A stretch of DNA of 64,000 nt from an uncultured bacterium (GTDB lineage: Bacteria > Cyanobacteriota > Vampirovibrionia > Gastranaerophilales > Gastranaerophilaceae): NCBI GenBank assembly GCA_949297715.1, contig CASFTJ010000001.1, forward strand, positions 186,001 to 250,000. The letters run 5' to 3'. Each line of letters starts with the position of its first letter. Position 1 is the first letter of the stretch. Positions 1 to 64,000 of the stretch are shown here, piece by piece. The notes beneath the pieces are model-generated. The model was not told where the DNA came from and made no database searches. It worked only from the letters and a program-made list of their open reading frames with translations. Both the position numbers and the translations under genes were made by a program.

Positions 1-1
1 A

Positions 2-592
2 AAAGGTAATCCTGCTAAATTTGGTATCAAAGCAGAAGAAGGTAAATCAATTGATGATGCAGTTAAAGCATTCGTAGGAGAAAACCCGAAAGCTGCTGAT
101 TTAAAAGCAAAAATGGAAAAAGCTGTTTTTGAAAATGCAAATGTAGATAAGAAAAGCGGTAAAGAATTAACTAAATTGAAAAATGCATTTGCAAAACTTG
201 GTGACAATGCCGATGAAAATGCTGTAAAAGAATTTGTTAAAAAACATGGTGAAATCCTAGGTGAACAAACTGACGGTACATCAGGTATAAAAACACTTGA
301 AGCATTAAAAGCTAAAGTTGAAACAGTTACAAAACCGTTAACAGAAGCAAGTAAAAAAATCACTGACAACTTTGATGTTAGCAAAAACACCCTAAGAGAA
401 TTACAAGAAGGGGCTAATGAAACACAAAAATCAGCATTAGAAGCAGTTAAGAAAGCCGCTAAAGAAACAAAACTTTGGGCTGGTGCTAAATGGGCAGCAA
501 TCGGTTTAGCCGTACTTGGTGCTTGCTCTTACATCGGTTCTAAACTTACAACTCCTAAAGCTCCTGCTGAAAATAATCAGGAAAACGCATAA
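2..592 (+). CDS. Lysine/alanine-rich helical protein with C-terminal membrane anchor (5' partial)
   Basis: The reading frame is open to the left edge, so the gene begins outside the window; the first internal ATG is at 113. The visible ~196 residues are rich in Lys, Ala and Glu and look almost wholly alpha-helical or coiled coil. A single hydrophobic segment (WAAIGLAVLGACSYIG) lies near the C-terminus, followed by a short polar tail rich in Pro, Asn and Glu. This is the architecture of a tail-anchored membrane protein with a long soluble helical part. I recognise no family. A strong terminator follows at 621-650. The gene could be a surface or secreted filament-like protein, but nothing in the sequence decides this. 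Confidence 0.75.
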   Translation, partial: KGNPAKFGIKAEEGKSIDDAVKAFVGENPKAADLKAKMEKAVFENANVDKKSGKELTKLKNAFAKLGDNADENAVKEFVKKHGEILGEQTDGTSGIKTLEALKAKVETVTKPLTEASKKITDNFDVSKNTLRELQEGANETQKSALEAVKKAAKETKLWAGAKWAAIGLAVLGACSYIGSKLTTPKAPAENNQENA

Positions 593-620
593 GCAAAAAC
601 CATATTTAAATTCATATAAA

Positions 621-650
621 AAATCCCGTCAATTAATTGACGGGATTTTT
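621..650 (+). terminator. Rho-independent terminator
   Basis: The arms AAATCCCGTCAATT and AATTGACGGGATTT form a perfect stem followed by T residues, 29 bases after the stop of the preceding gene. It can work in both directions, but the gene at 718-2079 on the minus strand also ends nearby. Confidence 0.85.
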
Positions 651-717
651 ATATTGAAACTTTTTAAAATAACTAACTGACCAAACCAGAAATCAAACCT
701 TAGAGCTTTAGCGTCAA

Positions 718-2079
718 TTATTCTTCTTCATCCTCTTTTTCTTCTTCTGAAGATTCATCAGGAGTCTGGATTATGTCGAGCTTTGTAATCCTTGCGCCGT
801 CAATCTCTTTTACAATAAATGTTAAATTTTCAAACGTAACAGTATCATTGACTTCTGCAATTCTGCCCAAAAGCTTCACAACAAGCCCGCCGATTGTATC
901 TATATCTTCATCGTCGATTTTGTTTTCGTTAATCTTAAAAAATTCTGCCATTTCATCAAGTCTTACCATAGCATTTGCTATATAGTGATTAGGCTCAATT
1001 TCAACGATATCGCAAATTTCTTCTTCTTCGTCAAATTCGTCCTGCACTTCGCCGAATATTTCTTCAAGAACATCCTCCAAAGTGATAAGCCCCGAAGTTC
1101 CGCCAAATTCGTCAATTACAATAGCCATCTGACCTTTGCGTTTCTTAAATTCCAGAACCAAATTATCCATCGTAATTGTTTCCGGCACAAGCATAACTTC
1201 TCGCTGCAAAGTCTTTATCGGCTTAACTTCATCTTTAATTGACAACGAAAATAAATCTTTAACATGTATTAAGCCTGTAATATGGTCAATATCACCATCA
1301 TAAACAGGATATCTTGTATACTGAGCATCTGCCGCAATTTTATTAAGCTCATCAAGCGTAATATCATCCGAAATACAAACCATATCAGTTCTTGGCACCA
1401 TAACCTGCTTTGCGGTTAAGTCTGAAAACTTAAATACATTATGCAAAATATCTTTTTCTGTTTCGTTCAAAACCCCGCCGTTGTAGCTTGCATTAACAAG
1501 CATATCAAGTTCCTCTGTAGAGTGAACCAGAGAGGCTTTGTGTTTGTGCGGAACGTGGAAAAGATTCAAAAGTGAATTTCCAAACCCGTTCAAAAGCCAG
1601 ATAAACGGTGTAAAAACAAAAGATATTGCCTGCATCGGTCTTGCAATCACAAGAGAAGTCTGCTCAGGATACTCAAGAGCGATTGATTTCGGAATTAATT
1701 CACCTATTACGACGTGTAAGAACGTAATCAAAGCAAATGATAAAGATACCGAAACCGTATGAGTTGCAACACTCTGGCTTATTCCCGGCAAAAATGCGAA
1801 AATCGGTTCAATTATTCTTGCCAAAGTGCCTTCCCCAACCCAACCTAATCCGATACTGGAGATTGTGACACCCAATTGAACCGCTGCAATAAATTTATCA
1901 AGATCTTTAATAGCTTCAAGCGCAATTTTAGCGTTAAAATTACCTTCATTCACAAGCTGCTCAATTCTGGTTTTTCTAACCTTTACCATCGCAAACTCTG
2001 AAGCTACAAAAAATCCGTTTGAAAAAAGTAAAAATACGATTAAAAATGAATTAAATAATAAATTGCCTGACTCTTCCAT
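718..2079 (-). CDS. CNNM/CorC-type membrane protein with CBS pair
   Basis: This 453-residue protein has the full 'hemolysin C/CorC' architecture. An N-terminal CNNM (DUF21) transmembrane domain covers about residues 1-200 and begins with several hydrophobic helices. A CBS pair follows at about 205-330 (VMVPRTDMV is the typical entry to the first CBS). A CorC_HlyC domain covers about 345-430, and the tail is very acidic. The family is linked to Mg2+/Co2+ or Na+ transport and metal homeostasis, and the CBS pair usually binds adenine nucleotides. The start is ATG with an AGAGGA ribosome site upstream. It runs in the same direction as the metallophosphoesterase upstream (2156-2971), 76 bases away. 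The substrate ion cannot be told from sequence. Confidence 0.9.
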   Translation of the reverse strand: MEESGNLLFNSFLIVFLLFSNGFFVASEFAMVKVRKTRIEQLVNEGNFNAKIALEAIKDLDKFIAAVQLGVTISSIGLGWVGEGTLARIIEPIFAFLPGISQSVATHTVSVSLSFALITFLHVVIGELIPKSIALEYPEQTSLVIARPMQAISFVFTPFIWLLNGFGNSLLNLFHVPHKHKASLVHSTEELDMLVNASYNGGVLNETEKDILHNVFKFSDLTAKQVMVPRTDMVCISDDITLDELNKIAADAQYTRYPVYDGDIDHITGLIHVKDLFSLSIKDEVKPIKTLQREVMLVPETITMDNLVLEFKKRKGQMAIVIDEFGGTSGLITLEDVLEEIFGEVQDEFDEEEEICDIVEIEPNHYIANAMVRLDEMAEFFKINENKIDDEDIDTIGGLVVKLLGRIAEVNDTVTFENLTFIVKEIDGARITKLDIIQTPDESSEEEKEDEEE

Positions 2080-2155
2080 TATATTTTATTTTCCTCTAAA
2101 CATATACTATAGGTCAATTATAATATTATTACCCGAAAATTGCAACAACACTTTT

Positions 2156-2971
2156 TTACTTAACATCAGCAGATTTAAGTTCCGTATAAATCATCGGTGA
2201 AAATCCCGGAGTTGTCACTATATCTATTACTTTGTAATAATTCGGCGGATTATAAAGCGCCGGTGTTGATATATGATAAATTCCATCCTGCATTTTTTCA
2301 CCGTTCACATGATAATGTCCTGATATAATTGCGATAACATTTTTGTGTTTTTCAAGTACCTCAAAATATTTCTCAGGTTGATAAGTTCGATGAGACTTAT
2401 GTTCCTTAGGCTCTATAAGAGGATAATGCTGCAAAATAACAACCGGATGTTTTTTATATTTTTTAAGCTGTTTATCAAGCCATTCCAGAGTTGATTCCCG
2501 ATAATACCCTATTGATCCCGGAATAACCTCTTTAGCTCCGTCCACAACTATAAATACAAATCCGTCTTTTTTAAATACATAATTGGGTTTTGAGGGCTTA
2601 TACAAAATATTGTTAGCCTTAACTATGTCTATATAATTTTCTTTTGACATCCCGCCTGATTTATAAACATCATGGTTGCCGATTACAAGATAATACGGAA
2701 CGTTAAGCTTGTTAACTGTCCTGACAAATTTTACCAAATTTTCTTTTTTCGGGCTTCCGATGTTATCACCCGTAAACACAACAAATGCAACATCATCAAG
2801 CTTATTTATCTCTTTAACAGCGCCTTCCAATGCGTCCAAAGAATATTGATTTCCTTTCGTATAATGCACATCCGTAACTTGCACGAATTTAATGTCCTTT
2901 GCCTGAACTTCTAAGCCTACCCCTGCAAAAAGAATTAATCCCGCTAACAATTTTATAATATTTTTTTTCAT
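2156..2971 (-). CDS. Secreted calcineurin-like metallophosphoesterase
   Basis: This 271-residue protein has an N-terminal signal peptide (KKNIIKLLAGLILFAG then VQAKD). All metallophosphoesterase metal-binding motifs are present in order: DxH (TDVHYT), GDN (FTGDNIG), GNHD (VIGNHDVY), a lone H (LQHYPL) and GHxH (SGHYHVNG). The family uses a two-metal centre to cleave phosphomono- or diesters. The signal peptide puts it outside the cytoplasmic membrane, so a cyclic-nucleotide or nucleotide-scavenging role is possible but inferred. The gene is transcribed away from rqcP at 3056. No further domain is seen. Confidence 0.88.
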   Translation of the reverse strand: MKKNIIKLLAGLILFAGVGLEVQAKDIKFVQVTDVHYTKGNQYSLDALEGAVKEINKLDDVAFVVFTGDNIGSPKKENLVKFVRTVNKLNVPYYLVIGNHDVYKSGGMSKENYIDIVKANNILYKPSKPNYVFKKDGFVFIVVDGAKEVIPGSIGYYRESTLEWLDKQLKKYKKHPVVILQHYPLIEPKEHKSHRTYQPEKYFEVLEKHKNVIAIISGHYHVNGEKMQDGIYHISTPALYNPPNYYKVIDIVTTPGFSPMIYTELKSADVK

Positions 2972-3055
2972 TCCTAAAATTGTCCCCTATATTTAATAAA
3001 CCGATTATAACATAAAATATTTCCATGATAAAATTCTAAATAACGGAGGATAAAT

Positions 3056-3301
3056 ATGAGGCTCGATAAATACCTGAAAGTTTCACGACTTATAAAACGA
3101 AGAACCATTGCCAATGAAGTTTCCGACATGGGTAGAGTTCTGGTAAACAACACCCCCGCAAAACCATCTAAACAGCTTAAAGAAGGCGATATTATAAAAA
3201 TCGAATATGCAAACAGAACAGTTTGCGTCAAAGTAGTTAAAATCCCTCAAAACAACGTAAGCGTACAAGAAGCACCGACTCTTTATGAAATTATTGAATA
3301 A
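3056..3301 (+). CDS. rqcP: RqcP (YabO-like) S4-domain ribosome quality-control protein
   Basis: This 81-residue protein is almost entirely one S4 RNA-binding domain. It opens with MRLDKYLKVSRLIKRRT, very close to the Bacillus YabO/RqcP N-terminus, and continues with the S4 signature GRVLVNN and KPSKQLKEGD. RqcP works with RqcH on stalled 50S subunits to add Ala tails to nascent chains. The paralogous Hsp15 (HslR) is longer and has a different C-terminal tail, which makes RqcP the better call. The ribosome site ACGGAGG lies 7 bases before the ATG. No rqcH is present in this window. Confidence 0.85.
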   Translation: MRLDKYLKVSRLIKRRTIANEVSDMGRVLVNNTPAKPSKQLKEGDIIKIEYANRTVCVKVVKIPQNNVSVQEAPTLYEIIE

Positions 3302-3476
3302 AATTCCGGTTTTCTGATTAATTAAACCTTGACATTTTCCCCAAAAACCTTAAATAAAAAATGAATATATCATCCGAAAGAATGATAACATTACGTGTAA
3401 TTCAGGTTATAGTTAGATTGACGTATTATCGTTATAGTGCGTAAATCAGAGATTAGTGAGGTATTGTAAAACCGGT

Positions 3477-5102
3477 ATGGGGTTGAATTTTAACAGTATA
3501 AACCAGCGCCCTTATATAACAAGAGATAACAGAAATCTTGTAAAACAAAAACGGGAAGAGGATGCTAACAAGACTTTAACGCAAGCCGAACAGGAAGAAA
3601 GAGCCGGTTCGGAAGCAAGAAGCCGGGGTTTGCAATACACTCAAGAATCAGCAAACGGAATTACCCCCGCACAATCGCAGCGTGCACAGCAGCTTTACAG
3701 GCAATATGCCGGAAGTGCAGGCAGACTTGGAGCTTCTTCAACTCTTTCTCAAACATCCGCCGATACCAAGACTTCCGAATACAACACCCGCTCCGCAAGC
3801 ATAAATATTGCACAGATTATAAAAGATTTTAAAAACACAGCAATTGCAATCGGAACCCCCGAGGACTTAAACACTGAAGTTAACAACAGAATAAGCCTCA
3901 TTCAAGCGGAACTTTCTCAGGAAAATCCCGACATAAACCTTGTCAAATCCGACTTAATGAATGCTTCGAGAAAACTTGATAAATATATTTCAGCAACCCT
4001 GAATAAAGATTCTAAAGTTGTTGAAAACTGGATGGCAGCATTATTTTTACAGGATATTGATTTCAACTATAACGAAAACAATATAAACCCTCAATTCTTG
4101 GTAAAATTTCCTGAAGGTTCAACTGAAAAAATACAAAAAGCAGAACAAACTTCTTTGCCTGAGAACGTAACAGAAATGGAGGTTTCAAGCGGTGTAGTCG
4201 AAATTTCTGAAGACAACTCTGAACAGACTCAGACTAAAGTTTACATTCCTGAAGACAAAGAACTAAAATCAATGTTTTTACAGTCCAAAAAACTGGCTTA
4301 TGCAAAAGAACCTGAAAAAGCAATCGCAAACTTCAAAAAAGCACTTGAAAGAGCTGAAGAAATAGGCGATACCGAAACCGGCGCAAAAATCTACTATGAA
4401 GTCGGAAAAATTTATGATAACCATAATTTTTACCCTCAGGCTTTGACAAGTTACAATAAATCACTTGAAAACACTACTGATAACAACGTAAAAACAAAAG
4501 CACATTATTATATGGGCAGAATTTATGATGATGTAAACCAGATTAAACCTGCGCTTGACCACTATTATTGTTCCGTTGCCTGGGGCGGCGAAAGTGAAAA
4601 TCTTACGGCACAAACAACTTCCCTCACCAAAATGGGCAACATTTACACAGATATGTACGAACAAGATGCTCTTGATTATTTGACCATTGCGGAAGATCTT
4701 GCCGCTGAAACAGATAATTCTAAGGTTAAAGGCTATGTATCCTCAAGCCTTGCAAAAGCTTACGACAAATTCGGCGAACCGCAGGAAGCTTTAAAATCTT
4801 ATTCAAAAGCAGTTAAACACTACTCTGATGCGGATTCACCCATAAAAGTCGCACAAAATTACATTGATGCCGCTGAAGTTATGCTTGAATACAACTGCGA
4901 CAACAAAGCAAAAGGACTTCTACAAAAAGCAAAATCCTACGCCGACAAAACAGGCGATAAAGACTTAATTGAACAAATAAACACAAAACTTGCTGAAATT
5001 TCACAACAACAGACTCCGCAAACTCCTTCAAAACAACAGCCCTGGGCTTATCATATTACAGGAAGCGGAGAAGATGATTATATCCCTGTGATTGCAGCTT
5101 AA
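3477..5102 (+). CDS. Tetratricopeptide-repeat protein
   Basis: The N-terminal ~270 residues are low-complexity and polar, rich in Gln, Ser, Thr and Glu. A run of TPR units follows from about residue 280 to 510 (for example KAIANFKKALERAEEIGDTETGAK). The C-terminus is Gln/Pro-rich. No signal peptide is visible. The start is uncertain. An in-frame GTG at 3456 gives seven more residues, but GTGAGG at 3456-3461 is placed like a distant ribosome site, so I prefer ATG 3477. A possible promoter, TTGACA at 3329-3334 with TAAATA at 3351, lies upstream. TPR arrays act as protein-protein scaffolds; the partner is unknown. A terminator follows at 5118-5146. Confidence 0.82.
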   Translation: MGLNFNSINQRPYITRDNRNLVKQKREEDANKTLTQAEQEERAGSEARSRGLQYTQESANGITPAQSQRAQQLYRQYAGSAGRLGASSTLSQTSADTKTSEYNTRSASINIAQIIKDFKNTAIAIGTPEDLNTEVNNRISLIQAELSQENPDINLVKSDLMNASRKLDKYISATLNKDSKVVENWMAALFLQDIDFNYNENNINPQFLVKFPEGSTEKIQKAEQTSLPENVTEMEVSSGVVEISEDNSEQTQTKVYIPEDKELKSMFLQSKKLAYAKEPEKAIANFKKALERAEEIGDTETGAKIYYEVGKIYDNHNFYPQALTSYNKSLENTTDNNVKTKAHYYMGRIYDDVNQIKPALDHYYCSVAWGGESENLTAQTTSLTKMGNIYTDMYEQDALDYLTIAEDLAAETDNSKVKGYVSSSLAKAYDKFGEPQEALKSYSKAVKHYSDADSPIKVAQNYIDAAEVMLEYNCDNKAKGLLQKAKSYADKTGDKDLIEQINTKLAEISQQQTPQTPSKQQPWAYHITGSGEDDYIPVIAA

Positions 5103-5117
5103 TCCCTTCTGCCTGAA

Positions 5118-5146
5118 GCTTAAAAAATCTGCGAACTTTTTTAAGC
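5118..5146 (+). terminator. Rho-independent terminator-like hairpin
   Basis: The perfect 10-bp arms GCTTAAAAAA and TTTTTTAAGC are separated by a 9-base loop, 15 bases after the stop of the TPR gene. The stem is AT-rich, so it is weaker than the other terminators here. Confidence 0.6.
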
Positions 5147-5270
5147 CATAAGCGAAAGGAATTTTTGAGCACCACAAAATTGCCGCAAATCAAAACTTCT
5201 TTTAAGCCGCAATAAGCAGTTTTTAATACTCTTGACCTAACCTAAAGCCAAATAATAAAAAAGGGGGGGG

Positions 5271-5468
5271 TTATTCAGCCTTTTTCTTAACATCATCCTT
5301 GATAATTATAAGGTTATTGGCGATTTTCATTGCACAGGTTGGCAGCACAACGTGATTTAAGCCGTCTGCAATACTCAAAATGCTTCTTGCTTTGAGAGTA
5401 ACATCCTCTCCTTTGTACTGAAAAACATAATCTGAATCTCTGTCTGAACGAATAGTGATTTTGTCCAT
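5271..5468 (-). CDS. Small hypothetical protein (65 aa)
   Basis: This short protein looks like a compact beta-rich domain (TIRSDRDSDYVFQYKGEDVTL, then IANNLIIIKDD). It has no signal peptide, membrane segment or known motif. The ribosome site is GGGGAAAATT before the ATG. The stop is followed directly, in the direction of transcription, by a run of eight C residues (G8 on the plus strand at 5263-5270). It is not tightly linked to the hisS pair upstream (~80 bases). I do not recognise the family. Confidence 0.65.
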   Translation of the reverse strand: MDKITIRSDRDSDYVFQYKGEDVTLKARSILSIADGLNHVVLPTCAMKIANNLIIIKDDVKKKAE

Positions 5469-5549
5469 AATTTTCCCCTGTTGTCGGTTACAATATTGTA
5501 TTATATCACAAAATTAAAATAAATCAAGCATTTATAGCCCTAAATCGCT

Positions 5550-5879
5550 TTACTGCTTAATTCCGAGCGAATTATAAAAAATTCCTTCTTCCGTAACTTC
5601 CACATATAAATCTTCGTCTTTTTTAAATCCTTCAGGCGTAAACGGATATAAATCAATACAAACATCAAGTTCTGTTTCAATTTTACCGATAACAGGCCAA
5701 ATTTGTTCACGTTTTGCCTTGTCTTCGGTATCAAAAAGCGCAACAAGTTCGATATCTTCGTCCCTATGCTCCTCTCCGTCAAGCCATACTCCGAAAAGAT
5801 ATAACCCTTTAAAGTCGTTAAATCTTCGCCTTAAAGCATTTGACAACTTTGAAATTACCTGATCGAGCAATTCAGACAT
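5550..5879 (-). CDS. Nucleotidyltransferase-fold protein with altered active site
   Basis: This ~109-residue protein resembles the minimal nucleotidyltransferase (MNT, polymerase-beta fold) family. The region LFGVWLDGEEHRDEDIELVALF lines up with the family pattern GSxxxG...SDIDLLV. The Ser after the first Gly is Val, and the second catalytic Asp is Glu (EDIEL), so activity is doubtful. An in-frame GTG at 5891 exists, but GGGAG precedes ATG 5879, so I use that start. It overlaps the end of hisS by 8 bases, which suggests translational coupling. MNT proteins usually pair with a HEPN partner; none is adjacent here. Confidence 0.65.
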   Translation of the reverse strand: MSELLDQVISKLSNALRRRFNDFKGLYLFGVWLDGEEHRDEDIELVALFDTEDKAKREQIWPVIGKIETELDVCIDLYPFTPEGFKKDEDLYVEVTEEGIFYNSLGIKQ

Positions 5880-7116
5880 TTTTAAATTCACTCCCTATTT
5901 TATTTCTTACAACCGCTTTTTGAATTGATGTTGCAAGATTTTTAACGGACACAGTATTGGTTTTAATTTCGTCTTCGCCGAGAATTAAAGCGTAATCGGC
6001 TACTTTGGATGCTTTTTCAAGCTGTTTGGTAAATTTCTTATTTTGAAGATCAAATTCTACTTCAAACCCTGCATTTCTGAGTTCTTCGGCAAGCTTAAAC
6101 GCTTCTGCCGGAGAATTTGAAACAATATACCCGTCAAGTTTTTTAGCCTCAAGAGAAGGAATAAGAGAAATTAACCTTTCCATCCCCATCGCCCAGCCGA
6201 CAGCAGGAGTATCTTCTCCGCCGAGGTTTCTGACTAAACTGTCGTAACGACCGCCGCCACAGACGGCATTTTGGGAGCCAAGATTGTTTGATTTAATCTC
6301 AAAAACCGTTCTGTTGTAATAGTCCAAACCTCTTACCAGAAGCTTATTCTCAACGTATTTTATCCCTAATTCATCAAGATAATTCTTCAATTTCAAATAG
6401 TGTTCCGCACAAGCTTCACAAATAAAATCTGACTGAATTACAGCCTTAATTTCAGGCTTTTCAAATATTGCCTTGCAGCTTTCAACCTTGCAGTCTAAAA
6501 GTCTTAAAGGATTTTTCTCATACCTGTTTTTGCAGTCGTCGCAAAGATTATCAAATTCAGGCTTTAAAACGGCTTTAATCTTGTTTTTGTAAGCCTCTCT
6601 ACACTCAGGGCAACCTAAAGAATTGATTTCGACCTCTAAATCATTCAATCCGAGTGATTTCAGGTAATTTACGGCAAGCAGAATAACCTCAGCATCTGCA
6701 GCCGGCTCTTTAACTCCAAACATTTCAACCCCGACCTGATGAAACTGTCTTTGACGTCCTGCCTGAGGGCGTTCGTACCTGAACATCGGGCCTTTATACC
6801 AAAGTTTTACGGGAGCCGAAAGCCTTGCCATACCGTTTTCTATAAAAGATCTGACAACTCCTGCCGTGTTTTCCGGTCTTAAAGTCAAAGAACGCTCACT
6901 TTTTTCAAATGTGTACATTTCTTTATTGACAATATCGGTCGTATCACCCACGCCACGAGCAAAAAGCTCCGTTACCTCAAATATCGGTGTTCTGATTTCC
7001 TTATATCCGTATCTTGAAAATACTTCAAGTGCATTTTTTTCCAGCATCTGCCACATCGGCGAATCTGCAGGAAGTATATCTTTTGTCCCTTTTACAACAT
7101 TTATAATCTTTGCCAT
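5872..7116 (-). CDS. hisS: Histidyl-tRNA synthetase
   Basis: This 414-residue class II synthetase charges tRNA-His in the cytoplasm. Motif 2 is visible around MFRYERPQAGRQRQFHQ, the histidine-binding loop is LVRGLDYYNRTVFE, and motif 3 is in the GMERL region with GGGRYDSL before it. A CxxC...CxxC insertion (LGCPECRE, LCDDCK, FICEAC) could bind zinc, as in some bacterial HisRS. The C-terminal anticodon-binding domain covers about residues 325-410. The length is normal for the family (~420). It is the first gene of a short unit with the nucleotidyltransferase-like gene. Confidence 0.97.
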   Translation of the reverse strand: MAKIINVVKGTKDILPADSPMWQMLEKNALEVFSRYGYKEIRTPIFEVTELFARGVGDTTDIVNKEMYTFEKSERSLTLRPENTAGVVRSFIENGMARLSAPVKLWYKGPMFRYERPQAGRQRQFHQVGVEMFGVKEPAADAEVILLAVNYLKSLGLNDLEVEINSLGCPECREAYKNKIKAVLKPEFDNLCDDCKNRYEKNPLRLLDCKVESCKAIFEKPEIKAVIQSDFICEACAEHYLKLKNYLDELGIKYVENKLLVRGLDYYNRTVFEIKSNNLGSQNAVCGGGRYDSLVRNLGGEDTPAVGWAMGMERLISLIPSLEAKKLDGYIVSNSPAEAFKLAEELRNAGFEVEFDLQNKKFTKQLEKASKVADYALILGEDEIKTNTVSVKNLATSIQKAVVRNKIGSEFKNV

Positions 7117-7296
7117 AAAGAAATTATATTTTAACGGATTTTCATTGTCAACTTTACCTAAATAACAGCATTTTTAAATTGTTTTGTTAATTTATGTAAC
7201 AATTTTTGTTATCTTATGCAATTTTGATGGAATAATATACTTTATATATGTAAGAGATATATAAGAGTTTTTTCATGCAACAAGGAGATTTACATT

Positions 7297-7503
7297 ATGA
7301 CCCACGGAATAGATAGAATAGGTAGCGATACACGCATAGACACAGGATATGAAAACAGTTTTAAAAATTACAAAAAACCAAGCCAAGTACCATTTATTGA
7401 TATTGGCAATCTCCTTAACGGGAAAATGAGTACCCCAGGAGCAGTACAAAATTCTGATAATGCTTTCCAAGCATATAATAAAGATGATACTGCAATCACT
7501 TAG
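7297..7503 (+). CDS. Small hypothetical protein (68 aa)
   Basis: This is a polar small protein (MTHGIDRIGSDTRIDTGY, then FIDIGNLLNG and FQAYNKDDTAIT). It has no membrane segment or known motif. A strong ribosome site (AAGGAG) lies 11 bases before the ATG. A terminator-like hairpin that also holds the coaX ribosome site follows 27 bases after the stop. The good ribosome site and its own terminator suggest a real gene. I do not recognise it. Confidence 0.65.
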   Translation: MTHGIDRIGSDTRIDTGYENSFKNYKKPSQVPFIDIGNLLNGKMSTPGAVQNSDNAFQAYNKDDTAIT

Positions 7504-7530
7504 TTTTTGCATATAAAAAATGTTTATTGT

Positions 7531-7559
7531 AAAATAGTCCTCGAAAAGAGGACTATTTT
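7531..7559 (+). terminator. Terminator hairpin overlapping the coaX ribosome-binding site
   Basis: The perfect 12-bp arms AAAATAGTCCTC (7531-7542) and GAGGACTATTTT (7548-7559) enclose a 5-base loop, and the 3' arm ends in the T-run directly before the coaX ATG at 7561. The GAGG of the 3' arm sits 9 bases before that ATG and is the only visible ribosome site. The structure can therefore both end upstream transcription and hide the coaX ribosome site. Confidence 0.75.
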
Positions 7560-7560
7560 T

Positions 7561-8331
7561 ATGCTTTTAACTGCAGATATAGGAAATACGAGTATTACGC
7601 TCGGGATATTTGATGAAGATGCATTGGTAGAAGAATTCAGACTTGCTTCGGACAAAGATTTGCCGCTTGAAGAGTATGAAGTGCTTTTAAAGTCTTTATT
7701 CAAGAATTTTAGTGTTAAAGGATGCATAATTTCTTCAGTAGTTGAGGAGTTGAACGAGAAATTTAAAAGTGCCGTCAAAAATGTTTTTAAGATTGAACCT
7801 TTATTTCTCAGTACCGAAATTAATACAGGCATAAAAATTGCGCTTGATAAACCGCAGGAAGCTGGCGCTGACAGAATTGCAAACGCTGCAGGCGCTTTTG
7901 TTCTTTACGAAAAACCGGTCATCGTTGTTGATTTTGGAACTGCAACAACATTCGATATTGTCAATAAAAACGGCGAATTCATAGGAGGTATTATTGCTCC
8001 AGGGCTTAACTTACAGATGAAAGTTTTGAATAAATTTACATCTAAACTTCCTAAAATTGATGTTGCAATTTCAAATTCCGCTATTGGCCACAACACACAA
8101 GATGCTATTCTTTCAGGGGTTATAAGAGGTTCTGCGGGAATGATTGACGGGCTTGTCGAACAGTGCGAAAAAGAACTTGGAGAAAAAGCTGTTCTTGTCG
8201 CAACCGGAGGATATTCAGGACTTATCTGCAGTTATCTTAAACGTCCGTTCGATTTTATTAACCCAACACTTACACTTGAAGGTTTAAGATACCTTTATCA
8301 GTTGAATAAACTTTCTTGCTGCGTTAAATAA
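7561..8331 (+). CDS. coaX: Type III pantothenate kinase
   Basis: This 256-residue CoaX catalyses the first step of coenzyme A synthesis, phosphorylating pantothenate. The ASKHA-fold motifs are visible: the N-terminal phosphate loop DIGNTSITLGIF, the GADRIANAAGA pantothenate/dimer motif, and DFGTATTFDIV. An in-frame ATG at 7507 would add 18 residues, but family proteins begin at the DIGNT strand, and ATG 7561 has GAGG upstream, so 7561 is chosen. That ribosome site is buried in the hairpin at 7531-7559. Type III kinases are not feedback-inhibited by CoA in the families studied. Confidence 0.95.
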   Translation: MLLTADIGNTSITLGIFDEDALVEEFRLASDKDLPLEEYEVLLKSLFKNFSVKGCIISSVVEELNEKFKSAVKNVFKIEPLFLSTEINTGIKIALDKPQEAGADRIANAAGAFVLYEKPVIVVDFGTATTFDIVNKNGEFIGGIIAPGLNLQMKVLNKFTSKLPKIDVAISNSAIGHNTQDAILSGVIRGSAGMIDGLVEQCEKELGEKAVLVATGGYSGLICSYLKRPFDFINPTLTLEGLRYLYQLNKLSCCVK

Positions 8332-8383
8332 TCAGTTCTAAAAATCGGATTTGCTTGTCGTGAGATTAATTTAAAATATTAAA

Positions 8384-8998
8384 TTATATTTTGTAGGTAA
8401 ATTGCAAAAAATTTCCCATTAAATTTTCGTTCCAAACCTGCACGTCTTTTGGAACAGAAAGCACAACTGGCGCAAAATTCCATATATACTTAATATCAGA
8501 CTTAACCAAAAAATCTGCCGTACTTTGAGCATAAGTTCTCGGAACAGTCAAAATCGCTATATCTACACCTGTTTTACGGCTTAAGTTCGGAAGTTTGTTT
8601 ATATCTAAAATAAGTTTGTTATTTACGGTATTGCCAATCTTCTTCGTATCATTATCAAAAAGCGCCACTATATTCAATCCGTAACTTGTAAAATTATCGT
8701 ACTTTGCAAGCGCCATCCCCAGGTTTCCGGCTCCCACTATAAAAGCTTTTTTCGTCTTTGAAAACCCTAAAGTCATCTCTATTGACTTTTTAAGCTCCTT
8801 AACTATATAGCCAACCCTGCATTTGCCGGAATTATTCAAAATACTTATATCTTTTCTAACCTGTGAATCATCTATATTTAGAAGCGATGCAATCTGATTA
8901 CTTGCTATAAATTCAATGTTATTGTTTATATAATCATCCAAAATACAATGATACAAAGTTAAGCGGTTTATAACTTTATCTGAAATTTTCTTTTCCAT
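8384..8998 (-). CDS. rex: Redox-sensing transcriptional repressor Rex
   Basis: The first ~80 residues form a winged helix with the Rex recognition helix (DDSQVRKDISIL). The rest is a Rossmann domain with the NADH-binding GxGxLGxAL pattern (VGAGNLGMALAKY) and a conserved acidic DN at the end of the second strand (ALFDND). Rex senses NADH/NAD+ and represses fermentative and respiratory genes. The length (204 aa) is usual. A promoter with a perfect TATAAT ends only 6 bases before the ATG, so the mRNA may be leaderless. The family's domain-swapped C-terminal helix is present (ENLMGNFLQF). Confidence 0.93.
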   Translation of the reverse strand: MEKKISDKVINRLTLYHCILDDYINNNIEFIASNQIASLLNIDDSQVRKDISILNNSGKCRVGYIVKELKKSIEMTLGFSKTKKAFIVGAGNLGMALAKYDNFTSYGLNIVALFDNDTKKIGNTVNNKLILDINKLPNLSRKTGVDIAILTVPRTYAQSTADFLVKSDIKYIWNFAPVVLSVPKDVQVWNENLMGNFLQFTYKI

Positions 8999-9004
8999 AA
9001 ATTC

Positions 9005-9033
9005 ATTATACTACGTGAAAACTTTGCGGTAAA
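9005..9033 (-). promoter_or_regulatory. rex promoter (probable leaderless start)
   Basis: On the minus strand, TTTACC (9033-9028) and TATAAT (9010-9005) are spaced by exactly 17 bases. Only GAATTT separates the -10 box from the rex ATG, which places +1 at or next to the start codon. No ribosome site is present. Confidence 0.65.
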
Positions 9034-9035
9034 CA

Positions 9036-9066
9036 CACAAAAAGAGCGGACTGTTAAGCCGCTCGT
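9036..9066 (-). terminator. Rho-independent terminator upstream of rex
   Basis: Read on the minus strand, the GAGCGG and CCGCTC arms (9064-9044) are followed by TTTTT. It separates rex from the minus-strand gene at 9385-9699. Confidence 0.7.
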
Positions 9067-9116
9067 CAATACGTATATGATATAGTAAATATATAGGTCT
9101 TCACGTTAGATATAAT

Positions 9117-9150
9117 AAGGAGTGCAGTTGTGGCAGCAACTGCACTTCTT
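9117..9150. other. Long stem-loop in the 9.0-9.4 kb intergenic region
   Basis: AAGGAGTGCAGTTG and CAACTGCACTTCTT form a 14-bp stem with one G-U pair and a 6-base loop. It lies in a 386-base stretch without an obvious gene (8999-9384). The rest of that stretch holds the rex promoter and terminator at the left end and AT-rich sequence with no clear feature at the right end. On the plus strand the stem contains an AAGGAG sequence before GTG 9130, which opens a 22-codon hydrophobic reading frame ending at 9198. Confidence 0.45.
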
Positions 9151-9384
9151 GTAATGGTTGCACTTCTGCCAAAGCAATTGCATTCGGGGTTAATATAAAA
9201 TTTTCAATATCTTCCAGCTATATTTTATATATACCCAAGATGTAATTCTTTATAACTATATGTTAAGAAAAATTAATACTTTAGAATTATTTTTTTATAC
9301 TTTAACCATAGCCTTAAGAATTAGTGCGCTAAAATTAGTGAAACTATGGGGTTATTCCGGCGAGTTAGTCAATTTATAATCCTG

Positions 9385-9699
9385 TTAGTTTAATTTTCTT
9401 TGTTCTTCAAGACGCAAAAAATCACACATACCTTCAAGACGCTTATCCTCCATTGCATCAATAAGCTCTTGTATATCTTTGATTTTATTAAGAGCAAAAC
9501 TTGTTTCCGCCATCAATACGCAGTCGTTACAAAGTCTGTAATCACCATACTGGATTGAACCTGCAAGACATTTATACTCGCCGCAGCAGTCACAGTCAAA
9601 ATAATCGTTTACTACATCAGGATTTTCTTCTATATCGTCAAGGCGCATCTGTTCTGCAACTTGCTGCATTTCTTCTATTATTTTCTGTTCGTCCTGCAT
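9385..9699 (-). CDS. Small zinc-ribbon-like protein (104 aa)
   Basis: A cysteine cluster lies in the middle of the protein (FDCDCCGEYKC, then YRLCNDC). Its CxxC pairs look like a small zinc ribbon, flanked by helical, acidic ends (N-terminal EEMQQVAEQM, C-terminal DAMEDKRLEGMCDFLRLEEQ). The ribosome site AAGGA lies before the ATG. The gene follows pdxJ with a 28-base gap, so the two are probably cotranscribed. No known family is recognised, and the zinc-binding role is an inference from cysteine spacing. Confidence 0.7.
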   Translation of the reverse strand: MQDEQKIIEEMQQVAEQMRLDDIEENPDVVNDYFDCDCCGEYKCLAGSIQYGDYRLCNDCVLMAETSFALNKIKDIQELIDAMEDKRLEGMCDFLRLEEQRKLN

Positions 9700-9727
9700 T
9701 GTTTTTTAATCCTTTCTGCATTTGAGA

Positions 9728-10438
9728 TTACTTGATTAAATCGTTCATTTCCTTAACCGCACTTCCTAATCCTGTGAAAACAGCACGGGAAATTATGCTG
9801 TGACCTATGTTTAATTCAACAAGCCCCGGAATTTCGTGCATTCTTTTTACATTTTCATAATTCAATCCGTGACCTGCATTCACTTTCAATCCTAAGCTTT
9901 GAGCCAATTTTGCAGAATTTTTAAGGTTTAGAAATTCCTTTTCTTCGTTTTCGCTTCCGTAAGCTTCAGAATAGGTGCCTGTGTGCATTTCTATAAACTG
10001 TGCGCCTGTTTTAGCTGAAGCTTTTACCTGATTTTCGTCAGGATCTATGAACAAACTTACTATTATCCCTGCGTCAAGAAGCGGTTTTATAAATTCCGTA
10101 ACTCTTTCAAGCTGTCCTGCAACATCCAGCCCGCCTTCGGTTGTAACTTCTTGACGCTTTTCCGGTACAAGACATATCGAATAAGGTTTAACTTCAAGCG
10201 CAATCCGCTGTATATCTTCTGCCATTGCCATTTCAAGATTTAATCTCGTTTTCATAATTTTCGGAAGAGCATAAACATCTTCATCTTTTATATGGCGCCT
10301 GTCTTCTCTTAAGTGCGTTGTAATAGACGTTGCACCGTTTGCTTCCGCAACTTTGGCTGCTTCTGTTACTGAAGGTTCCGCTCCGCCTCTTGCGTTTCTT
10401 AATGTTGCAACATGATCTATATTTACACCTAAAAGCAT
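9728..10438 (-). CDS. pdxJ: Pyridoxine 5'-phosphate synthase
   Basis: This 236-residue PdxJ condenses 3-amino-1-hydroxyacetone phosphate with deoxyxylulose phosphate to give pyridoxine 5'-phosphate, in the DXP-dependent vitamin B6 pathway. The family opening LGVNIDHVATLRNARG, the loop THLREDRRHI, the catalytic-region motif LVPEKR, and the C-terminal NAGHGLNYENV and ELNIGHSIISRA are all seen. The length is typical. No pdxA lies nearby. The start codon is ATG with GAGGTAAAA in front. Confidence 0.97.
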   Translation of the reverse strand: MLLGVNIDHVATLRNARGGAEPSVTEAAKVAEANGATSITTHLREDRRHIKDEDVYALPKIMKTRLNLEMAMAEDIQRIALEVKPYSICLVPEKRQEVTTEGGLDVAGQLERVTEFIKPLLDAGIIVSLFIDPDENQVKASAKTGAQFIEMHTGTYSEAYGSENEEKEFLNLKNSAKLAQSLGLKVNAGHGLNYENVKRMHEIPGLVELNIGHSIISRAVFTGLGSAVKEMNDLIK

Positions 10439-10650
10439 TTTTACCTCTTTTCCCGCCCTTTTATAACTAATCTCTTACAGGCCTAATGATATTTTGAACC
10501 AACGACAATAGCTTGTCAATCTAATTTTAAGCAACAAATTCTTTTTAACTGCAAAACTGTTCAATAGTCATGTCCTTATCGTATTTTTTATGTTTTTGTG
10601 TTACTATTCACTTTGAGTAAAGAGAGATTTTTAAATTTTAAAGGGGAAAT

Positions 10651-12018
10651 ATGTCTATAATTTTAATGATACTTCTTTTAAGCATTTTGATACTTGTGCA
10701 TGAAGCAGGACACTTTTTGGCTGCCAAAATGTTTAAAATGAAGGTTTCTAAATTCGGATTCGGACTTCCGATAGGACCGACACTTTGGGAAAAGAAAATC
10801 GGTGATGTTACTGTTCTTGTTCATGCTTTTTTACTTGGTGGATATGTAGCGTTTCCGGATGATGAAAAAGACGAAACTTTACCGGCGGATTCTCCGGACA
10901 GATTTTTAAACCGCCCCATTTACCAACGTTTAATCGTTGTATCTGCAGGGGTTATTGCAAATGTCATCTGCGCATTTGTTCTTGTGTTTTTAACGGCAGC
11001 TCTATGGGGGCAATTACCAAGTGGAAAGTACATCGTTACGGTTAAAAATATAGTCGCTGAAAAAAATGCCTCAGTCTGGGCTTCAGGACTTCAAAATGGC
11101 GATAAAATTATCGAAATCAACGGTTCTGAAATAAATACACCTTACGGACTTCTGGCTTTTGCTCAATTAAGTGCTAAATTCGACGGAAAAGCTGACGGAA
11201 CTTACATTGGTGAAAATCTTGAAAAACTAAGAAAACTTAATCCTGCGTTTAAAGAAGACGAAATTATTCCTGAAGCTGTTATGATTCAGCTCCCGGATGT
11301 TGGAACCGAAAATCAGATTACATTAAACAAAGACCAAATAATCGGAATTGAAAAGTACAAAGACGATCAACTTTCGCTTAATGACAATCAAAAAAAACTC
11401 AGAGATAATCTTGAAGGCAAAAAATATTTACTCTCTGACGGCAAAATTACACTTAATGATCTTTCATACGCAATTTCTGACAATGCTCATCCGATAAATA
11501 TTACTGTCGAAAGAAACGGTGAAATAGTAAAATTAAAACCGATTTACTCTGATAAAGACGGGCTTATCGGGGTTGAATACAGTGCAGATGAAATTATTAT
11601 TCCGACAAAAAATGCTAAATCCATTATCAAAGGAAGCAGCAAATACCTTTATGATAACACTTATATGCTGCTTTACGGCTTAAAACAGATATTTACGGGC
11701 AAAGTTCCTCTTGACGAGCTTCACGGGGTAATACTTATCACTAAAATCGGCGGAGATAAAATTCAGGATGAAGGGATTTTCTCCGGAATCCTTCTTGCAG
11801 CATTGATTTCTCTCGATCTTGCAATCGTAAACTTCCTTCCGATTCCGGCTCTTGACGGCGGACACGTGTTATTCCTCATTATTGAAAAACTCAGAGGCAG
11901 ACCGCTTGAAGAAGAAGTTATCGAAAAAATCGGAACTGCTGGATTTTTATTCCTGATTGCTCTTATGGTTTTTGTAATCTTTAACGATATCTACGCTTTG
12001 ATTACGCATAAAATATAA
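10651..12018 (+). CDS. rseP: RseP-type site-2 zinc metalloprotease (M50)
   Basis: The zinc motif HExxH is near the N-terminus (LVHEAGHFLAAKMF) and the second metal-ligand motif is LPIPALDGGHVLF near the C-terminus. A PDZ region lies between (about residues 120-270, ASGLQNGDKIIEINGSEI). Several membrane segments flank these. Family members cut membrane-embedded anti-sigma factors or clear signal peptides. At 455 residues it is slightly long because of an insertion in the PDZ region (residues ~165-260). The ribosome site AAAGGGGAAAT precedes the ATG. A strong shared terminator follows. Confidence 0.93.
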   Translation: MSIILMILLLSILILVHEAGHFLAAKMFKMKVSKFGFGLPIGPTLWEKKIGDVTVLVHAFLLGGYVAFPDDEKDETLPADSPDRFLNRPIYQRLIVVSAGVIANVICAFVLVFLTAALWGQLPSGKYIVTVKNIVAEKNASVWASGLQNGDKIIEINGSEINTPYGLLAFAQLSAKFDGKADGTYIGENLEKLRKLNPAFKEDEIIPEAVMIQLPDVGTENQITLNKDQIIGIEKYKDDQLSLNDNQKKLRDNLEGKKYLLSDGKITLNDLSYAISDNAHPINITVERNGEIVKLKPIYSDKDGLIGVEYSADEIIIPTKNAKSIIKGSSKYLYDNTYMLLYGLKQIFTGKVPLDELHGVILITKIGGDKIQDEGIFSGILLAALISLDLAIVNFLPIPALDGGHVLFLIIEKLRGRPLEEEVIEKIGTAGFLFLIALMVFVIFNDIYALITHKI

Positions 12019-12035
12019 CTGTTATTAAAAATATT

Positions 12036-12069
12036 AATGGCGCCCGATTAGATTTAATCGGGCGCCATT
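12036..12069. terminator. Bidirectional Rho-independent terminator
   Basis: A perfect 15-bp stem (AATGGCGCCCGATTA and its complement) with a 4-base loop sits between the convergent genes rseP and the minus-strand gene at 12097. It is followed by T-rich sequence on the plus strand. Confidence 0.88.
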
Positions 12070-12096
12070 TTAGTTTAACTCTTTTAATCTTACAAA

Positions 12097-12795
12097 TTAC
12101 AAATCTTCAAAACCGGGAGATGTTGCCGGAAGCCCCTTATAACCTTCATTAGATTGAACTGTTTTTCTTATGTATTTGCTTGAATAACCGCCTTTTTCAA
12201 AGAGTTTTTTCAGCTTATTTTCTCTTTGCACAAGCGGGCTTAAATTCTCGTCGCTTTCGGGGTAAAGTTCAACTATTTCACTCCAAACCGACGCTTCCAT
12301 TGTCCAGGCATAAGTTTCTTCAGCTATCGAATTGTATTCGTCCTGATGTATAGCTTCGTGAGAAAGCAAAGCTGCTATAGCTCCGGGAGGCGCTTCTTTG
12401 TGCTTTGGGTTTATAAATATATAAAGACGCTTGTTCTTCTTCCAACCCAAAGCATCGTAATCCGCATAATCAGGTCTGATAGAACCTAAATCTTTAAACA
12501 TAATTCTCACGGGCTTTTTGGATAAATTGTTACCCATTATTGCACGTCTGGAAAACTCTCCGTTCGTATCCTTCAACATATCCAAAGCAACATAAAATAT
12601 GTGATCATCACTTACTTCTTTATAAAGGTTTTTAATCCTTTTTACATACTCCTCATTATATTTTGCCGGATAATTTTTAGGAATTATTATTTCATCCTGC
12701 TTGCCCAAACTTAAAGAATATGCAGGCATTGATGAAATTAATACAGCACTAAGCAACATAACTCCGACATTTCTTCTTAAATTCTTAATATCCAA
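12097..12795 (-). CDS. Secreted HExxH metallopeptidase-like protein
   Basis: This 232-residue protein has an N-terminal signal peptide or anchor (VGVMLLSAVLISSMPAYS). A zinc-protease-like motif, LLSHEAIHQDEYNSIAEETYAW, lies at about residues 145-165. It contains HExxH and downstream Glu residues that could be the third ligand. The rest matches no family I recognise. It is the last gene of a minus-strand run with the TPR protein (12879) and the FtsB-like protein (14487). The protease role is inferred only from the motif. Confidence 0.7.
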   Translation of the reverse strand: MDIKNLRRNVGVMLLSAVLISSMPAYSLSLGKQDEIIIPKNYPAKYNEEYVKRIKNLYKEVSDDHIFYVALDMLKDTNGEFSRRAIMGNNLSKKPVRIMFKDLGSIRPDYADYDALGWKKNKRLYIFINPKHKEAPPGAIAALLSHEAIHQDEYNSIAEETYAWTMEASVWSEIVELYPESDENLSPLVQRENKLKKLFEKGGYSSKYIRKTVQSNEGYKGLPATSPGFEDL

Positions 12796-12878
12796 TATTC
12801 TCCTCCGACTTACTACATACTTAACAGTATATATTATATTTATTTAAGGACAAATTTTTATTTTGCAATTTTTTAAAT

Positions 12879-14447
12879 CTATTTTCTATTCAGAGAAGCC
12901 AGCTCTTTATAAGTAGTTTTATATTCTTCACTTGTTTGGTTAAGTGATTGCGCCTCTTTTATATATTCAAAAGCTGATTTTACATCCCCTTTTTCCTTAT
13001 ACAATCTGCTCATTGATGCATAATATTCAGGGTTATTTATATCATGGAAAATCGCCCTTTTCATACACTCGATAGCTTCTTCATAATCACCTTCCAAGGC
13101 TCGTACCAATGAAAGATAATAATATCCTGATGCACAGTTTATATCCAACGAAATAGCGTTTTGCGCATATTCTTTTGCACCTGCCAAATCCCCTTTTTGC
13201 AAGGAAGCTTTTGAACCTAAATTATAAGCTTCCAAATAATTTTCATTTTCTTCAATTACTTTTTCTATTATTTGAAGAGCCTCATCATACTTCTTTTCTT
13301 TTATGTATAAATCGGCAAAATCACACATGTATGTAACATTTTGAGGAAATTTCTCCGTCAAATCAGCCAATAACTTTTCAGCTTTATCAAATATCAAAAG
13401 TTCAGTGTAAACTTTTGCCAAAGCCGATTTTGCAAAATCATCATCCGCAGACGTTGAAAGCCGTTCTTCTAAAATACTCTTAGCGCCTAAATAATCCTTA
13501 TTTTCATATTTCAAAAGTGCCTGCAGCACTTTAGTTCCTGCATGTTCAGGATTTGAAGCCAGAATATACTTAACCTCATTTTCAGCTTTTTCAAACTCTT
13601 TAAGACTGTAATACAAATACCCAAGAGAATATCTGTAATCCGCATTGTCAGGCTCAAGCCCTATTGCCTTTTTGTATGACGCCGCAGACTCAGAAAACCA
13701 GCCGTTTAAATAATATGCGTTTCCAAGATTGTAATAATAAACAGACTTGTTTTTATTTAATGCCGAAGCTTTTGAAAAATACTTTACAGCCTCTGTATAA
13801 TCGCCGTCATCCATCTTAAACAAGCCCAAATAATTCAATACTTCGTCATTTTCCGTAACACGCTCTAACTTCTGGAAAACCTCTCTTGCCGATTCGTAAT
13901 CCCTTTTTTCAAAAAGAATTTTACCCTTTAAAATCTCGGCATTATCACTCTCATCACTTATTGTTTGCAAAATTTCAAATGCTTTATCAACTTCTTTTCG
14001 CATATAAAAAGACAAAGCATATTCATATAAAACTTCCTTATCCGTTCTTGAAGAAGAAATGTACTTCTCAATTTCGTCATACTCTTTCAGCGATGATAAT
14101 ATTCTAATTAAAAATGCCAAATTTCTGGAAGTACCTTCCAGTGCAAAGACTTTTTCTGCTGCAGTTTTTGCATTTTTAAACTCATTTCGTCTAAGGTAAA
14201 TCTCTTTTAACAATTTATAAGATTCAACATGCGACGGATTTTTCTGTAAAACTTTTTCAAGATATTTCTCTGCCCGTGTATAATTGTTTAGCTGGAAATA
14301 AAGCTCTCCAAGCTGATACAAAATTTCGACATTATCAATTTCAGTCTCAAGAGTTTTGTAAAGCATCTCTATCGCCTGTTTATAACACCCTTGATTTTTT
14401 AATTCAAAGGCTTGCTTTATATAATCTAAAACTTCACTTTCCTGCAT
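12879..14447 (-). CDS. TPR-repeat protein (522 aa)
   Basis: The protein is an almost continuous array of about 14 tetratricopeptide repeats, each with the W/Y-G-A-Y-F-A-P spacing (for example KYYYNLGNAYYLNGWFSESAASYKKAI... and YRYSLGYLYYSLKEFEKAENEV). It has no signal peptide or catalytic domain. Such proteins act as assembly scaffolds. The gene starts 40 bases after the FtsB-like gene and is likely cotranscribed, so a role in envelope or division complexes is possible but inferred. Confidence 0.88.
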   Translation of the reverse strand: MQESEVLDYIKQAFELKNQGCYKQAIEMLYKTLETEIDNVEILYQLGELYFQLNNYTRAEKYLEKVLQKNPSHVESYKLLKEIYLRRNEFKNAKTAAEKVFALEGTSRNLAFLIRILSSLKEYDEIEKYISSSRTDKEVLYEYALSFYMRKEVDKAFEILQTISDESDNAEILKGKILFEKRDYESAREVFQKLERVTENDEVLNYLGLFKMDDGDYTEAVKYFSKASALNKNKSVYYYNLGNAYYLNGWFSESAASYKKAIGLEPDNADYRYSLGYLYYSLKEFEKAENEVKYILASNPEHAGTKVLQALLKYENKDYLGAKSILEERLSTSADDDFAKSALAKVYTELLIFDKAEKLLADLTEKFPQNVTYMCDFADLYIKEKKYDEALQIIEKVIEENENYLEAYNLGSKASLQKGDLAGAKEYAQNAISLDINCASGYYYLSLVRALEGDYEEAIECMKRAIFHDINNPEYYASMSRLYKEKGDVKSAFEYIKEAQSLNQTSEEYKTTYKELASLNRK

Positions 14448-14486
14448 AATTTTATATCCTGTCCGTATAATTAGAAAAACGGTATT

Positions 14487-14963
14487 CTAATTTTTACTCT
14501 TTTTAACGGTGTTATTACTTTTCTTGTTTGTCTTTCCTGCAACCGCATTTGAAGCAGACTCCTTAGGTTCATTATTGATTATAACCAAAACTTCGTCTTC
14601 TCCTGCCATTTTAAGATTGTTTCTTGCAATCCCCTCTAGCGAAGATGCCGTCGAAAATTGTTTTATATCATCCTTTAAATCCCTGTTTCTTGCTTCCGCC
14701 TCATCTCGAACTTTTTCAAGAGTGTTAATTTTCGTTTTATAAGATATGGTTTTTGAAATATTCAAAATCGCGCCAAACCCCACTTGCAAAAGACAAAACA
14801 ACAAAACTAAGGTCAAAAAAGAATAATAAACATTCTTTTTAACCTTTGTTTTTTTTCTAACTTTTACCTGAGGTTTATCGACTGCAGCTTGAGGCGCACT
14901 TTCAGTAATTGGCGGAATTTCCGGTGAAAAAGATTCATCCCTATTTTCTTCAAAATCAGCCAC
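14487..14963 (-). CDS. FtsB/DivIC-like septum formation initiator protein
   Basis: This 158-residue protein has a short polar cytoplasmic N-terminus with a basic patch (KVRKKTKVKKN). One membrane helix follows (YYSFLTLVLLFCLLQVGFGA), then a coiled coil (INTLEKVRDEAEARNRDLKDDI) and the conserved 'E.iARn.L.m...gE' region (LEGIARNNLKMAGEDEVLVI). This is the FtsB/DivIC layout, a bitopic division protein that pairs with FtsL. An FtsL-like gene is present at 19890. The C-terminal tail is Lys/Asn-rich. Confidence 0.85.
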   Translation of the reverse strand: MADFEENRDESFSPEIPPITESAPQAAVDKPQVKVRKKTKVKKNVYYSFLTLVLLFCLLQVGFGAILNISKTISYKTKINTLEKVRDEAEARNRDLKDDIKQFSTASSLEGIARNNLKMAGEDEVLVIINNEPKESASNAVAGKTNKKSNNTVKKSKN

Positions 14964-15049
14964 ACATACCTCACTTTTCTTAACAGCCGTTACAGACTAA
15001 GTACATTATAACCTGAATATAAGCAACATTCAACAATATTTTAATAAAT

Positions 15050-15904
15050 TTACAATTTGAAATTTGTCGTAAAATTCAGCTGAGACCAGGTGTTTCCTGT
15101 ATTTTCATCGTAAGTCTGCTTTGCACCGATATTAAATCGCATTCTATCCAAATCTTTTGCACCAAGAGGATTTATAGAAAAAATTAATTCACTTGAGCGT
15201 CTGTTCCGTGTCATATCCTTTGAAAGTACATCTTTTATAGAGATATAATTATTAAATTTAAGCTCCGGTGTTATGCTGAAATTATCCGTTTGAATTTGAG
15301 CGGTTGTCATATTGTTCTTGTTATAGTTCGAACTTAGAGAAAAATATTTATTCTCATACTTTGTAAAAAGTCCTGTTGTTTTTTCAAGTTGAGAGGTCGA
15401 AATTTCACTGCCGAAAGAGGTTCCGTAAGACCAATTGCCGTCTTGCTGCATAAAATTTCTTTTGTCGGGTGAAATAGAGTACTCTTCACTTTTAAACTTT
15501 GAAATAGCTCCGTAATTACTATTGCTAAAAGGGACTTTGCCATTCGTAATATTTTTAGAAGAAATCTTTTGAGGATTTTTAATATTTAAGCTAAGCTTCT
15601 GATAATTTTCCATATACAAAATATCATCCGCCCCTTCAATATATTCAGCATACCCTTTAAGGGTAGTTGCATTTAACACAATCGGCTCTTCCGCTCCCGC
15701 ATTTTCATCACTAATCGGTTCTTCAGACTCCTCTTTACTTTTTTTAAATTTTTTATTATCTGCTTCCTGATTGCTGTTATCATCAGGAATTGCCCAAATG
15801 AAAATATTAGGCAATTCGACATCTTTGTTAATTGATTTTGTGTCTTGCGCTATTGCCGGAATTTGCAAAAAAACAAATAAAGCCAATAATAAAATCTTCT
15901 TCAT
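15050..15904 (-). CDS. Secreted protein, possible outer-membrane beta-barrel
   Basis: The start is ATG 15904, giving a clear signal peptide (KKILLLALFVFLQIPAIAQ); the longer reading frame to 16057 adds an unlikely N-terminus. After an acidic linker (residues ~40-75) the C-terminal ~180 residues alternate aromatic and polar residues as in barrel strands (YGTSFGSEISTS, YFSLSSNYNKN, FSITPELKFNNYISI), ending in a short strand, LNFTTNFKL. This fits an outer-membrane or surface protein, but I recognise no family. It lies upstream of the FtsB-like gene with an 86-base gap. Confidence 0.75.
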   Translation of the reverse strand: MKKILLLALFVFLQIPAIAQDTKSINKDVELPNIFIWAIPDDNSNQEADNKKFKKSKEESEEPISDENAGAEEPIVLNATTLKGYAEYIEGADDILYMENYQKLSLNIKNPQKISSKNITNGKVPFSNSNYGAISKFKSEEYSISPDKRNFMQQDGNWSYGTSFGSEISTSQLEKTTGLFTKYENKYFSLSSNYNKNNMTTAQIQTDNFSITPELKFNNYISIKDVLSKDMTRNRRSSELIFSINPLGAKDLDRMRFNIGAKQTYDENTGNTWSQLNFTTNFKL

Positions 15905-15950
15905 ATTACTTATTTTACTCTCTTTGGGGCATATCGTCAATTTATGAAAT

Positions 15951-16118
15951 TTACTTTTGTTCAGAATCAAGATTCTTAAGAGCATATTCGCAACATTGTT
16001 TAACAAGATTATTAAGAGAAATACCTTGGTTTTGCGCAACGGTTTGCAACTTTTCAACCAAATCGGCAGGCAACCTGAAAGTTTTATTTACCATATCCGT
16101 TTTTTCTATTTTAAACAT
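15951..16118 (-). CDS. Ribbon-helix-helix DNA-binding protein, divergent from a pilin-like gene
   Basis: This small protein (~55 residues) has the ribbon-helix-helix layout of CopG/Arc/MetJ-type repressors: a beta strand (VNKTFRLPADL) then two helices (VEKLQTVAQNQ and SLNNLVKQCCEYAL) with the typical RLPxdL...kLx...a...g.s.n.lv pattern. I start at ATG 16118 because GGGAG lies 8 bases upstream; 16133 is another possible start. No toxin partner is adjacent. It is head-to-head with the pilin-like gene at 16257, and a dyad in the shared region overlaps the pilin -35 box, so it may repress that gene. Confidence 0.8.
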   Translation of the reverse strand: MFKIEKTDMVNKTFRLPADLVEKLQTVAQNQGISLNNLVKQCCEYALKNLDSEQK

Positions 16119-16205
16119 ATCAAAATCTCCCATTGATAAATAATAACAATATTTTTTAAAGCAAAATACACACATTATTTACGTTATAAAATTCAATATA
16201 TTTTA

Positions 16206-16237
16206 CACTTGATTTTATAAGTGCAATATTGTAGTAT
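16206..16237 (+). promoter_or_regulatory. Pilin promoter with overlapping dyad (candidate operator)
   Basis: TTGATT (16209-16214) and TAGTAT (16232-16237) are spaced by 17 bases. The dyad CACTT-8-AAGTG (16206-16210 and 16219-16223) overlaps the -35 box, a suitable place for repression by the divergent ribbon-helix-helix protein. Confidence 0.45.
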
Positions 16238-16256
16238 ATATTCGGAGGTTTTTATT

Positions 16257-16961
16257 ATGAAAAAAGCATTCACTATGGCTGAAGTTTTAATTACATTGGG
16301 CATAATAGGCATTGTAGCAGCAATGACACTTCCTTCTCTAATAAACAATGCCCAAGATAGACATTTTAAAACAATGTTTAAAAAACAATATTCAATAATT
16401 TCCCAAGCACTTTTAAAAGTGTATTACGATAATGGTGATGAAATCCAATTTAACGAATGGCGGGAAATGCTGATTTACGTTTGCCAAATAGGACACCAAT
16501 TAAAAGCCGCAAAATCAGGAATTGAATGCGATGAAGTTCTCAAAGGCTACGAACCCGGCAAATCCTACACACGTTCTGATTCAAAATATCAATGGCATGC
16601 AAACAACAAATGGTTTGATAAAACAGGTAAAGGATTATATTTAAATACTGGCTACAGTGCGATGACTTTTTATCTGCCCGATGGAGCCTGGATAAATTTT
16701 AACTGTTATAGGCAAGTTTTTGTAGATGTAAACGGCGCAAAAAATCCAAACAAGGTAGGGCGTGATATATTCTATTTTACTGTACCTAAAAAATCAGCCA
16801 CCCCAACATTTTGGGAACACCAAACAGGCACCCGCAAATATACAATTGTAAACGGTTGTTCAGGAAGCAGTAACGCTACTTATGTCTATGATGACACATA
16901 TATTGACAACTGCAATAACGGATCGGGTTGGGGTTGTTCTCCTTTATATATTCTTCAATAA
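16257..16961 (+). CDS. Type IV pilin-like protein (prepilin N-terminal signal)
   Basis: This 234-residue protein starts MKKAFTMAEVLITLGIIG, a prepilin-type signal: a short basic leader, Phe at +1, Glu at +5, then a hydrophobic helix that packs pilus fibres. The residue before Phe is Ala, not the usual Gly. The C-terminal part holds the motif DVNGAKNPNKVGRDIF shared by most pilin-like genes in this window, and cysteines near the end (VNGCSGSS, DNCNNGSGWGC) that could form disulfides. The ribosome site CGGAGG lies 8 bases before ATG 16257. It could be a minor pilin, pseudopilin or adhesin. No pilus assembly gene is in this window. Confidence 0.88.
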   Translation: MKKAFTMAEVLITLGIIGIVAAMTLPSLINNAQDRHFKTMFKKQYSIISQALLKVYYDNGDEIQFNEWREMLIYVCQIGHQLKAAKSGIECDEVLKGYEPGKSYTRSDSKYQWHANNKWFDKTGKGLYLNTGYSAMTFYLPDGAWINFNCYRQVFVDVNGAKNPNKVGRDIFYFTVPKKSATPTFWEHQTGTRKYTIVNGCSGSSNATYVYDDTYIDNCNNGSGWGCSPLYILQ

Positions 16962-17032
16962 TATTGAAAATAATTTTTGCTCATGCTATCCTTTTTGTGC
17001 TGATTTACGAAACAAGAAAGAAGGATATTGAA

Positions 17033-18508
17033 ATGTCAGAAGTAAGAGTCAGAATTGCACCGTCACCAAGCGGGAATTTGCACATCGGCACAGCTAGAAC
17101 TGCATTATTTAATTATTTATTTGCAAAGAAAAATAACGGCAAATTTGTTTTAAGAATAGAAGATACAGACGCAGAACGCACAAGTCAGGAATATATAAAA
17201 AATATTTTTGACAGCCTAAAAGCTTTGGGGCTTAACTGGGATGAAGGGCCGGATATCGGCGGACCTTACGGGCCTTATACCCAATCGGAAAGATTTGATA
17301 TTTATCCTAAATACGTTCAGGAACTTCTGGACAAAGGCTTTGCTTATGAATGCTTCTGCACACCTGAAGAACTTGAAGCTGAAAAAGAAGAAGCTCAAAA
17401 GAATAAAAAGCCTTACGTTTATTCAAAAAAATGCGAAAATTTAACTGAAGAAGAAAAAGCTAAGCTTCGCGCAGAAGGAAGAAAACCTGCAATCAGATTT
17501 AATATTTCAAAGGCACAAAAAGCTTTCCACGATTCTTCAATTTTGGAATTTGACGACCTTGTAAAAGGAAAACTTCACGTAGATACGGATCTTCTCGGAG
17601 ATTTCGTTATTATGAAATCCAACGGCGCACCGACTTATAACTACGCAGTTGTAATTGACGATATGCTTATGAAAATTTCGCATGTTATAAGGGGCGAAGA
17701 CCATATTTCAAATACATTTAAACAAATTCTTATATTTGAAGCCCTCGGTGCAGAAGTTCCAAGATTCGGACATTTAGGTATGATTTTGGCTCCTGACAGA
17801 AGCAAATTATCTAAAAGACACGGCGCAACAGCGGTTTCGGAATTTGTTGAAAAAGGTTACTTAACTGAAGCTCTTATCAACTTTGTAGCACTTCTTGGCT
17901 GGTCACCTTCCGACGGTCAGGAAATTAAGCCTGTTGAAGAAATTGCGGCAGATTTCAGAATTAATGAAGTTTCATCTTCAAATTCAATCTTTGAATATGA
18001 CAAACTTAACTGGATGAACAGCCACTATATCAAGATGCTTTCAATTCCGGAATTAAAAGAAAAACTGAAACCGTATCTTACAAAATATGATTTAACAGAA
18101 TTAACGGACGCACAATACACCAGAATGGTTGAAATCACTTATGAACCTTTAACACTGCTTTCTGATATAACAGATGCTGTTCCGTACTTCTTCGGAGAAG
18201 ACGTTGAAATCGACGAAAGAGCAAAAGAAACTCTTGAAACCGAAACAGCACAGGAAGTTTTGAAAACCTTTATGGATCAAGCAGTTGACTGGGATTGGAC
18301 AGAAGAAAACTTACATGAAAAACTTGAAGCCTTCAGAGGATACTACAAAGAAAAAGGCATTAAACCGAAAGTAACAATGTGGGCAATCAGAGCGGCTGTA
18401 ACAGGACGTCTTTGCGGAGCGGATATGACAGCAATTCTTGCGATTATCGGCAAAGACAAGACTTTCCACCGTGTTAAAGCTGCAATGAAACAAACATTAC
18501 AGTCGTAG
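17033..18508 (+). CDS. gltX: Glutamyl-tRNA synthetase
   Basis: This 491-residue class I synthetase has the HIGH-type motif HIGTARTALFNYL near the N-terminus and the KMSKS-type motif KLSKRHGA at about residue 260. RIAPSPSGNLH and IRGEDHISNT are typical GluRS landmarks. It charges tRNA-Glu; without a look at gatCAB it cannot be said whether it also charges tRNA-Gln. The reading frame extends to 16928, but ATG 17033 has AAGGA upstream and matches the family start, so it is chosen. A terminator follows at 18532-18565. Confidence 0.97.
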   Translation: MSEVRVRIAPSPSGNLHIGTARTALFNYLFAKKNNGKFVLRIEDTDAERTSQEYIKNIFDSLKALGLNWDEGPDIGGPYGPYTQSERFDIYPKYVQELLDKGFAYECFCTPEELEAEKEEAQKNKKPYVYSKKCENLTEEEKAKLRAEGRKPAIRFNISKAQKAFHDSSILEFDDLVKGKLHVDTDLLGDFVIMKSNGAPTYNYAVVIDDMLMKISHVIRGEDHISNTFKQILIFEALGAEVPRFGHLGMILAPDRSKLSKRHGATAVSEFVEKGYLTEALINFVALLGWSPSDGQEIKPVEEIAADFRINEVSSSNSIFEYDKLNWMNSHYIKMLSIPELKEKLKPYLTKYDLTELTDAQYTRMVEITYEPLTLLSDITDAVPYFFGEDVEIDERAKETLETETAQEVLKTFMDQAVDWDWTEENLHEKLEAFRGYYKEKGIKPKVTMWAIRAAVTGRLCGADMTAILAIIGKDKTFHRVKAAMKQTLQS

Positions 18509-18531
18509 CATTTTGTAAATATTTATTACAG

Positions 18532-18565
18532 AACTCCGCAAAAAATTAAACTTTTTTGCGGAGTT
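18532..18565 (+). terminator. Rho-independent terminator after gltX
   Basis: The perfect 14-bp arms AACTCCGCAAAAAA and TTTTTTGCGGAGTT are separated by a 6-base loop, 23 bases after the gltX stop. Confidence 0.85.
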
Positions 18566-18647
18566 TCCGTATATATAAAAGTATAATGGTTGCAGATTCG
18601 GATTTAATATGAGAGAGAAAAATCCGTGAACAAAAAGGAGTTTTAAA

Positions 18648-18899
18648 ATGGCATTAGCAAAGAGAGTATCAGAAAAAGAGAATGTAGCAAAAGTTTTAGA
18701 ATTTTTCACACCGGAAGATGTTCAACACAATTTGACATTTTTAATGGTAGCAGATTCGATGTTGGAAAAATACGCAAAATCAAAACAAGACATTATTAAA
18801 GTAATCGACTCTGATGACGAAAGTAATATTTTATATTACACAAATGACAAATTTTTAGAAGTCATTGATTTATACGGACTAGACGGGTTTATTTATTAA
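18648..18899 (+). CDS. Small hypothetical protein (83 aa)
   Basis: This small acidic soluble protein is mostly helical (KENVAKVLEFFTPEDVQHNL, MLEKYAKSKQDIIKVIDSDDES) and ends in hydrophobic/aromatic residues (EVIDLYGLDGFIY). The ribosome site AAAGGAG is 9 bases before the ATG. It starts 82 bases after the gltX terminator and ends 23 bases before rsmH, so it could be the first gene of the rsmH unit. In other bacteria mraZ often sits at this place before rsmH, but this protein lacks the MraZ/AbrB fold pattern. No known family is recognised. Confidence 0.7.
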   Translation: MALAKRVSEKENVAKVLEFFTPEDVQHNLTFLMVADSMLEKYAKSKQDIIKVIDSDDESNILYYTNDKFLEVIDLYGLDGFIY

Positions 18900-18922
18900 T
18901 TTGCGCGTGCTAAAATTATCGT

Positions 18923-19852
18923 ATGGAATTTAAACATTATACGGTAATGAAGCAGGAAGCGGTAGATGCACTTGAATGCAGAAGCGGACGAGTATACGTT
19001 GACTGCACACTTGGCGGAGGCGGACACAGCGAATTAATTTTGCAAAGAATACAACCTGATGGCAGACTGGTTGCGTTTGACATTGATCAAGATGCGATTG
19101 ATGCAGCCTCTGAGCGATTGAAAGATTACAAAAATCTTACAATAGTCAAAGCTTCCTATACCAATATCAAGCAGACACTGGCCGAACTAGGAATAGAAAA
19201 AATCACAGGCGGTGTTCTGTTTGACTTGGGCGCAAGCTATCATCAATTCAACAAAGCAAATCGGGGTTTTTCATTTTCAAAAGAGGCACCTCTGGATATG
19301 CGTTTCAATCAGGATGCTGATTTTTCAGCGTATGACGTCGTAAACGGGTATTCAGAGAATGACCTTGTTCAAATTTTCTCTGAATACGGTGAAGAAAGAT
19401 TTTCAAAAAGAATTGCAAAAAAAATTGTTGAGGTTCGAAAAGCCAAAAACATTGAAACAACAACCGAATTGGCAGATTTAATCGTAAATTGCACCCCTCA
19501 CATAAAAACCTCAATACACCCCGCCACACGTGTATTTCAGGCGATAAGAATTGAAGTTAATCAAGAGTTAACAAATGTAAAAAATACATTGAATGATGTG
19601 TTGGATTTATTGGACATTAATGCTATAATAAGTGTAATAAGTTTTCATTCGCTTGAGGATCGATTAGTGAAAAACTTATTCAGGTATCACTCGCAAAAGT
19701 GCCATTGTGAACCAAATCAGATGATTTGTAAGTGCCCTCCGCCAAAGCTGGAGCTGGTTAACAAAAAGCCAATAATTGCAAGTGATGAGGAGATTAAATT
19801 AAATCCGCCTTCAAGAAGCGCAAAATTAAGAATTGCAAGATGTATTAATTAG
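18923..19852 (+). CDS. rsmH: 16S rRNA (cytosine1402-N4)-methyltransferase
   Basis: This 309-residue RsmH (MraW) methylates N4 of C1402 in 16S rRNA. The SAM site DCTLGGGGHSELIL, the conserved FDLGASYHQFNKANRGFSF and PLDMRFN, and the C-terminal SFHSLEDRLVKNLF are all present. A tail with several cysteines (KCHCEPNQMICKCPPP) is also a family feature. The gene opens the usual division cluster order rsmH-ftsL, since an FtsL-like gene follows; the next gene is not ftsI, so the cluster is broken off here. Confidence 0.97.
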   Translation: MEFKHYTVMKQEAVDALECRSGRVYVDCTLGGGGHSELILQRIQPDGRLVAFDIDQDAIDAASERLKDYKNLTIVKASYTNIKQTLAELGIEKITGGVLFDLGASYHQFNKANRGFSFSKEAPLDMRFNQDADFSAYDVVNGYSENDLVQIFSEYGEERFSKRIAKKIVEVRKAKNIETTTELADLIVNCTPHIKTSIHPATRVFQAIRIEVNQELTNVKNTLNDVLDLLDINAIISVISFHSLEDRLVKNLFRYHSQKCHCEPNQMICKCPPPKLELVNKKPIIASDEEIKLNPPSRSAKLRIARCIN

Positions 19853-19889
19853 TTTTTAGAAAAAGATTTTGGGTTATTAGACGGAAAAG

Positions 19890-20363
19890 TTGGGGAAAAT
19901 AAAGTTGAATACAGCAAGAGTAAGACAGGACGAATATTATTATTCAGGTACTGAGTACACGCAAAATCCTATACAGCAGGCATCTGTAATAGAAGGATAT
20001 TTTTATTACGATAAAGAAAATCTGGTAAAAGAAATGGCAATTCGACGAATTAACAAAACGTTAGGAACTATTTTGGCACTTGTTGTCGTAACAGCATTTG
20101 TCAGCTATTACTTTGCCATGACAAACGAGGTTACCTTGAATAAGCTTAGCCGTCAAATTACTGTATTAAATGAAGAAAATTCAGAACTCCAAAACAGACT
20201 TGACCGCTTGAAATCTTTCAATAATGTTGATGACAAGATGATGGAAAACAATCTGCTTACAAAAGCAGCAAAAGTTATAGAGGTTCAGGCCGTTGCGCCT
20301 ACTGCGGCTATTGATAAAAAGCATGATACAACCGCAGCTTTCAGCTGGGCTATCGGATATTAA
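19890..20363 (+). CDS. FtsL-like bitopic membrane protein
   Basis: This ~157-residue protein has a cytoplasmic N-terminus with two Tyr-rich stretches, one membrane helix (TLGTILALVVVTAFVSYYFA) and then a short coiled coil (LSRQITVLNEENSELQNRLDRL). Its position 37 bases after rsmH matches ftsL in the conserved division cluster. The start is TTG 19890 with GGAAAAG in front; TTG 19905 is an alternative. Sequence conservation of FtsL is low, so the call rests on topology and place. A terminator follows at 20415-20450. Confidence 0.7.
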   Translation: MGKIKLNTARVRQDEYYYSGTEYTQNPIQQASVIEGYFYYDKENLVKEMAIRRINKTLGTILALVVVTAFVSYYFAMTNEVTLNKLSRQITVLNEENSELQNRLDRLKSFNNVDDKMMENNLLTKAAKVIEVQAVAPTAAIDKKHDTTAAFSWAIGY

Positions 20364-20414
20364 TTTTTATACAGCATATTTTAGTCATGCTTTTTTAATT
20401 ATATTTTAGTTTTG

Positions 20415-20450
20415 CATTTCCGTTTATTTATTTTAAACGGAAATGTTTTT
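20415..20450 (+). terminator. Rho-independent terminator
   Basis: The 12-bp arms CATTTCCGTTTA and TAAACGGAAATG are followed by TTTTT, 51 bases after the FtsL-like stop. The rest of the 20364-20591 gap shows nothing clear. Confidence 0.8.
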
Positions 20451-20591
20451 CGCAAGTTTTAACAGTAATACTGGAATTATCCCCAACTTTAGTCTAAAGT
20501 TTCCCCTACTAAAGTATGAATTTTTGTAAAATTTATTAAAGTTTTTCAAGTTTATGCCGACGTAAAAACAAAAGGTAGTAAAGTAGAAGGC

Positions 20592-21887
20592 ATGAGCTCA
20601 ATGAAAAAAGATGAAAATAAAAATGGTGTTTCACTTTTCAGTCAGTCTGAATTTCTGATTGATAATGATCCGATGGAAGAGATTTTTGCGTTAAATTTGG
20701 GAGATTTTCTTTCTGAACATTTAATTTCAGAAGATTTAGCACAAAAAATCAGCGAACACAGCAAAGATAAAAAATCAGGGTTAAAGAACCAATTAACCGA
20801 ACTCATTTCAATATATTCGCTAAAAAACACACTTTGCGTATTAAATTTTGAAACCCAAAAAGATTACACAATAATAACCTCAATAGCAAAATCAATAGCA
20901 CAAATGGTAGACACAAAAATCTGCAACATCTATCTGGCTAAAGAATTTGCAAAAGGACTTGCCGGAAGCGACATGCAGTTGGTTTTGGCAGGCTCATCAT
21001 TTGAGCTTCAAATTCCCGGGTACAATGTTGACAGCGACAGCACAGTTGCGGAAACTTACCTTAAGAAAGACACCGTAAATGGCGAAAACGCAATCGGGAT
21101 ATCAATTCACAGCACATCCCAGAACATTGGTGTAATTGAATTAAAGACAGACTCTTTGCAGGAAGAATTTATTGAGCTTGTAGAAAGCATTGCAACCCTT
21201 TTTGCAACATCAATAACCTTGCAAAGCCAGATTGATGAAACTCACCGCCTAATTGAGGACAGCGAATCTGCAACAACAGATCTTCAGCACATGAGAGCCG
21301 AGTTAACCTCTCTCATCGGCGACTTATGCGACTATCAGCAGGCATTTGTTCAGAATCTTGCAAACGCAGTAGATACAAAAGGCGGATATAAAGTTTCTCA
21401 TTCAAAAAATACCGCCAATCTGGCACGAAAAATCTGCAAACAGCTTGGCTTAAACGAAAAAACGACAGATTTAATCTACTATGCAGGGCTTTTGCAGAAT
21501 ATTGGAAAAATCACGTTACCGGAAAGTATTTTTGCAACCAACGGAAAACTATCAGACGAAGATTTCCAAAGAATTCAAAACCATGCAAATGTTGGTGTAA
21601 ATCTTTTGATGAACATAAACTTCCTATCAGAAGTTGTCCCCTACATTACATATCAAAAAGAACGTGTAGACGGCTCCGGTTCTCCGGAAGGATTAAAAGG
21701 TCAGTCAATCCCGTTTGGCTCAAGAATTATCGCAGTAGCAGACGCATATTCGGCAATGACATCTGACAGACCTTACAGAAAAGCCCTACAAACAGAAAAA
21801 GCACTTTCAATAATGAAAGAAGAAGCAGGCACAAAATGGGATGCTGATGTTGTTAATGCTTTAGCTGAAGTTGTAAGCAATAATTAA
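20592..21887 (+). CDS. GAF plus degenerate HD-GYP protein
   Basis: This 431-residue protein has a GAF-like region (about residues 80-215), a short helix and a C-terminal HD-GYP-type domain (about 255-430). The fold landmarks are present (VSHSKNTANLARKI, IGKITLPESIF, NHANVG, RIIAVADAYSAMTSDRPYR). The signature residues are not: the central HD is Gln302-Asn303 (LLQNIGK), the HH of HHExxDG is replaced (YQKERVDG), and the GYP motif reads GSP. Active HD-GYP proteins are c-di-GMP phosphodiesterases. This one probably cannot bind two metals and may act as a sensor or effector. A strong terminator follows at 21905-21939. Confidence 0.85.
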   Translation: MSSMKKDENKNGVSLFSQSEFLIDNDPMEEIFALNLGDFLSEHLISEDLAQKISEHSKDKKSGLKNQLTELISIYSLKNTLCVLNFETQKDYTIITSIAKSIAQMVDTKICNIYLAKEFAKGLAGSDMQLVLAGSSFELQIPGYNVDSDSTVAETYLKKDTVNGENAIGISIHSTSQNIGVIELKTDSLQEEFIELVESIATLFATSITLQSQIDETHRLIEDSESATTDLQHMRAELTSLIGDLCDYQQAFVQNLANAVDTKGGYKVSHSKNTANLARKICKQLGLNEKTTDLIYYAGLLQNIGKITLPESIFATNGKLSDEDFQRIQNHANVGVNLLMNINFLSEVVPYITYQKERVDGSGSPEGLKGQSIPFGSRIIAVADAYSAMTSDRPYRKALQTEKALSIMKEEAGTKWDADVVNALAEVVSNN

Positions 21888-21904
21888 TTCATAAAAAAAA
21901 TCAT

Positions 21905-21939
21905 AAAATCTGCCTCTGAAAATTAGAGGCAGATTTTTT
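21905..21939. terminator. Bidirectional Rho-independent terminator
   Basis: AAAATCTGCCTCT and AGAGGCAGATTTT form a 13-bp stem with a 7-base loop and T-run, between the HD-GYP-like gene and the convergent small gene at 21947. Confidence 0.88.
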
Positions 21940-21946
21940 ATATAGC

Positions 21947-22240
21947 TTACTCAATAATACTAAAAGCCGTAATATCATCAATACTTACACTTAACCAATC
22001 ATAGCGGAAGCACACATAATCATGGCACTCACACTTATCATCTTCACAGTTGCAGTAGTCATCCAAACGACACACAAGCGCATTTTCTAAAGCGATAAAA
22101 TCATCATGACATTCTTCGCATTTTCCCTCAGGCAGAAAGACATGCCCGTCAATTTTGAGCCGGTGAGTAAAAATAGTAATTTTATCAGTCCCGTTATCAT
22201 CAATAATTTTCTTTAAAGTTTTCAACAAATTTTTAGCCAT
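21947..22240 (-). CDS. Cysteine-rich small protein (97 aa)
   Basis: This small protein has eight cysteines and several His in about 45 residues (GKCEECHDDF, VCRLDDYCNCEDDKCECHDYVC), a pattern suggesting metal binding, and a helical N-terminus (AKNLLKTLKKIID). No signal peptide is seen, so it would act in the cytoplasm. The ribosome site AGGAGAAAC precedes the ATG. No known family is recognised. Confidence 0.7.
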   Translation of the reverse strand: MAKNLLKTLKKIIDDNGTDKITIFTHRLKIDGHVFLPEGKCEECHDDFIALENALVCRLDDYCNCEDDKCECHDYVCFRYDWLSVSIDDITAFSIIE

Positions 22241-22333
22241 AAAGTTTCTCCTGTATTTTTATTAATTTGGGCAGTTATAACAAATACAGTAAAAACTAAA
22301 TTATCAAAAAATTAATTCACGAATTGTACTAGC

Positions 22334-23110
22334 CTATTTCTTGCATCTGCTTTTTCCGGTCCAACTGAGATCGTCACAATGCAGGTAATCCATATTTTCA
22401 TTATAAAGAACCCAAGCCGTACATTGAGCCCCTCCTGTTACATGAAGTTGCTTACCCAAACACTGATTTTCAAAAGTTTGAGTCCAAATATGTTCTTTAC
22501 TGCTACCGGCAGGCAAAATACCATCCGTCATAAGGTAAAATTTAAAAAGATCACGATCCAAGACATTAGGTCCTTTTGCGCTGTTTAAATCAACATATAT
22601 CTCACCACATTGAGAATTATATGAGCCATGATAAATAGGTTGTTTGTCTGTAGAATCAGGTGTATGTTTACTCAATGAAATATTTTGATAACAATAACCG
22701 CTCATTACAATATAAAAAGTGAGTCCGTCAATTAAATGATATCTGGCATAAGGAACATTAGAAAAAGCAGCATCTGTTGAATTAAAACGGTTTTTATACT
22801 TTAGCTTAAGACAAGAATCTGTTGAAAGAGGAACATCGTAACCACAACTCTTAAGTATTGAAAAATACTTCGGAGCTATATCATCAAATAATTTAGCTCT
22901 GGCATCAGTATCTCCCCAATTATCTATCGGACCTTCAGCAAAAATCATTTGCTGAAAGGCTTGGCTGAGAATACTGTAGGCTTTTTTCAGTTGAGTAACG
23001 GTAACTTTTTCCTGATAACGAGCAATTATAGACGGAAAAGTCATAGCTGCAACAACACCTATTATGCCAATAGTTATCAAAACTTCAGCCATAGTAAATC
23101 CGTTTTTCAT
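22334..23110 (-). CDS. Type IV pilin-like protein
   Basis: This 258-residue protein has the prepilin signal MKNGFTMAEVLITIGIIG with Gly before the +1 Phe, the usual cleavage site. The C-terminal half holds the shared motif DLNSAKGPNVLDRDLF and cysteines near the end (ENQCLGKQ, GAQCTAW, LHCDDLS, RCKK). The start ATG has AGAGAGGAAG upstream. It is head-to-head (122 bases) with a small AbrB-like gene at 23232, and a TTATAC-7-GTATAA dyad lies in the shared region. No poly-G tract is present, unlike three of the other pilin-like genes. Confidence 0.88.
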   Translation of the reverse strand: MKNGFTMAEVLITIGIIGVVAAMTFPSIIARYQEKVTVTQLKKAYSILSQAFQQMIFAEGPIDNWGDTDARAKLFDDIAPKYFSILKSCGYDVPLSTDSCLKLKYKNRFNSTDAAFSNVPYARYHLIDGLTFYIVMSGYCYQNISLSKHTPDSTDKQPIYHGSYNSQCGEIYVDLNSAKGPNVLDRDLFKFYLMTDGILPAGSSKEHIWTQTFENQCLGKQLHVTGGAQCTAWVLYNENMDYLHCDDLSWTGKSRCKK

Positions 23111-23156
23111 AGTTCTTCCTCTCTGATTTAATAATTATAATATAATTATTATATAC

Positions 23157-23175
23157 TTATACAATTAGAGTATAA
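23157..23175. promoter_or_regulatory. Dyad in the pilin/AbrB-like divergent region (candidate operator)
   Basis: TTATAC-7-GTATAA is a perfect 6-bp dyad in the 121-base gap between the divergent pilin-like gene and the AbrB-like gene. It overlaps a TTGTAT sequence that could serve as the pilin -35 box on the minus strand. Confidence 0.4.
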
Positions 23176-23231
23176 CTCATTTCTATGATTTTGTAAAGTA
23201 AATATAAGTATAAAATCATGGAGATAGCACT

Positions 23232-23396
23232 ATGAAGAAAAAACTTTCACGCTCAGGAAGCGGCTGGGCGCTATTTATGCCCAAGACACTTCTTGAACTT
23301 ATAGACGTTAACCCTGAAACGGATTTTCTTGAGGTTAAAGTAGAAAACAATATAGTCAAAATTACAAAAGCTGAAGACGTTACAAAAGATAAATAA
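23232..23396 (+). CDS. AbrB/SpoVT-like DNA-binding protein (54 aa)
   Basis: This short gene encodes KKKLSRSGSGWALFMPKTLL and then a beta-rich end (DFLEVKVENNIVKITKA). That is the swapped-hairpin AbrB layout: a short strand, 'sG.gwal.iPk.ll', then 'd.leV..e.n.i.I.k'. Such domains work as small transcription regulators or antitoxins. The ribosome site GGAG lies 9 bases before the ATG. It is head-to-head with a pilin-like gene (22334), and the gyrB promoter begins 3 bases after its stop. No toxin partner is adjacent. Confidence 0.8.
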   Translation: MKKKLSRSGSGWALFMPKTLLELIDVNPETDFLEVKVENNIVKITKAEDVTKDK

Positions 23397-23398
23397 TT

Positions 23399-23427
23399 TT
23401 GTAATTTCAAAATGTTTGTGATACAAT
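23399..23427 (+). promoter_or_regulatory. gyrB promoter
   Basis: TTGTAA (23399-23404) and TACAAT (23422-23427) are spaced by 17 bases, about 42 bases before the gyrB ATG. It begins right after the AbrB-like stop, so gyrB has its own promoter. Confidence 0.55.
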
Positions 23428-23453
23428 ATTATCAAGGATATCAGACGAATTAA

Positions 23454-26009
<2,556 letters not shown>

Positions 26010-26027
26010 GATAAATTAAAAGAAGTA

Positions 26028-26058
26028 AGGCGCCGCATAAATATGCGGCGCCTCTTTT
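26028..26058 (+). terminator. Rho-independent terminator after gyrB
   Basis: A 12-bp inverted repeat, AGGCGCCGCATA and TATGCGGCGCCT, is followed by CTTTTTA, 18 bases after the gyrB stop. A TGTTATAAT extended -10 just after it (26061-26069) may start tmk. Confidence 0.85.
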
Positions 26059-26088
26059 TATGTTATAATTTTAAAAGGGAGAAGTTAA

Positions 26089-26706
26089 ATGAAGGAAGGT
26101 TTATTTATAACATTTGAGGGAGCCGACGGATGCGGAAAAACAACCCAGATAAAAATGCTCAAAGATTATCTTGAAAATTCGGGCTATGAAGTTGTTTTAA
26201 CCCGAGAACCAGGAGCAAAGGGGCTTGGAGAAAAGGTAAGAGAAATTCTTTTAAATTATGACGGGGAAGTTTCTGACAGATGCGAATCCTTTTTATTTCT
26301 GGCAGACAGAGCGCAGAACATTGATACCATTGTAAATCCGGCTGTTAAAGCAGGGAAAATCGTTCTTTGCGACAGACATATTGACTCTACTGTTGCATAT
26401 CAGGGTTACGGCAGAGGGCTTGATTTAGAGAGAATTAATATGCTTAACAGGCTTGCAACAGACGGAAAAACACCTGATTTAACGCTTGTTTTTGATATCG
26501 ACGTTGAAACCTCAATGCAGCGAGTCGGCAAAAACAAAGACCGAATGGAAAGTGCGGGTGTAGAATTTCATAACAAAGTAAGAAACGGATACCTTGAAAT
26601 TGCAAAGCTTAATCCCGAAAGAGTCAAAGTAATTGACGGCAGAGAAACAATAGAAAAAGTTTTTGAGAACGTAAAAAGTGTGGTTAATAAAACTTTACAC
26701 ATCTAG
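26089..26706 (+). CDS. tmk: Thymidylate kinase
   Basis: This 205-residue Tmk phosphorylates dTMP to dTDP. The P-loop FEGADGCGKTTQI, the DRH motif (LCDRHIDSTVAYQGYGRGLD) and a lid region with RMESAG are visible. The length is usual for the family. It has a GGGAG ribosome site. The gene follows the gyrB terminator and may have its own promoter at 26061-26069. The next gene starts 59 bases downstream. Confidence 0.96.
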   Translation: MKEGLFITFEGADGCGKTTQIKMLKDYLENSGYEVVLTREPGAKGLGEKVREILLNYDGEVSDRCESFLFLADRAQNIDTIVNPAVKAGKIVLCDRHIDSTVAYQGYGRGLDLERINMLNRLATDGKTPDLTLVFDIDVETSMQRVGKNKDRMESAGVEFHNKVRNGYLEIAKLNPERVKVIDGRETIEKVFENVKSVVNKTLHI

Positions 26707-26765
26707 CAAAAAAAAATTATTTCACGTATTAGAATAACCAAAGCAATAACTGTGAGGTTAGATTT

Positions 26766-27278
26766 ATGAATTATGATGCATCTATGAACTATGGTACTTC
26801 TCCAGTTTCGACAAGATCGAAGCGAATCGGTGCGACATTACTTGGCGGAATGCTTGGGATGACTTGTTATTATCTTCCGATAAGCAAAGATACTTTTGTA
26901 AATTCAGCGTTTGCGGTGACAAGAAAAAATGTTGAGAATGATATTAAAATACTGACCCAAGCCGCAGAAGAAATTCACAAAAATAAACTTTCTGATGAAA
27001 ACAAGATTTTTCTCCGCCGCCTTGGAGTTGCGGAAAACCTTAATGAAATAAGTCAAAAATGCAAAGATTTAAGAGAAAGCGTTACGGATCCTGCGACTGT
27101 CAAAGATTTAAAGAAGGATTTTGCGGATAATTTTACAAAATACAAAAAAGATGCAAGTTTGATGGATACAGTTGCAGCAAAAGCAATGAGTAACATTAAA
27201 TGGAACGGTTTTAAGTGGGGAATGGGCATAGGAGCCGCACTAGGAGCCGCCATAAGCCTTATTGCAACAAGAGATTAA
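26766..27278 (+). CDS. Membrane protein of unknown function (170 aa)
   Basis: The N-terminal hydrophobic stretch (IGATLLGGMLGMTCYYLPI) and a C-terminal glycine-rich hydrophobic helix (WGMGIGAALGAAISLIA) suggest two membrane segments enclosing a helical, Lys-rich soluble domain. That domain has heptad-like stretches (IKILTQAAEEIHKNKLSDENK). The first ~20 residues are polar and Ser/Thr-rich. The overall plan recalls the membrane-anchored helical protein at the left edge. No known family is recognised. The ribosome site GTGAGG lies before the ATG. Confidence 0.7.
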   Translation: MNYDASMNYGTSPVSTRSKRIGATLLGGMLGMTCYYLPISKDTFVNSAFAVTRKNVENDIKILTQAAEEIHKNKLSDENKIFLRRLGVAENLNEISQKCKDLRESVTDPATVKDLKKDFADNFTKYKKDASLMDTVAAKAMSNIKWNGFKWGMGIGAALGAAISLIATRD

Positions 27279-27281
27279 AAC

Positions 27282-28046
27282 TTATTTATTATAATAAGGC
27301 GGCACTTTATCATGCAATAAAGTATATGCCGTAATACTTGCCCCATTGTCTTTACTTGGATCTAAATTATTAGGATTACATTTTTTCGAGTTAGGACATA
27401 GTCCCTTATAAGCTATAGCTAAGGATAAATCTACTCCTGAATAAGGAACAATGTCATTGTTATATGAGTTGGCTGCAGATGTCGTACCCCACTGGTTGCC
27501 AACATAAACAACAAATATATCTCTTCCAACTCTATTCGGCTGTTTTGTACCATTTACATCAAAAATTATATTAAAGCTAGTCGGATTTATATCTATAGCA
27601 AATGTTGTACCATCATTTAACAAATAAGCACAATCTCCTATTGTTACCTTACTTGGACCACCATAACGACCTGAAACTTCTTCACCATAATAATTATATG
27701 TAACATCCGGAAGCCAATATTTCTCTGCGAAATTTTGAGTTCGTTTAACTGAATCTACAATCTGCATATACTTACCTATTTGTACAAAATTAGAACAACT
27801 GCTGTCTGCTCCCCCAACAATACAGGAACTTATAGAACCATAACATTCATTTTCAGCTTTGAAACGCATTACAGCTTGATTAAGAACAGCCACAAACCGT
27901 TTTACCCTTACGGCATTTTCTTTTTCTACATAATGGTTTATCAAAGCCGGCATAGTCATTGATGCAACAACACCTATTATTAAAATAGTTATCAAGACTT
28001 CCGCCATAGTAAATCCCGTTTTCTTAATAAAAATTTCCTCTTGCAT
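27282..28046 (-). CDS. Type IV pilin-like protein
   Basis: This 254-residue protein starts at ATG 28046 with MQEEIFIKKTGFTMAEVLIT; the longer reading frame to 28226 has no ribosome site. The prepilin motif has Gly before +1 Phe and Glu at +5. The shared C-terminal motif DVNGTKQPNRVGRDIF is present, with cysteines before it (SISSCIVGG, SSCSNF) and near the end (GLCPNSKKCNP). The ribosome site AAGAAGG is 6 bases before the ATG. The gene is head-to-head with an Xre-type regulator at 28115 (68-base gap). It lacks a poly-G tract. Confidence 0.87.
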   Translation of the reverse strand: MQEEIFIKKTGFTMAEVLITILIIGVVASMTMPALINHYVEKENAVRVKRFVAVLNQAVMRFKAENECYGSISSCIVGGADSSCSNFVQIGKYMQIVDSVKRTQNFAEKYWLPDVTYNYYGEEVSGRYGGPSKVTIGDCAYLLNDGTTFAIDINPTSFNIIFDVNGTKQPNRVGRDIFVVYVGNQWGTTSAANSYNNDIVPYSGVDLSLAIAYKGLCPNSKKCNPNNLDPSKDNGASITAYTLLHDKVPPYYNK

Positions 28047-28114
28047 AAACCTTCTTTCTTTTTCGGACAAATAGGTCACTGACTTTGTTAAAAGCTTAAG
28101 GCAAAATAGATCAC

Positions 28115-28324
28115 ATGTCAAGACTTGAATTATTAGGCAAAAATATTGCAAAATTCCGGCAAAAGAAAAATCTTTCGCAGGAAAAGCTTGCCGAAATGGT
28201 AGATCTTTCAAGAGAATACATAACAAGAGTCGAAAGAGGTCAAAAAAATATCAGCCTTAAAAAGCTTTTTGCTATTGCAGATGCTCTAGACGTTGATTTC
28301 TGTCTGCTGACCGATTTCAAATAA
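28115..28324 (+). CDS. Xre-type helix-turn-helix regulator, divergent from a pilin-like gene
   Basis: This 69-residue protein is a single HTH_3 domain: LGKNIAKFRQKKNLSQEKLAEMVDLSREYITRVERGQKNIS is the classic Cro/CI pattern with the recognition helix around SREYITRVE. The start ATG 28115 shows no clear ribosome site, and TTGTTA...TAGATC just upstream hints at a very short leader. It is divergent from the pilin-like gene 27282-28046 and overlaps the end of the RNase H-like gene (28286) tail-to-tail by 39 bases. A role as local repressor of the pilin is inferred from position. Confidence 0.85.
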   Translation: MSRLELLGKNIAKFRQKKNLSQEKLAEMVDLSREYITRVERGQKNISLKKLFAIADALDVDFCLLTDFK

Positions 28325-28939
28325 ATTCTTCGGGGTTTTAATTACATCAATTACCCTTGTGTCTTTGAAGGTTGAAATTTGTTTAATATTTTCAGGATGC
28401 AAATAATTTTCACGTGCCAAAATCGCACCGACTATTGCCTCCAATTGAGAAACAGGCATCATATTCACGGGAATATCTTCAAATCCCCATTCATATTTTA
28501 ACGCCTGCTGCAAAAACTTACAATCTGCCGGAGAACGTTCTTTGTAACAAGAATTCAAATGTAAGCTCTGGCGAGTCAGATAAAGCTCAAACCTGTTTAT
28601 ATTTGCACCTTTTTCCGTAAGAGTTTTGAAATATTCCGCGCCTCTATTTGTATATCTTTGAGTCCAATTTTCCTGATTTGGCATATGAGGATTAGTCGCA
28701 ACAAGCTGGTAAGGTTTTGATAATATTCGCCACTTTCCGTTCAACATTGTTCTGTCCCAAGCCATCGAAATACAAATTTCACTGTCTTTTGTTGACGAAA
28801 AGTTATCAAAAAAATACATAATATCATTCATTCTGTATAACTTATCAACAAAAGTAATTCGGTTAAATTCGTCTATTATAGCAACCCCTGTATCCACACT
28901 TGAAGTTGCAGCCAAGGAAAGACCAACAAAATATCTCAT
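28286..28939 (-). CDS. RNase H-like fold protein (DUF429-like)
   Basis: The N-terminus (RYFVGLSLAATSSVDTGVAIID) looks like the first two strands of an RNase H-like fold, as in predicted nucleases of the DUF429 family. Conserved acidic residues continue (FDNFSSTKDSEICISMAWD). The C-terminal half is helical and includes MMPVSQLEAIVGAILARENY. No catalytic activity is shown for most of this family. The gene starts exactly one base below the end of map (28940) and is likely cotranscribed with map and adk. Its last 39 bases overlap the Xre gene on the other strand. Confidence 0.7.
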   Translation of the reverse strand: MRYFVGLSLAATSSVDTGVAIIDEFNRITFVDKLYRMNDIMYFFDNFSSTKDSEICISMAWDRTMLNGKWRILSKPYQLVATNPHMPNQENWTQRYTNRGAEYFKTLTEKGANINRFELYLTRQSLHLNSCYKERSPADCKFLQQALKYEWGFEDIPVNMMPVSQLEAIVGAILARENYLHPENIKQISTFKDTRVIDVIKTPKNLFEIGQQTEINV

Positions 28940-29701
28940 CTATTTCTCCTGAGGCATTAGCTGAGTAATTATCAGCGGCTCATCTTCAGTAACAAGCACC
29001 GTATGTTCAAAATGCGCAGACGGCTTTTTATCCGTTGTAGAAACAGTCCACTCATCCTCTGCAACCACAACATCATCGCCGCCAAGGTTTAACATCGGCT
29101 CAATTGCAATTACATACCCTTGCTTTAAAGGAAGCTGGTTTCCGACACTGTAATTGAATAAAAACGGTTCTTCGTGCATTTCATGCCCTACACCATGCCC
29201 GCCATATTGACGAACAATTCCGAGCTTTTCACGATTTGCAACTCTTTCAATCGCTTTTGATACATCGTCAAGAACATTACCTTCTCTCATTTGTTTGATC
29301 CCCTCAAAAAGAGCCTCTTCTGTTGTATTCAAAAGCCTTTGAACTTCAGGTGTAATCTTTCCGACAGGGTAAGTCCAAGCGCCATCACCAACCATTCCGC
29401 CGTAAGTTGCGCCGACATCTATCGAAATTATATCGCCTTCTTTTACTTTAATGTCTTCATGCGGAATTCCGTGTACTACCTGCTCGTTTATTGATGCACA
29501 AATTGACGCAGGAAAACCTGCATATCCTAAAAAAGTCGGAATTGCTCTGTTTTCTTTTATTATATGATATGCAATGTCATCAAGCTCTTTTGTACTAATA
29601 CCGGGCTCTATAACTTCCCGCATCTTTTGATGCACCAGTGCCACTATATGACCTGCATGACGCATTCTTTTTATTTCATCTCTTGATTTTCTGTGTATCA
29701 T
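28940..29701 (-). CDS. map: Methionine aminopeptidase
   Basis: This 253-residue type I enzyme removes N-terminal Met from new proteins in the cytoplasm. The five metal ligands are in DVGATYGGMVGDGAW (two Asp), HGVGHEMHEEP (His), EPMLNLG (Glu) and the terminal HFEHTVLVTED region (Glu). The conserved GYAGFPASICASINEQVVHGIP is present. The length is normal. It lies between adk upstream and the RNase H-like gene downstream on the minus strand. Confidence 0.97.
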   Translation of the reverse strand: MIHRKSRDEIKRMRHAGHIVALVHQKMREVIEPGISTKELDDIAYHIIKENRAIPTFLGYAGFPASICASINEQVVHGIPHEDIKVKEGDIISIDVGATYGGMVGDGAWTYPVGKITPEVQRLLNTTEEALFEGIKQMREGNVLDDVSKAIERVANREKLGIVRQYGGHGVGHEMHEEPFLFNYSVGNQLPLKQGYVIAIEPMLNLGGDDVVVAEDEWTVSTTDKKPSAHFEHTVLVTEDEPLIITQLMPQEK

Positions 29702-29765
29702 CCTTCTTTTAGCTTGCGTTTTCTGCTTATATTAATATTGCCGAAATCTCAAGCCCCTTTCATTT

Positions 29766-30425
29766 TTACTTAATTACATCCAGCAATCTTTCCCAAACTT
29801 CATCAATCGTTCCGTTTGCATCGATTGTCTTTAATACGCCTTTGTTTTTGTAGTAATCAATCAAAGGTGCTGTTTCGTGGAAATAAGTTTCAAAACGGGA
29901 TTCCGCAACCTCTCTTGTATCGTCTTTTCTCTGAACAAGTGCTGCACCGTCGTTATCGCAAATTCCTTCTTTTTTCGGCGGCTTAAATTCAAGGTTATAA
30001 ATCTCACCGCAAACAGGACAAGAGCGTCTGTTTACAATTCTTTCCACTAAAACTTTTGTATCAATATCAAAATAAATCGCCCTAAAATCAACATCATTAT
30101 TGTTTGAATTTATTTCTTTATTAATTATATCAAGCTTATCCGCCTGTTCAACGCTTCTCGGATAACCGTCCAAAATATACCCGTCTTTGCAATCATCTTG
30201 AGCAAGTCTGTTTTTTATAATTCTTGCAACCAAATCAACCGGCACAAGCTGACCTTTATCAATAAATTTTTTTGCTTCAATTCCGGCTTCAGTATTGTTT
30301 TTAATTTCATTTCTTAAAAGAGATCCTGTGTCAACATGAGGGAATTTTAAATATTCTGCTAATTTATTCGTCTGTGTTCCCTTCCCGCAAGCAGGCGGCC
30401 CTAAAAAAATAAGTTCTTTTTTCAT
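29766..30425 (-). CDS. adk: Adenylate kinase
   Basis: This 219-residue long-type Adk interconverts ATP, AMP and ADP. The P-loop LGPPACGKGTQTNKL and the LID domain with CPVCGEIYNLEF...CDND are visible; the zinc site looks like C-x2-C and C-x2-D, with Asp as fourth ligand. The motif DGYPRSVEQADKL is typical. It precedes map by 64 bases on the same strand, the order seen in the spc operon, but secY and other spc genes are not here. Confidence 0.97.
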   Translation of the reverse strand: MKKELIFLGPPACGKGTQTNKLAEYLKFPHVDTGSLLRNEIKNNTEAGIEAKKFIDKGQLVPVDLVARIIKNRLAQDDCKDGYILDGYPRSVEQADKLDIINKEINSNNNDVDFRAIYFDIDTKVLVERIVNRRSCPVCGEIYNLEFKPPKKEGICDNDGAALVQRKDDTREVAESRFETYFHETAPLIDYYKNKGVLKTIDANGTIDEVWERLLDVIK

Positions 30426-30539
30426 AATTCACTCTTTTCTCTCTTATGTAAAATTCACTATTATTCTACATCAAGAACTGCGTGATTTCAACGGTTGAAT
30501 TATTTGTAAAATTTTCTTCAAAAAACCGCAAAAAATACC

Positions 30540-30568
30540 TTGATGTTTTTTTATAAATAGTGTATCAT
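30540..30568 (+). promoter_or_regulatory. Promoter of the four-domain GntR-like regulator gene
   Basis: TTGATG (30540-30545) and TATCAT (30563-30568) are spaced by 17 bases, and +1 would fall near 30575, 18 bases before ATG 30593. A short leader with AAGGG follows. Confidence 0.55.
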
Positions 30569-30592
30569 TAGAATCATTTATAAGGGTAGTGT

Positions 30593-31717
30593 ATGCAGAA
30601 AAATAAGCTTAAACAAATAAATATCAATGAACTTACCGAAAATTCACCTGACTTAAAAAATATTGAGGTGTCAAAAGCATCGGCAATCGCAGAATGGCTT
30701 AGTAACACCATTGAAAAAGGTTTAACTTCAGGTAAAATCAAAATCGGAAGCCTTCTTCCAACTAAACCCAACTTAGCTTTTCGGCTTGGAGTAAGTGTCG
30801 GAACAATTCAAAACGCTTTAAGAATTTTAGAAGATAGAGGTTTTGTAGAATCAAAACAATGCATCGGAACACTTATAAAAGACAAAAATTCAGAAACTAA
30901 AATAAGAAAATTAACTTCCAAAAGAGAAACAGCCATTGAAGATATAAAAAAATACATTAAACGTAAAAAATTCAAAATCGGAACTCTGCTTCCTTCAACC
31001 AGAAATATTGCAAAAGAAATTTCGATGTCTTTCAACACAACTAGGCTTGCTCTTGAAAAATTATGCACCGAAGGAATTTTAGAACACCGATATAAAAATT
31101 CACAAGATTCGGGATGGGTTGTTAAATCAAACAATTTTTCTACAGTTAACACAACTTTGGAACAAGAAACTCTTGTTGAAAAAGTTGAATATGACCTTAA
31201 AAACTACATAACAACAAACCTTAAAATTAGCGATAAAATTCCGCCTCACGGTAAACTTGCAAAATTATTCAATGTAAGCATAAAAACGATTCACGATGCT
31301 TTGCAAGGGCTGATTATGGAAGGGATTCTTCTTCCAAGACGCGGAAGATACGGAACTTCAGTTATCAAAATGCCTGAGGACAAAACAATAAATATCGGTT
31401 TTGAAACCTCAATTTTTGCAAAAGCTCAAGATACAGCTTTTTACTACTACGAAAGAACTCAAAACCAGCTTAAAAAAATGATAAGTGAAAATTACTCAAT
31501 CGGAGACAGGCTTCCGTCAATAATGGCACTTTCAAAAGCATTAGATTTAAGCCCGAATACTATAAGAAAAGCTTTTAAAAATTTGGCTTCAGAAGGTTAC
31601 CTGACATTTTCGCGCGGAAGATACGGCGGAACTTTCGTTATTGATATTCCGCAAACAGATACTCAAGCTTTCAAATGGCTTGCTGTTAACCCGAATTATG
31701 CTAAAAATTTAAATTAA
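30593..31717 (+). CDS. Regulator with four tandem GntR-type winged-helix domains
   Basis: The 374 residues form four successive GntR-type winged helices, at about residues 30-97, 112-178, 195-260 and 285-350. Each shows the GntR pattern of a helix, 'KIGSLLPTKPNLA' or 'GDRLPSIMALS', a recognition helix such as VSVGTIQNALRILEDRGFV or LSPNTIRKAFKNLASEGYL, and a wing such as GRYGTSVIK. No effector domain (FCD, UTRA, aminotransferase or HutC type) is attached. Known GntR regulators carry a single wHTH, so a four-copy chain would contact DNA at up to four sites in one polypeptide. It is convergent with the phase-variable pilin gene at 31742, 24 bases away. The target is unknown. Confidence 0.85.
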   Translation: MQKNKLKQININELTENSPDLKNIEVSKASAIAEWLSNTIEKGLTSGKIKIGSLLPTKPNLAFRLGVSVGTIQNALRILEDRGFVESKQCIGTLIKDKNSETKIRKLTSKRETAIEDIKKYIKRKKFKIGTLLPSTRNIAKEISMSFNTTRLALEKLCTEGILEHRYKNSQDSGWVVKSNNFSTVNTTLEQETLVEKVEYDLKNYITTNLKISDKIPPHGKLAKLFNVSIKTIHDALQGLIMEGILLPRRGRYGTSVIKMPEDKTINIGFETSIFAKAQDTAFYYYERTQNQLKKMISENYSIGDRLPSIMALSKALDLSPNTIRKAFKNLASEGYLTFSRGRYGGTFVIDIPQTDTQAFKWLAVNPNYAKNLN

Positions 31718-31741
31718 ATTACCTGTTTTAATTATCATAAT

Positions 31742-32518
31742 TTACCAAGGATAATCCTTTTTCATTTCCCAGCTATCATTTATTATCTTTGCTGCACAGT
31801 ATTCTCCGGTACCATTTAAACTGCAATTACTGTTAATTTCTGCTTGAGTTTTGTCATATCCGAATGGTCTTACGATGTTTTTGTCAAAAAACACTTGAAA
31901 TACAAATACATCTTTACCTATAATATTTGGAGGTTTGATTCCATTTAAATCGACATGAACTCTTTGTCCCGAAGAATATTTTGCTATTTTTGAAATTATA
32001 TTACCGTCATCATCATATTCATATTCCCACCACATCATATTTATATAATATGCTGTTCCATCCATTGTTGTAAAATATATTCGACCAATACTGTATGATG
32101 TAAATATACTTTGTCCATATTTATCACCATTTATTGTTTTGAATATGCTATCAATTCCGTAAGGGTATACACCACTTTTTGAAACCGTCGGGTTATTAAA
32201 ATATGGAAGCCAGTATTGTTCAAAAAATTTTTTGGTTGCATCTGCATTCACCGTGTCTGACGTAGAAAAATAAGCCCCGCCGTTATCTTCTTGAGCTTGC
32301 AAAACCATTTGACTTAATACCGTATAAGCTTTTTTTAATTGTGATATTGTTGCCTGCTTTTTATATTTACCCAATACTGCAGGAAGAGTCATTGCAATAA
32401 CAACGCCCAATATCCCTAAAGTTATTAAAACTTCCGCTAATGTAAATCCAGCCTTTTTCCCTTTTAAGGAGCTATTCTTGGGCGCCCCCCCCCCCCATAA
32501 TCCAATCATACTGTGCAT
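31742..32518 (-). CDS. Type IV pilin-like protein with poly-G leader, in frame (ON)
   Basis: This 258-residue protein begins MHSMIGLWGGGAPKNSSL and continues GKKAGFTLAEVLITLGILG, so the prepilin leader has an unusual glycine run encoded by G12 (32485-32496). ATG 32518 has the strong ribosome site AAGGAG at 6 bases spacing, and with 12 G it reads in frame through the whole pilin. The shared motif DLNGIKPPNIIGKDVF is present at the C-terminal side, and the tail ends DYPW. A 9-base copy complementary to the ribosome site lies in codons 17-20. Upstream is the palindrome-rich repeat at 32573-33160. It is convergent with the four-wHTH regulator. Confidence 0.9.
   Translation of the reverse strand: MHSMIGLWGGGAPKNSSLKGKKAGFTLAEVLITLGILGVVIAMTLPAVLGKYKKQATISQLKKAYTVLSQMVLQAQEDNGGAYFSTSDTVNADATKKFFEQYWLPYFNNPTVSKSGVYPYGIDSIFKTINGDKYGQSIFTSYSIGRIYFTTMDGTAYYINMMWWEYEYDDDGNIISKIAKYSSGQRVHVDLNGIKPPNIIGKDVFVFQVFFDKNIVRPFGYDKTQAEINSNCSLNGTGEYCAAKIINDSWEMKKDYPW
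32485..32496 (-). repeat. Homopolymeric G12 tract in pilin leader (in frame)
   Basis: A run of 12 C on the plus strand (12 G on the coding strand) lies 22 bases after the A of the pilin ATG. In-frame reading needs a length divisible by 3, and 12 satisfies this. A change of one base would switch the pilin off. Confidence 0.92.
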
Positions 32519-32572
32519 TTCCAGCTCCTTATCATTTTATATATCACTCTTTTATTATATCAACCCTTTTTA

Positions 32573-33160
32573 TTTTTGACAAGTATTTAGATTTTATGCG
32601 CCACACAAAAGCACTAACCAAACTTTGCGGTGCGTCGAAACGACGCACCATACAATATAAAAGCCTAAATTCCCTCAAATATCTTAAAAAACAAAATTTT
32701 GCGACGATGGCAGAGTGTGTAAATTTTTATTTAAATAACCACCCTTCACGTAGTGAGCAAGCATTGTTTTGTTTCACAGCTTCATAAGCAAGCTTTGTTT
32801 GAGCGGAGCGAGTTTGCTTGCTTTGGGTGAAACATTTACATATGATTAGCGAACGGAGTGAAGGGCGTGGTTTGCGTTGCTTTTCCACAAAAGCGACCGC
32901 CCTTCTAGCGCAAGACCTGCCGGAGGCTTTATAAATCTATTTTTTGGTGTGTCAAACGACACACCCTACTTGAGCTTTGCGTATTATAAGCAAACGTAAG
33001 CGTGTCAATGGTTTTGAAACACTTTTTCCACAAAAAGTGCCCCTGTCCGGAGGACTTTTTTTAAACATATTCAAAAGCAAACCGCTGTCTGCGCAAGACT
33101 CGCCGGAGGCTTTAATTATCTTCGTTTTATAATTTTGGTGCGTCTTTCCGACGCACCCTA
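32573..33160. repeat. Palindrome-rich dispersed repeat, copy A (~590 bp)
   Basis: This 5' flank of the phase-variable pilin fills most of the 678-base gene-free gap 32519-33196. It shares long near-identical stretches with 41062-41621 (for example ATTTAAATAACC at the left side and TCTATTTTTTGGTGTGTCAA further on). It holds hairpins GGTGCGTCG-3-CGACGCACC (32629-32649), GGTGTGTC-4-GACACACC (32946-32965) and GGTGCGTC-5-GACGCACC (33137-33157), and nested longer stems (TGTTTCAC with GTGAAACA; CCACCCTTCAC with GTGAAGGGCGTGG). No coding frame with a ribosome site is seen. The outer limits are approximate. Confidence 0.85.
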
Positions 33161-33196
33161 CTGCTGCTGAAACTTGTAACAATTAAATCCTAAAAA

Positions 33197-33463
33197 CTAC
33201 GGGCAGAGGCTTTCCCAATCAGGCTCTCCATCACCTTCTCCAGGCTCTCTTATCGGCTCGTCAGACTCCAACATTACCGTCAATGTCAGCTTTAATTGCT
33301 TTTTGTAATTTTCTCTTGCTTTTTCGATAGTTTTGGCACAAAAACAGAAACTCGGAATCTCTTCTATCATAATATAATGATAAGGCTTTCCTTCAAAATC
33401 CAAGTCCTCGCCCTCAACCAGCGTCCAATCAAGATTAAGATAGTAATCTAAGTCTTTTTCCAT
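33197..33463 (-). CDS. HicB-like antitoxin-fold protein without partner
   Basis: This 88-residue protein has the HicB layout: a beta-rich start (YYLNLDWTLVEGEDLDF), the strand YHYIMIEEIPSFCFCAKTIEKARENYKKQL (compare 'vPgcfa.G.T.eEA..n'), and an end (ESDEPIREP) like the HicB 'g.plPeP'. No HicA-type toxin gene is adjacent, so it is an orphan. It lies 3 bases after the GerMN gene and is part of that operon. The C-terminus is Asp/Glu/Pro-rich. Confidence 0.7.
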   Translation of the reverse strand: MEKDLDYYLNLDWTLVEGEDLDFEGKPYHYIMIEEIPSFCFCAKTIEKARENYKKQLKLTLTVMLESDEPIREPGEGDGEPDWESLCP

Positions 33464-33466
33464 TTT

Positions 33467-34105
33467 CTAATCCAGAGAATTCTCCGTCAATGGCTGCGTA
33501 ATCATTATTCCATCACCACCGATTACATCTGCCTGCTGACCGTTTATATATAAAAATACCGCTTTTGAAGTGTTGCGCTTTGCCGTTTTTATCAACTGAA
33601 ATAGTCTTTTATAAACACTTTCAGTACCACCACCAGTCGCAAATGCTGACGATAAATCTATTATAACTTTATCAGGTTTTTCTGTAATGCTTATTATTCT
33701 CGTATCTGTAGGAATTTCTGTATATACTCCGCCTGCTTTTTCTCCGGGTTTTGGACCTAGGATTAAACTTGTTATTGCATATTTTACTTTTGAACCGTCA
33801 ACTTCAGGATTATAAACTCGTTTTACAGCTCTATAAACTTCTTCATTATTTTCATTCTTGCCTATGAAAAATATATTTACATATTCCTCCTCTTTAGGCG
33901 GTTGCGGCTTTTGCTCAGGCGGTGTCGGAACTTCCTCAGGCGGCACCTGAACTTCCTTTTTGCCGGGAATGTCTATTATCTCATCCCCAGGTGTCCAATA
34001 TTGTAATCCCAAATAAACCCCGCAGGCTACAAGTGCTGTCAATATAATTCCGATAAAAAATATTTTTATATTATTTGCCGTATTATTCTTCTTACGTCTT
34101 CCCAT
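33467..34105 (-). CDS. GerMN-domain membrane-anchored protein
   Basis: ATG 34105 (AAGGA upstream) starts a 212-residue protein. A basic N-terminus (GRRKKNN) precedes one membrane anchor (IKIFFIGIILTALVACGVYL), a Pro/Glu-rich linker (VPPEEVPTPPEQKPQPPKEE), and a GerMN domain (about residues 80-200). That domain includes VNIFFIGKNENNEEVYR, LILGPKPGEKAGGVYTEIP and VIIDLSSAFATGGG. GerMN occurs in GerM of spore formers but also widely in non-sporulating bacteria; its role here is unknown. It follows the DUF2993 gene by 10 bases. Confidence 0.88.
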   Translation of the reverse strand: MGRRKKNNTANNIKIFFIGIILTALVACGVYLGLQYWTPGDEIIDIPGKKEVQVPPEEVPTPPEQKPQPPKEEEYVNIFFIGKNENNEEVYRAVKRVYNPEVDGSKVKYAITSLILGPKPGEKAGGVYTEIPTDTRIISITEKPDKVIIDLSSAFATGGGTESVYKRLFQLIKTAKRNTSKAVFLYINGQQADVIGGDGIMITQPLTENSLD

Positions 34106-34115
34106 ATATTGTTCC

Positions 34116-35015
34116 TTATATTTGTGTAAGCTTGTCCTTTGGTACATTTATTGTACCAGAGATATTAATTTTGTCATTTATTATATTGACATTTCTTACC
34201 TTCAAATCTGCATCCTTATTTTCCATAACTTTTAATGAATAATCCAATGGATCAAGATAATTGAATACCTTTGTAAGACTTCCTAAGTCTACTTTTACGT
34301 AAGAATTCACAAACTGCGGATTATCCAAAAGCACTTCTCCGTCTTCTACACGTAAATCTGTTATTAATGCAACTTCTAACTTTGAACCTTTGCCTGATAA
34401 AAAACTTAGAGCCGGCACATTCAAATTAAAAACATATACAAACTTATTATTTCTGATTTTTGCCTGAGTGGATTCAACCTTAAATAAAGAAAGTGATTTA
34501 CCGAAATTGTTAACCTTCTCTATCATTTCAAAATATCCTGCAGCTTTCATCGTTTTATTAAGATCTTCCTCTGACAAAGTTACCGCAAAACTCATCGGAA
34601 AATCTTCCTTAAATACTGCCGTTGAATTCTTTTCATCATAAACTATATAGTTAAAATCACAAAAGGTTGAAATATCCATCGTACTGAAATAAACACCGTC
34701 TGCTACGACATTTTTCCCGTGGATTTCCATTGACTTGAACCGACCGGCTTTCAAATCGGCTACACTGTACGATTTTACGTCAACACTAAACTTCCCGTCC
34801 GCATTTTTTGTAACCTGCGACTTAAGTATATGTTCAGCTATCTTGCTGCCTAAAAAATTCACACCGCTTATTCTGCTTAAAGTGCTTGAAAATCCGCCGG
34901 ATAAATCATATGGAGCAACACACTTAAAACCTTCAGTCTGTTGAGCCTGCGCTATATTTAACCCGCCAGATAATCCAAACATTATTGCCGCTAAAACGCA
35001 AATTTGCTTTTTCAT
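34116..35015 (-). CDS. Secreted DUF2993 (LmeA-like) lipid-binding protein
   Basis: This 299-residue protein has a signal peptide (KKQICVLAAIMFGLSGG then QAQQTEG). The mature part has the DUF2993 pattern: alternating beta strands around FSVDVKSYSVADLKAGRFKS, the 'hGknv.adg.yf' strand, and a C-terminal LKVRNVNIINDKINISGTI. Members such as LmeA bind phospholipids and act in envelope lipid or lipoglycan handling in other bacteria. The gene starts 4 bases after truB. Its cellular partner here is unknown. Confidence 0.85.
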   Translation of the reverse strand: MKKQICVLAAIMFGLSGGLNIAQAQQTEGFKCVAPYDLSGGFSSTLSRISGVNFLGSKIAEHILKSQVTKNADGKFSVDVKSYSVADLKAGRFKSMEIHGKNVVADGVYFSTMDISTFCDFNYIVYDEKNSTAVFKEDFPMSFAVTLSEEDLNKTMKAAGYFEMIEKVNNFGKSLSLFKVESTQAKIRNNKFVYVFNLNVPALSFLSGKGSKLEVALITDLRVEDGEVLLDNPQFVNSYVKVDLGSLTKVFNYLDPLDYSLKVMENKDADLKVRNVNIINDKINISGTINVPKDKLTQI

Positions 35016-35019
35016 TTTT

Positions 35020-35877
35020 CTAAAATACTTTCTTAATTAAGATTTTATCTCCATCGGCTACTCCGACTGCAATTATTATATCATTATAAATTAAAATTAC
35101 AACTTGACTCGTTGAAATATCATTCTTATTATGTATCGGGTTTCCATGCAAAATCTTTTCATATTCTGCTGCATCAACTTTTATCTTTTCATAATCCAGC
35201 ATATCAATCGGATTTATAAGATGTTTTTTTACATCCGACGGATTTTGAAGATCTTCTAAATCCACAGAATTTTCTATATTAAATTTACCTGCTTTTGTTC
35301 TTGTTAATTTTACAAGATGCCCGCCCACTGATAATTTCTGTCCTATATCATGCGCAATTGATCGAATATACGTTCCTTTTGAACACTTCACAAGAATTTC
35401 CGCTTCCTGATTTTCTTTATCAAAATTCTTTAATTCAAGCTTCTCAATAAAAACTTTTCTTGCCTCAACCTCTATCTGCTGACCTTTTCTTGCGTATTCA
35501 TAAAGTTTTTTACCCTTAACTTTTATCGCTGAAAACATCGGCGGGGTTTGCATAACCTCACCCCTAAATTCAGGTAAAATTTGCCCCAAATCAGACTTGG
35601 TTATTTTTTTATCCGAAACTGAAATAATATTTCCGTCTAAATCATAAGTATCCGTTTCAATTCCAAATTTTACAACAGCTAGATATTCTTTATCATCATC
35701 CAAATATTCAATAAGCCGTGTCGCTTTCCCGATACAAACAGGCAAAACCCCTTCCGCAAAAGGATCCAATGTTCCGGTGTGCCCAACTTGCTTTATACCG
35801 GAGGCTTTTCTGATTTTATAAATAACATCATGAGAGGTCATCCCTAATGACTTTCTGACGTTCAAAAACCCAAACAT
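35020..35877 (-). CDS. truB: tRNA pseudouridine(55) synthase
   Basis: This 285-residue TruB makes Psi55 in the T-loop of tRNAs. The catalytic Asp motif is HTGTLDPFAEGVLPVCIGKATR. The N-terminus GFLNVRKSLGMTSHDVI matches the family start, so ATG 35877 is chosen over a TTG at 35940. The second family motif is MQTPPMFSAIKVKGKKLYEYARKG. A C-terminal PUA-like end is present (AEYEKILHGNPI). It follows rbfA in the usual infB-rbfA-truB order. Confidence 0.96.
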   Translation of the reverse strand: MFGFLNVRKSLGMTSHDVIYKIRKASGIKQVGHTGTLDPFAEGVLPVCIGKATRLIEYLDDDKEYLAVVKFGIETDTYDLDGNIISVSDKKITKSDLGQILPEFRGEVMQTPPMFSAIKVKGKKLYEYARKGQQIEVEARKVFIEKLELKNFDKENQEAEILVKCSKGTYIRSIAHDIGQKLSVGGHLVKLTRTKAGKFNIENSVDLEDLQNPSDVKKHLINPIDMLDYEKIKVDAAEYEKILHGNPIHNKNDISTSQVVILIYNDIIIAVGVADGDKILIKKVF

Positions 35878-35942
35878 ACCGCAGTACCTTTCTCCTGCCG
35901 CATCGTTTGTAACCTTTGAGCCAAGATCAGCTTTAACCAAAA

Positions 35943-36287
35943 CTAAATTTCCCCTCTTGATATTTTATCTATAATCTCGCTGACCTTTGAGCCTTTTTCC
36001 AGTGAATCCGTATATACAAACTTTAATTCGGGAGTAAGACGCAAACGAATTCTCTTGCCGACTTCAAATCTTACTTTCGGGGTGCTTTTTTCTATAATTT
36101 CTTTTGTCTTTTCTACCTGCTCAGGACTCCCTAATACACTATATATAACTTTTGCAAATGAATTGTCATGAGAAACTTCAACATCCAAAACAGATACTAC
36201 ACCTGCAAGACCTCGAATTTCCTTTCTCAAGATATCCGAAATATCTCTCATTAATTCTTTTCTGACTCTTTCGTTTCTTAATGTCAT
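35943..36287 (-). CDS. rbfA: Ribosome-binding factor A
   Basis: This 114-residue RbfA is a KH-like domain protein that helps mature the 30S subunit (16S 5' end and helix 1). Landmarks are the N-terminus RVRKELMRDISDIL, the VSHDNSFAKVIYSV strand and the C-terminal LRLTPELKFVYTDSLEKGSKV. It lies 39 bases after infB and 65 bases before truB on the minus strand. The length is usual. Confidence 0.95.
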   Translation of the reverse strand: MTLRNERVRKELMRDISDILRKEIRGLAGVVSVLDVEVSHDNSFAKVIYSVLGSPEQVEKTKEIIEKSTPKVRFEVGKRIRLRLTPELKFVYTDSLEKGSKVSEIIDKISRGEI

Positions 36288-36326
36288 TTTATTTTCCTTT
36301 GATTTTGAGGGTTTTAAAAAATTAAA

Positions 36327-38843
36327 CTACAGGCTCTGGCGCTGAACTTCTTCTTTTGTTGAAACTTCTATAATATCACCGACTTCTATATCGTTCCATT
36401 TCGCAAAAGATATACCGCATTCAAACCCTTGAGCAACTTCTTTTACATCATCTTTGAAACGCTTAAGCTGGTCAATTGCACCTCTGTATATTTCTTTTCC
36501 GCCACGGTAGAGAACTGCATCTTTACTTCTTACAATCTTACCTTCTGTCACGTAACAACCTGCAATTCTTGTTGTTTTTCCGATTGTAAATATCTGTCTG
36601 ACTTCTGCTTTTCCAAGTTCAACTTCTTTAACTTCAGGTTCAAGTAATGAAAGCATAGTCTTTTCAATATCCTCAAGAATCTGATATATAATATCGTATT
36701 TCTTGATTGTAACACCTTCTTTTTCTGCTGCTACAAGTGCATTGCTGTCTTCTTTTACCGTAAAGCCTAAGATTAAAGCGTTTGAAGCTGATGCCAGCAT
36801 TACGTCAGCTTCTGATATATCACCTACGCCTACGTGTATAATCTTTGTTTTGATTTCTTTTGAATCCAACTGCGCAATTGCTTGCGAAACAGCTTCCGCT
36901 GAACCGTGAGTGTTCGCTTTAATTATCAAATTCAACTGTGGAATATCGTCTTCTCCTGCAACTGCCTCTCTGCGAATGTGTGCAGGCAACATTGCATCTA
37001 AGCGCTTGTCACGCTCTTTTTCTTTACGTTTTTCTACAATTGATTTCATTTCTTTTTCATTTTTAACAACTTCAAAATGATCGCCGGCTTGAGGAACTTC
37101 GGTTAAACCTAAAATCTCAACAGGTGTTGAGGGTTCTGCCTTTGTAATTCTTTCACCGCTGTCTGAAAGCAATGCTCTGACACGCCCGCAAGCTGTCCCG
37201 ACAACTATGCAGTTACCGACTCTTAAAGTTCCGTTCTGAACTAGAAGCGTTGCTACAGGGCCTTTTCCTTTATCTAGATTTGCTTCTATTACAACACCTG
37301 TTGCTTCTGCCTTTGGATTTGCTTTTAAATCCTGAACTTCCGCAACCAGCAATATATATTCCAAAAGCTCATCTATGCCTAATCCTTGAAGCGCTGATAC
37401 TTTTACCGTAATTGTATCTCCGCCCCATTCTTCAGGAACAAGGCCGTGTTCTGTTAACTGCTGAAGTATTTTATCCGGATTGGCATCCGGTTTATCTATC
37501 TTGTTTACTGCGACTATAATCGGCACTTCCGCTGCTTTTGCGTGGTTTATAGCTTCAATCGTCTGCGGCATTATCCCGTCATCCGCTGCTACTACCAAAA
37601 TCGCTATATCTGTTGCTTTTGCACCTCTTGCTCTCATTTCCGTAAACGCTTCGTGACCGGGAGTGTCAACAAATACTATTTTCTTTTCATTGTTGTTATC
37701 CAAATAAACTGTATATGCACCTATTGATTGCGTGATTCCGCCGACCTCAGTCGCTACAATTTTGTGTTTTGATGCTCGTATACTATCCAGTAATGTGGTT
37801 TTACCATGGTCTACGTGCCCCATTATACTTACTACAGGTGCTCTGCGTTTCAGAAGCTTCTTATCAACTTCTGACAATGCCTTCTGCTTTTCTTCTTTTT
37901 CTAACTCTTCTTCCATATATGCGTCTAAGTCTTCTTCCAAAACTTCAAGATTATATTCCGCACATACTTTTTTGATTACATCTACATCTATAAGCTGGTT
38001 GACAGTTGCCATAATCCCCTGAAACATCAAAAATCTGACAATCTCAGCGGGTGTCTTTTGAATTTTATCGGCAAGCTCACTTATTGTCATTGCTCTGTCT
38101 ACTACAATTTGCGTTACGGCTTCCTGTTCTTCTTCTTTATGAACACGTTTTTTATGCTTCTGAGCAGCCGCTTTTTCCAGTGAAATTCTTTCCTGCTCTT
38201 CTTTTTTAGAGTTGAAATCTTTTTCTTTTCTCTTATTATCGCTTCTTCTCCTGCCGGGAGATTTGTTTTCGTATATTTCCTGCGAAATTATATGACGCTG
38301 AATCGGTTTTCTTTCTCCGGATTCAGGTCTTTCGGATTTTTTAAATTCTTTCGGTCTCTCACCGTCTTTTGAAGATTGTGACGAAAATGGTCTTTTTCCT
38401 CTTTCCGGTCTGTCCGTACGCTCAGGACGAGGAGAAAATTTCTTGCCTTCTGTTGACCTTATTGAAGCATTTTGCGGCGACTGAGGGGCTCTGCGTACAA
38501 TTTCTAATCTGCTTTTTGGTTTTACTACCTCTATTTGCGGACGTTTTGGCGCTTCTTCTTTCTTCTCAATCACTTTTGGTGGCTCCTCTACTTCCGAAAC
38601 TTCAACTTCAACAGTTGTTTCTGTATTTTTGGCCTTTTTTACGATAAATGCTTTCGGCTTTTTAGCCGGTCTTTCAGAACCTGAATTTATAAAATCCTTT
38701 AATCTTCTTTCTTGATCAGGAGTCAGAGTACTTGAATGAGTTTTCCCCGTAATATTCATTGCGGCAAGCTTTTCTAAAATTTCTTTGCTTGTCATATTTA
38801 ATTCTTTTGCTATTTCATTTATTCTTTTGGTTTCAAAACTCAT
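36327..38843 (-). CDS. infB: Translation initiation factor IF-2
   Basis: This 838-residue IF-2 carries an N-terminal IF2_N domain ([23 protein letters not shown]), a long charged linker (about residues 60-240), a second IF2_N-like element, and the G domain at about 335-500. [16 protein letters not shown] and NKIDKPD are the GTP-binding motifs. C-terminal domains C1-C2 end with the [10 protein letters not shown] and [18 protein letters not shown] landmarks. It recruits fMet-tRNA to the 30S subunit. It overlaps ylxR by 11 bases. Confidence 0.97.
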
Positions 38844-39075
38844 TTATTAATTTCCCTTTCAATTCTAAAGGTACAGAGGTTTTCAAAGCTTTTGAAATTT
38901 TGTCCTTTTTAAAGGCATTCTCTATACACGTTTTATTATAGCAAAGATATGCTGATCTGCCAAATACTTTGGAATCAGGATTGATAGAAAGACCGCCGGA
39001 AGTTTGTCTGGTGATTTTTATTAAATCTTCCCGATTTTTAAATTCTCCGCATCCGACGCATTTTCTTTCTGACAC
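38833..39075 (-). CDS. YlxR-family (DUF448) nucleic-acid-binding protein
   Basis: This 80-residue protein has the DUF448 signature RKCVGCGEFKNREDLIKI and the conserved SVFGRSAYLCYNKTCIENAF region (with D and K variations). YlxR usually sits between nusA and infB in bacteria; here its upstream neighbour is prfA, and no nusA is seen in the window. It overlaps infB by 11 bases and prfA by 1 base, so translation is likely coupled. Confidence 0.9.
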   Translation of the reverse strand: MSERKCVGCGEFKNREDLIKITRQTSGGLSINPDSKVFGRSAYLCYNKTCIENAFKKDKISKALKTSVPLELKGKLINEF

Positions 39076-40157
39076 TAATTCACCTCTGCCAATTTTTCCA
39101 GTTTTAATTTCTGGTCATATTCCATCAAAAGTTTTATCAGCTCGTCTAAATCACCGTCTATTACTGTCCAGACATTAAGATTGTGATTTAACCTGTGGTC
39201 TGTCAAACGGCCTTGTGGGAAGTTGTACGTCCTGATTCGCTCGCTTCTGTCACCCGTTCCGACCTGAGAACGGCGTAAATCGGTAATCTCCTGCATTTGC
39301 TTCTGAACTTCCATATCATAAAGTTTGGCTTTCAATATCTGCAATGCACGCTCTTTGTTCTGAAGCTGGGAGCGTTCTTCTGTACAGAAAATCATTATGC
39401 CTGTCGGTTTGTGGAAAACTCTGGCTGCAGTTTCTACTTTGTTTACGTTCTGACCGCCGGCCCCGCCTGAACGAGCTGTTGTAATTTCTATATCATTCAT
39501 ATTAAGTTCAACTTCAACATCATCAACTTCAGGCATTACGGCTACCGTTGCTGTTGAAGTGTGAACTCGACCTTGTGATTCTGTTGCTGGAACCCTCTGA
39601 ACTCTATGAACTCCGGATTCGTATTTGAGTTGAGAATATACAGCGTCGCCTTTTATTGAAATTATAATTTCCGATACTCCGCCTGCTTCGCATTCGGTCT
39701 TGGATAAAACTTGTGTCTGCCAGCCTTTTTTATCGGCATATCGCATATACATTCTTGCCAAATCTCCCGCAAAAATGTTCGCTTCATCACCGCCGGCTCC
39801 GCCCCTGATTTCAAGCATAATGTCTTTATCATCCATCGGATCTCGCGGAAGTAAAAGTATTTTCATCCTCTCTTCATATTCTGGTAATTTTGCCTCATTA
39901 GCTTCCATTTCAGCTTTCAAAAAGGCTTTCATTTCCTCATCGTGTTCGGATTTTATCATTTCTTTTGCTTCGGCTATTGCATCTACCGCTTTCTTCCAAT
40001 CGTAATACAGGTGAACCGTTTCTTCCATTGATTTGCGCTGTTTGGAAAGATCCCTGAACCTGTTATAATCCTGAATTACGGCAGGATCTGAAAGTGTAAC
40101 ACCCAGTTCGTTGTACTTCTTCTCTATCTGTAAAATTTTGTCTAACATATCTTTCAT
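39075..40157 (-). CDS. prfA: Peptide chain release factor 1
   Basis: This 360-residue RF1 recognises UAA and UAG. The catalytic GGQ lies in [17 protein letters not shown]. The stop-codon reading motif is PAT ([11 protein letters not shown]), as in RF1 rather than the SPF of RF2. The N-terminal domain and C-terminal [13 protein letters not shown] landmarks are complete. It opens the operon prfA-ylxR-infB-rbfA-truB. The start is ATG 40157. Confidence 0.97.
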
Positions 40158-40291
40158 AGCTTTAGTATAACAAGAACATTTTTTTTTTCAAATTATAGAA
40201 ATTAAATTCCAATTTAATCCTTTTTTTATTTCTATAAAAATTATTCTAATGCGTCGGAACAGTATCCCCTAATTTTCTACTATGCAATAAC

Positions 40292-41008
40292 TTAGTACCA
40301 AATCTTGAATGGGTAATCTTTCGGTATCATCCAATTGTTATACTGTATTAAAAGTGTGCAATAGGCTGCCCAAGTAGAACTTTTACTACAACCATATAAT
40401 GAATGATTATACAAATTACTTTTAGAACCATCCCAATTACTCTGACCATATGGACCAAAAACTCTGCCTTTTATATTTGTTGAAACCGGATTGTAAAAGA
40501 AAGCAAATTTACATATTCCCCATCCATCATGTCCTCCAGAATATTTTTTCAAACATTTTTCAGGATCTCCCGGATAAAAGGTCCAGTCCCGACCATTGGA
40601 ATCTACATTTGAAAAAGCGCCGCCATCTACAAGATAGTAAATCACAACCCCATAAGCTGTTGTATCTGATTCTTTTAATATATTTAAATGCTCTTTTAAA
40701 TACAAATCAAACCAAGCTTTATTCAAAGAATTTCCATCTGCATCAACGCCGTAGACATCCTGAAACCAAGTTTCTCTTTCACCATGCTTATTCTCTGCAA
40801 GCATTATTGCCTGATTCATTACTGTATAGAATTTTTGTAACTTAGTCGCTAAAACTTTCTTTTTGTGATCTTGAACCACTGTCGGCAAAGTCATTGCTGC
40901 AACAATTCCAATAATCCCAATCGTTATTAAAACTTCCGCTAATGTAAATCCTGCCTTTTTGCCTCTTAAGGAGCTATTCTCGGGTGCCCCCCCCCCCCTG
41001 TAATTCAA
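40292..41008 (-). CDS. Type IV pilin-like protein, out of frame behind a G12 tract (OFF)
   Basis: The open pilin frame encodes GKKAGFTLAEVLITIGIIG and a ~200-residue body, but the properly spaced ATG at 41021 (AAGGAG, 6 bases) is 13 bases above the annotated start and out of frame. With 12 G the frame from that ATG runs to TAG after 15 codons, so no full pilin is expected. The only in-frame start above the signal is TTG 41008 without a ribosome site. An 11- or 14-G tract would restore the frame. Unlike the other six, the C-terminal region lacks the DxNGxKxPN motif and holds GRVFGPYGQSNWDG instead. Confidence 0.85.
   Translation of the reverse strand: MNYRGGGAPENSSLRGKKAGFTLAEVLITIGIIGIVAAMTLPTVVQDHKKKVLATKLQKFYTVMNQAIMLAENKHGERETWFQDVYGVDADGNSLNKAWFDLYLKEHLNILKESDTTAYGVVIYYLVDGGAFSNVDSNGRDWTFYPGDPEKCLKKYSGGHDGWGICKFAFFYNPVSTNIKGRVFGPYGQSNWDGSKSNLYNHSLYGCSKSSTWAAYCTLLIQYNNWMIPKDYPFKIWY
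40987..40998 (-). repeat. Homopolymeric G12 tract in pilin leader (out of frame)
   Basis: A run of 12 C on the plus strand (12 G on the coding strand) lies 23 bases after the A of ATG 41021. The in-frame lengths are 11 or 14, so the pilin is OFF in this assembly. Confidence 0.9.
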
Positions 41009-41061
41009 TCATATCAAGCATTTCCAGCTCCTTATACTTTTCTATGCTACTCTTTTTACTT

Positions 41062-41621
41062 TTGACAAGTATTTAGATTTTACGTGCACCAACAAAGCAC
41101 CAAACCAATTAATTCGGTGCGTCGAACGACGCACCCTACTAATATTTTATATACAACTAAAAAATAAATTTTGCGACAATAGCGGAGTGTGCAAATTTTT
41201 ATTTAAATAACCGCCCTTCACGTAGTGAACAATCATTGTTTTGTTTCACGGCTTCATAAGCAAGCTTTGTTTGAGCGAAGCGAGTTTGCTTGCTTTTGGT
41301 GAAACATTTACATATGATTAGCGAACGAAGTTCAGGGCGTGGTTTGCGTCGCTTTTCCACAAAAGCGACCGCCCTTCTAGCGTAAGACCCGCCGGAGGCT
41401 TTATAAATCTATTTTTTGGTGTGTCAAACGACACACCCTACTTGAGCTTTGCGGATTATTAGCGAACATAAGCGTGTCGATGGTTTTGAGGCACTTTTTC
41501 CACAAAAAGTGCCCCCGTCCGGAGGACTTTTTTAAAATATATTCAAAAGCAACAGCCCTTCTTGCGCAAGACCTGCAGGAGGCTTTATAAATTTATTTTT
41601 CGGTGCGTCGTTCCGACGCAC
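41062..41621. repeat. Palindrome-rich dispersed repeat, copy B (~560 bp)
   Basis: This second copy of the element at 32573-33160 also lies upstream of a G12 pilin gene, in the same orientation relative to it. It has the same hairpins: GGTGCGTCG-2-CGACGCACC (41116-41135), GGTGTGTC-4-GACACACC (41418-41437) and GTGCGTCG-3-CGACGCAC (41603-41621). Most of its length can be aligned by eye with copy A, with point differences and small gaps. The rest of the gap to 41747 is AT-rich. Confidence 0.85.
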
Positions 41622-41746
41622 AAACAATTTAGTTTATTTATTCACACACTCGTATATTTAGACGAAATAACTCACTTTAATTTGACTGTTATTAAAATTT
41701 TAAATAAAATTATCGTGTTTATATCTAAATTAACAGGAGAAATAAG

Positions 41747-42808
41747 ATGATACAATACTTTTTAGGCTCATATATAGTTACAATTGTAGGGCTTCTCGGC
41801 GCATATTTCTGGGGAAACCACGTGGCTCCAGGAACAGGTTGGGCTTGTGTTTTTATTGCTTTGGTTTTAAGTATTCTTGAAGTAAGTCTTTCTTTTGACA
41901 ACGCTGTCGTTAACGCTATGAAATTAGAAAAAATGACTCACGTTTGGAGACATAGATTCTTAACTTGGGGTATTCTTATTGCTGTTTTCGGTATGAGATT
42001 TCTGTTTCCGATTTTAGTCGTATCAGTATTTGCTAAAATAGGTATGTATGATGTCGCTAAAATTGCACTTACGGATTCTAATCAATATGCGCATTATCTG
42101 CACGAAACTCACGCTCCTATAGTTACTTTTGGCGGAACTTTCTTAATGATGCTGTTTTTGAATTACTTCTTTAACCACGAAAAAGAAGTGCATTGGCTTA
42201 AAAAAATTGAAACAGCTCTTTCTCATCTTGACCACATTAAAGGTATAGAAATTGTTATTACTTTAATTTCTCTTATGATTGCACAACATTTTATCCACGG
42301 AAGTCAAAATCATTACTCTTTGCTTGCCGGAATCGCCGGTGTTGTTGTTTATCTTTTGATTGACGGGATTACTCATTATCTTGAAAAACACGAAGAAATG
42401 CGACTTGCAAAATGCGCTGCCGATAATGTTAAATGCAGCGGATTAATCGCATTCATTTATCTGGAACTTATTGATGCGTCTTTCTCTCTTGATGGAGTCC
42501 TTGGAGCTTTTGCTTTAAGCAAAGATATTATCATAATCTCCATCGGACTTGCAATCGGCGCTATGTTTGTTAGATCTTTAACCATTATGCTTGTTGAAAA
42601 GAAAACTCTTGCCAAATTCATATACCTCGAATCCGGCGCTCATTGGGCTATCGGTGCTTTATCAATATTGATGCTGATTTCCGCTATAAGAGAAGTTCCT
42701 GAAGTCTTAACAGGCTTAATCGGACTTCTGTTTATAGTTTCAGCCTTTATATCTTCAATACTACATAACAAAAAACTTGAAAGATGTGTAGCAGAAAGAA
42801 ATCCTTAA
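41747..42808 (+). CDS. DUF475 (TerC-like) integral membrane protein
   Basis: This 353-residue protein has about nine membrane helices. Two acidic motifs characteristic of TerC/DUF475 lie in helices: EVSLSFDNAVVNAMKLEK near residue 50 and ELIDASFSLDGVLGAFAL near residue 245. The family is linked to metal ion efflux or tellurium resistance, and the TerC type in Bacillus exports manganese. The ribosome site AACAGGAG is 7 bases before the ATG. I see no yybP-ykoY (Mn2+) riboswitch in the leader. A terminator follows at 42849-42880. Confidence 0.9.
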   Translation: MIQYFLGSYIVTIVGLLGAYFWGNHVAPGTGWACVFIALVLSILEVSLSFDNAVVNAMKLEKMTHVWRHRFLTWGILIAVFGMRFLFPILVVSVFAKIGMYDVAKIALTDSNQYAHYLHETHAPIVTFGGTFLMMLFLNYFFNHEKEVHWLKKIETALSHLDHIKGIEIVITLISLMIAQHFIHGSQNHYSLLAGIAGVVVYLLIDGITHYLEKHEEMRLAKCAADNVKCSGLIAFIYLELIDASFSLDGVLGAFALSKDIIIISIGLAIGAMFVRSLTIMLVEKKTLAKFIYLESGAHWAIGALSILMLISAIREVPEVLTGLIGLLFIVSAFISSILHNKKLERCVAERNP

Positions 42809-42848
42809 ACTGACTGTTAAGCATAATTCTAAAAATACTTCCCAAAAT

Positions 42849-42880
42849 AAAAATCCAGAGGCAAAAAACTTTGGATTTTT
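42849..42880 (+). terminator. Rho-independent terminator after DUF475 gene
   Basis: AAAAATCCAGAG and CTTTGGATTTTT form a 12-bp stem with one G-U pair and an 8-base loop, followed by T-rich sequence. Confidence 0.75.
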
Positions 42881-42935
42881 ATTTATACTTAACCGAAAAT
42901 TTGCAAAACTGACTTTTTTAATTCAAACTTGCACT

Positions 42936-43763
42936 CTATCTTCCATTTATAAAATCGTGCCAATAGTCTTTATGTTTGTCCGTTGGATGAGTATTTGAAA
43001 TAGCATACATTGAACAAGAAATACCGCTATAAGGTGAATACCATTTATTATCGCAATATTTTTCCGTATTTTCATTTGGAATGAAATTAGTATAGACACC
43101 GTTTTCACCATATTGATTATCTTTGTGTTGCTGCCCCCAAGGAATTACATAACCATCAGTCGTAAATATAAATACAAAATAATCTACTCCGTAAATATTT
43201 GGCCCTTTTTCTCCATTTATATCTATACAGACTTTAGGACCGTTTTTACCACTTTTGGGAGCATCATCAAAAGATATAGGTCTACCTATGCCGTCAAAAA
43301 AAGTTGAGGTTACATCACAAATTGACTGACAATCCAGATTTTTACTACTAAGAACACTCCAACCATGCCATTTGCCATCTTTACCTTTGTATGGTCTTGC
43401 TCCAACATTATTCCCATCCTCATCTACTGTAGAATTTACATTTGTATTCTTTTTTAGTATGGCATTAAATTCTTTTTTAAATAGATTTAATGTCGCCTGC
43501 GAATCTGAATTTGAGGCATAATCACTTACTGTTGTACCATTATGAACCTGAAACATCTTGCTTGCTGTATTCAAATCAGCATAAGCCTTTTTAAACTCCG
43601 TTTGTAAAATCACAATCTGGTAATGCTTCATTAACTGCGGAAATGTCATTGCTGCAACGATTCCAATAATTCCAATCGTTATCAAAACTTCCGCTAATGT
43701 AAATCCTGTTTCTTTCCCTCTTAAGGAGCTATTCTCGGGTGCCCCCCCCCCCCTGTAATTCAA
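42936..43763 (-). CDS. Type IV pilin-like protein, out of frame behind a G12 tract (OFF)
   Basis: This is the third G12 pilin. The prepilin signal is GKETGFTLAEVLITIGIIG, and the body holds the shared motif DINGEKGPNIYGVDYF. The properly spaced ATG is at 43776, and the sequence from there to past the G tract is base-for-base the same as in the 40292 gene. With 12 G it reads out of frame to TAG. The annotated frame has only TTG 43763 as start, with no ribosome site. In-frame lengths are 11 or 14 G. No long repeat lies upstream, unlike the other two. Confidence 0.85.
   Translation of the reverse strand: MNYRGGGAPENSSLRGKETGFTLAEVLITIGIIGIVAAMTFPQLMKHYQIVILQTEFKKAYADLNTASKMFQVHNGTTVSDYASNSDSQATLNLFKKEFNAILKKNTNVNSTVDEDGNNVGARPYKGKDGKWHGWSVLSSKNLDCQSICDVTSTFFDGIGRPISFDDAPKSGKNGPKVCIDINGEKGPNIYGVDYFVFIFTTDGYVIPWGQQHKDNQYGENGVYTNFIPNENTEKYCDNKWYSPYSGISCSMYAISNTHPTDKHKDYWHDFINGR
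43742..43753 (-). repeat. Homopolymeric G12 tract in pilin leader (out of frame)
   Basis: A run of 12 C on the plus strand (12 G on the coding strand) lies 23 bases after the A of ATG 43776, so the pilin is OFF in this assembly. The leader is identical to that of the pilin at 40292. Confidence 0.9.
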
Positions 43764-43867
43764 TCATATCAAGCATTTCCAGCTCCTTATACTTTTCTAT
43801 AACACTCTCCTATTATATATTATATTATTCAATATTACAAGCCCATATTTAAAATACTTTTTATGTT

Positions 43868-43902
43868 AATGGGACTAGATTTAAATAAATCTGGCCCCAT
43901 TT
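43868..43902. terminator. Terminator-like hairpin downstream of ahcY
   Basis: AATGGGACTAGATTT and AAATCTGGCCCCATT form a stem with one mismatch and one G-U pair. It lies 14 bases after the ahcY stop in the minus direction, but its T-run is on the plus strand, so its direction is unclear. Confidence 0.45.
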
Positions 43903-43915
43903 TTGTATTTAAATC

Positions 43916-45205
<1,290 letters not shown>

Positions 45206-45278
45206 CTATAATTAGATTATAAAATGCACATGATTAATAACCAATAAATGTAAAATTTTCTTAATATTGAATTCGTTT

Positions 45279-45307
45279 TTGACAAAAAATTATATTCACC
45301 ATATTTA
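45279..45307 (+). promoter_or_regulatory. Promoter of the GH13-family gene
   Basis: TTGACA (45279-45284) is followed after 17 bases by TATTTA (45302-45307), and a TATAAT (45306-45311) overlaps it at a longer spacing. The GTG start is at 45332. Confidence 0.5.
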
Positions 45308-45331
45308 TAATTGTGGAAGTAAGGAGTGTTT

Positions 45332-48300
45332 GTGAAAATTAATTTTGATTCAAATATAAATATTAAAAAGCAACGTAACATTGACAGCGTAAGTTTTGAA
45401 GGTTATAAACCAACCAAAGATGCACATGGTGAATTAATTTATGAATTTAACTATCCTTATGATGCAAATAAAGATGACTGCTATCTTGAGGTTTGTAAGG
45501 TAGGTACTGATAAATACGGAAATTATTATATAACCGAAGGGCTGAAAAATAGAAATACCAATGACGGCTATTGCAAACTTAATCCCTACAGTAATAAAAT
45601 TGATTTGGCAGATACTTTCGGGCTTAGAGAGAAACAGCCCTTTGCTTATCACTACGTATTGCTTCCAAAAGGAACAAACCGTAATGATTCATCAGCTGAA
45701 CCTACTTATAAAATTGATATCGGTGATTTTATTGATTTTCGCACCCCCGAAAAAGGTCATGAAATATATAATATTGTAACAGCAAACAGCTCAACAGCAT
45801 TCAGCATTGGCGCAATGAAATTACTGATGACCGATTTTTATAATCCTGCTTGGACTTATGATAGTGATGGCAAAATTATTGAAAACACCAAATACCCAAG
45901 CCTTCGCGGTATGGTCAAAAACTTTGCCAATAAAGTAGGCGGAAATCTTGCAGGTATTGAAAAAGACGTAATAGACGGAAAATTTGACGGCTATGAAAAA
46001 ATAATATCAACACCGTTATTTACGGATGATGATCTTTCTTCGCACGGTTATTGGAATAAAAACTGTAAACAAATTATTCAATCTCTAGGCAACATTAATA
46101 ATTACGCCTCTTTGCAAAGAGAAATGTTTAAAAAAGGTATTAATTTTGTATCAGACGGTGCTTACGTAAATGAAGGTCTTCAAGGTATACACTTTGCAAA
46201 TGTTTTAAAATGGGGAGAAAAATCTCCGTATTTCTTGTGGTTTGACGCAAATAATCTTAAAGACGGCGCATTTACTCTCGGAGTTTTCGGCAAAAATACC
46301 GAATACATTCGCCACAAAGTCGTAAACCCTAAATTTTTGTATACTCAAGATGAAAAAACCGGAAAAATTTCAATTAATATAAACAAAAAATATAAAGCCA
46401 ACCAACCAACTTATTTTCAAACCTACAACAACAAGCTTGTATCGAAAAAGTTTGCGGAAGATCCACAATATTTGATAAAAGAATACGATATAATAAATCC
46501 TGAAAACCCTCTGGATATTAACACTCATAATGATATCGTTGTTCCTTATGCTTTTGAAATTAATCCTGATGATTACCATGAAAATGTAAAAAAACTAATA
46601 GAACATAACTCCAACGTTTCTAAACAGCCTCCGGTTGATATCCATAAAGCTATTATGAAATCAGTCGCAGAAGTATTCCCTATAGAAATTAATGCTGAAA
46701 AAAATAACGAAGTTCAAGAAATTCTTGATAAAGCCGCAGAGGATGTTGAAGAAAAAGACGGCGACAAAAAATATACCCAAAAAATAGATTTGATAATAGA
46801 GCGTGCTAAAAATCATTACAATTTGAAAATGACTAATGCACAAGAACAAAAACTCAATTATAATTTGAAAAGCCTTCATAGCATAATTAAACTTGACAGT
46901 TACATGGGAACAAGATTCTTATCTAAATTCAAAACCTTTGAACTGGAAGAAAAAATTGAAAGTAAAATTTCAACTTGGGACGCAAACACCGATATTCCAA
47001 AATTAAAATATTTATATACAAAAGAAGATACAAAATATCAGAAATTACATATATCCAAAGAAGATCAAGAAGAATATACAGAAAAAGTTATTCGTAACAA
47101 CTATGCAGTACAAGATTATGCAATACAATCCGGTATGTATTGGACAGAAAAAACAAATGATATTCTGAACCTCTATGTCGCTCAACAGCTTACCGGAATT
47201 GATGCAAAAAATCCGACAAAAGCATATGGAAATATTCTTAGGAATATAAAAGAAGGCAACTTTCCTAAAAAATTACAACGCGAAATTAATGTCCAAATAG
47301 TTAATAATGTTCTTTCTGGAGATTATAATCTTAAAAAATTACCTAAAACAGAATATAAAAAATATCTTATTCAAAGTTTGATGAAACTTCCTCTTGACTC
47401 TATTGAGTTTGGCGATAACCTTGCATCAGTATTTGCAAGCCCTTATATTTCAAAATACGCAATTGATTCAAAAACTCTTGGCAAATCAAGATATGAAATG
47501 TACATTAACGGCAATCCGCATCTTCTTCCTGAATACGAATCCATATATAAAAAAATGGATAAAATTTATGAAAAAGAATTGTCCGAATTTGCAAACGAAA
47601 TTATTGACAACTTAAACGCTAAACTTCCTGAAGATGTTCAAATATACAGCGGATACAGAGTTTCAACATACGGCAAATACGTTATGCCATATATCGGAGA
47701 AACTATTGCAAAGTATGCTATCATTAAAGCTTTAGCACCTGATACTGAAGTAAAAGTTGATAAAACAACAGGTGAAATCTCATATGATTACAATGCTTTG
47801 AAAAACACCTCACTCCAATCAATAGGTATTGTATCTTCGGCCGGTCCGGAAGATGAAGCACGCCAAGTATTATCAAAACTTAAATCAGGATTAAAGAAAT
47901 TAAACAAAGATGACAAAAAATTACTTGTCGATGCTATTTTCAAATCTCTCAGAGGAACAAATGAAAACAGCTTTATGCTTGCTGAAATGATTACAGACAG
48001 ATTGAATGCAGGTCTTGATTGGAGAATTGACGCAGCAAAAGACATCGGAGATATGAACGCTCTTAAAGCTGGCAATGAAAGACTTGATGAAATGTGGAGC
48101 GAAGTCACTAATTTCTGGAAAAATTGGGCTGGTGCAATTTACTCTATAAACAGAAATTCATATATTGTAGCTGAAATAACTGATGAAGGGAAATTTTTCA
48201 GTGCAAGCAAAGGCAGTTCTAAGAAATATGCAAATTCTAATGAAATGATAAAGAAATTCCTTAGAGAAACCGGCATAAAATCTACAGCCAACTACTCATC

Positions 48301-49741
48301 ATATTTCTCATCTATTCTTAACCTTTTTGCAGATCACTTTGATAACAATGACAGACAAGGTTCAGACGGATTCAACCCTGCTTTAAGCCATAGAATGAAT
48401 GATAAATCCGCTGAATTTTTCAATTATATGCCTTATGAATCGATTTTAAATTCATATAACTTTATCGGCAACCACGACAAACCGCGTGTTTTACACGGGC
48501 TTGTCCTAGACACCAATTGGTATAGAACAAATCTTAGCGATATCAATAACAGTAACTTCCGAAACAGAGCATATCGTATTTTGACAGGTAACTACAACAG
48601 AGATTTGCTAAATAAAGCCCCTAACGAAAGTAATGAAGATTTCACAGAAAGAGTTGATTTATTTAAAAAATCACAGAGTCTGGAAAATGCAAGCGGAAAG
48701 GCTCTTGCAATGGCAGAAGCTTTACATGCAGCTTTTAGCAAGATGATTGAAGAAAAATACTCTAACTATCCTGAAAGAAAAGAGCAACTTTCCAAAGCAA
48801 TTGATTTGGCACTTGCGAATCTTGCAAACGGCTCTAACAAAGGAAAAAACTTTGAAGCAGATGCCTTTGGTGTAAATCCTGTTGATGTTGCAATAGATAT
48901 GGTTGTGGATGAAGTTTTATATATGAATAAATTAAAACTTTCAGATTCTGAGATTTCCGACCTTAAAAACATAACTCTTGAAAAAGCCTTAACTCCGGCA
49001 CTTAAAAAACTTCAAGCAATGCTGGAAGTTTTAACAGTCATGCCCGGAATGCCAACATTATATGCAGGTGATGATTTAGGTGCAACAGGTTATGAATCCG
49101 AAACTAAAAACCTATATCTTAAAAACAGAAGTTATATCCATAACGAATGGCTTGATGAAAGAAATACCGATTTTAAATTTATTCAAAAACATTACAAAGA
49201 TACAAACAAAATTCTTGCAATGAGAAGCCGTCCGGAACTTCATGCACTAAACGACGGTGCTCCATTCCTCCTGGATATACAAACAGGTACGTGTGGCGAC
49301 AGAAATATTGATTTATCGGCAATTTTGCGACAAGGAACAGATAGTTCTGTGGTTATCTCACTAATCAATACCACCGGAATAAATCATATATTTGACGGTG
49401 ACTATTATCCGCAGAATGTAACACTTGATAGTATCAATTTAAGCAGTATGGACAATGACAACCCGCGCAAACTTACAAAAGGTCTAACGCCAGGAACAAT
49501 TCTTTATAACGCAAAAGATAAAAATGACCGCTATGTTGTAAGAGAATTTAACGGAAAATTTTTCATTAAAAAATTAGTTAATAAAGGCAACGGTAATTAC
49601 GCTGATGAAGCAATAAACTTTTCAGATACAACTCTTACATTATATTCAAAACCTATTATTCCTAAATACATAGGACCGGTAAAATATCAAAAATTTGCCC
49701 ATAAACCGGTTGACTTTAATGAGGTTCTTATAGCTGTATAA
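45332..49741 (+). CDS. GH13 alpha-amylase-family protein with very large insertion
   Basis: This 1469-residue protein has the GH13 catalytic residues. Region I is NFVSDGAYVNEG (Asp275), the nucleophile is in LDWRIDAAKDIG (Asp900), the acid/base in YIVAEITDEG (Glu948) and the transition-state Asp in FIGNHDKPRVLHG (Asp1049). LYAGDDLGATGYE follows as usual. About 625 residues separate regions I and II, where ordinary family members have about 100. The C-terminal part (~1150-1469) looks like domain C plus extra strands. No signal peptide is seen; GTG 45332 (AAGGAG) is chosen. The N-terminal SVSFEGYKP resembles short N-terminal motifs of other proteins I associate with this lineage, but this is inference. 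It probably acts on alpha-glucans. Confidence 0.85.
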   Translation: MKINFDSNINIKKQRNIDSVSFEGYKPTKDAHGELIYEFNYPYDANKDDCYLEVCKVGTDKYGNYYITEGLKNRNTNDGYCKLNPYSNKIDLADTFGLREKQPFAYHYVLLPKGTNRNDSSAEPTYKIDIGDFIDFRTPEKGHEIYNIVTANSSTAFSIGAMKLLMTDFYNPAWTYDSDGKIIENTKYPSLRGMVKNFANKVGGNLAGIEKDVIDGKFDGYEKIISTPLFTDDDLSSHGYWNKNCKQIIQSLGNINNYASLQREMFKKGINFVSDGAYVNEGLQGIHFANVLKWGEKSPYFLWFDANNLKDGAFTLGVFGKNTEYIRHKVVNPKFLYTQDEKTGKISININKKYKANQPTYFQTYNNKLVSKKFAEDPQYLIKEYDIINPENPLDINTHNDIVVPYAFEINPDDYHENVKKLIEHNSNVSKQPPVDIHKAIMKSVAEVFPIEINAEKNNEVQEILDKAAEDVEEKDGDKKYTQKIDLIIERAKNHYNLKMTNAQEQKLNYNLKSLHSIIKLDSYMGTRFLSKFKTFELEEKIESKISTWDANTDIPKLKYLYTKEDTKYQKLHISKEDQEEYTEKVIRNNYAVQDYAIQSGMYWTEKTNDILNLYVAQQLTGIDAKNPTKAYGNILRNIKEGNFPKKLQREINVQIVNNVLSGDYNLKKLPKTEYKKYLIQSLMKLPLDSIEFGDNLASVFASPYISKYAIDSKTLGKSRYEMYINGNPHLLPEYESIYKKMDKIYEKELSEFANEIIDNLNAKLPEDVQIYSGYRVSTYGKYVMPYIGETIAKYAIIKALAPDTEVKVDKTTGEISYDYNALKNTSLQSIGIVSSAGPEDEARQVLSKLKSGLKKLNKDDKKLLVDAIFKSLRGTNENSFMLAEMITDRLNAGLDWRIDAAKDIGDMNALKAGNERLDEMWSEVTNFWKNWAGAIYSINRNSYIVAEITDEGKFFSASKGSSKKYANSNEMIKKFLRETGIKSTANYSSYFSSILNLFADHFDNNDRQGSDGFNPALSHRMNDKSAEFFNYMPYESILNSYNFIGNHDKPRVLHGLVLDTNWYRTNLSDINNSNFRNRAYRILTGNYNRDLLNKAPNESNEDFTERVDLFKKSQSLENASGKALAMAEALHAAFSKMIEEKYSNYPERKEQLSKAIDLALANLANGSNKGKNFEADAFGVNPVDVAIDMVVDEVLYMNKLKLSDSEISDLKNITLEKALTPALKKLQAMLEVLTVMPGMPTLYAGDDLGATGYESETKNLYLKNRSYIHNEWLDERNTDFKFIQKHYKDTNKILAMRSRPELHALNDGAPFLLDIQTGTCGDRNIDLSAILRQGTDSSVVISLINTTGINHIFDGDYYPQNVTLDSINLSSMDNDNPRKLTKGLTPGTILYNAKDKNDRYVVREFNGKFFIKKLVNKGNGNYADEAINFSDTTLTLYSKPIIPKYIGPVKYQKFAHKPVDFNEVLIAV

Positions 49742-49776
49742 GTAATTATTAAAATTAACCAAAATAAAATGTACAT

Positions 49777-49806
49777 AAAAAATGCGAAAATAATTTCGCA
49801 TTTTTT
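49777..49806. terminator. Bidirectional Rho-independent terminator
   Basis: AAAAAATGCGAAA and TTTCGCATTTTTT form a perfect 13-bp stem with a 4-base loop between the convergent GH13-family and ychF genes. Confidence 0.85.
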
Positions 49807-49831
49807 ATTTTTCAAAATTCAATTCAAAATA

Positions 49832-50929
49832 TTATACCGAAAATCTGAAATGAACCAAATCTCCGTCCTGCACAACATAATCCTTACCTTCAAGGCGGGT
49901 AACCCCTTTATCTTTGCAAGCAGCATACGATCCGCAAGAAACAAACTCATCATAAGGCGTAATTTCAGCTCTGATAAACCCTTTTTCAAAATCCGTATGG
50001 ATTACACCTGCAGCCTGAGGGGCTTTGGCACCTGCAGGTATTGTCCAAGCATGAACCTCTTTTTCACCTGCAGTTATGAATGTTCTTAAATTCAAAAGCT
50101 TGTAAACCGATTTAATCATACGATTAATTCCGCTGTCATCAACTCCAAGCTCTTTCAAATACTCCTTAGCTTCGTCTGAACCGAGCTCTGCAAGTTCTTC
50201 TTCAATTTTAGCAGAAATCAAAACAACTTCGGCACTATGTTTTGATGCGTAATCTTCAACTTGTTTTGTATAAGCGTTTCCGTCCTTCAAATCGTACTCC
50301 GAAACATTTGCCGCATAAATTACAGGCTTTGTGGACATAAGATTTAATTGTTTTACAACAGGAATTTCGTCCTCATCAAAGTGTTCATTTATATTTATAA
50401 AAGTACCTTCTGAGAGAAGTTCGGTTAATTTTTTCAACACCTTATCTTCTAATACAGCTTCTTTATCGCCGCCTTTGGCTTGTTTTGAAATTCTTGCCTG
50501 ACGGCGTTCAACTGAAGCTAAATCCGCAAGCGCAAGTTCAGTATTAATCGTTTCAATATCATCTAAAGGATTAACCCTGCCTGCAACGTGGATTGTATTC
50601 GGATCATCAAAGCATCTGACAACCTGAATTATTGCATCAACTTCTCTTATGTTATGTAAAAACTGGTTTCCTAAACCTTCGCCTTTGCTTGCACCTTTGA
50701 CAAGCCCCGCAATATCAACAAACTCTATTGCTGTCGGGATTATTTCATTGGTTTTGCAAAGTTTTGCAAGTATTTCCAATCTTTCATCAGGAACATTAAC
50801 AACCCCGACATTCGGTTCTATTGTGCAAAACGGATAATTCGCACTCTGTGCATTTTTTGCACTTGTCAATGCGTTAAATAAAGTTGATTTTCCTACATTC
50901 GGTAATCCGACAATCCCTGTTCTCAGCAT
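49832..50929 (-). CDS. ychF: Ribosome-binding ATPase YchF (Obg-like)
   Basis: This 365-residue Obg-family protein prefers ATP over GTP. The G1 loop GLPNVGKSTLFNAL, the G3 region DIAGLVKGASKGEGLGNQFL and the G4-like NVSE are present. A coiled coil (VERRQARISKQAKGGDKEA) and a C-terminal TGS domain (AGEKEVHAWTIPAGAKAPQAAGVIHTDFE) follow. In bacteria it is linked to ribosome function and stress. The gene stands alone, convergent with the GH13-family gene. Confidence 0.96.
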   Translation of the reverse strand: MLRTGIVGLPNVGKSTLFNALTSAKNAQSANYPFCTIEPNVGVVNVPDERLEILAKLCKTNEIIPTAIEFVDIAGLVKGASKGEGLGNQFLHNIREVDAIIQVVRCFDDPNTIHVAGRVNPLDDIETINTELALADLASVERRQARISKQAKGGDKEAVLEDKVLKKLTELLSEGTFININEHFDEDEIPVVKQLNLMSTKPVIYAANVSEYDLKDGNAYTKQVEDYASKHSAEVVLISAKIEEELAELGSDEAKEYLKELGVDDSGINRMIKSVYKLLNLRTFITAGEKEVHAWTIPAGAKAPQAAGVIHTDFEKGFIRAEITPYDEFVSCGSYAACKDKGVTRLEGKDYVVQDGDLVHFRFSV

Positions 50930-50988
50930 TATAAATCCTTTTCAAAATATTCTAATAACTTCAAAGATATTATAACACAAAAACATTT

Positions 50989-51693
50989 TTAATTTCTGTT
51001 AAATATCAACTTGCCGCCGCTTAATATTGATGCAAGACTTGAATATCCAAATACATCCCAATATCCTTTACCAGCTCGGTCTCGATATACAGTAAACTGA
51101 AAGACATCAAATCCGGCTTTATTCGGTTCTTTAGGACCATTTACATCAAACGTTATATCACCGCAGCTATCTCTTGTTTGGTGCCATACAACAGGATTCC
51201 CGTCCGCATCATATATTTTATTCCCATCTGGATCTACCGAATGTCCAGATGCAGCGGTAGGAATACATTTGTACTGGCTTAATTTTGGATATATAACACC
51301 TCCATCCGGCAAAACAATTGCAGGCAATGTCATATTGCCATATCTATTTTTATAATTACTATATAAATATCTATATTTTAATTTTTGGCATTTACTACTT
51401 GTTGCGGCATTTGAATAACAAACAAAACCTCCGGGCAAATATTCAGAAAAGTTTCTTGCTAATTCATCATCTGTTGTTGCTGTAGTAAACAAGGTAGAAT
51501 TATCACCGGCAGTATCATATTTTGCTTTCGCTAAGTCTAAAACCTGCATCATCATTGAATAAATCTTTTTTGCTTTTACAGTAACTTCGTGTTCTTGATA
51601 TTTACCTATCACGGTAGGCAATGTCATTGCTGCAACAACACCAATTATACCTAACGTTATCAATACTTCCGCCATTGTAAATGCTTTCCTCAT
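50989..51693 (-). CDS. Type IV pilin-like protein
   Basis: This 234-residue protein starts MRKAFTMAEVLITLGIIG, with Ala before +1 Phe as in the gene at 16257. The shared motif DVNGPKEPNKAGFDVF is present near the C-terminus. Cysteines fall in the middle (GFVCYSN, SSKCQKL, QYKCIPT, RDSCGDI). It is head-to-head with an Xre-type regulator at 51836 (142-base gap), and a TACAATTGTA palindrome (51774-51783) lies in that gap. The ribosome site AGGAGG is 3 bases before ATG 51693. No poly-G tract is present. Confidence 0.88.
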   Translation of the reverse strand: MRKAFTMAEVLITLGIIGVVAAMTLPTVIGKYQEHEVTVKAKKIYSMMMQVLDLAKAKYDTAGDNSTLFTTATTDDELARNFSEYLPGGFVCYSNAATSSKCQKLKYRYLYSNYKNRYGNMTLPAIVLPDGGVIYPKLSQYKCIPTAASGHSVDPDGNKIYDADGNPVVWHQTRDSCGDITFDVNGPKEPNKAGFDVFQFTVYRDRAGKGYWDVFGYSSLASILSGGKLIFNRN

Positions 51694-51835
51694 TCATCCT
51701 CCTTGATATTTTATAAATAAATTATCATTTTTAATTATATTTTATCATGGTTGATTATATTTTACAACTTTTATACAATTGTAGATTTGTTATTATTTAA
51801 AACAATTAAGCTTATTATTAGTAAAAAGAGGCTAT

Positions 51836-52150
51836 ATGAATATCAAAAAAAGATTAGGGCTTAGAATAAAAGAAATAAGAAAACAACATCACCTATCACA
51901 GGAAAAACTCGCAGAATTAGTTGACATATCTCAAAATGCCCTAAGTTACATTGAAAACGGCGAAAATTTTTTCACTGCCGAAACTCTTGAAAAAATAATA
52001 ACTGCTCTTGAAATTGACCCTAACGAACTTTTTGATTTCGGGCATTTAAAAAATAATTCGGAACTGATTGATGAAATTAATAATATGCTTAATAAAAATC
52101 CGGAAAAAATTCCGGAATTTTATAAAATATTAAAAGCTATTATTAACTAA
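51836..52150 (+). CDS. Xre-type helix-turn-helix regulator, divergent from a pilin-like gene
   Basis: This 104-residue protein has an N-terminal Cro/CI-type HTH (GLRIKEIRKQHHLSQEKLAELVDISQNALSYIENGENF) and a C-terminal helical tail (INNMLNKNPEKIPEFYKILKAII), probably for dimerisation. The ribosome site AGAGG precedes ATG 51836. It is divergent from the pilin-like gene at 50989 and 4 bases from the secA stop on the other strand. It is not closely similar to the other Xre gene at 28115 beyond the HTH pattern. A role as repressor of the neighbouring pilin is inferred. Confidence 0.87.
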   Translation: MNIKKRLGLRIKEIRKQHHLSQEKLAELVDISQNALSYIENGENFFTAETLEKIITALEIDPNELFDFGHLKNNSELIDEINNMLNKNPEKIPEFYKILKAIIN

Positions 52151-52154
52151 TTTT

Positions 52155-54791
52155 TTAATCCATTTGTTCAGTCGGGCCGCCCATTACCTGAATTCCGAAT
52201 TTCGTTCTGAACAAGTGGCGAACTGTATCCTCTTGAATTTCGTACATCATTTTGTTAAACAAGTCATAAGCTTCACGCTTATATTCAATCAACGGATCCT
52301 TCTGACCGTAAGCTCTTAGACCGATACTGTCACGAAGCATATCAATGTTATGAAGATGGTCTATCCATTTGTTATCAACTACACGTAACAGAATATCTTT
52401 TTCAAGGTTCCTTATAACATTATCCTGTGAAAAAGCTATCTGAGGCATAAAATCAGGATCATATTTTGCCACAACTTCATTATAAAAATCTATTACTTCC
52501 TGTTCATGATCAGAATAGGCTTTAATCGCAAAATCTTTCAATTTTGTATAAATCGCTTCAAATCTCAAATTTTGAACATCATTAACCGTAAAATAAGACA
52601 ACTGTGGAACTATTGAGTGAAGTTCTTTTATCATACGCTCCAAATCTTCATAAATATATTCTTCAGGATGCTGTTCCGGCGAAATGTAGCTTTTCAAAAG
52701 TCTTTCAATTTCTTTTTCTATCATATAATATATGTCTTCAGATAAATTTTTACCTGCTAAAACCTTACGGCGCTGAGCATAGAATTTTTCACGCTGAATA
52801 TTCATAACATCATCATATTCCAGAACGGATTTTCTTATATCAAAATGATAAGTTTCGACTTTCTTCTGAGCTGATTGAATTTGCTTTGTAATAAGCGCAT
52901 TTTCTATAGCCAAATCTTCTTCTACATTAAGCATATTCATCAATGCTGTAATTTTGTCGCCTCCAAATATTCTCATCAAATTATCTTCCAAAGAAAGGAA
53001 AAATCTTGTAGAACCAGGATCGCCCTGACGTGCCGCACGACCTCTTAACTGGTTGTCAATACGTCTTGATTCGTGCCTTTCCGTTCCGATTACGTGAAGT
53101 CCGCCTGCGTCTACAACTTTTTGGTGTTCTTCTTCTGTCACTTTTCTGGCTGCAGCAAGCACTTCATCTTTTATTTTTTCATAATCCGAAGAATCAGGTG
53201 TAATGCCCATATTTTCAAGTTTTTCTTTTGCCATATATTCCGCATTACCGCCTAACAGGATGTCGGTTCCTCGACCTGCCATGTTAGTCGCAATCGTAAC
53301 CGCTCCGACTCGGCCTGCCTGTGCGATTATGTACGCTTCTTTCTCGTGATGTTTTGCGTTCAAAACATTATGCTTTATGCCTTTTTGTTTTAATAACGCC
53401 GAAACATATTCGGATTTTTCAATGCTTATCGTACCGACAAGAACAGGTCTTCCGATTTTGTGCATTTCAATTATATCGTTAACTACAGCATTATATTTTG
53501 CACGTTCAGTTTTATAGATTATATCTGGATAATTTATTCTGATATCGGGTTTGTTAGTCGGAATCGTCGTAACTTCAAGGTTATAAATCTTACCGAATTC
53601 CGCTTCTTCCGTCATCGCCGTACCTGTCATGCCTGAAAGCTTCGGGTAAAGCCTAAACAAATTCTGGAATGTAATACTTGCTAAAGTTTGGGTTTCATCC
53701 TGAATTTTTACGCCTTCTTTAGCTTCTACCGCCTGATGAAGCCCGTCTGACCAGCGGCGTCCTTCCATTAAACGTCCCGTAAATTCATCTACTATCATTA
53801 CTTCGCCGTTTTTGACAACATAATCCGTATCCTTTACGAAAAGTTCTTTTGCCTTTAAGGCTTGCAAAAGATGATGGGCATATTGAGTATTAATATCAAA
53901 TAAATCTTTAATATTTAACAATTCCTGAGCGTGGTCAATACCTTCTTCCGTTAGGATTATATTTTTATTCTTTTCGTCTACTTCGTAATCTTTATCTTTA
54001 ACCATTTGCGGAGCAATTTTTGCCATAAGTTGATAAAGTTCCGCTGATTTTTCAAGTCTTCCGCTTATGATAAGAGGGGTTCTTGCTTCGTCTATCAAAA
54101 TTGAATCGACTTCGTCTATAATTGCGTAATTGTATGGCCTTTGAACTTGCATTTCAAGACTTCCCGCCATATTGTCACGCAAATAGTCAAAACCAAATTC
54201 ATTGTTTGTACCGTACGTAATATCGCAGTTATAAGCAGCTTTTTTTTCCGCAAAATCATCTGCAGTACGACTGCCTGAAAGAATTACACCGACAGTTAAG
54301 CCCAAAAACTTATAAATTTTTCCCATCCATTCACTGTCACGCTTTGCAAGGTAATCGTTTACGGTAATTACATGAACTCCTTTGCCTGTTAGTGCGTTTA
54401 AATATGCAGGTAAGGTCGCAACAAGAGTTTTACCTTCACCTGTTCGCATCTCCGCTATATGACCGTTATGAAGAAAATATCCGCCAATAAGCTGAACATC
54501 AAAATGACGCATATTTAAAACCCTCTTGCCAGCCTCTCGAACTGTTGCAAAGGCTTCAGGCAACAGCTTGTCCAATGCTTCTTTTTCTAACTTTCTGTCT
54601 GTATTAAAATCCTCACTTTTCGGTCGTTTTGCCAAAATCTCTTTAAATTCGTCGGTTTTTGCCCTGAGTTCCGCATCCGTCATTTGCTCAAACTGCGGCT
54701 CCAGCGCGTTTATGTGGTCTATTATTCCCTGTATACTCTTTACTTTCCTTTCGTTCGGATCGCCCAAAAGTTTCAATAATAAGCTTATCAT
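52155..54791 (-). CDS. secA: Preprotein translocase ATPase SecA
   Basis: This 878-residue SecA drives protein export through SecYEG. The nucleotide-binding motifs are [32 protein letters not shown] and [13 protein letters not shown]. The preprotein cross-linking and helical wing/scaffold domains follow. The C-terminal cysteine zinc motif found in many SecA is absent, and the protein ends [13 protein letters not shown]. The ORF begins at ATG 54791. No second secA copy is in the window. Confidence 0.97.
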
Positions 54792-54917
54792 TATTAAATT
54801 TTCCTCTCCTAGTCTTGATGTTTAGATTTTATCATAGACATGGGGATTTTTATATAAATTAATAAAAAAATAATGTTTTTATGATTTTAATTTTATAAAT
54901 CTTTTGCAAATTACTGT

Positions 54918-54942
54918 AAAAGTCAGGTGTTACCTGACTTTT
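54918..54942. terminator. Rho-independent terminator
   Basis: AAAAGTCAGGT and ACCTGACTTTT form a perfect 11-bp stem with a 3-base loop, 30 bases after the stop of the minus-strand gene 54973-56748. Confidence 0.75.
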
Positions 54943-54972
54943 TCTTTTTTATATTAATTTTTAATATTTTTA

Positions 54973-56748
54973 CTATGAACTAAACATTGTAAATGTCTTT
55001 TCTACGTTGTTGTTAATCATTTGCTTAACGGTTTCATATTCTGTTGAAAGCGCAGATATTTCCAAGTCAAGCTGCTGCATATCTATATCAAGTTCTTCTT
55101 CTTTGCTGTTTAACTTGCTCTTTTTCATTGTATACTCAAGCTCTGCTTGTGTTATCGCATCATCATCCGCAACTTCCGCTACATAACCGTTTTCTGTATA
55201 TCTGTCCTGATAATAGTGATTATCACTACTCATTGACGATATAAAGTATTGAGCATTTAATAAACTATTACTTAGATATTCTTTATCGTCAATCTGTTCA
55301 TTTTCAACCCATCCGTTCTGACATATATTGTTGAATAATGCACTGTAAAATTCTGCAACATACATATCCATTGTAGTTTCTGCACTAGGATCACCAATAA
55401 CCCACATATAATATGGATCATCTGTTACATAATTAGAATTGCTCACGTCACCATTAATATAATATGTATGATCATATCCATTCAAACCTTGTGCATAGAA
55501 TGTCAGGAAAGATTCCGTTAAATTTGACAAGCTTATTGCGGTTGTACCATAGTTTTTATTTCTGGTCGCTGCCTTTGAAACCCATCCGTTGTAATCATTC
55601 GCTCCAGATACAGCATTATTAAATGCCGTTGTTGAATATTTTGTACTGCCTGCATCTTTACTTGTACCCAATATTGCTATAGTTTGTTGCATTGCATAAG
55701 CAAAAGCTTGAACTTCTGTGTCACTTGCATTTTCCAAATCAAACAAGTTACCTAAACCATTTGCCAAATCATTCAAGAATGTTACAAGAGCTTTTTCCTG
55801 TATTGAACAATGTTCAAGATCAACAGAAGATTCACTTTTATTAATCCAATCCAAAATAGCATTGTATGCAAATCCTGCCGTAAATACCGATAAGATACCT
55901 GCTCCAAGTTTTTGCCAAAAGCTTGCTTTAACCTTATCTCCGGTCATTGCAAAAGTGATATCATTTGTTAATAAGTCTGTAAGGTCAAATTCAGTATCTT
56001 GCGTAATACTTCCATTTTTCACAAAATAATTTGAATTTGCATCACCTTTGTTATTTATTGATGATTTAAAGTTTAAGTTAACTTTATCAGTACTACTACC
56101 TTCTTTGTATACCCATAAATCATCACCATTCTCATCTTTACCAAAACCGAACATTAAAGATTCTGCCAATTTTCTATCTTCAGCTGATGATGAGTCTTTA
56201 TTTGTAATCAATAAATCGACATAAGCAATTAAATCATTAATACCCATTTCAGAAGCTGTTGTTTTATCAAGCATTGGCGCACCAAGTCCGATATTTTCTA
56301 GCAATCCTACTGCTTTACAAGAATCTGCATGTGACTGACTCATTCCTCCGAATTTTACCATATAATTTAAGAATTTAATGTACATATCGGAATCTGCATT
56401 CGGATTACAACCACTTTTTGGAATACCGGCTGCCTCAGCTGCTGCTGCCATTTTACTGTTCAAGACAATCTTTCCGTCACGAGCTGATATCATGTACGGA
56501 GCATAATTGTTAACCGCTGACGGTGTCATCATAATATTGTAACTTAAATCATAAGTATTTTCGCCACTTCCGTCTGGATCCCAAATAAGTTTTGATGCAT
56601 TTAAAGCACTCTGATATTCCTGTGTAGCCTTTTCCAACTCACGGGTAAGAGACAGCTTTTGTTGCGCTATCTGCATTGATTGAAATTCACAGTTAGCTTT
56701 TCTGGCTGTTATGCCTAAAAATCTCGCTTGTGTTGCCGCCAATCCCAT
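54973..56748 (-). CDS. Large protein with terminal coiled coils and central membrane segment (591 aa)
   Basis: The N-terminus GLAATQARFLGITARKANCE with the following IAQQKLSLTRELEKATQEYQ forms a helical region. A short hydrophobic stretch (FWQKLGAGILSVFTAGFAYNAILDWI) lies near residue 290. The C-terminus is a coiled coil (SKLNSKEEELDIDMQQLDLEISALSTEY). The middle is polar with Asn/Gly-rich parts. No catalytic motif is seen. The N-terminal pattern recalls proteins I have seen in Gastranaerophilales-type genomes, but I cannot name a family. Its own terminator separates it from secA. It may be host rather than phage, as it sits just before the phage genes. Confidence 0.8.
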   Translation of the reverse strand: MGLAATQARFLGITARKANCEFQSMQIAQQKLSLTRELEKATQEYQSALNASKLIWDPDGSGENTYDLSYNIMMTPSAVNNYAPYMISARDGKIVLNSKMAAAAEAAGIPKSGCNPNADSDMYIKFLNYMVKFGGMSQSHADSCKAVGLLENIGLGAPMLDKTTASEMGINDLIAYVDLLITNKDSSSAEDRKLAESLMFGFGKDENGDDLWVYKEGSSTDKVNLNFKSSINNKGDANSNYFVKNGSITQDTEFDLTDLLTNDITFAMTGDKVKASFWQKLGAGILSVFTAGFAYNAILDWINKSESSVDLEHCSIQEKALVTFLNDLANGLGNLFDLENASDTEVQAFAYAMQQTIAILGTSKDAGSTKYSTTAFNNAVSGANDYNGWVSKAATRNKNYGTTAISLSNLTESFLTFYAQGLNGYDHTYYINGDVSNSNYVTDDPYYMWVIGDPSAETTMDMYVAEFYSALFNNICQNGWVENEQIDDKEYLSNSLLNAQYFISSMSSDNHYYQDRYTENGYVAEVADDDAITQAELEYTMKKSKLNSKEEELDIDMQQLDLEISALSTEYETVKQMINNNVEKTFTMFSS

Positions 56749-56892
56749 TGAGTATGCTTTCCTTTCGCATGTCTAGTAACATTTCTTTGCTTTGGTTGAC
56801 GGCATTTTTTCTACTAAACTTTAAATTATAACCGCTTTTTTATATTATTTTTTACAATTCTTCACAATTGGTTTACTTGTTTGTTTTCGCTT

Positions 56893-57123
56893 CTATTTTA
56901 CCGTTATTATAAAATCATAAATTTTATCTATTTTTTCTTTCATTTCACCAAAATGTTCTTTTAAATCGTTAAAACTGTGAATTGAAACAAATTTTTCTTC
57001 TATATCATCTATTATTTCACGATGCTTTTTCTCTAACTGCTCAGGTGTTATTACTATTCGCTGCTGTATCAAAAATATCATTACTGCCACGAGTATCGGC
57101 GCATAATTTAACAAACATTCCAT
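56893..57123 (-). CDS. Small membrane protein with coiled coil (possible phage lysis/membrane protein)
   Basis: This is the last gene of the phage run. The short N-terminus is followed at once by a membrane helix (LNYAPILVAVMIFLIQQRI) and then a charged coiled coil (EKKHREIIDDIEEKFVSIHSFNDLKEHFGEMKEKIDKIYDF). The topology is like that of small phage membrane proteins near lysis genes, but no specific family is recognised. I choose ATG 57123 with AAAGGAAAG upstream; the reading frame is open to 57168. Confidence 0.6.
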   Translation of the reverse strand: MECLLNYAPILVAVMIFLIQQRIVITPEQLEKKHREIIDDIEEKFVSIHSFNDLKEHFGEMKEKIDKIYDFIITVK

Positions 57124-57167
57124 TTTTACTTTCCTTTGCTTTTGCGCGTGACTTATTAATGCACGCA

Positions 57168-57881
57168 TTATAACTTTTTTAATACTTTGTATGAATTTAT
57201 AAAACAGGGATGTGTTTCTATATATTCTTCAAGCGGTATTGCATTCGCACAATCCCCAAAATTCTCCAACCTGTGAGATTTTATAGAGCCAAACATTCGC
57301 TTTATTAAACATTGTTTTACAACAGTCGGCACTATATAAGTTCGACCAGGGTTCTCTTTAAGCTTGGAAACCAGATCTGAAGAATCTCGGTAATTCGTTA
57401 CAAGATTTGAATAATCTGACTTTTTATCATAAAGTCTGCGGCTTAAACCATAAGCATTATAAGTTATAACATTAACTCTGTTTTTTATCCCTGTGTAAGT
57501 CGCTTCTGTTCCGCCTTCACTATGACCGGCTAGCGTCAAGCTGTCATTATAAATCCCGAATTTTTCTTTGCATTTTGTGTAATAATAATTTGCTATCCGC
57601 ATTTGAAGGGTTTTTCCAAAAATTCCCATTACTATATTTTCAATATGATCTTTTATGCTTTTGCAGTCTGTACCAAGATAACAAATTACGTATTCTTGTC
57701 CGTTAAAATACAAAACACCTTTAAAATTTGTTTTCGGCTCATAAAATCCGTCAAGCTTTTTCCAACCTTCCATAATTTCAGTATTATCTTCTTTTTCTAA
57801 TACTTCACCTGCTATAATACAAAGTCTTTTTATTATTTCCGCTTTTTTGTGTAATTTATCTATATCAATTGTATTTTCCAT
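57168..57881 (-). CDS. Lipase class 3-like alpha/beta hydrolase in the prophage
   Basis: This 237-residue protein has a nucleophile-elbow motif with the GxSxG pattern (LAGHSEGGTEATYTG), typical of lipase_3-type hydrolases. Candidate Asp and His lie in the C-terminal third. It has no signal peptide. It follows the terminase large subunit and precedes a small membrane protein, so a role in cell lysis is possible but inferred. ATG 57881 (AAGGAG, 5 bases) is the start; a second in-frame ATG at 57899 lies above it. Confidence 0.7.
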   Translation of the reverse strand: MENTIDIDKLHKKAEIIKRLCIIAGEVLEKEDNTEIMEGWKKLDGFYEPKTNFKGVLYFNGQEYVICYLGTDCKSIKDHIENIVMGIFGKTLQMRIANYYYTKCKEKFGIYNDSLTLAGHSEGGTEATYTGIKNRVNVITYNAYGLSRRLYDKKSDYSNLVTNYRDSSDLVSKLKENPGRTYIVPTVVKQCLIKRMFGSIKSHRLENFGDCANAIPLEEYIETHPCFINSYKVLKKL

Positions 57882-57917
57882 TTTTACTCCTTTCTGCAAA
57901 GCTTTCAGTTATACTAT

Positions 57918-59207
57918 TTAAAGCCTTATCGGCCAGTAATAATCAACCAGGTATGATGCTGCATCCATCGGATGAGATAAGAATTTCAATTCTTTGGTCT
58001 GTTTTATCTGCTGATACGTCGGAACATCTATTCTTGAAGAGCCTTCTCTGTATTTGAGATTGTAAATATTATAAAGAAGCTTCTCGCACTTCTTATCCAC
58101 AAAAAGACAAACCTCCCCGTCTGCTGTCCGAACTTTCGCATTGAATGCCGCTATTCTGTTTTTTATCGGTGGATTAAAGGCTTTAATCTTAATTTCAACA
58201 TCATATCCCGCTCGTAAAAGCTTTTTCTTTATTATTACGTAATTGGTGTATTCGCTTGTACAGGAACGGTTATCACCTGAGGCGTCGCCGTTTATTATTA
58301 TTTTTCCTTTATGGTTCGGGTACCGTCTGCAAAATTCATCACACGCATGAGATGTTGTCGTGTTTTCTATTACAATTTCATCAAAATAAAAAACTTTATC
58401 CTCGGTCTTGTGCGCCAGAACCCAAGCCATCGGATCTACGTTAAAATCACAGCTTATATGAAGATCCATATCCGGACAGTATTGAATATCCCTCAAATTT
58501 TCGTCCGTAAAATCCTTTACGACAAGTCCTTTATTATATTCGCCGTTTTGGGCTAAAACAAAAATGTTGTAATATTCTTCATCATAAAGCTTCTTCAACT
58601 CCTCACAAAAGCCGTCGGGAAGATATATGTTCTGTGTCGTCGGGGCCGTTATCAGTCTGTAATTCGGAGAAGGATTTTCTACAAATGTCTTATATACCCA
58701 TCCTCTTTGCATTTCAGGGTTTGTGTGGGCAAAAATCCTGTATGTAAAATTCTTCCACTCAGGCTTTTTTTGCTGGCGCATTCTGCTTAGAAGCATTTTA
58801 AATGTGTCATAAGGAATATCCGACATTTCCTCTATTTCTACAAACCCTAAGTTTAAGGATTTCAGCTTATTCGGTTCATCAAAATGCCTGAAAAGAATTT
58901 CGCTGCCGTTGTGAAACGTAAGTTTCTGCAATGAGGACGACCATTCAAAATCTATACCTTCCTGAAAATTCATATTTTCAAAATGTTCAAAATATGTCTG
59001 AAGTGTTGTGTCCCTCACAAGAGTATAAGTCTGCGCACCGACAAGCCCTCTTATTCCGGGGAATTTTAAGCATAAAAGAATCCCGAGAAGCGAGCCTGCA
59101 AAGGTTTTACCTGATCCGTACCCCCCTTGGTAAACCGCAACATCCAATGTATAATTATGCGGGATTTCCAAAAATTCCCGCTGCGCTTTCAGTAATTTGT
59201 ATTTCAT
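57918..59207 (-). CDS. terL: Phage terminase large subunit
   Basis: This 429-residue TerL packages phage DNA. Walker A is YQGGYGSGKTFAG, and the Walker B-like strand is GFVEIEEMSD. The coupling region is FAHTNPEMQRGW. The C-terminal nuclease acidic residues lie in ISCDFNVDPMAW, INGDASGDNR and HPMDAASYLV. The ribosome site AAAGGAAAGGAAA precedes the ATG. It lies downstream of the portal gene, where most phages place terL before portal. A hairpin at 59256-59302 lies just before it. Confidence 0.93.
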   Translation of the reverse strand: MKYKLLKAQREFLEIPHNYTLDVAVYQGGYGSGKTFAGSLLGILLCLKFPGIRGLVGAQTYTLVRDTTLQTYFEHFENMNFQEGIDFEWSSSLQKLTFHNGSEILFRHFDEPNKLKSLNLGFVEIEEMSDIPYDTFKMLLSRMRQQKKPEWKNFTYRIFAHTNPEMQRGWVYKTFVENPSPNYRLITAPTTQNIYLPDGFCEELKKLYDEEYYNIFVLAQNGEYNKGLVVKDFTDENLRDIQYCPDMDLHISCDFNVDPMAWVLAHKTEDKVFYFDEIVIENTTTSHACDEFCRRYPNHKGKIIINGDASGDNRSCTSEYTNYVIIKKKLLRAGYDVEIKIKAFNPPIKNRIAAFNAKVRTADGEVCLFVDKKCEKLLYNIYNLKYREGSSRIDVPTYQQIKQTKELKFLSHPMDAASYLVDYYWPIRL

Positions 59208-59255
59208 TTTCCTTTCCTTTTCAGCAATGAATATTCTTTTCCGATTTAAGGAAAA

Positions 59256-59302
59256 GGGTGCCGCAAAATGTGATTGAGGTGCAAGAATTTAAAGCGGCAC
59301 CC
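59256..59302 (-). terminator. Hairpin between portal and terL genes
   Basis: GGGTGCCGC and GCGGCACCC form a perfect 9-bp stem with a 29-base loop, followed on the minus strand by TTTTCC. It may lower transcription from portal into terL. Confidence 0.5.
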
Positions 59303-59354
59303 GTTAAGAGAGTCATAATGATGTCAATAACTATTAAATAAAAAATGACCTTTT

Positions 59355-61034
59355 TTACTCTAAACTTGATTGTTTATTCGCTGAAGTTTCTTCGCTTTTC
59401 AAAAAATTATTTGCATTTTCTATTCCGTATTGTTCCAGCGCAAATTTAAAACACTCAAGCCAATCTACCCTTTGTGAAACTTCTTGAACTTCCGCAAAGG
59501 ATTTAACAACTTCAAAAAGCTCTTTTAAACGCATTTTTCGCTCAAACGATGCCTTCCTGTCACCATACCGGTAAATGTAGCTCCCGTTTCTGATTTTATC
59601 GTCAATTTCCAAAAACGAAACTTCACCTTTATCATATATTCCGATAAGCTCAGTTCCGAGTTTAAAGTTAGCGATTATGTCGGCTGTTTTCTCGACCATC
59701 GGAACTATTACTTTTCGGTTTATTGCATCAAGAAGCATGTTCAATCTTGCTTCCTGACCGTTTGCAGAATAATTAAGCTCTGTCGCCGTTCTTGCCGATG
59801 ATTGAGTGTTGCCTGCCATATTTTTGAAAATTCCCGTTGCGCTTTCTATCGTTGATTTGAAGTAATTTAAAAAATCCCATCCGACCATGGCTTTGTCAAA
59901 ATTTAAAGGTATCGGCTGATTTGGCATTAAGGCTGAATCATATTCGATAATTTTGCCCGGTTTTACAACCTGTTCGCCGCTAAATGAACCTTTAGGCGCT
60001 AAATACGGCGGATTCATCGTTAAGGCAAGCGCATCTATCTGCTTGTTTAAAATCGTTGACGAAATGTTGTTTAAAATTAATGCAACTTTGAGAGGTGAGA
60101 TTCCTCTGCCTGTTGACGGTGATTCTATTATATTTGCATATATAAATGGATTTATAACAAACGGATTCGGCTCAAATCTTATTATTTCCTGTCTTGCAGC
60201 TACCGTCACAAGCCAATTTTTAAGCAATTTGCCGTTTGGAAGCTCTATATCTCCCCAATACTCCAGTATTTCCAATTTGTTTTCAGATATCGCTTTATCG
60301 TATGTTCTTGATTTCTTTCCTGCCACCACTCCTTTCAGTTTTTCTAATTTTTCTTCCGTCAGCATATTATTCGATTTGTCCGAACATATTTCGTCAAACG
60401 TCGAATACGTTCTGTAAATCTTTGCGCATCTGTCCCAATTGTCACGGTCGGTTGTGTCAAATACAAAATCTTCAGGTTTTATAAATTTTATTTTTGCATT
60501 GTCATAAACAATTTTTTCTTCCACCATAAAAGGTCTGTTAAGAGGATCTGCCAACTGTTCTTCTAAACTTAAAACCCTTCTGATACGCTTGATTTTCGTT
60601 TCCCAACCCACAAAAAGCGTGCATTCGCCGGTTTCTACTATTCCGTTAATGATTTTTTCAATTTCATCTTCAAGTTTCATGTTTTCAAAAGTGTTTACAA
60701 GCATTGATTTCTGTTTGTTTGCAAACTTCTGACTTTCAGGTGTTGCGCCTGTTACATCAAACATCGCCTCCGGATGTGAATATAAATTTTCACTTATATG
60801 CGCTTTTAATGTTTGCGCAAGTTCATAAATGTCAGGAAGCGTAACTTTATCATCCCAGCCGTTAAAATGCGGAATATCATTGTTATAAATTGCATCACGC
60901 ATTATCCTGTTGTCGGCTATTTGTGAACTGCGTAAATCGTCATATTTGTCATATTTTTTTGTTATTTCAGCCGTTAAATAGTTCTCTTCCTCCGGCAGTA
61001 TTTCTGCTGTTAAATCTTCGGTTTCTATTTTCAT
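59355..61034 (-). CDS. Phage portal protein
   Basis: This ~559-residue protein has portal traits. There is a long alpha-helical clip and stem region (LSLEEQLADPLNRP; EKIINGIVETGECTLFVGWET) and the conserved stem/crown part FVINPFIYANIIESPSTGRGISPLKVALILNN. The ending is SSARTATELNYSANGQEARLNMLLDAINRK, as in P22/T7-type portals ('sa.ga.ein'). The ATG 61049 codon overlaps the GNAT stop, but ATG 61034 has AAAGG at 7 bases, so it is preferred. It works as the ring through which DNA enters the capsid. Confidence 0.88.
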   Translation of the reverse strand: MKIETEDLTAEILPEEENYLTAEITKKYDKYDDLRSSQIADNRIMRDAIYNNDIPHFNGWDDKVTLPDIYELAQTLKAHISENLYSHPEAMFDVTGATPESQKFANKQKSMLVNTFENMKLEDEIEKIINGIVETGECTLFVGWETKIKRIRRVLSLEEQLADPLNRPFMVEEKIVYDNAKIKFIKPEDFVFDTTDRDNWDRCAKIYRTYSTFDEICSDKSNNMLTEEKLEKLKGVVAGKKSRTYDKAISENKLEILEYWGDIELPNGKLLKNWLVTVAARQEIIRFEPNPFVINPFIYANIIESPSTGRGISPLKVALILNNISSTILNKQIDALALTMNPPYLAPKGSFSGEQVVKPGKIIEYDSALMPNQPIPLNFDKAMVGWDFLNYFKSTIESATGIFKNMAGNTQSSARTATELNYSANGQEARLNMLLDAINRKVIVPMVEKTADIIANFKLGTELIGIYDKGEVSFLEIDDKIRNGSYIYRYGDRKASFERKMRLKELFEVVKSFAEVQEVSQRVDWLECFKFALEQYGIENANNFLKSEETSANKQSSLE

Positions 61035-61045
61035 ACATTTACCTT

Positions 61046-61591
61046 TCATCCTGTTAATCGCACAAATTTCCTGTCTTCTGCCAGAAGTGAGTAAACCTCT
61101 ACATCCGACAACTTGCCGTTTTTCATCGTTTCCCCGCGCAAAACCCCGTCCTGCTTAAAGCCTGAATACTTTAATATCGCTCTTACACGTGAATTAAACG
61201 GATAAATTTGTGCTTTTATTTTTTTTAACTTCAAAATGTTAAAACAATAATCGAAAAATTGGTCTGCTACGGTTTTTGTGAAACTTCCCCAGTATTTCTT
61301 TTCAAAACAAGCCGTAATTTCGCCCCCGTGAATTTCTTGTGTATTACCTATCAGATTGTCTATATAAATAAATCCCGCAAAATCATTGCTCGTTGAATTC
61401 AAAACTATATAAAACAAACCTCCGCAGCTTTCTATTTTCGCTATTATATTTGAGTAATTTGCTTCAGGCGCATAGTCATCGTTTAAAAATTTCGAATATC
61501 TTAAATATAAGAAAATTACATTCGATAAATATTCCGTATTTTCAAACCTTGAATGCGCCCTGTCTATTACTAAACTTAAGAATTTACACAT
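61046..61591 (-). CDS. GNAT-fold acetyltransferase-like protein in the prophage
   Basis: This 181-residue protein has the GNAT layout: strand FYIVLNSTSNDFAGFIYIDN, the motif GGEITACFEKKYWGSFTKTVADQFFDYCF, and the C-terminal VRAILKYSGFKQDGVLRGE, the usual acetyl-CoA site and 'N..a...l.k.GF...g' ending. GNAT-like proteins are found among structural genes of some short-tailed phages. Its substrate is unknown. It overlaps the upstream gene by 16 bases and the portal start, indicating tight coupling. Confidence 0.75.
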   Translation of the reverse strand: MCKFLSLVIDRAHSRFENTEYLSNVIFLYLRYSKFLNDDYAPEANYSNIIAKIESCGGLFYIVLNSTSNDFAGFIYIDNLIGNTQEIHGGEITACFEKKYWGSFTKTVADQFFDYCFNILKLKKIKAQIYPFNSRVRAILKYSGFKQDGVLRGETMKNGKLSDVEVYSLLAEDRKFVRLTG

Positions 61592-61947
61592 ACTTTTTCA
61601 AACTTCACATAAGCATCGTCTGTCGAAAATGTACTCAGTTCTCCGTTCAGAATCTTTACTCTGATATTGTTCTGAAGCCCCAAAAGTGCATCCGCTTGGA
61701 TTCCGTTTATATAGGTTTCCAGTTTGTTATGTCTGTTGTAATACTTGAAAACCGCATCCTTTGAAAAAATATAATCCTTCGGAACTTCGGAAATTTTTGT
61801 GTAAATCTTCCTTTCTCTGTTTAATTTTTTTTCCTGAGCTTTCTTCATTTCATCCTGAAATTCACTTTCTATCTTCATTCGTATCAAATCGTCCAGAGAA
61901 GCAGAGCCTAATAGCATTTCTTCAATATCTTCGTCTTTGTTTTTCAT
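61576..61947 (-). CDS. Small phage protein (123 aa)
   Basis: This is a helical, charged protein (DDLIRMKIESEFQDEMKKAQEKKLNRER) with a C-terminal more conserved-looking domain (FSKDAVFKYYNRHNKLETYI, IRVKILNGELSTFSTDD). No family is recognised. It lies 18 bases after terS and overlaps the GNAT-like gene by 16 bases. AAGGAG precedes ATG 61947. The phage context makes a packaging or structural role likely, but the sequence does not decide it. Confidence 0.65.
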   Translation of the reverse strand: MKNKDEDIEEMLLGSASLDDLIRMKIESEFQDEMKKAQEKKLNRERKIYTKISEVPKDYIFSKDAVFKYYNRHNKLETYINGIQADALLGLQNNIRVKILNGELSTFSTDDAYVKFEKVCVNS

Positions 61948-61965
61948 TTCTTTTCTACTCCTTAA

Positions 61966-62400
61966 TTAAATTTTGTCATCGTCCAGATTTGAAATCGTAA
62001 TAATTTTTGCCTGCTTATACTCAGAATCTTCGTTATCGGAATTAAAGCCAAGATATTTGCAAAGGCTTTCTAATGCCTTTAGGCCTGCCGAGGTATCACG
62101 TAATTTTTTCTTGCCGGTTAAGTTCCCTTCTTTATCCAGAATTTCCTCCTCCTCAAGCGAAAACTCCGCTATCTGCAAAAGTTTCTGAATTACGTAACCT
62201 TTATTTACTCTCAATGACGAAATCTGATTCTTTAACTGCTCTTTTATTTCATTTATTACAAGCTTGTTAGAAAGAAGTGTATTCGAAATTGATTTCAAAT
62301 CTTTTGATTTATATCCCGCCTTTTGTGCCGATAATTCGCCGTCCAGCGACTTTATATATTCGATTACAAATCGTTTTTGTTGTTGTGTAAGTCTGTTCAT
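61966..62400 (-). CDS. terS: Phage terminase small subunit
   Basis: This 144-residue TerS-like protein starts RLTQQQKRFVIEYIKSLDGELSAQKAGYKSKDLKSISNTLL, the Terminase_2 helix-turn-helix pattern ('FveeYl.dlN...AaikAGys...A...gs.LL.n'). The C-terminal part is charged and helical. It recognises the phage packaging site in family members. The leader has only a weak ribosome site (AAGAAATG). A candidate plus-strand small RNA begins 22 bases above its ATG. Confidence 0.85.
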   Translation of the reverse strand: MNRLTQQQKRFVIEYIKSLDGELSAQKAGYKSKDLKSISNTLLSNKLVINEIKEQLKNQISSLRVNKGYVIQKLLQIAEFSLEEEEILDKEGNLTGKKKLRDTSAGLKALESLCKYLGFNSDNEDSEYKQAKIITISNLDDDKI

Positions 62401-62422
62401 AATTTACATTTCTTAGTAAAGT

Positions 62423-62521
62423 TTGTACTTTTTGAAAAAAAATTGTATAATGATATTGCTATTTATATTTCGGCTAGTGTAAATCTTAACAGGGGGGAAT
62501 GAAAACTTCCTGTTTTTTTTA
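62423..62521 (+). ncRNA. Candidate small RNA antisense to the terS leader
   Basis: On the plus strand TTGTAC (62423-62428) and TATAAT (62446-62451) are spaced by 17 bases. About 35 bases after the likely +1, AACAGGGGGG and CTTCCTGTT form a hairpin followed by eight T. This promoter-terminator pair would give an RNA of about 60-65 bases against all-minus phage genes. A 14-codon reading frame (ATG 62499, preceded by GGGGGG, stop at 62541-62543) runs past the terminator. Confidence 0.5.
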
Positions 62522-62539
62522 TGCGTTTTTTGCCGTAAC

Positions 62540-63178
62540 CTAATATCTGCGCATATTTACATAGGGTGTCGAATCGGCATCAATCTGAATTTTTGCGCGC
62601 ATGGTCGCTAAGGCACTATTAAACATGCTCATCCAATATCCGAATTTTACATGCTGAGGATTTGCCTTTAAGCGCATACAGGTTCCGTAAACAAGTACAG
62701 ATTCCGTAAAAATTTCAGGTATCATAGACTTGTCAGTTTCGTCTTCCAAATATTTCTTTTCATTCCCTTCTGCATCTACCACTGAATTTGCCGTGTAATA
62801 AACTATATTTATGCTTTTGTCTTCGTCAAATTCCGGAAGTAACAGTTTGTCATTAAATCTTCCCCAAGTTTTGGTTGGAGCGTCTCCGTTTATGTAAACA
62901 TCAGGTTTGTCAAAATATTTATACACATGCCCGTCTATTACAACTGATGCAATCCTGCCGTCTATCGGATTGTCAATTTCTGTTGTTTTGGCAGGAAGAT
63001 TAATGGTCGTTTTCCTTAATTTGAAGTCCCAATTGTCATAGTTGCATACTTCCGTATTTACTAAATTAATTATGTTTTTTATTTTTTTGTGATCATTTTT
63101 GGTTAATTCGGAAAATGCATTGACTTGTTTGTAATTAAGTTCTACCAAACATTTGTTAACCAAATCAAAATAATTCAT
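62540..63178 (-). CDS. Phage head-tail adaptor-like protein
   Basis: This 212-residue protein starts MNYFDLVNKCLVELNYKQV and has a helical N-terminal half (KNDHKKIKNIINLVNTEVCNYDNWDF) and beta-rich middle (INLPAKTTEIDNPIDGRIASV). It looks like adaptor/tail-accessory proteins of short-tailed phages (P22 gp4-like and relatives), which also begin with a 'l...L.e.g' helix and a 'W.f' motif. The match is by pattern only. The ribosome site GAGGAG precedes the ATG. It is separated from the next gene by a terminator at 63204-63240. Confidence 0.65.
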   Translation of the reverse strand: MNYFDLVNKCLVELNYKQVNAFSELTKNDHKKIKNIINLVNTEVCNYDNWDFKLRKTTINLPAKTTEIDNPIDGRIASVVIDGHVYKYFDKPDVYINGDAPTKTWGRFNDKLLLPEFDEDKSINIVYYTANSVVDAEGNEKKYLEDETDKSMIPEIFTESVLVYGTCMRLKANPQHVKFGYWMSMFNSALATMRAKIQIDADSTPYVNMRRY

Positions 63179-63203
63179 GTTTTTCTCCTCGAGTCTTTAA
63201 TAT

Positions 63204-63240
63204 AAATCTTGCGGACGGGCTGAACCCGCCCGTAAGATTT
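63204..63240. terminator. Bidirectional terminator in the prophage
   Basis: AAATCTTGCGGACGGG and CCCGCCCGTAAGATTT form a long stem with two mismatches or wobbles and a short loop, with T-rich sequence on both sides, between the adaptor-like and scaffold-like genes. Confidence 0.8.
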
Positions 63241-63256
63241 TTTAAATTTGCCGTCA

Positions 63257-63976
63257 TTATCTAATTAAGCCGTTTCTTAACTGTTCCATTATTGCTTTTT
63301 CGTTTTTGGCAAATTCCGCTCCGCTCATTCTGCCGATTTGCTCACGAGTAAATACCTTCGCATTTGCATCTGCCGCATTTGAATTTTGTGCATTCGCTCT
63401 CAACTTCGCTTTTGCGGCCTTGTTTTCGTCATTTATTGATTTCTCGTGTGCCTGATTTTGCAAATAACCATCTACCGCGCTTTGTTCCAAAGCTTCTACA
63501 AGTTCGGCTATCTGCATAATTTCATCCTTGTCAACAACGGAATTTGATTTCTTTAAATATTCCAATACCCGACTTCTGCCATTCTTGTTAAAAAATTCAG
63601 GATTTTCTTTTAAGAACGCTTCTATCCCGTAAACAATCCCGCCTGTAGGAACTGCAGTTTGCGGTGTCTGAGATGCTTGTGGTAGTACAGATGTCTGCGG
63701 CTGCCTTGAGGTTTCTACTTGCGCCTTGTTTATGATGAAGTTCATCAAATGTTGTCCTTGTACCGAGTTGATTATTCCTGACTGCATTAGACTTTTTATG
63801 ACGCTTATATCACGCATCAAAGTTTGTCTTATTGCATCAGAATTACCCGTTGTATTATTAGGCATTGCAGACATCACACCTGGCATCTGAGTCGATATCG
63901 GATTATTATTCATCAATCCCTGCTGCTGAGTGGCGGCAGTTGATGAAATTTGATTTGCTGCATTATTATTTATCAT
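63257..63976 (-). CDS. Phage scaffold-like protein (239 aa)
   Basis: The N-terminal third is Asn/Gln/Thr-rich and low complexity. A helical middle (FLKENPEFFNKNGRSRVLEYLKKSN, DEIMQIAELVEALEQSAV) is followed by an acidic-basic helical tail ending FTREQIGRMSGAEFAKNEKAIMEQLRNGLIR. The pattern 'ft.eqI..mS..Ef..ne..I...l..g.i' is typical of the C-terminus of phage scaffold proteins. It starts at ATG 63976 with AAAGGAG upstream. Capsid genes would be expected beyond the right edge. Confidence 0.6.
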   Translation of the reverse strand: MINNNAANQISSTAATQQQGLMNNNPISTQMPGVMSAMPNNTTGNSDAIRQTLMRDISVIKSLMQSGIINSVQGQHLMNFIINKAQVETSRQPQTSVLPQASQTPQTAVPTGGIVYGIEAFLKENPEFFNKNGRSRVLEYLKKSNSVVDKDEIMQIAELVEALEQSAVDGYLQNQAHEKSINDENKAAKAKLRANAQNSNAADANAKVFTREQIGRMSGAEFAKNEKAIMEQLRNGLIR

Positions 63977-64000
63977 TTAATTTTCTCCTTTTATTTTTCA

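Follow-up and report, generated by a model that had tools for sequence, protein, structure and literature searches.

Results

A pilin gene in the window carries a long G-run in its leader codons. The minus strand of the window (the whole 64,000-nucleotide stretch of DNA analyzed here) encodes a type IV prepilin-like protein whose leader codons contain a run of 12 G (Table 1). The minus-strand sequence reads TAAGGAGCTGGAA-ATG CAC AGT ATG ATT GGA TTA T-GGGGGGGGGGGG-CG CCC AAG AAT AGC TCC TTA; counting from ATG 32518, 22 bases (32518–32497) precede the run, the frame continues after it as W-GGG-APKNSSLKGKKAG|FTLAEVLI..., and the open frame of 258 amino acids translates as MHSMIGLWGGGAPKNSSLKGKKAG|FTLAEVLITLGILGVVIAMTLP.... 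This bears out a sequence-only reading of the locus, which had counted the same 22 bases and 12 G and had the pilin codons continue in frame through them. Its assignment of the gene to the ON state is certain from the sequence as far as the reading frame goes, and full-length pilin would presumably be produced from it; the oligo-glycine segment it described in the leader is present as GGG in the translated frame. That reading also tied the oligo-glycine segment to a run length that is a multiple of three; such a length goes with the ON state in the 32518 gene (ON at N = 0 mod 3) but does not make a gene ON in general, since each of the window's two sister loci, which are OFF, also has a 12-G run.

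A change of one base in the run would alter the frame in either direction. With 11 G at 32485–32496, translation is computed to stop at a TAA after MHSMIGLWGGGRPRIAP, and with 13 G at a TAG after MHSMIGLWGGGGAQE; with its 12 G in the 5′ coding region, the run passes the length of 8 that defines slipped-strand phase-variable homopolymers, and the gene is ON in one register only. The window contains 12 overlapping G9 matches (from three runs) versus 0.09 expected in shuffles, so its G-runs are not due to chance, and the three runs occupy equivalent positions in three pilin genes. The earlier reading would have been overturned by a downstream start, which is unlikely because the 32518 gene has no ATG, GTG or TTG from the run to the pilin motif. 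Such a start is likewise absent from 21 of 22 similar loci of this genome, and we rejected it as an explanation. Convergent to the pilin gene, the plus strand (30593–31717) encodes a protein with four GntR winged-helix stretches, for which no effector domain was reported.

Table 1. Features of the 32518 pilin gene and of its sister loci, in window positions
Feature	Position	Strand	Description
Pilin gene	31742..32518	(-)	258-aa type IV prepilin-like protein in the ON register; stop at 31742
Promoter TTGTCA-17-TATAAT	32554..32582	(-)	Sigma-70-type; 11/12 consensus matches
Shine-Dalgarno AAGGAG	32525..32530	(-)	Read from sequence; 5′ of ATG 32518-32516
Stem left arm TAAGGAGCTG	32522..32531	(-)	Predicted 10-bp stem sequestering the Shine-Dalgarno; RNA folds, centroid structure
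12-G run in leader codons	32485..32496	(-)	Proposed length switch; 12 G = ON register here
Stem right arm TAGCTCCTTA	32465..32474	(-)	Sequence, folds, anti-Shine-Dalgarno enrichment
Long prepilin leader MHSMIGLWGGGAPKNSSLKGKKAG, codons 1-24	32447..32518	(-)	Translation; Pfam N_methyl at residues 21-44
Sister pilin 12-G run	40987..40998	(-)	Shine-Dalgarno-preceded ATG 41021, pilin frame ends 40292; OFF, 15-aa peptide MLDMIELQGGGGTRE
Second sister pilin 12-G run	43742..43753	(-)	Shine-Dalgarno-preceded ATG 43776, pilin frame ends 42936; OFF, 15-aa peptide

Register depends on the run and on the bases before it. Both sister loci have 23 bases before the 12-G run, versus 22 at the 32518 gene, and the three window loci follow one rule, by which a gene is ON when the bases before the run and the G count add up to 34 (± a multiple of 3). 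The sister pilin at 40292–41021 seems to have no −10 element (region 41000–41150), its TTGTCA being followed directly by AAAGTAAAAAGAGTAGCATAG; this gene may be off twice, because its −10 element is apparently deleted and its register is OFF. For the sister loci we also considered initiation in the default frame at a TTG (MNYRGGGAPENSS) and rejected it because this TTG has no Shine-Dalgarno sequence; the reading is also countered by other species (e.g., at L127 and L130 of G003), in which the pilin frame is interrupted by a stop upstream of the run and offers no start there. A long intergenic repeat (32600–33160 and 41100–41640) lies upstream of two of the G-run pilins of the window and contains GTGCGTCG...CGACGCAC palindromes.

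The encoded protein has the features of a prepilin with a removable leader. The 32518 protein scores 26.9 bits against PF07963 (N_methyl, cut-off 21.2) and 21.6 against TIGR02532 (cut-off 16.3), and it scores below the curated cut-off of each of the GspG, ComGE and PilA equivalog models. A class III signal is found at its N terminus (KKAG|FTLAEVLITLGILGVVIAM, with a basic leader, G|F, E at +5 and a hydrophobic helix), and cleavage by prepilin peptidase would be expected at G24|F25. The AlphaFold model, for which the input was 17 sequences from the window and a DNA search, has one long helix (27–79) and a beta-rich C-terminal region at a mean pLDDT of 75; searching the PDB for its fold gave no confident match; one of the top hits was a weak match to PilA. 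Processing and assembly machinery is present in the same genome, which has four matches over the cut-off to the T2SSE/PilB-type ATPase family PF00437 and one, just above the cut-off, to the prepilin peptidase family PF01478, beside some 90 pilin-like matches (94 stretches, several from one gene). The pilin would presumably be cleaved and assembled into a filament. Some window pilins that have no G-run begin directly with MKKAF, MRKAF or MKNGF; compared with such pilins, those with a run have about 20 extra residues, all within the leader. Because the run codes only for the removable leader, its length could shift by threes with the mature protein untouched.

The same cassette fronts many different pilins across the genome. 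Searches of the window's own assembly (G000, a 34-contig draft of 2.02 Mb) found 27 G-runs of at least 9, and at least 22 of them lie 22–33 nt after a start preceded by a Shine-Dalgarno sequence and ahead of a pilin motif. At these 22 pilin loci the runs are 10–13 long, mostly 12, and their registers are OFF1 in 15 cases, OFF2 in two and ON in five (the 32518 gene among the last). The promoter TTGTCA-17-TATAAT is common to about half of them. The order of elements in this switch cassette is promoter, Shine-Dalgarno, about 22–33 nt, G-run and anti-Shine-Dalgarno, and the exact 40-base leader recurs in another species of the same genus (G010). A phage-borne or mobile origin of the leader was rejected, as it had no match in viral contigs. 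Judged from these sequences, the counts point to about two dozen switching pilin genes, a large and apparently undescribed on/off repertoire.

A predicted stem around the run would sequester the Shine-Dalgarno sequence. The left arm TAAGGAGCTG (32531–32522) can pair with the right arm TAGCTCCTTA (32474–32465), enclosing both the start codon and the G-run, and the stops of both OFF registers (TAA and TAG) fall within the right arm. RNA folds give the Shine-Dalgarno sequence a pairing probability of 0.98–0.99 at the three window loci, and its mean pairing with the segment after the run is 0.78 in this genome versus 0.13 when the segment is shuffled. A CTCC lies no more than 45 nt downstream of the run at 62/110 loci versus 34/550 control windows further downstream, counts in which the copies from one genome are related and not independent. 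Elsewhere the picture varies: in G034, CTCC is found in 13/33 loci despite a different leader sequence, with folded pairing of only 0.28 versus 0.21; in G022, from another genus, the stem is missing and CTCC occurs in 1/10 loci; and in CASGAK the stem is weak. Folding of the whole region was not significant (z about −1), and it is the specific stem and its recurrence that carry weight. The 10-bp stem that pairs the Shine-Dalgarno sequence with the segment after the run in the genus of the window (g1) looks new, and in this genus it probably lowers translation once ribosomes stop in an OFF frame.

Run-rich lineages tend toward their own sharp modal run length. Of 44 good genomes in the set of relatives searched, 40 have runs of G9 or longer, the maximum being 111 runs in one 1.8 Mb genome. 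The modal length is 12 in most g1 members and, in other genera, G10 in G019 (29/37 runs), G026 (57/88) and G034 (73/90), and G11 in G016 (48/89) and G023 (37/48); this tendency toward lineage-specific modes looks new. Nine genomes had classifiable loci, and these comprise 116 pilin loci, 99 OFF and 17 ON, with an OFF register that is near-uniform per lineage though the run itself and the segments flanking it vary. The ON length is 11 G in loci of the window's genome with 23 bases before the run, 12 G in loci with 22 bases (e.g., the 32518 gene) and 11 G in G034. At the modal length of a lineage, most copies are OFF and one G from ON. Stretches from G016, G026 and G032 had no pilin leader that could be classified under the rules used, and the runs of G026 lie in contexts other than pilin leaders.

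Several further observations concern runs and leaders of other kinds. The few intergenic runs that we saw have lengths similar to those of leader runs, as if the slippage set-point were lineage-specific. In G034, the leader run of some pilins is poly-C rather than poly-G (L091:5103, L094:912, L103:5997 and L105:183), and these share the length of 10 and the OFF register of the poly-G loci. Long in-frame leader inserts at L107–L118 (G012) and L139–L144 (G006) extend the distance from tract to motif up to about 700 nt; they are rich in HPELDSGSI / LDPESIN repeats and resemble palindromic repeat elements. Four G-runs on the minus strand of G003 (L133:1181–9211) lie in DNA-methyltransferase-like genes, partly duplicated, suggesting phase-variable restriction-modification as read from sequence. 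Clusters of G10–G14 outside pilin leaders are found in L176–L178 (G026 contigs C18 and C24), one of them after a methyltransferase-like reading frame.

Near-identical copies differ in G count, and OFF genes remain intact. Within the window's genome, two loci with identical flanks (45 bp upstream and 40 bp downstream) are one G apart, L051 with G12 being OFF and L059 with G11 being ON. The same holds between species, where L068 of the window's genome is G12 and OFF and L122 of G010 is G11 and ON; a further interspecific pair with the same upstream flank has G11 in the window's genome (L053) and G12 in G010 (L121). Run-length differences are thus found among paralogues and species (rather than strains), and G counts from 10 to 13 are seen beside near-identical flanks. 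The distribution of run lengths is bimodal (5–7, then 9–15), a pattern expected once repeats exceed a slippage threshold. In the 89 loci whose motif is no more than 60 codons away, none of the 1416 pilin-frame codons from run to motif is a stop, compared with 120 and 136 stops in the other two frames; loci were chosen partly on open frames, but ones with stops were allowed in this subset. The ratio dN/dS is 0.14–0.38 in 6/7 pairs including OFF genes, and 0.59 in the seventh, which is divergent. These values indicate that OFF genes stay intact under purifying selection at the sequence level; OFF genes that are intact, with an open pilin frame, would therefore be translated across the run with sufficient frequency to be retained. 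Because the loci are related by descent and recombination, their counts are not independent trials. The claim that the 32518 pilin is phase-variable, made from the sequence-only reading, is now strongly supported by the G-count differences between near-identical copies and species and by the intact OFF genes.

Discussion

Slipped-strand phase variation, with the 12-G run as a translational switch in the prepilin leader, is very likely the explanation of this arrangement. Replication slippage would add or remove one G and so put the downstream codons out of frame, and out-of-frame translation would terminate no more than about 10 codons from the run. Read in the ON register, the G-run would encode glycines of the leader, which is expected to be cleaved off by prepilin peptidase. 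Because the leader should be removed, the mature pilin would be independent of the exact run length, and length changes would switch expression with the mature pilin unchanged. We infer that such slippage would take place in living populations and that the stem would have a role in expression. Each ribosome translating the ON frame would keep the predicted stem open; in the OFF frames, on our reading, ribosomes would stop in the right arm, the stem would re-form and the transcript would be silent. A more elaborate version, tentative and in our view rather doubtful, is a two-key system that joins a lineage-tuned poly-G set-point, holding dozens of pilins one G from ON, to a Shine-Dalgarno clamp silencing OFF transcripts. 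The clamp would be kept open only by a ribosome reading through the run, and each cell would display a small, stochastic subset of a large pilin repertoire, with part of the output perhaps coming from expression slippage.

Two properties of these runs count against switching: their lengths are tighter, and their OFF register is more uniform, than expected of a typical contingency gene. The default register is OFF1 at 10/10 loci in G022 and mostly in g1, and OFF2 at 32/38 loci in G034, and it persists despite differing lengths of the run and of the segments on either side of it. This uniformity, together with the RNA stem that encloses the run in g1, is what programmed recoding would lead one to expect, with OFF as the default register, DNA length fixed, pilin made via ribosomal or transcriptional slippage and slippage efficiency setting expression. 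However, the required shift is opposite between genera (+1 in g1 and G022, −1 in G034) and near-identical flanks carry different G counts, so that the conserved shift direction and fixed run length of a programmed frameshift were not found; 17 of the 116 loci are ON in DNA. Moreover, the few runs outside coding leaders have similar lengths, which means that frame alone does not fix the mode. We therefore regard recoding as improbable.

The G-count differences also bear on whether the locus is locked, such that the run is a slowly evolving relic, with the 32518 gene ON constitutively and its paralogues serving as silent recombination donors. Promoter, leader and N-terminal region are strongly common to the paralogues, as are the upstream intergenic repeats, and the comparison rested on one assembly per species, all of which would suit such a locus; but the OFF genes are intact and under purifying selection, the pilin frame is open through the leader and G count differs between near-identical copies, making a locked locus very improbable. 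It is harder still to credit that run lengths are off by at least one through assembly or sequencing error and that the ON/OFF calls are noise. Long G-runs are error-prone, and in this draft of 34 contigs several copies lie at contig ends. Nevertheless, many independent genomes within the genus agree on the modal length, which is different elsewhere, and compensating flanks keep the same register; random miscalls would not give lineage modes and compensating flanks.

Gastranaerophilales are non-photosynthetic relatives of cyanobacteria and are common, largely uncultured gut bacteria. The titles and abstracts searched yielded no report of phase variation in Gastranaerophilales or Melainabacteria, beside one paper on flagellins that contains both terms (PMC7018530). 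If the runs switch, this would be one of the denser poly-G repertoires known to us, in this genome mostly composed of pilins. The combination of lineage-specific run length and default-OFF register offers a testable case of repeat set-point evolution, and existing metagenome reads could test length switching directly.

The 32518 pilin resembles type IV pilins and type II pseudopilins (PF07963, TIGR02532) in its G|FTLAEVLIT motif, its long N-terminal helix and, in the model, its beta-rich C-terminal region. It differs from them in reaching no equivalog cut-off and no confident PDB match, and its leader is about 20 residues longer than those of window pilins without a G-run. Poly-G translational phase variation itself is classical, and the pilC run of Neisseria also lies within signal-peptide codons. 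There, as a passage of PMC5320596 relates (citing Jonsson et al. 1991), poly-G translational phase variation affects a pilus gene, pilC1/pilC2; the same source gives the gonococcal pilC run across strains as G9 to G15, and that of pilC2 as G9 to G13. As would be the case here, a length change turns a protein on or off and affects pili. However, the Neisseria system consists of one or two genes for a pilus-assembly protein, whereas here the pilin-like subunits themselves would switch, in a family whose roughly two dozen members per genome share a cassette that includes, in this genus, a predicted stem blocking the Shine-Dalgarno sequence. The Campylobacter phasome, described in PMC6321876 as poly-G/C contingency genes, is similar in that a small genome holds numerous G-runs, most of them in surface-structure genes. 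Its runs lie in diverse, mostly surface-modifying genes, whereas most of those in the window's genome lie in one pilin superfamily at a fixed place in the leader. Gonococcal pilC is thus the nearest known case, and Campylobacter is the nearest in repertoire.

Follow-up and report, generated by a model that had tools for sequence, protein, structure and literature searches.

A gene for a type IV pilin-like protein lies on the minus strand at 40.3-41.0 kb of the window, the term used here for the whole 64-kb stretch of DNA analyzed. The mature body (FTLAEVLITIGIIG..., 40292..40948, mature start at 40948) is intact, 218 aa long, and ends in a DUF6613 C-terminal part. The N-terminal cleavage/methylation motif of prepilins is present (PF07963, 28.1 bits, cut-off 21.2; TIGR02532 above cut-off). 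An AlphaFold2 model (pLDDT 85) predicts a 53-residue N-terminal helix (residues 3-55), followed by strands and a beta-rich head. The predicted model retrieved nothing from PDB at E<=0.001, the type IVb pilin 3fhu being found at E ~1. The protein does not qualify as a sortase-anchored pilin of the LPXTG type, Pfam giving N_methyl and DUF6613 only. Four matches over cut-off to assembly ATPases (PF00437; PilB/PilT-like) are found in the genome. Motif, modelled helix and head, and ATPases together point to a type IV pilin-like product, the assembly of which into filaments is a prediction.

The pilin body is preceded by a leader which features, in minus-strand order, the Shine-Dalgarno (SD) sequence AAGGAGCT (41026..41033), GGAA, the ATG at 41021, CTTGATATGATTGAATTACA, a homopolymer of 12 G (40998-40987), which is a putative slippage tract, CACCCGAGAATAGCTCCTTAAGAGG and the pilin signal. 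The leader frame MLDMIELQGGGGTRE (40974..41021, minus strand) runs for 15 codons from ATG 41021 to the TAG at 40976-40974, one base out of register with the pilin (OFF, +1 base). Re-reading the sequence gave the same 15-codon frame, ending past the G-run, and the same out-of-frame pilin as the preliminary description, and the frame of the 41-kb copy confirms that the gene is OFF as assembled. The pilin frame (GCA CCC GAG AAT AGC TCC TTA AGA GGC AAA AAG GCA GGA TTT...) is in register only at G8, G11, G14 etc. The in-frame lengths of 11 or 14 proposed earlier hold for the leader of the 41-kb copy, but do not extend to other leaders, ON and OFF being set by the distance from start to pilin and not by tract length alone. 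The only start in the pilin frame is, as had been noted, a TTG (41008), and a properly spaced ribosome site is missing. In the window copies no ATG, GTG or TTG follows the leader stop, and translation restart in the pilin frame was discarded.

Three runs of 9 or more G occur in the window (32485, 40987 and 43742), each occupying the equivalent position of a different pilin gene. Counted as overlapping matches they are 12, against 0.09 expected from shuffles of this 36% GC sequence, which rules out a chance origin of the G-run. Most of the window's pilins that lack a tract open just 4 residues ahead of the signal and have a standard SD. The tract leader thus amounts to some 20 residues added upstream of the prepilin cleavage site, and would be absent from the mature pilin if prepilin peptidase cuts there.

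Promoters and sister genes in the window

Both sister pilin genes are on the minus strand. The one at 42936..43776 has a leader identical to that of the 41-kb copy and a G12 tract (43742-43753), is OFF by the same frame, and has an intact body. The one at 31742..32518 also carries 12 G (32485-32496), but its leader is one base shorter, and the gene is ON (258 aa). TATAAT is present in both. Most sister copies with the same leader share a TTGTCA-17-TATAAT promoter, of which the 41-kb copy retains a remnant (41050..41068, minus strand): the -35-like TTGTCA (41068-41063) is kept, and 17 bases including the -10 box of the sisters are deleted between AAAAG repeats. The promoter search found no substitute near the start of this copy, and the gene next upstream is divergent. 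With the -10 box deleted, a change of the tract alone may not turn the gene on; the 41-kb copy is probably OFF twice over, by frame and by promoter, and probably either currently silent or transcribed from a promoter that escaped notice.

The out-of-frame state, the damaged promoter and the divergent upstream gene would suit a decaying pseudogene. They would also suit a silent recombination donor, and 64% alignment identity to a homologue found in two related genomes (G005 and G006), together with the shared leaders, would permit gene conversion. Either condition would concern the 41-kb copy only, and is compatible with the explanation proposed below for the family. We regard it as possible, though on the doubtful side, because the body of the copy is fully intact, with zero stops or frameshifts, and the 43.7-kb sister is OFF despite a good promoter. 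The latter gene, having the same leader and G12, illustrates an OFF switch more cleanly.

A palindrome, TGYGTCRAACGACRCA, resembling a REP-like dispersed element, resides upstream of tract pilins at 32948-32963, 41118-41133 and 41420-41435. These three exact matches in the window compare with zero in shuffles.

Frame states and change of the tract

The genome (2.02 Mb, 34 contigs) contains 27 runs of at least 9 G. In about 24 cases, each in a different pilin gene, the run separates the start codon from the FTLAEVLIT-type prepilin signal; matches to N_methyl total 87. Contigs C7, C15, C19, C20, C29 and C34 break off within the shared pilin leader or close to it, and since so many contigs end there, the count of tract pilins in the draft is probably a minimum. 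MutS and MutL are both present, which rules out lost mismatch repair and counts to some degree against switching by slippage. Two further runs were observed in other settings. A second G12 run (L018 375-386; G000:C2:219774-219785), lying outside any leader frame, some 215 bp ahead of where an ON tract pilin starts, is a possible promoter-region repeat. A G11 run (L063 957-967; G000:C8:8856-8866) sits directly at an ATG, and is followed by a membrane-like frame of 69 codons, OFF from that ATG, in which no pilin motif was found.

Frame states could be read for 110 tract pilins of the genus. ON genes are 22, genes one base too long (OFF+1) are 77, from 12 assemblies, and genes in the other OFF frame (OFF-1) are 11. 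Permuting tract lengths within genomes 20,000 times, as if they were independent of frame, gives 37 ON, 49 +/- 4 OFF+1 and 24 OFF-1 genes, and none of the permutations reached 77 OFF+1. The excess persists when similar leaders are merged, OFF+1 being found in 30 of 48 clusters (binomial vs. 1/3, p = 4e-5). Each in-frame class has its own modal tract length (11, 12 and 13 in turn). The default state thus tracks the frame rather than a fixed length, and a pure mutational equilibrium of length is ruled out. Part of the skew may be an inherited state, as an A-to-G change at the edge of the tract shifts both its length and the class of the locus at once.

The preliminary description read the OFF state as that of a phase-variable pilin, and comparison with other copies and orthologues supports this at the sequence level. 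Within the genome of the window, two copies with identical near flanks differ in tract and state (C7:190038, G11, ON; C1:11995, G12, OFF+1). Two genes from related genomes (G005:C1:2619 and G006:C22:4234) encode bodies 100% identical at the protein level and differ by 3 substitutions over 1.3 kb, all other differences being confined to the tract or lying next to it: the former reads A2G13, has lost a G after CACCC and is OFF+1, the latter reads A1G12 and is ON. The near-identical stretch of ~1.3 kb lies beside a radA-like gene (L072/L176) in two species-level genomes, and results either from recent transfer or from bin cross-contamination. Changes of state appear slow in consensus sequences, because tract length is the same in 37 of 39 pairs with identical 40-nt flanks; several of the relatives are Candidatus Gastranaerophilales metagenome bins, the tract length of which is a consensus. 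Of 35 orthologue pairs with an identity of 60% or more, 22 are in the same state, close to the ~19 that state frequencies alone would give by simple arithmetic.

Bodies of OFF genes are seemingly in use at some time. Residues past the signal number at least 166 in 75 of the 77 OFF+1 genes and at least 200 in 74, and dN/dS is 0.10-0.38 for pairs including an OFF member. A pseudogene reading is thus ruled out for the family, OFF bodies being intact.

An error of assembly or consensus, the true tract being in frame and the gene ON, might be suspected, since errors are frequent in homopolymers and these repeats often lie at contig ends. It would require the same frame error in 77 of 110 loci from 12 assemblies, tracking leader length, which makes chance error unlikely as a general explanation; in addition, ON copies with the same leader were assembled in the same genome. 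We consider an error of this kind highly improbable.

The presence of the same leader and tract before ~24 pilins in one genome, the differences in tract length and frame among near-identical copies and orthologues, and the purifying selection on intact OFF bodies make phase variation well supported. The features of slipped-strand systems are largely found here: a long homopolymer in the 5' coding part, beyond chance; a frame shifted by one-unit insertions or deletions; an OFF body which is intact and under selection. Length polymorphism among near-identical alleles or copies was seen in other copies and species, not for the 41-kb allele. The anatomy, the frame states, the repertoire, the tract and frame differences between near-identical copies, and the purifying selection on OFF bodies are direct results of the sequence comparison. 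With good confidence, we interpret them as a large set of pilins that would vary in phase by slipped-strand mispairing, with a default of OFF, one G above ON.

According to this model, the G-run would act as a slippage switch inside a removable N-terminal leader. Translation would begin at ATG 41021 and, with the tract in frame (G11), would yield a leader of ~24 residues, prepilin signal and body as one protein, from which prepilin peptidase would remove the leader before F. With one extra G, the ribosome would stop after 15 codons, at the conserved stop just before the anti-SD strand, and the pilin would not be made. Replication slippage would shift single loci between states, most loci resting at ON+1 as the default OFF and turning ON upon deletion of one G. 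As slippage would act on single loci, cells of a population would differ in the subset of the ~24 pilins that they express and display at the surface.

The leader as RNA and the preferred OFF frame

Simple ON/OFF switching leaves the strong preference for one of two OFF frames unexplained, and tract length follows frame class too closely, in the permutations, for slippage to be entirely free. The skew is a sharp test of slippage at the DNA versus the RNA level. If RNA polymerase or the ribosome dropped one G in some rounds, OFF+1 would be the working state, giving constant low amounts of pilin, and ON copies would be high-output variants. The excess of OFF+1 and the depletion of OFF-1 fit this scheme, as two inert OFF frames should be equally frequent, and so does the position of the leader stop, conserved 3-5 nt before CTCC in 56 of 59 OFF+1 loci. 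Yet ON and OFF-1 copies occur as well, some of them among near-identical loci, a conserved shift site was not found beyond the G-run, and slippage by RNA polymerase is reported to favor A/T over G/C runs (PMC5084427). Such slippage in RNA or on the ribosome is, on balance, unlikely. A broader form of the idea, in which OFF+1 is a selected working state, strikes us as rather improbable as well: the genus-wide leader, with its SD hairpin, short ORF, G-run and stop at the hairpin arm, would supply low stochastic pilin by one-G drops in transcription or translation, and DNA slippage to ON would provide a high-output mode.

The SD of the 41-kb copy is also the 5' arm of a leader hairpin, the 3' arm of which, AGCTCCTT (40968..40975, minus strand), is conserved as nucleotides and read in all three frames across the family. 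In most loci AGGAGCT in the SD arm pairs with AGCTCCT behind the tract, and helices of at least 6 pairs can be formed in 86 of 122 loci, compared to ~9% in shuffled sequences. The CTCC core persists whichever of the three pilin frames it falls in (43/22/21 loci), and is therefore conserved as nucleotides. Helices formed by a locus's own arms are longer than those formed by swapped arms (6.26 vs. 5.98 +/- 0.09), and single-sequence folding predicts a stem at the SD. We read the structure as a putative translation-damping hairpin. All this would also suit an RNA switch, in which the small upstream ORF and the SD-sequestering hairpin set translation and the G-run is a structural part rather than a slippage device. 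However, no usable start exists within the pilin frame itself, and an upstream-ORF switch cannot give pilin unless the tract is in frame. Moreover, folding of whole leaders is no better than that of shuffles (z 0 to -0.8), and Rfam families had no match in the leader. An RNA switch in place of slippage is very unlikely; as an addition, it is partly compatible with slipped-strand variation.

Known systems and distribution in the family

In Neisseria, pilC, which encodes the tip adhesin PilC, carries a poly-G in the signal-peptide region, and pilE varies by recombination from silent copies (pilE/pilS antigenic variation). The genes described here are similar in that a type IV pilus gene has a homopolymer where the signal peptide is encoded, and in the set of related pilin sequences but, unlike in pilE/pilS, the pilins are encoded by separate genes, every one of which carries a tract. 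Phase variation of translation through poly-G tracts is already known as a kind, and the closest precedent is that of Bifidobacterium breve pili. Two sortase-dependent pilus loci of strain UCC2003, bbr_0113 and bbr_1889, have experimentally studied G-tracts; these are intragenic G10-G12 runs near the pilus gene start, an active start in a second frame is absent, the annotated length is OFF, one G fewer is ON, and ON variants are enriched in the mouse gut (PMC9187656). Both cases involve a gut commensal, a G-tract near the start of a pilus gene, and an ON state one G below the reference length. They differ in that the actinobacterium has two loci for sortase pili, whereas the ~24 genes of the genome analyzed here are type IV pilin-like and have the leader module and SD hairpin in common. 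The poly-G/C phasome of Campylobacter jejuni NCTC11168 includes 29 loci, mostly in reading frames, with combinatorial ON/OFF states (PMC4965091). Here too many G-tracts, mostly in reading frames, reside in a small genome, but nearly all at one position of one gene family, in contrast to the varied surface genes of Campylobacter.

New features are the lineage, a repertoire of this size, the common leader and its SD hairpin, and the strong preference for one OFF frame. The host, an uncultured gut bacterium, belongs to a non-photosynthetic branch of cyanobacteria, and no paper on phase variation in Gastranaerophilales, themselves uncultured gut bacteria, was found in the literature. If the interpretation is true, ~24 separately switchable pilins per 2-Mb genome would make for dense combinatorial surface variation in a gut commensal, and the failure of gene callers, which miss or truncate many of these pilins, would be explained.

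The leader module (G-run followed by CACCC) was detected in 13 of the 14 genomes of the genus, and the CACCC-type leader in one genome among those sampled from the rest of the family. Poly-G itself is not restricted to the genus: of 41 genera sampled in the family, 27 have runs of 12 G. It is the CACCC-type leader alone that is nearly genus-specific. A search for viral contigs gave no match. In two other genera (G059 and G069) poly-G precedes pilin signals within unrelated leaders, and such leaders are thus probably older in the family, or evolved repeatedly. In G059, runs of G13-G14 are also found before membrane-protein frames sharing a KSDAENRNLAVWKPFINKKGQINYNFGRDYD-like stretch (L237, L238 and L239), and poly-G switching may therefore reach beyond pilins in that genus.
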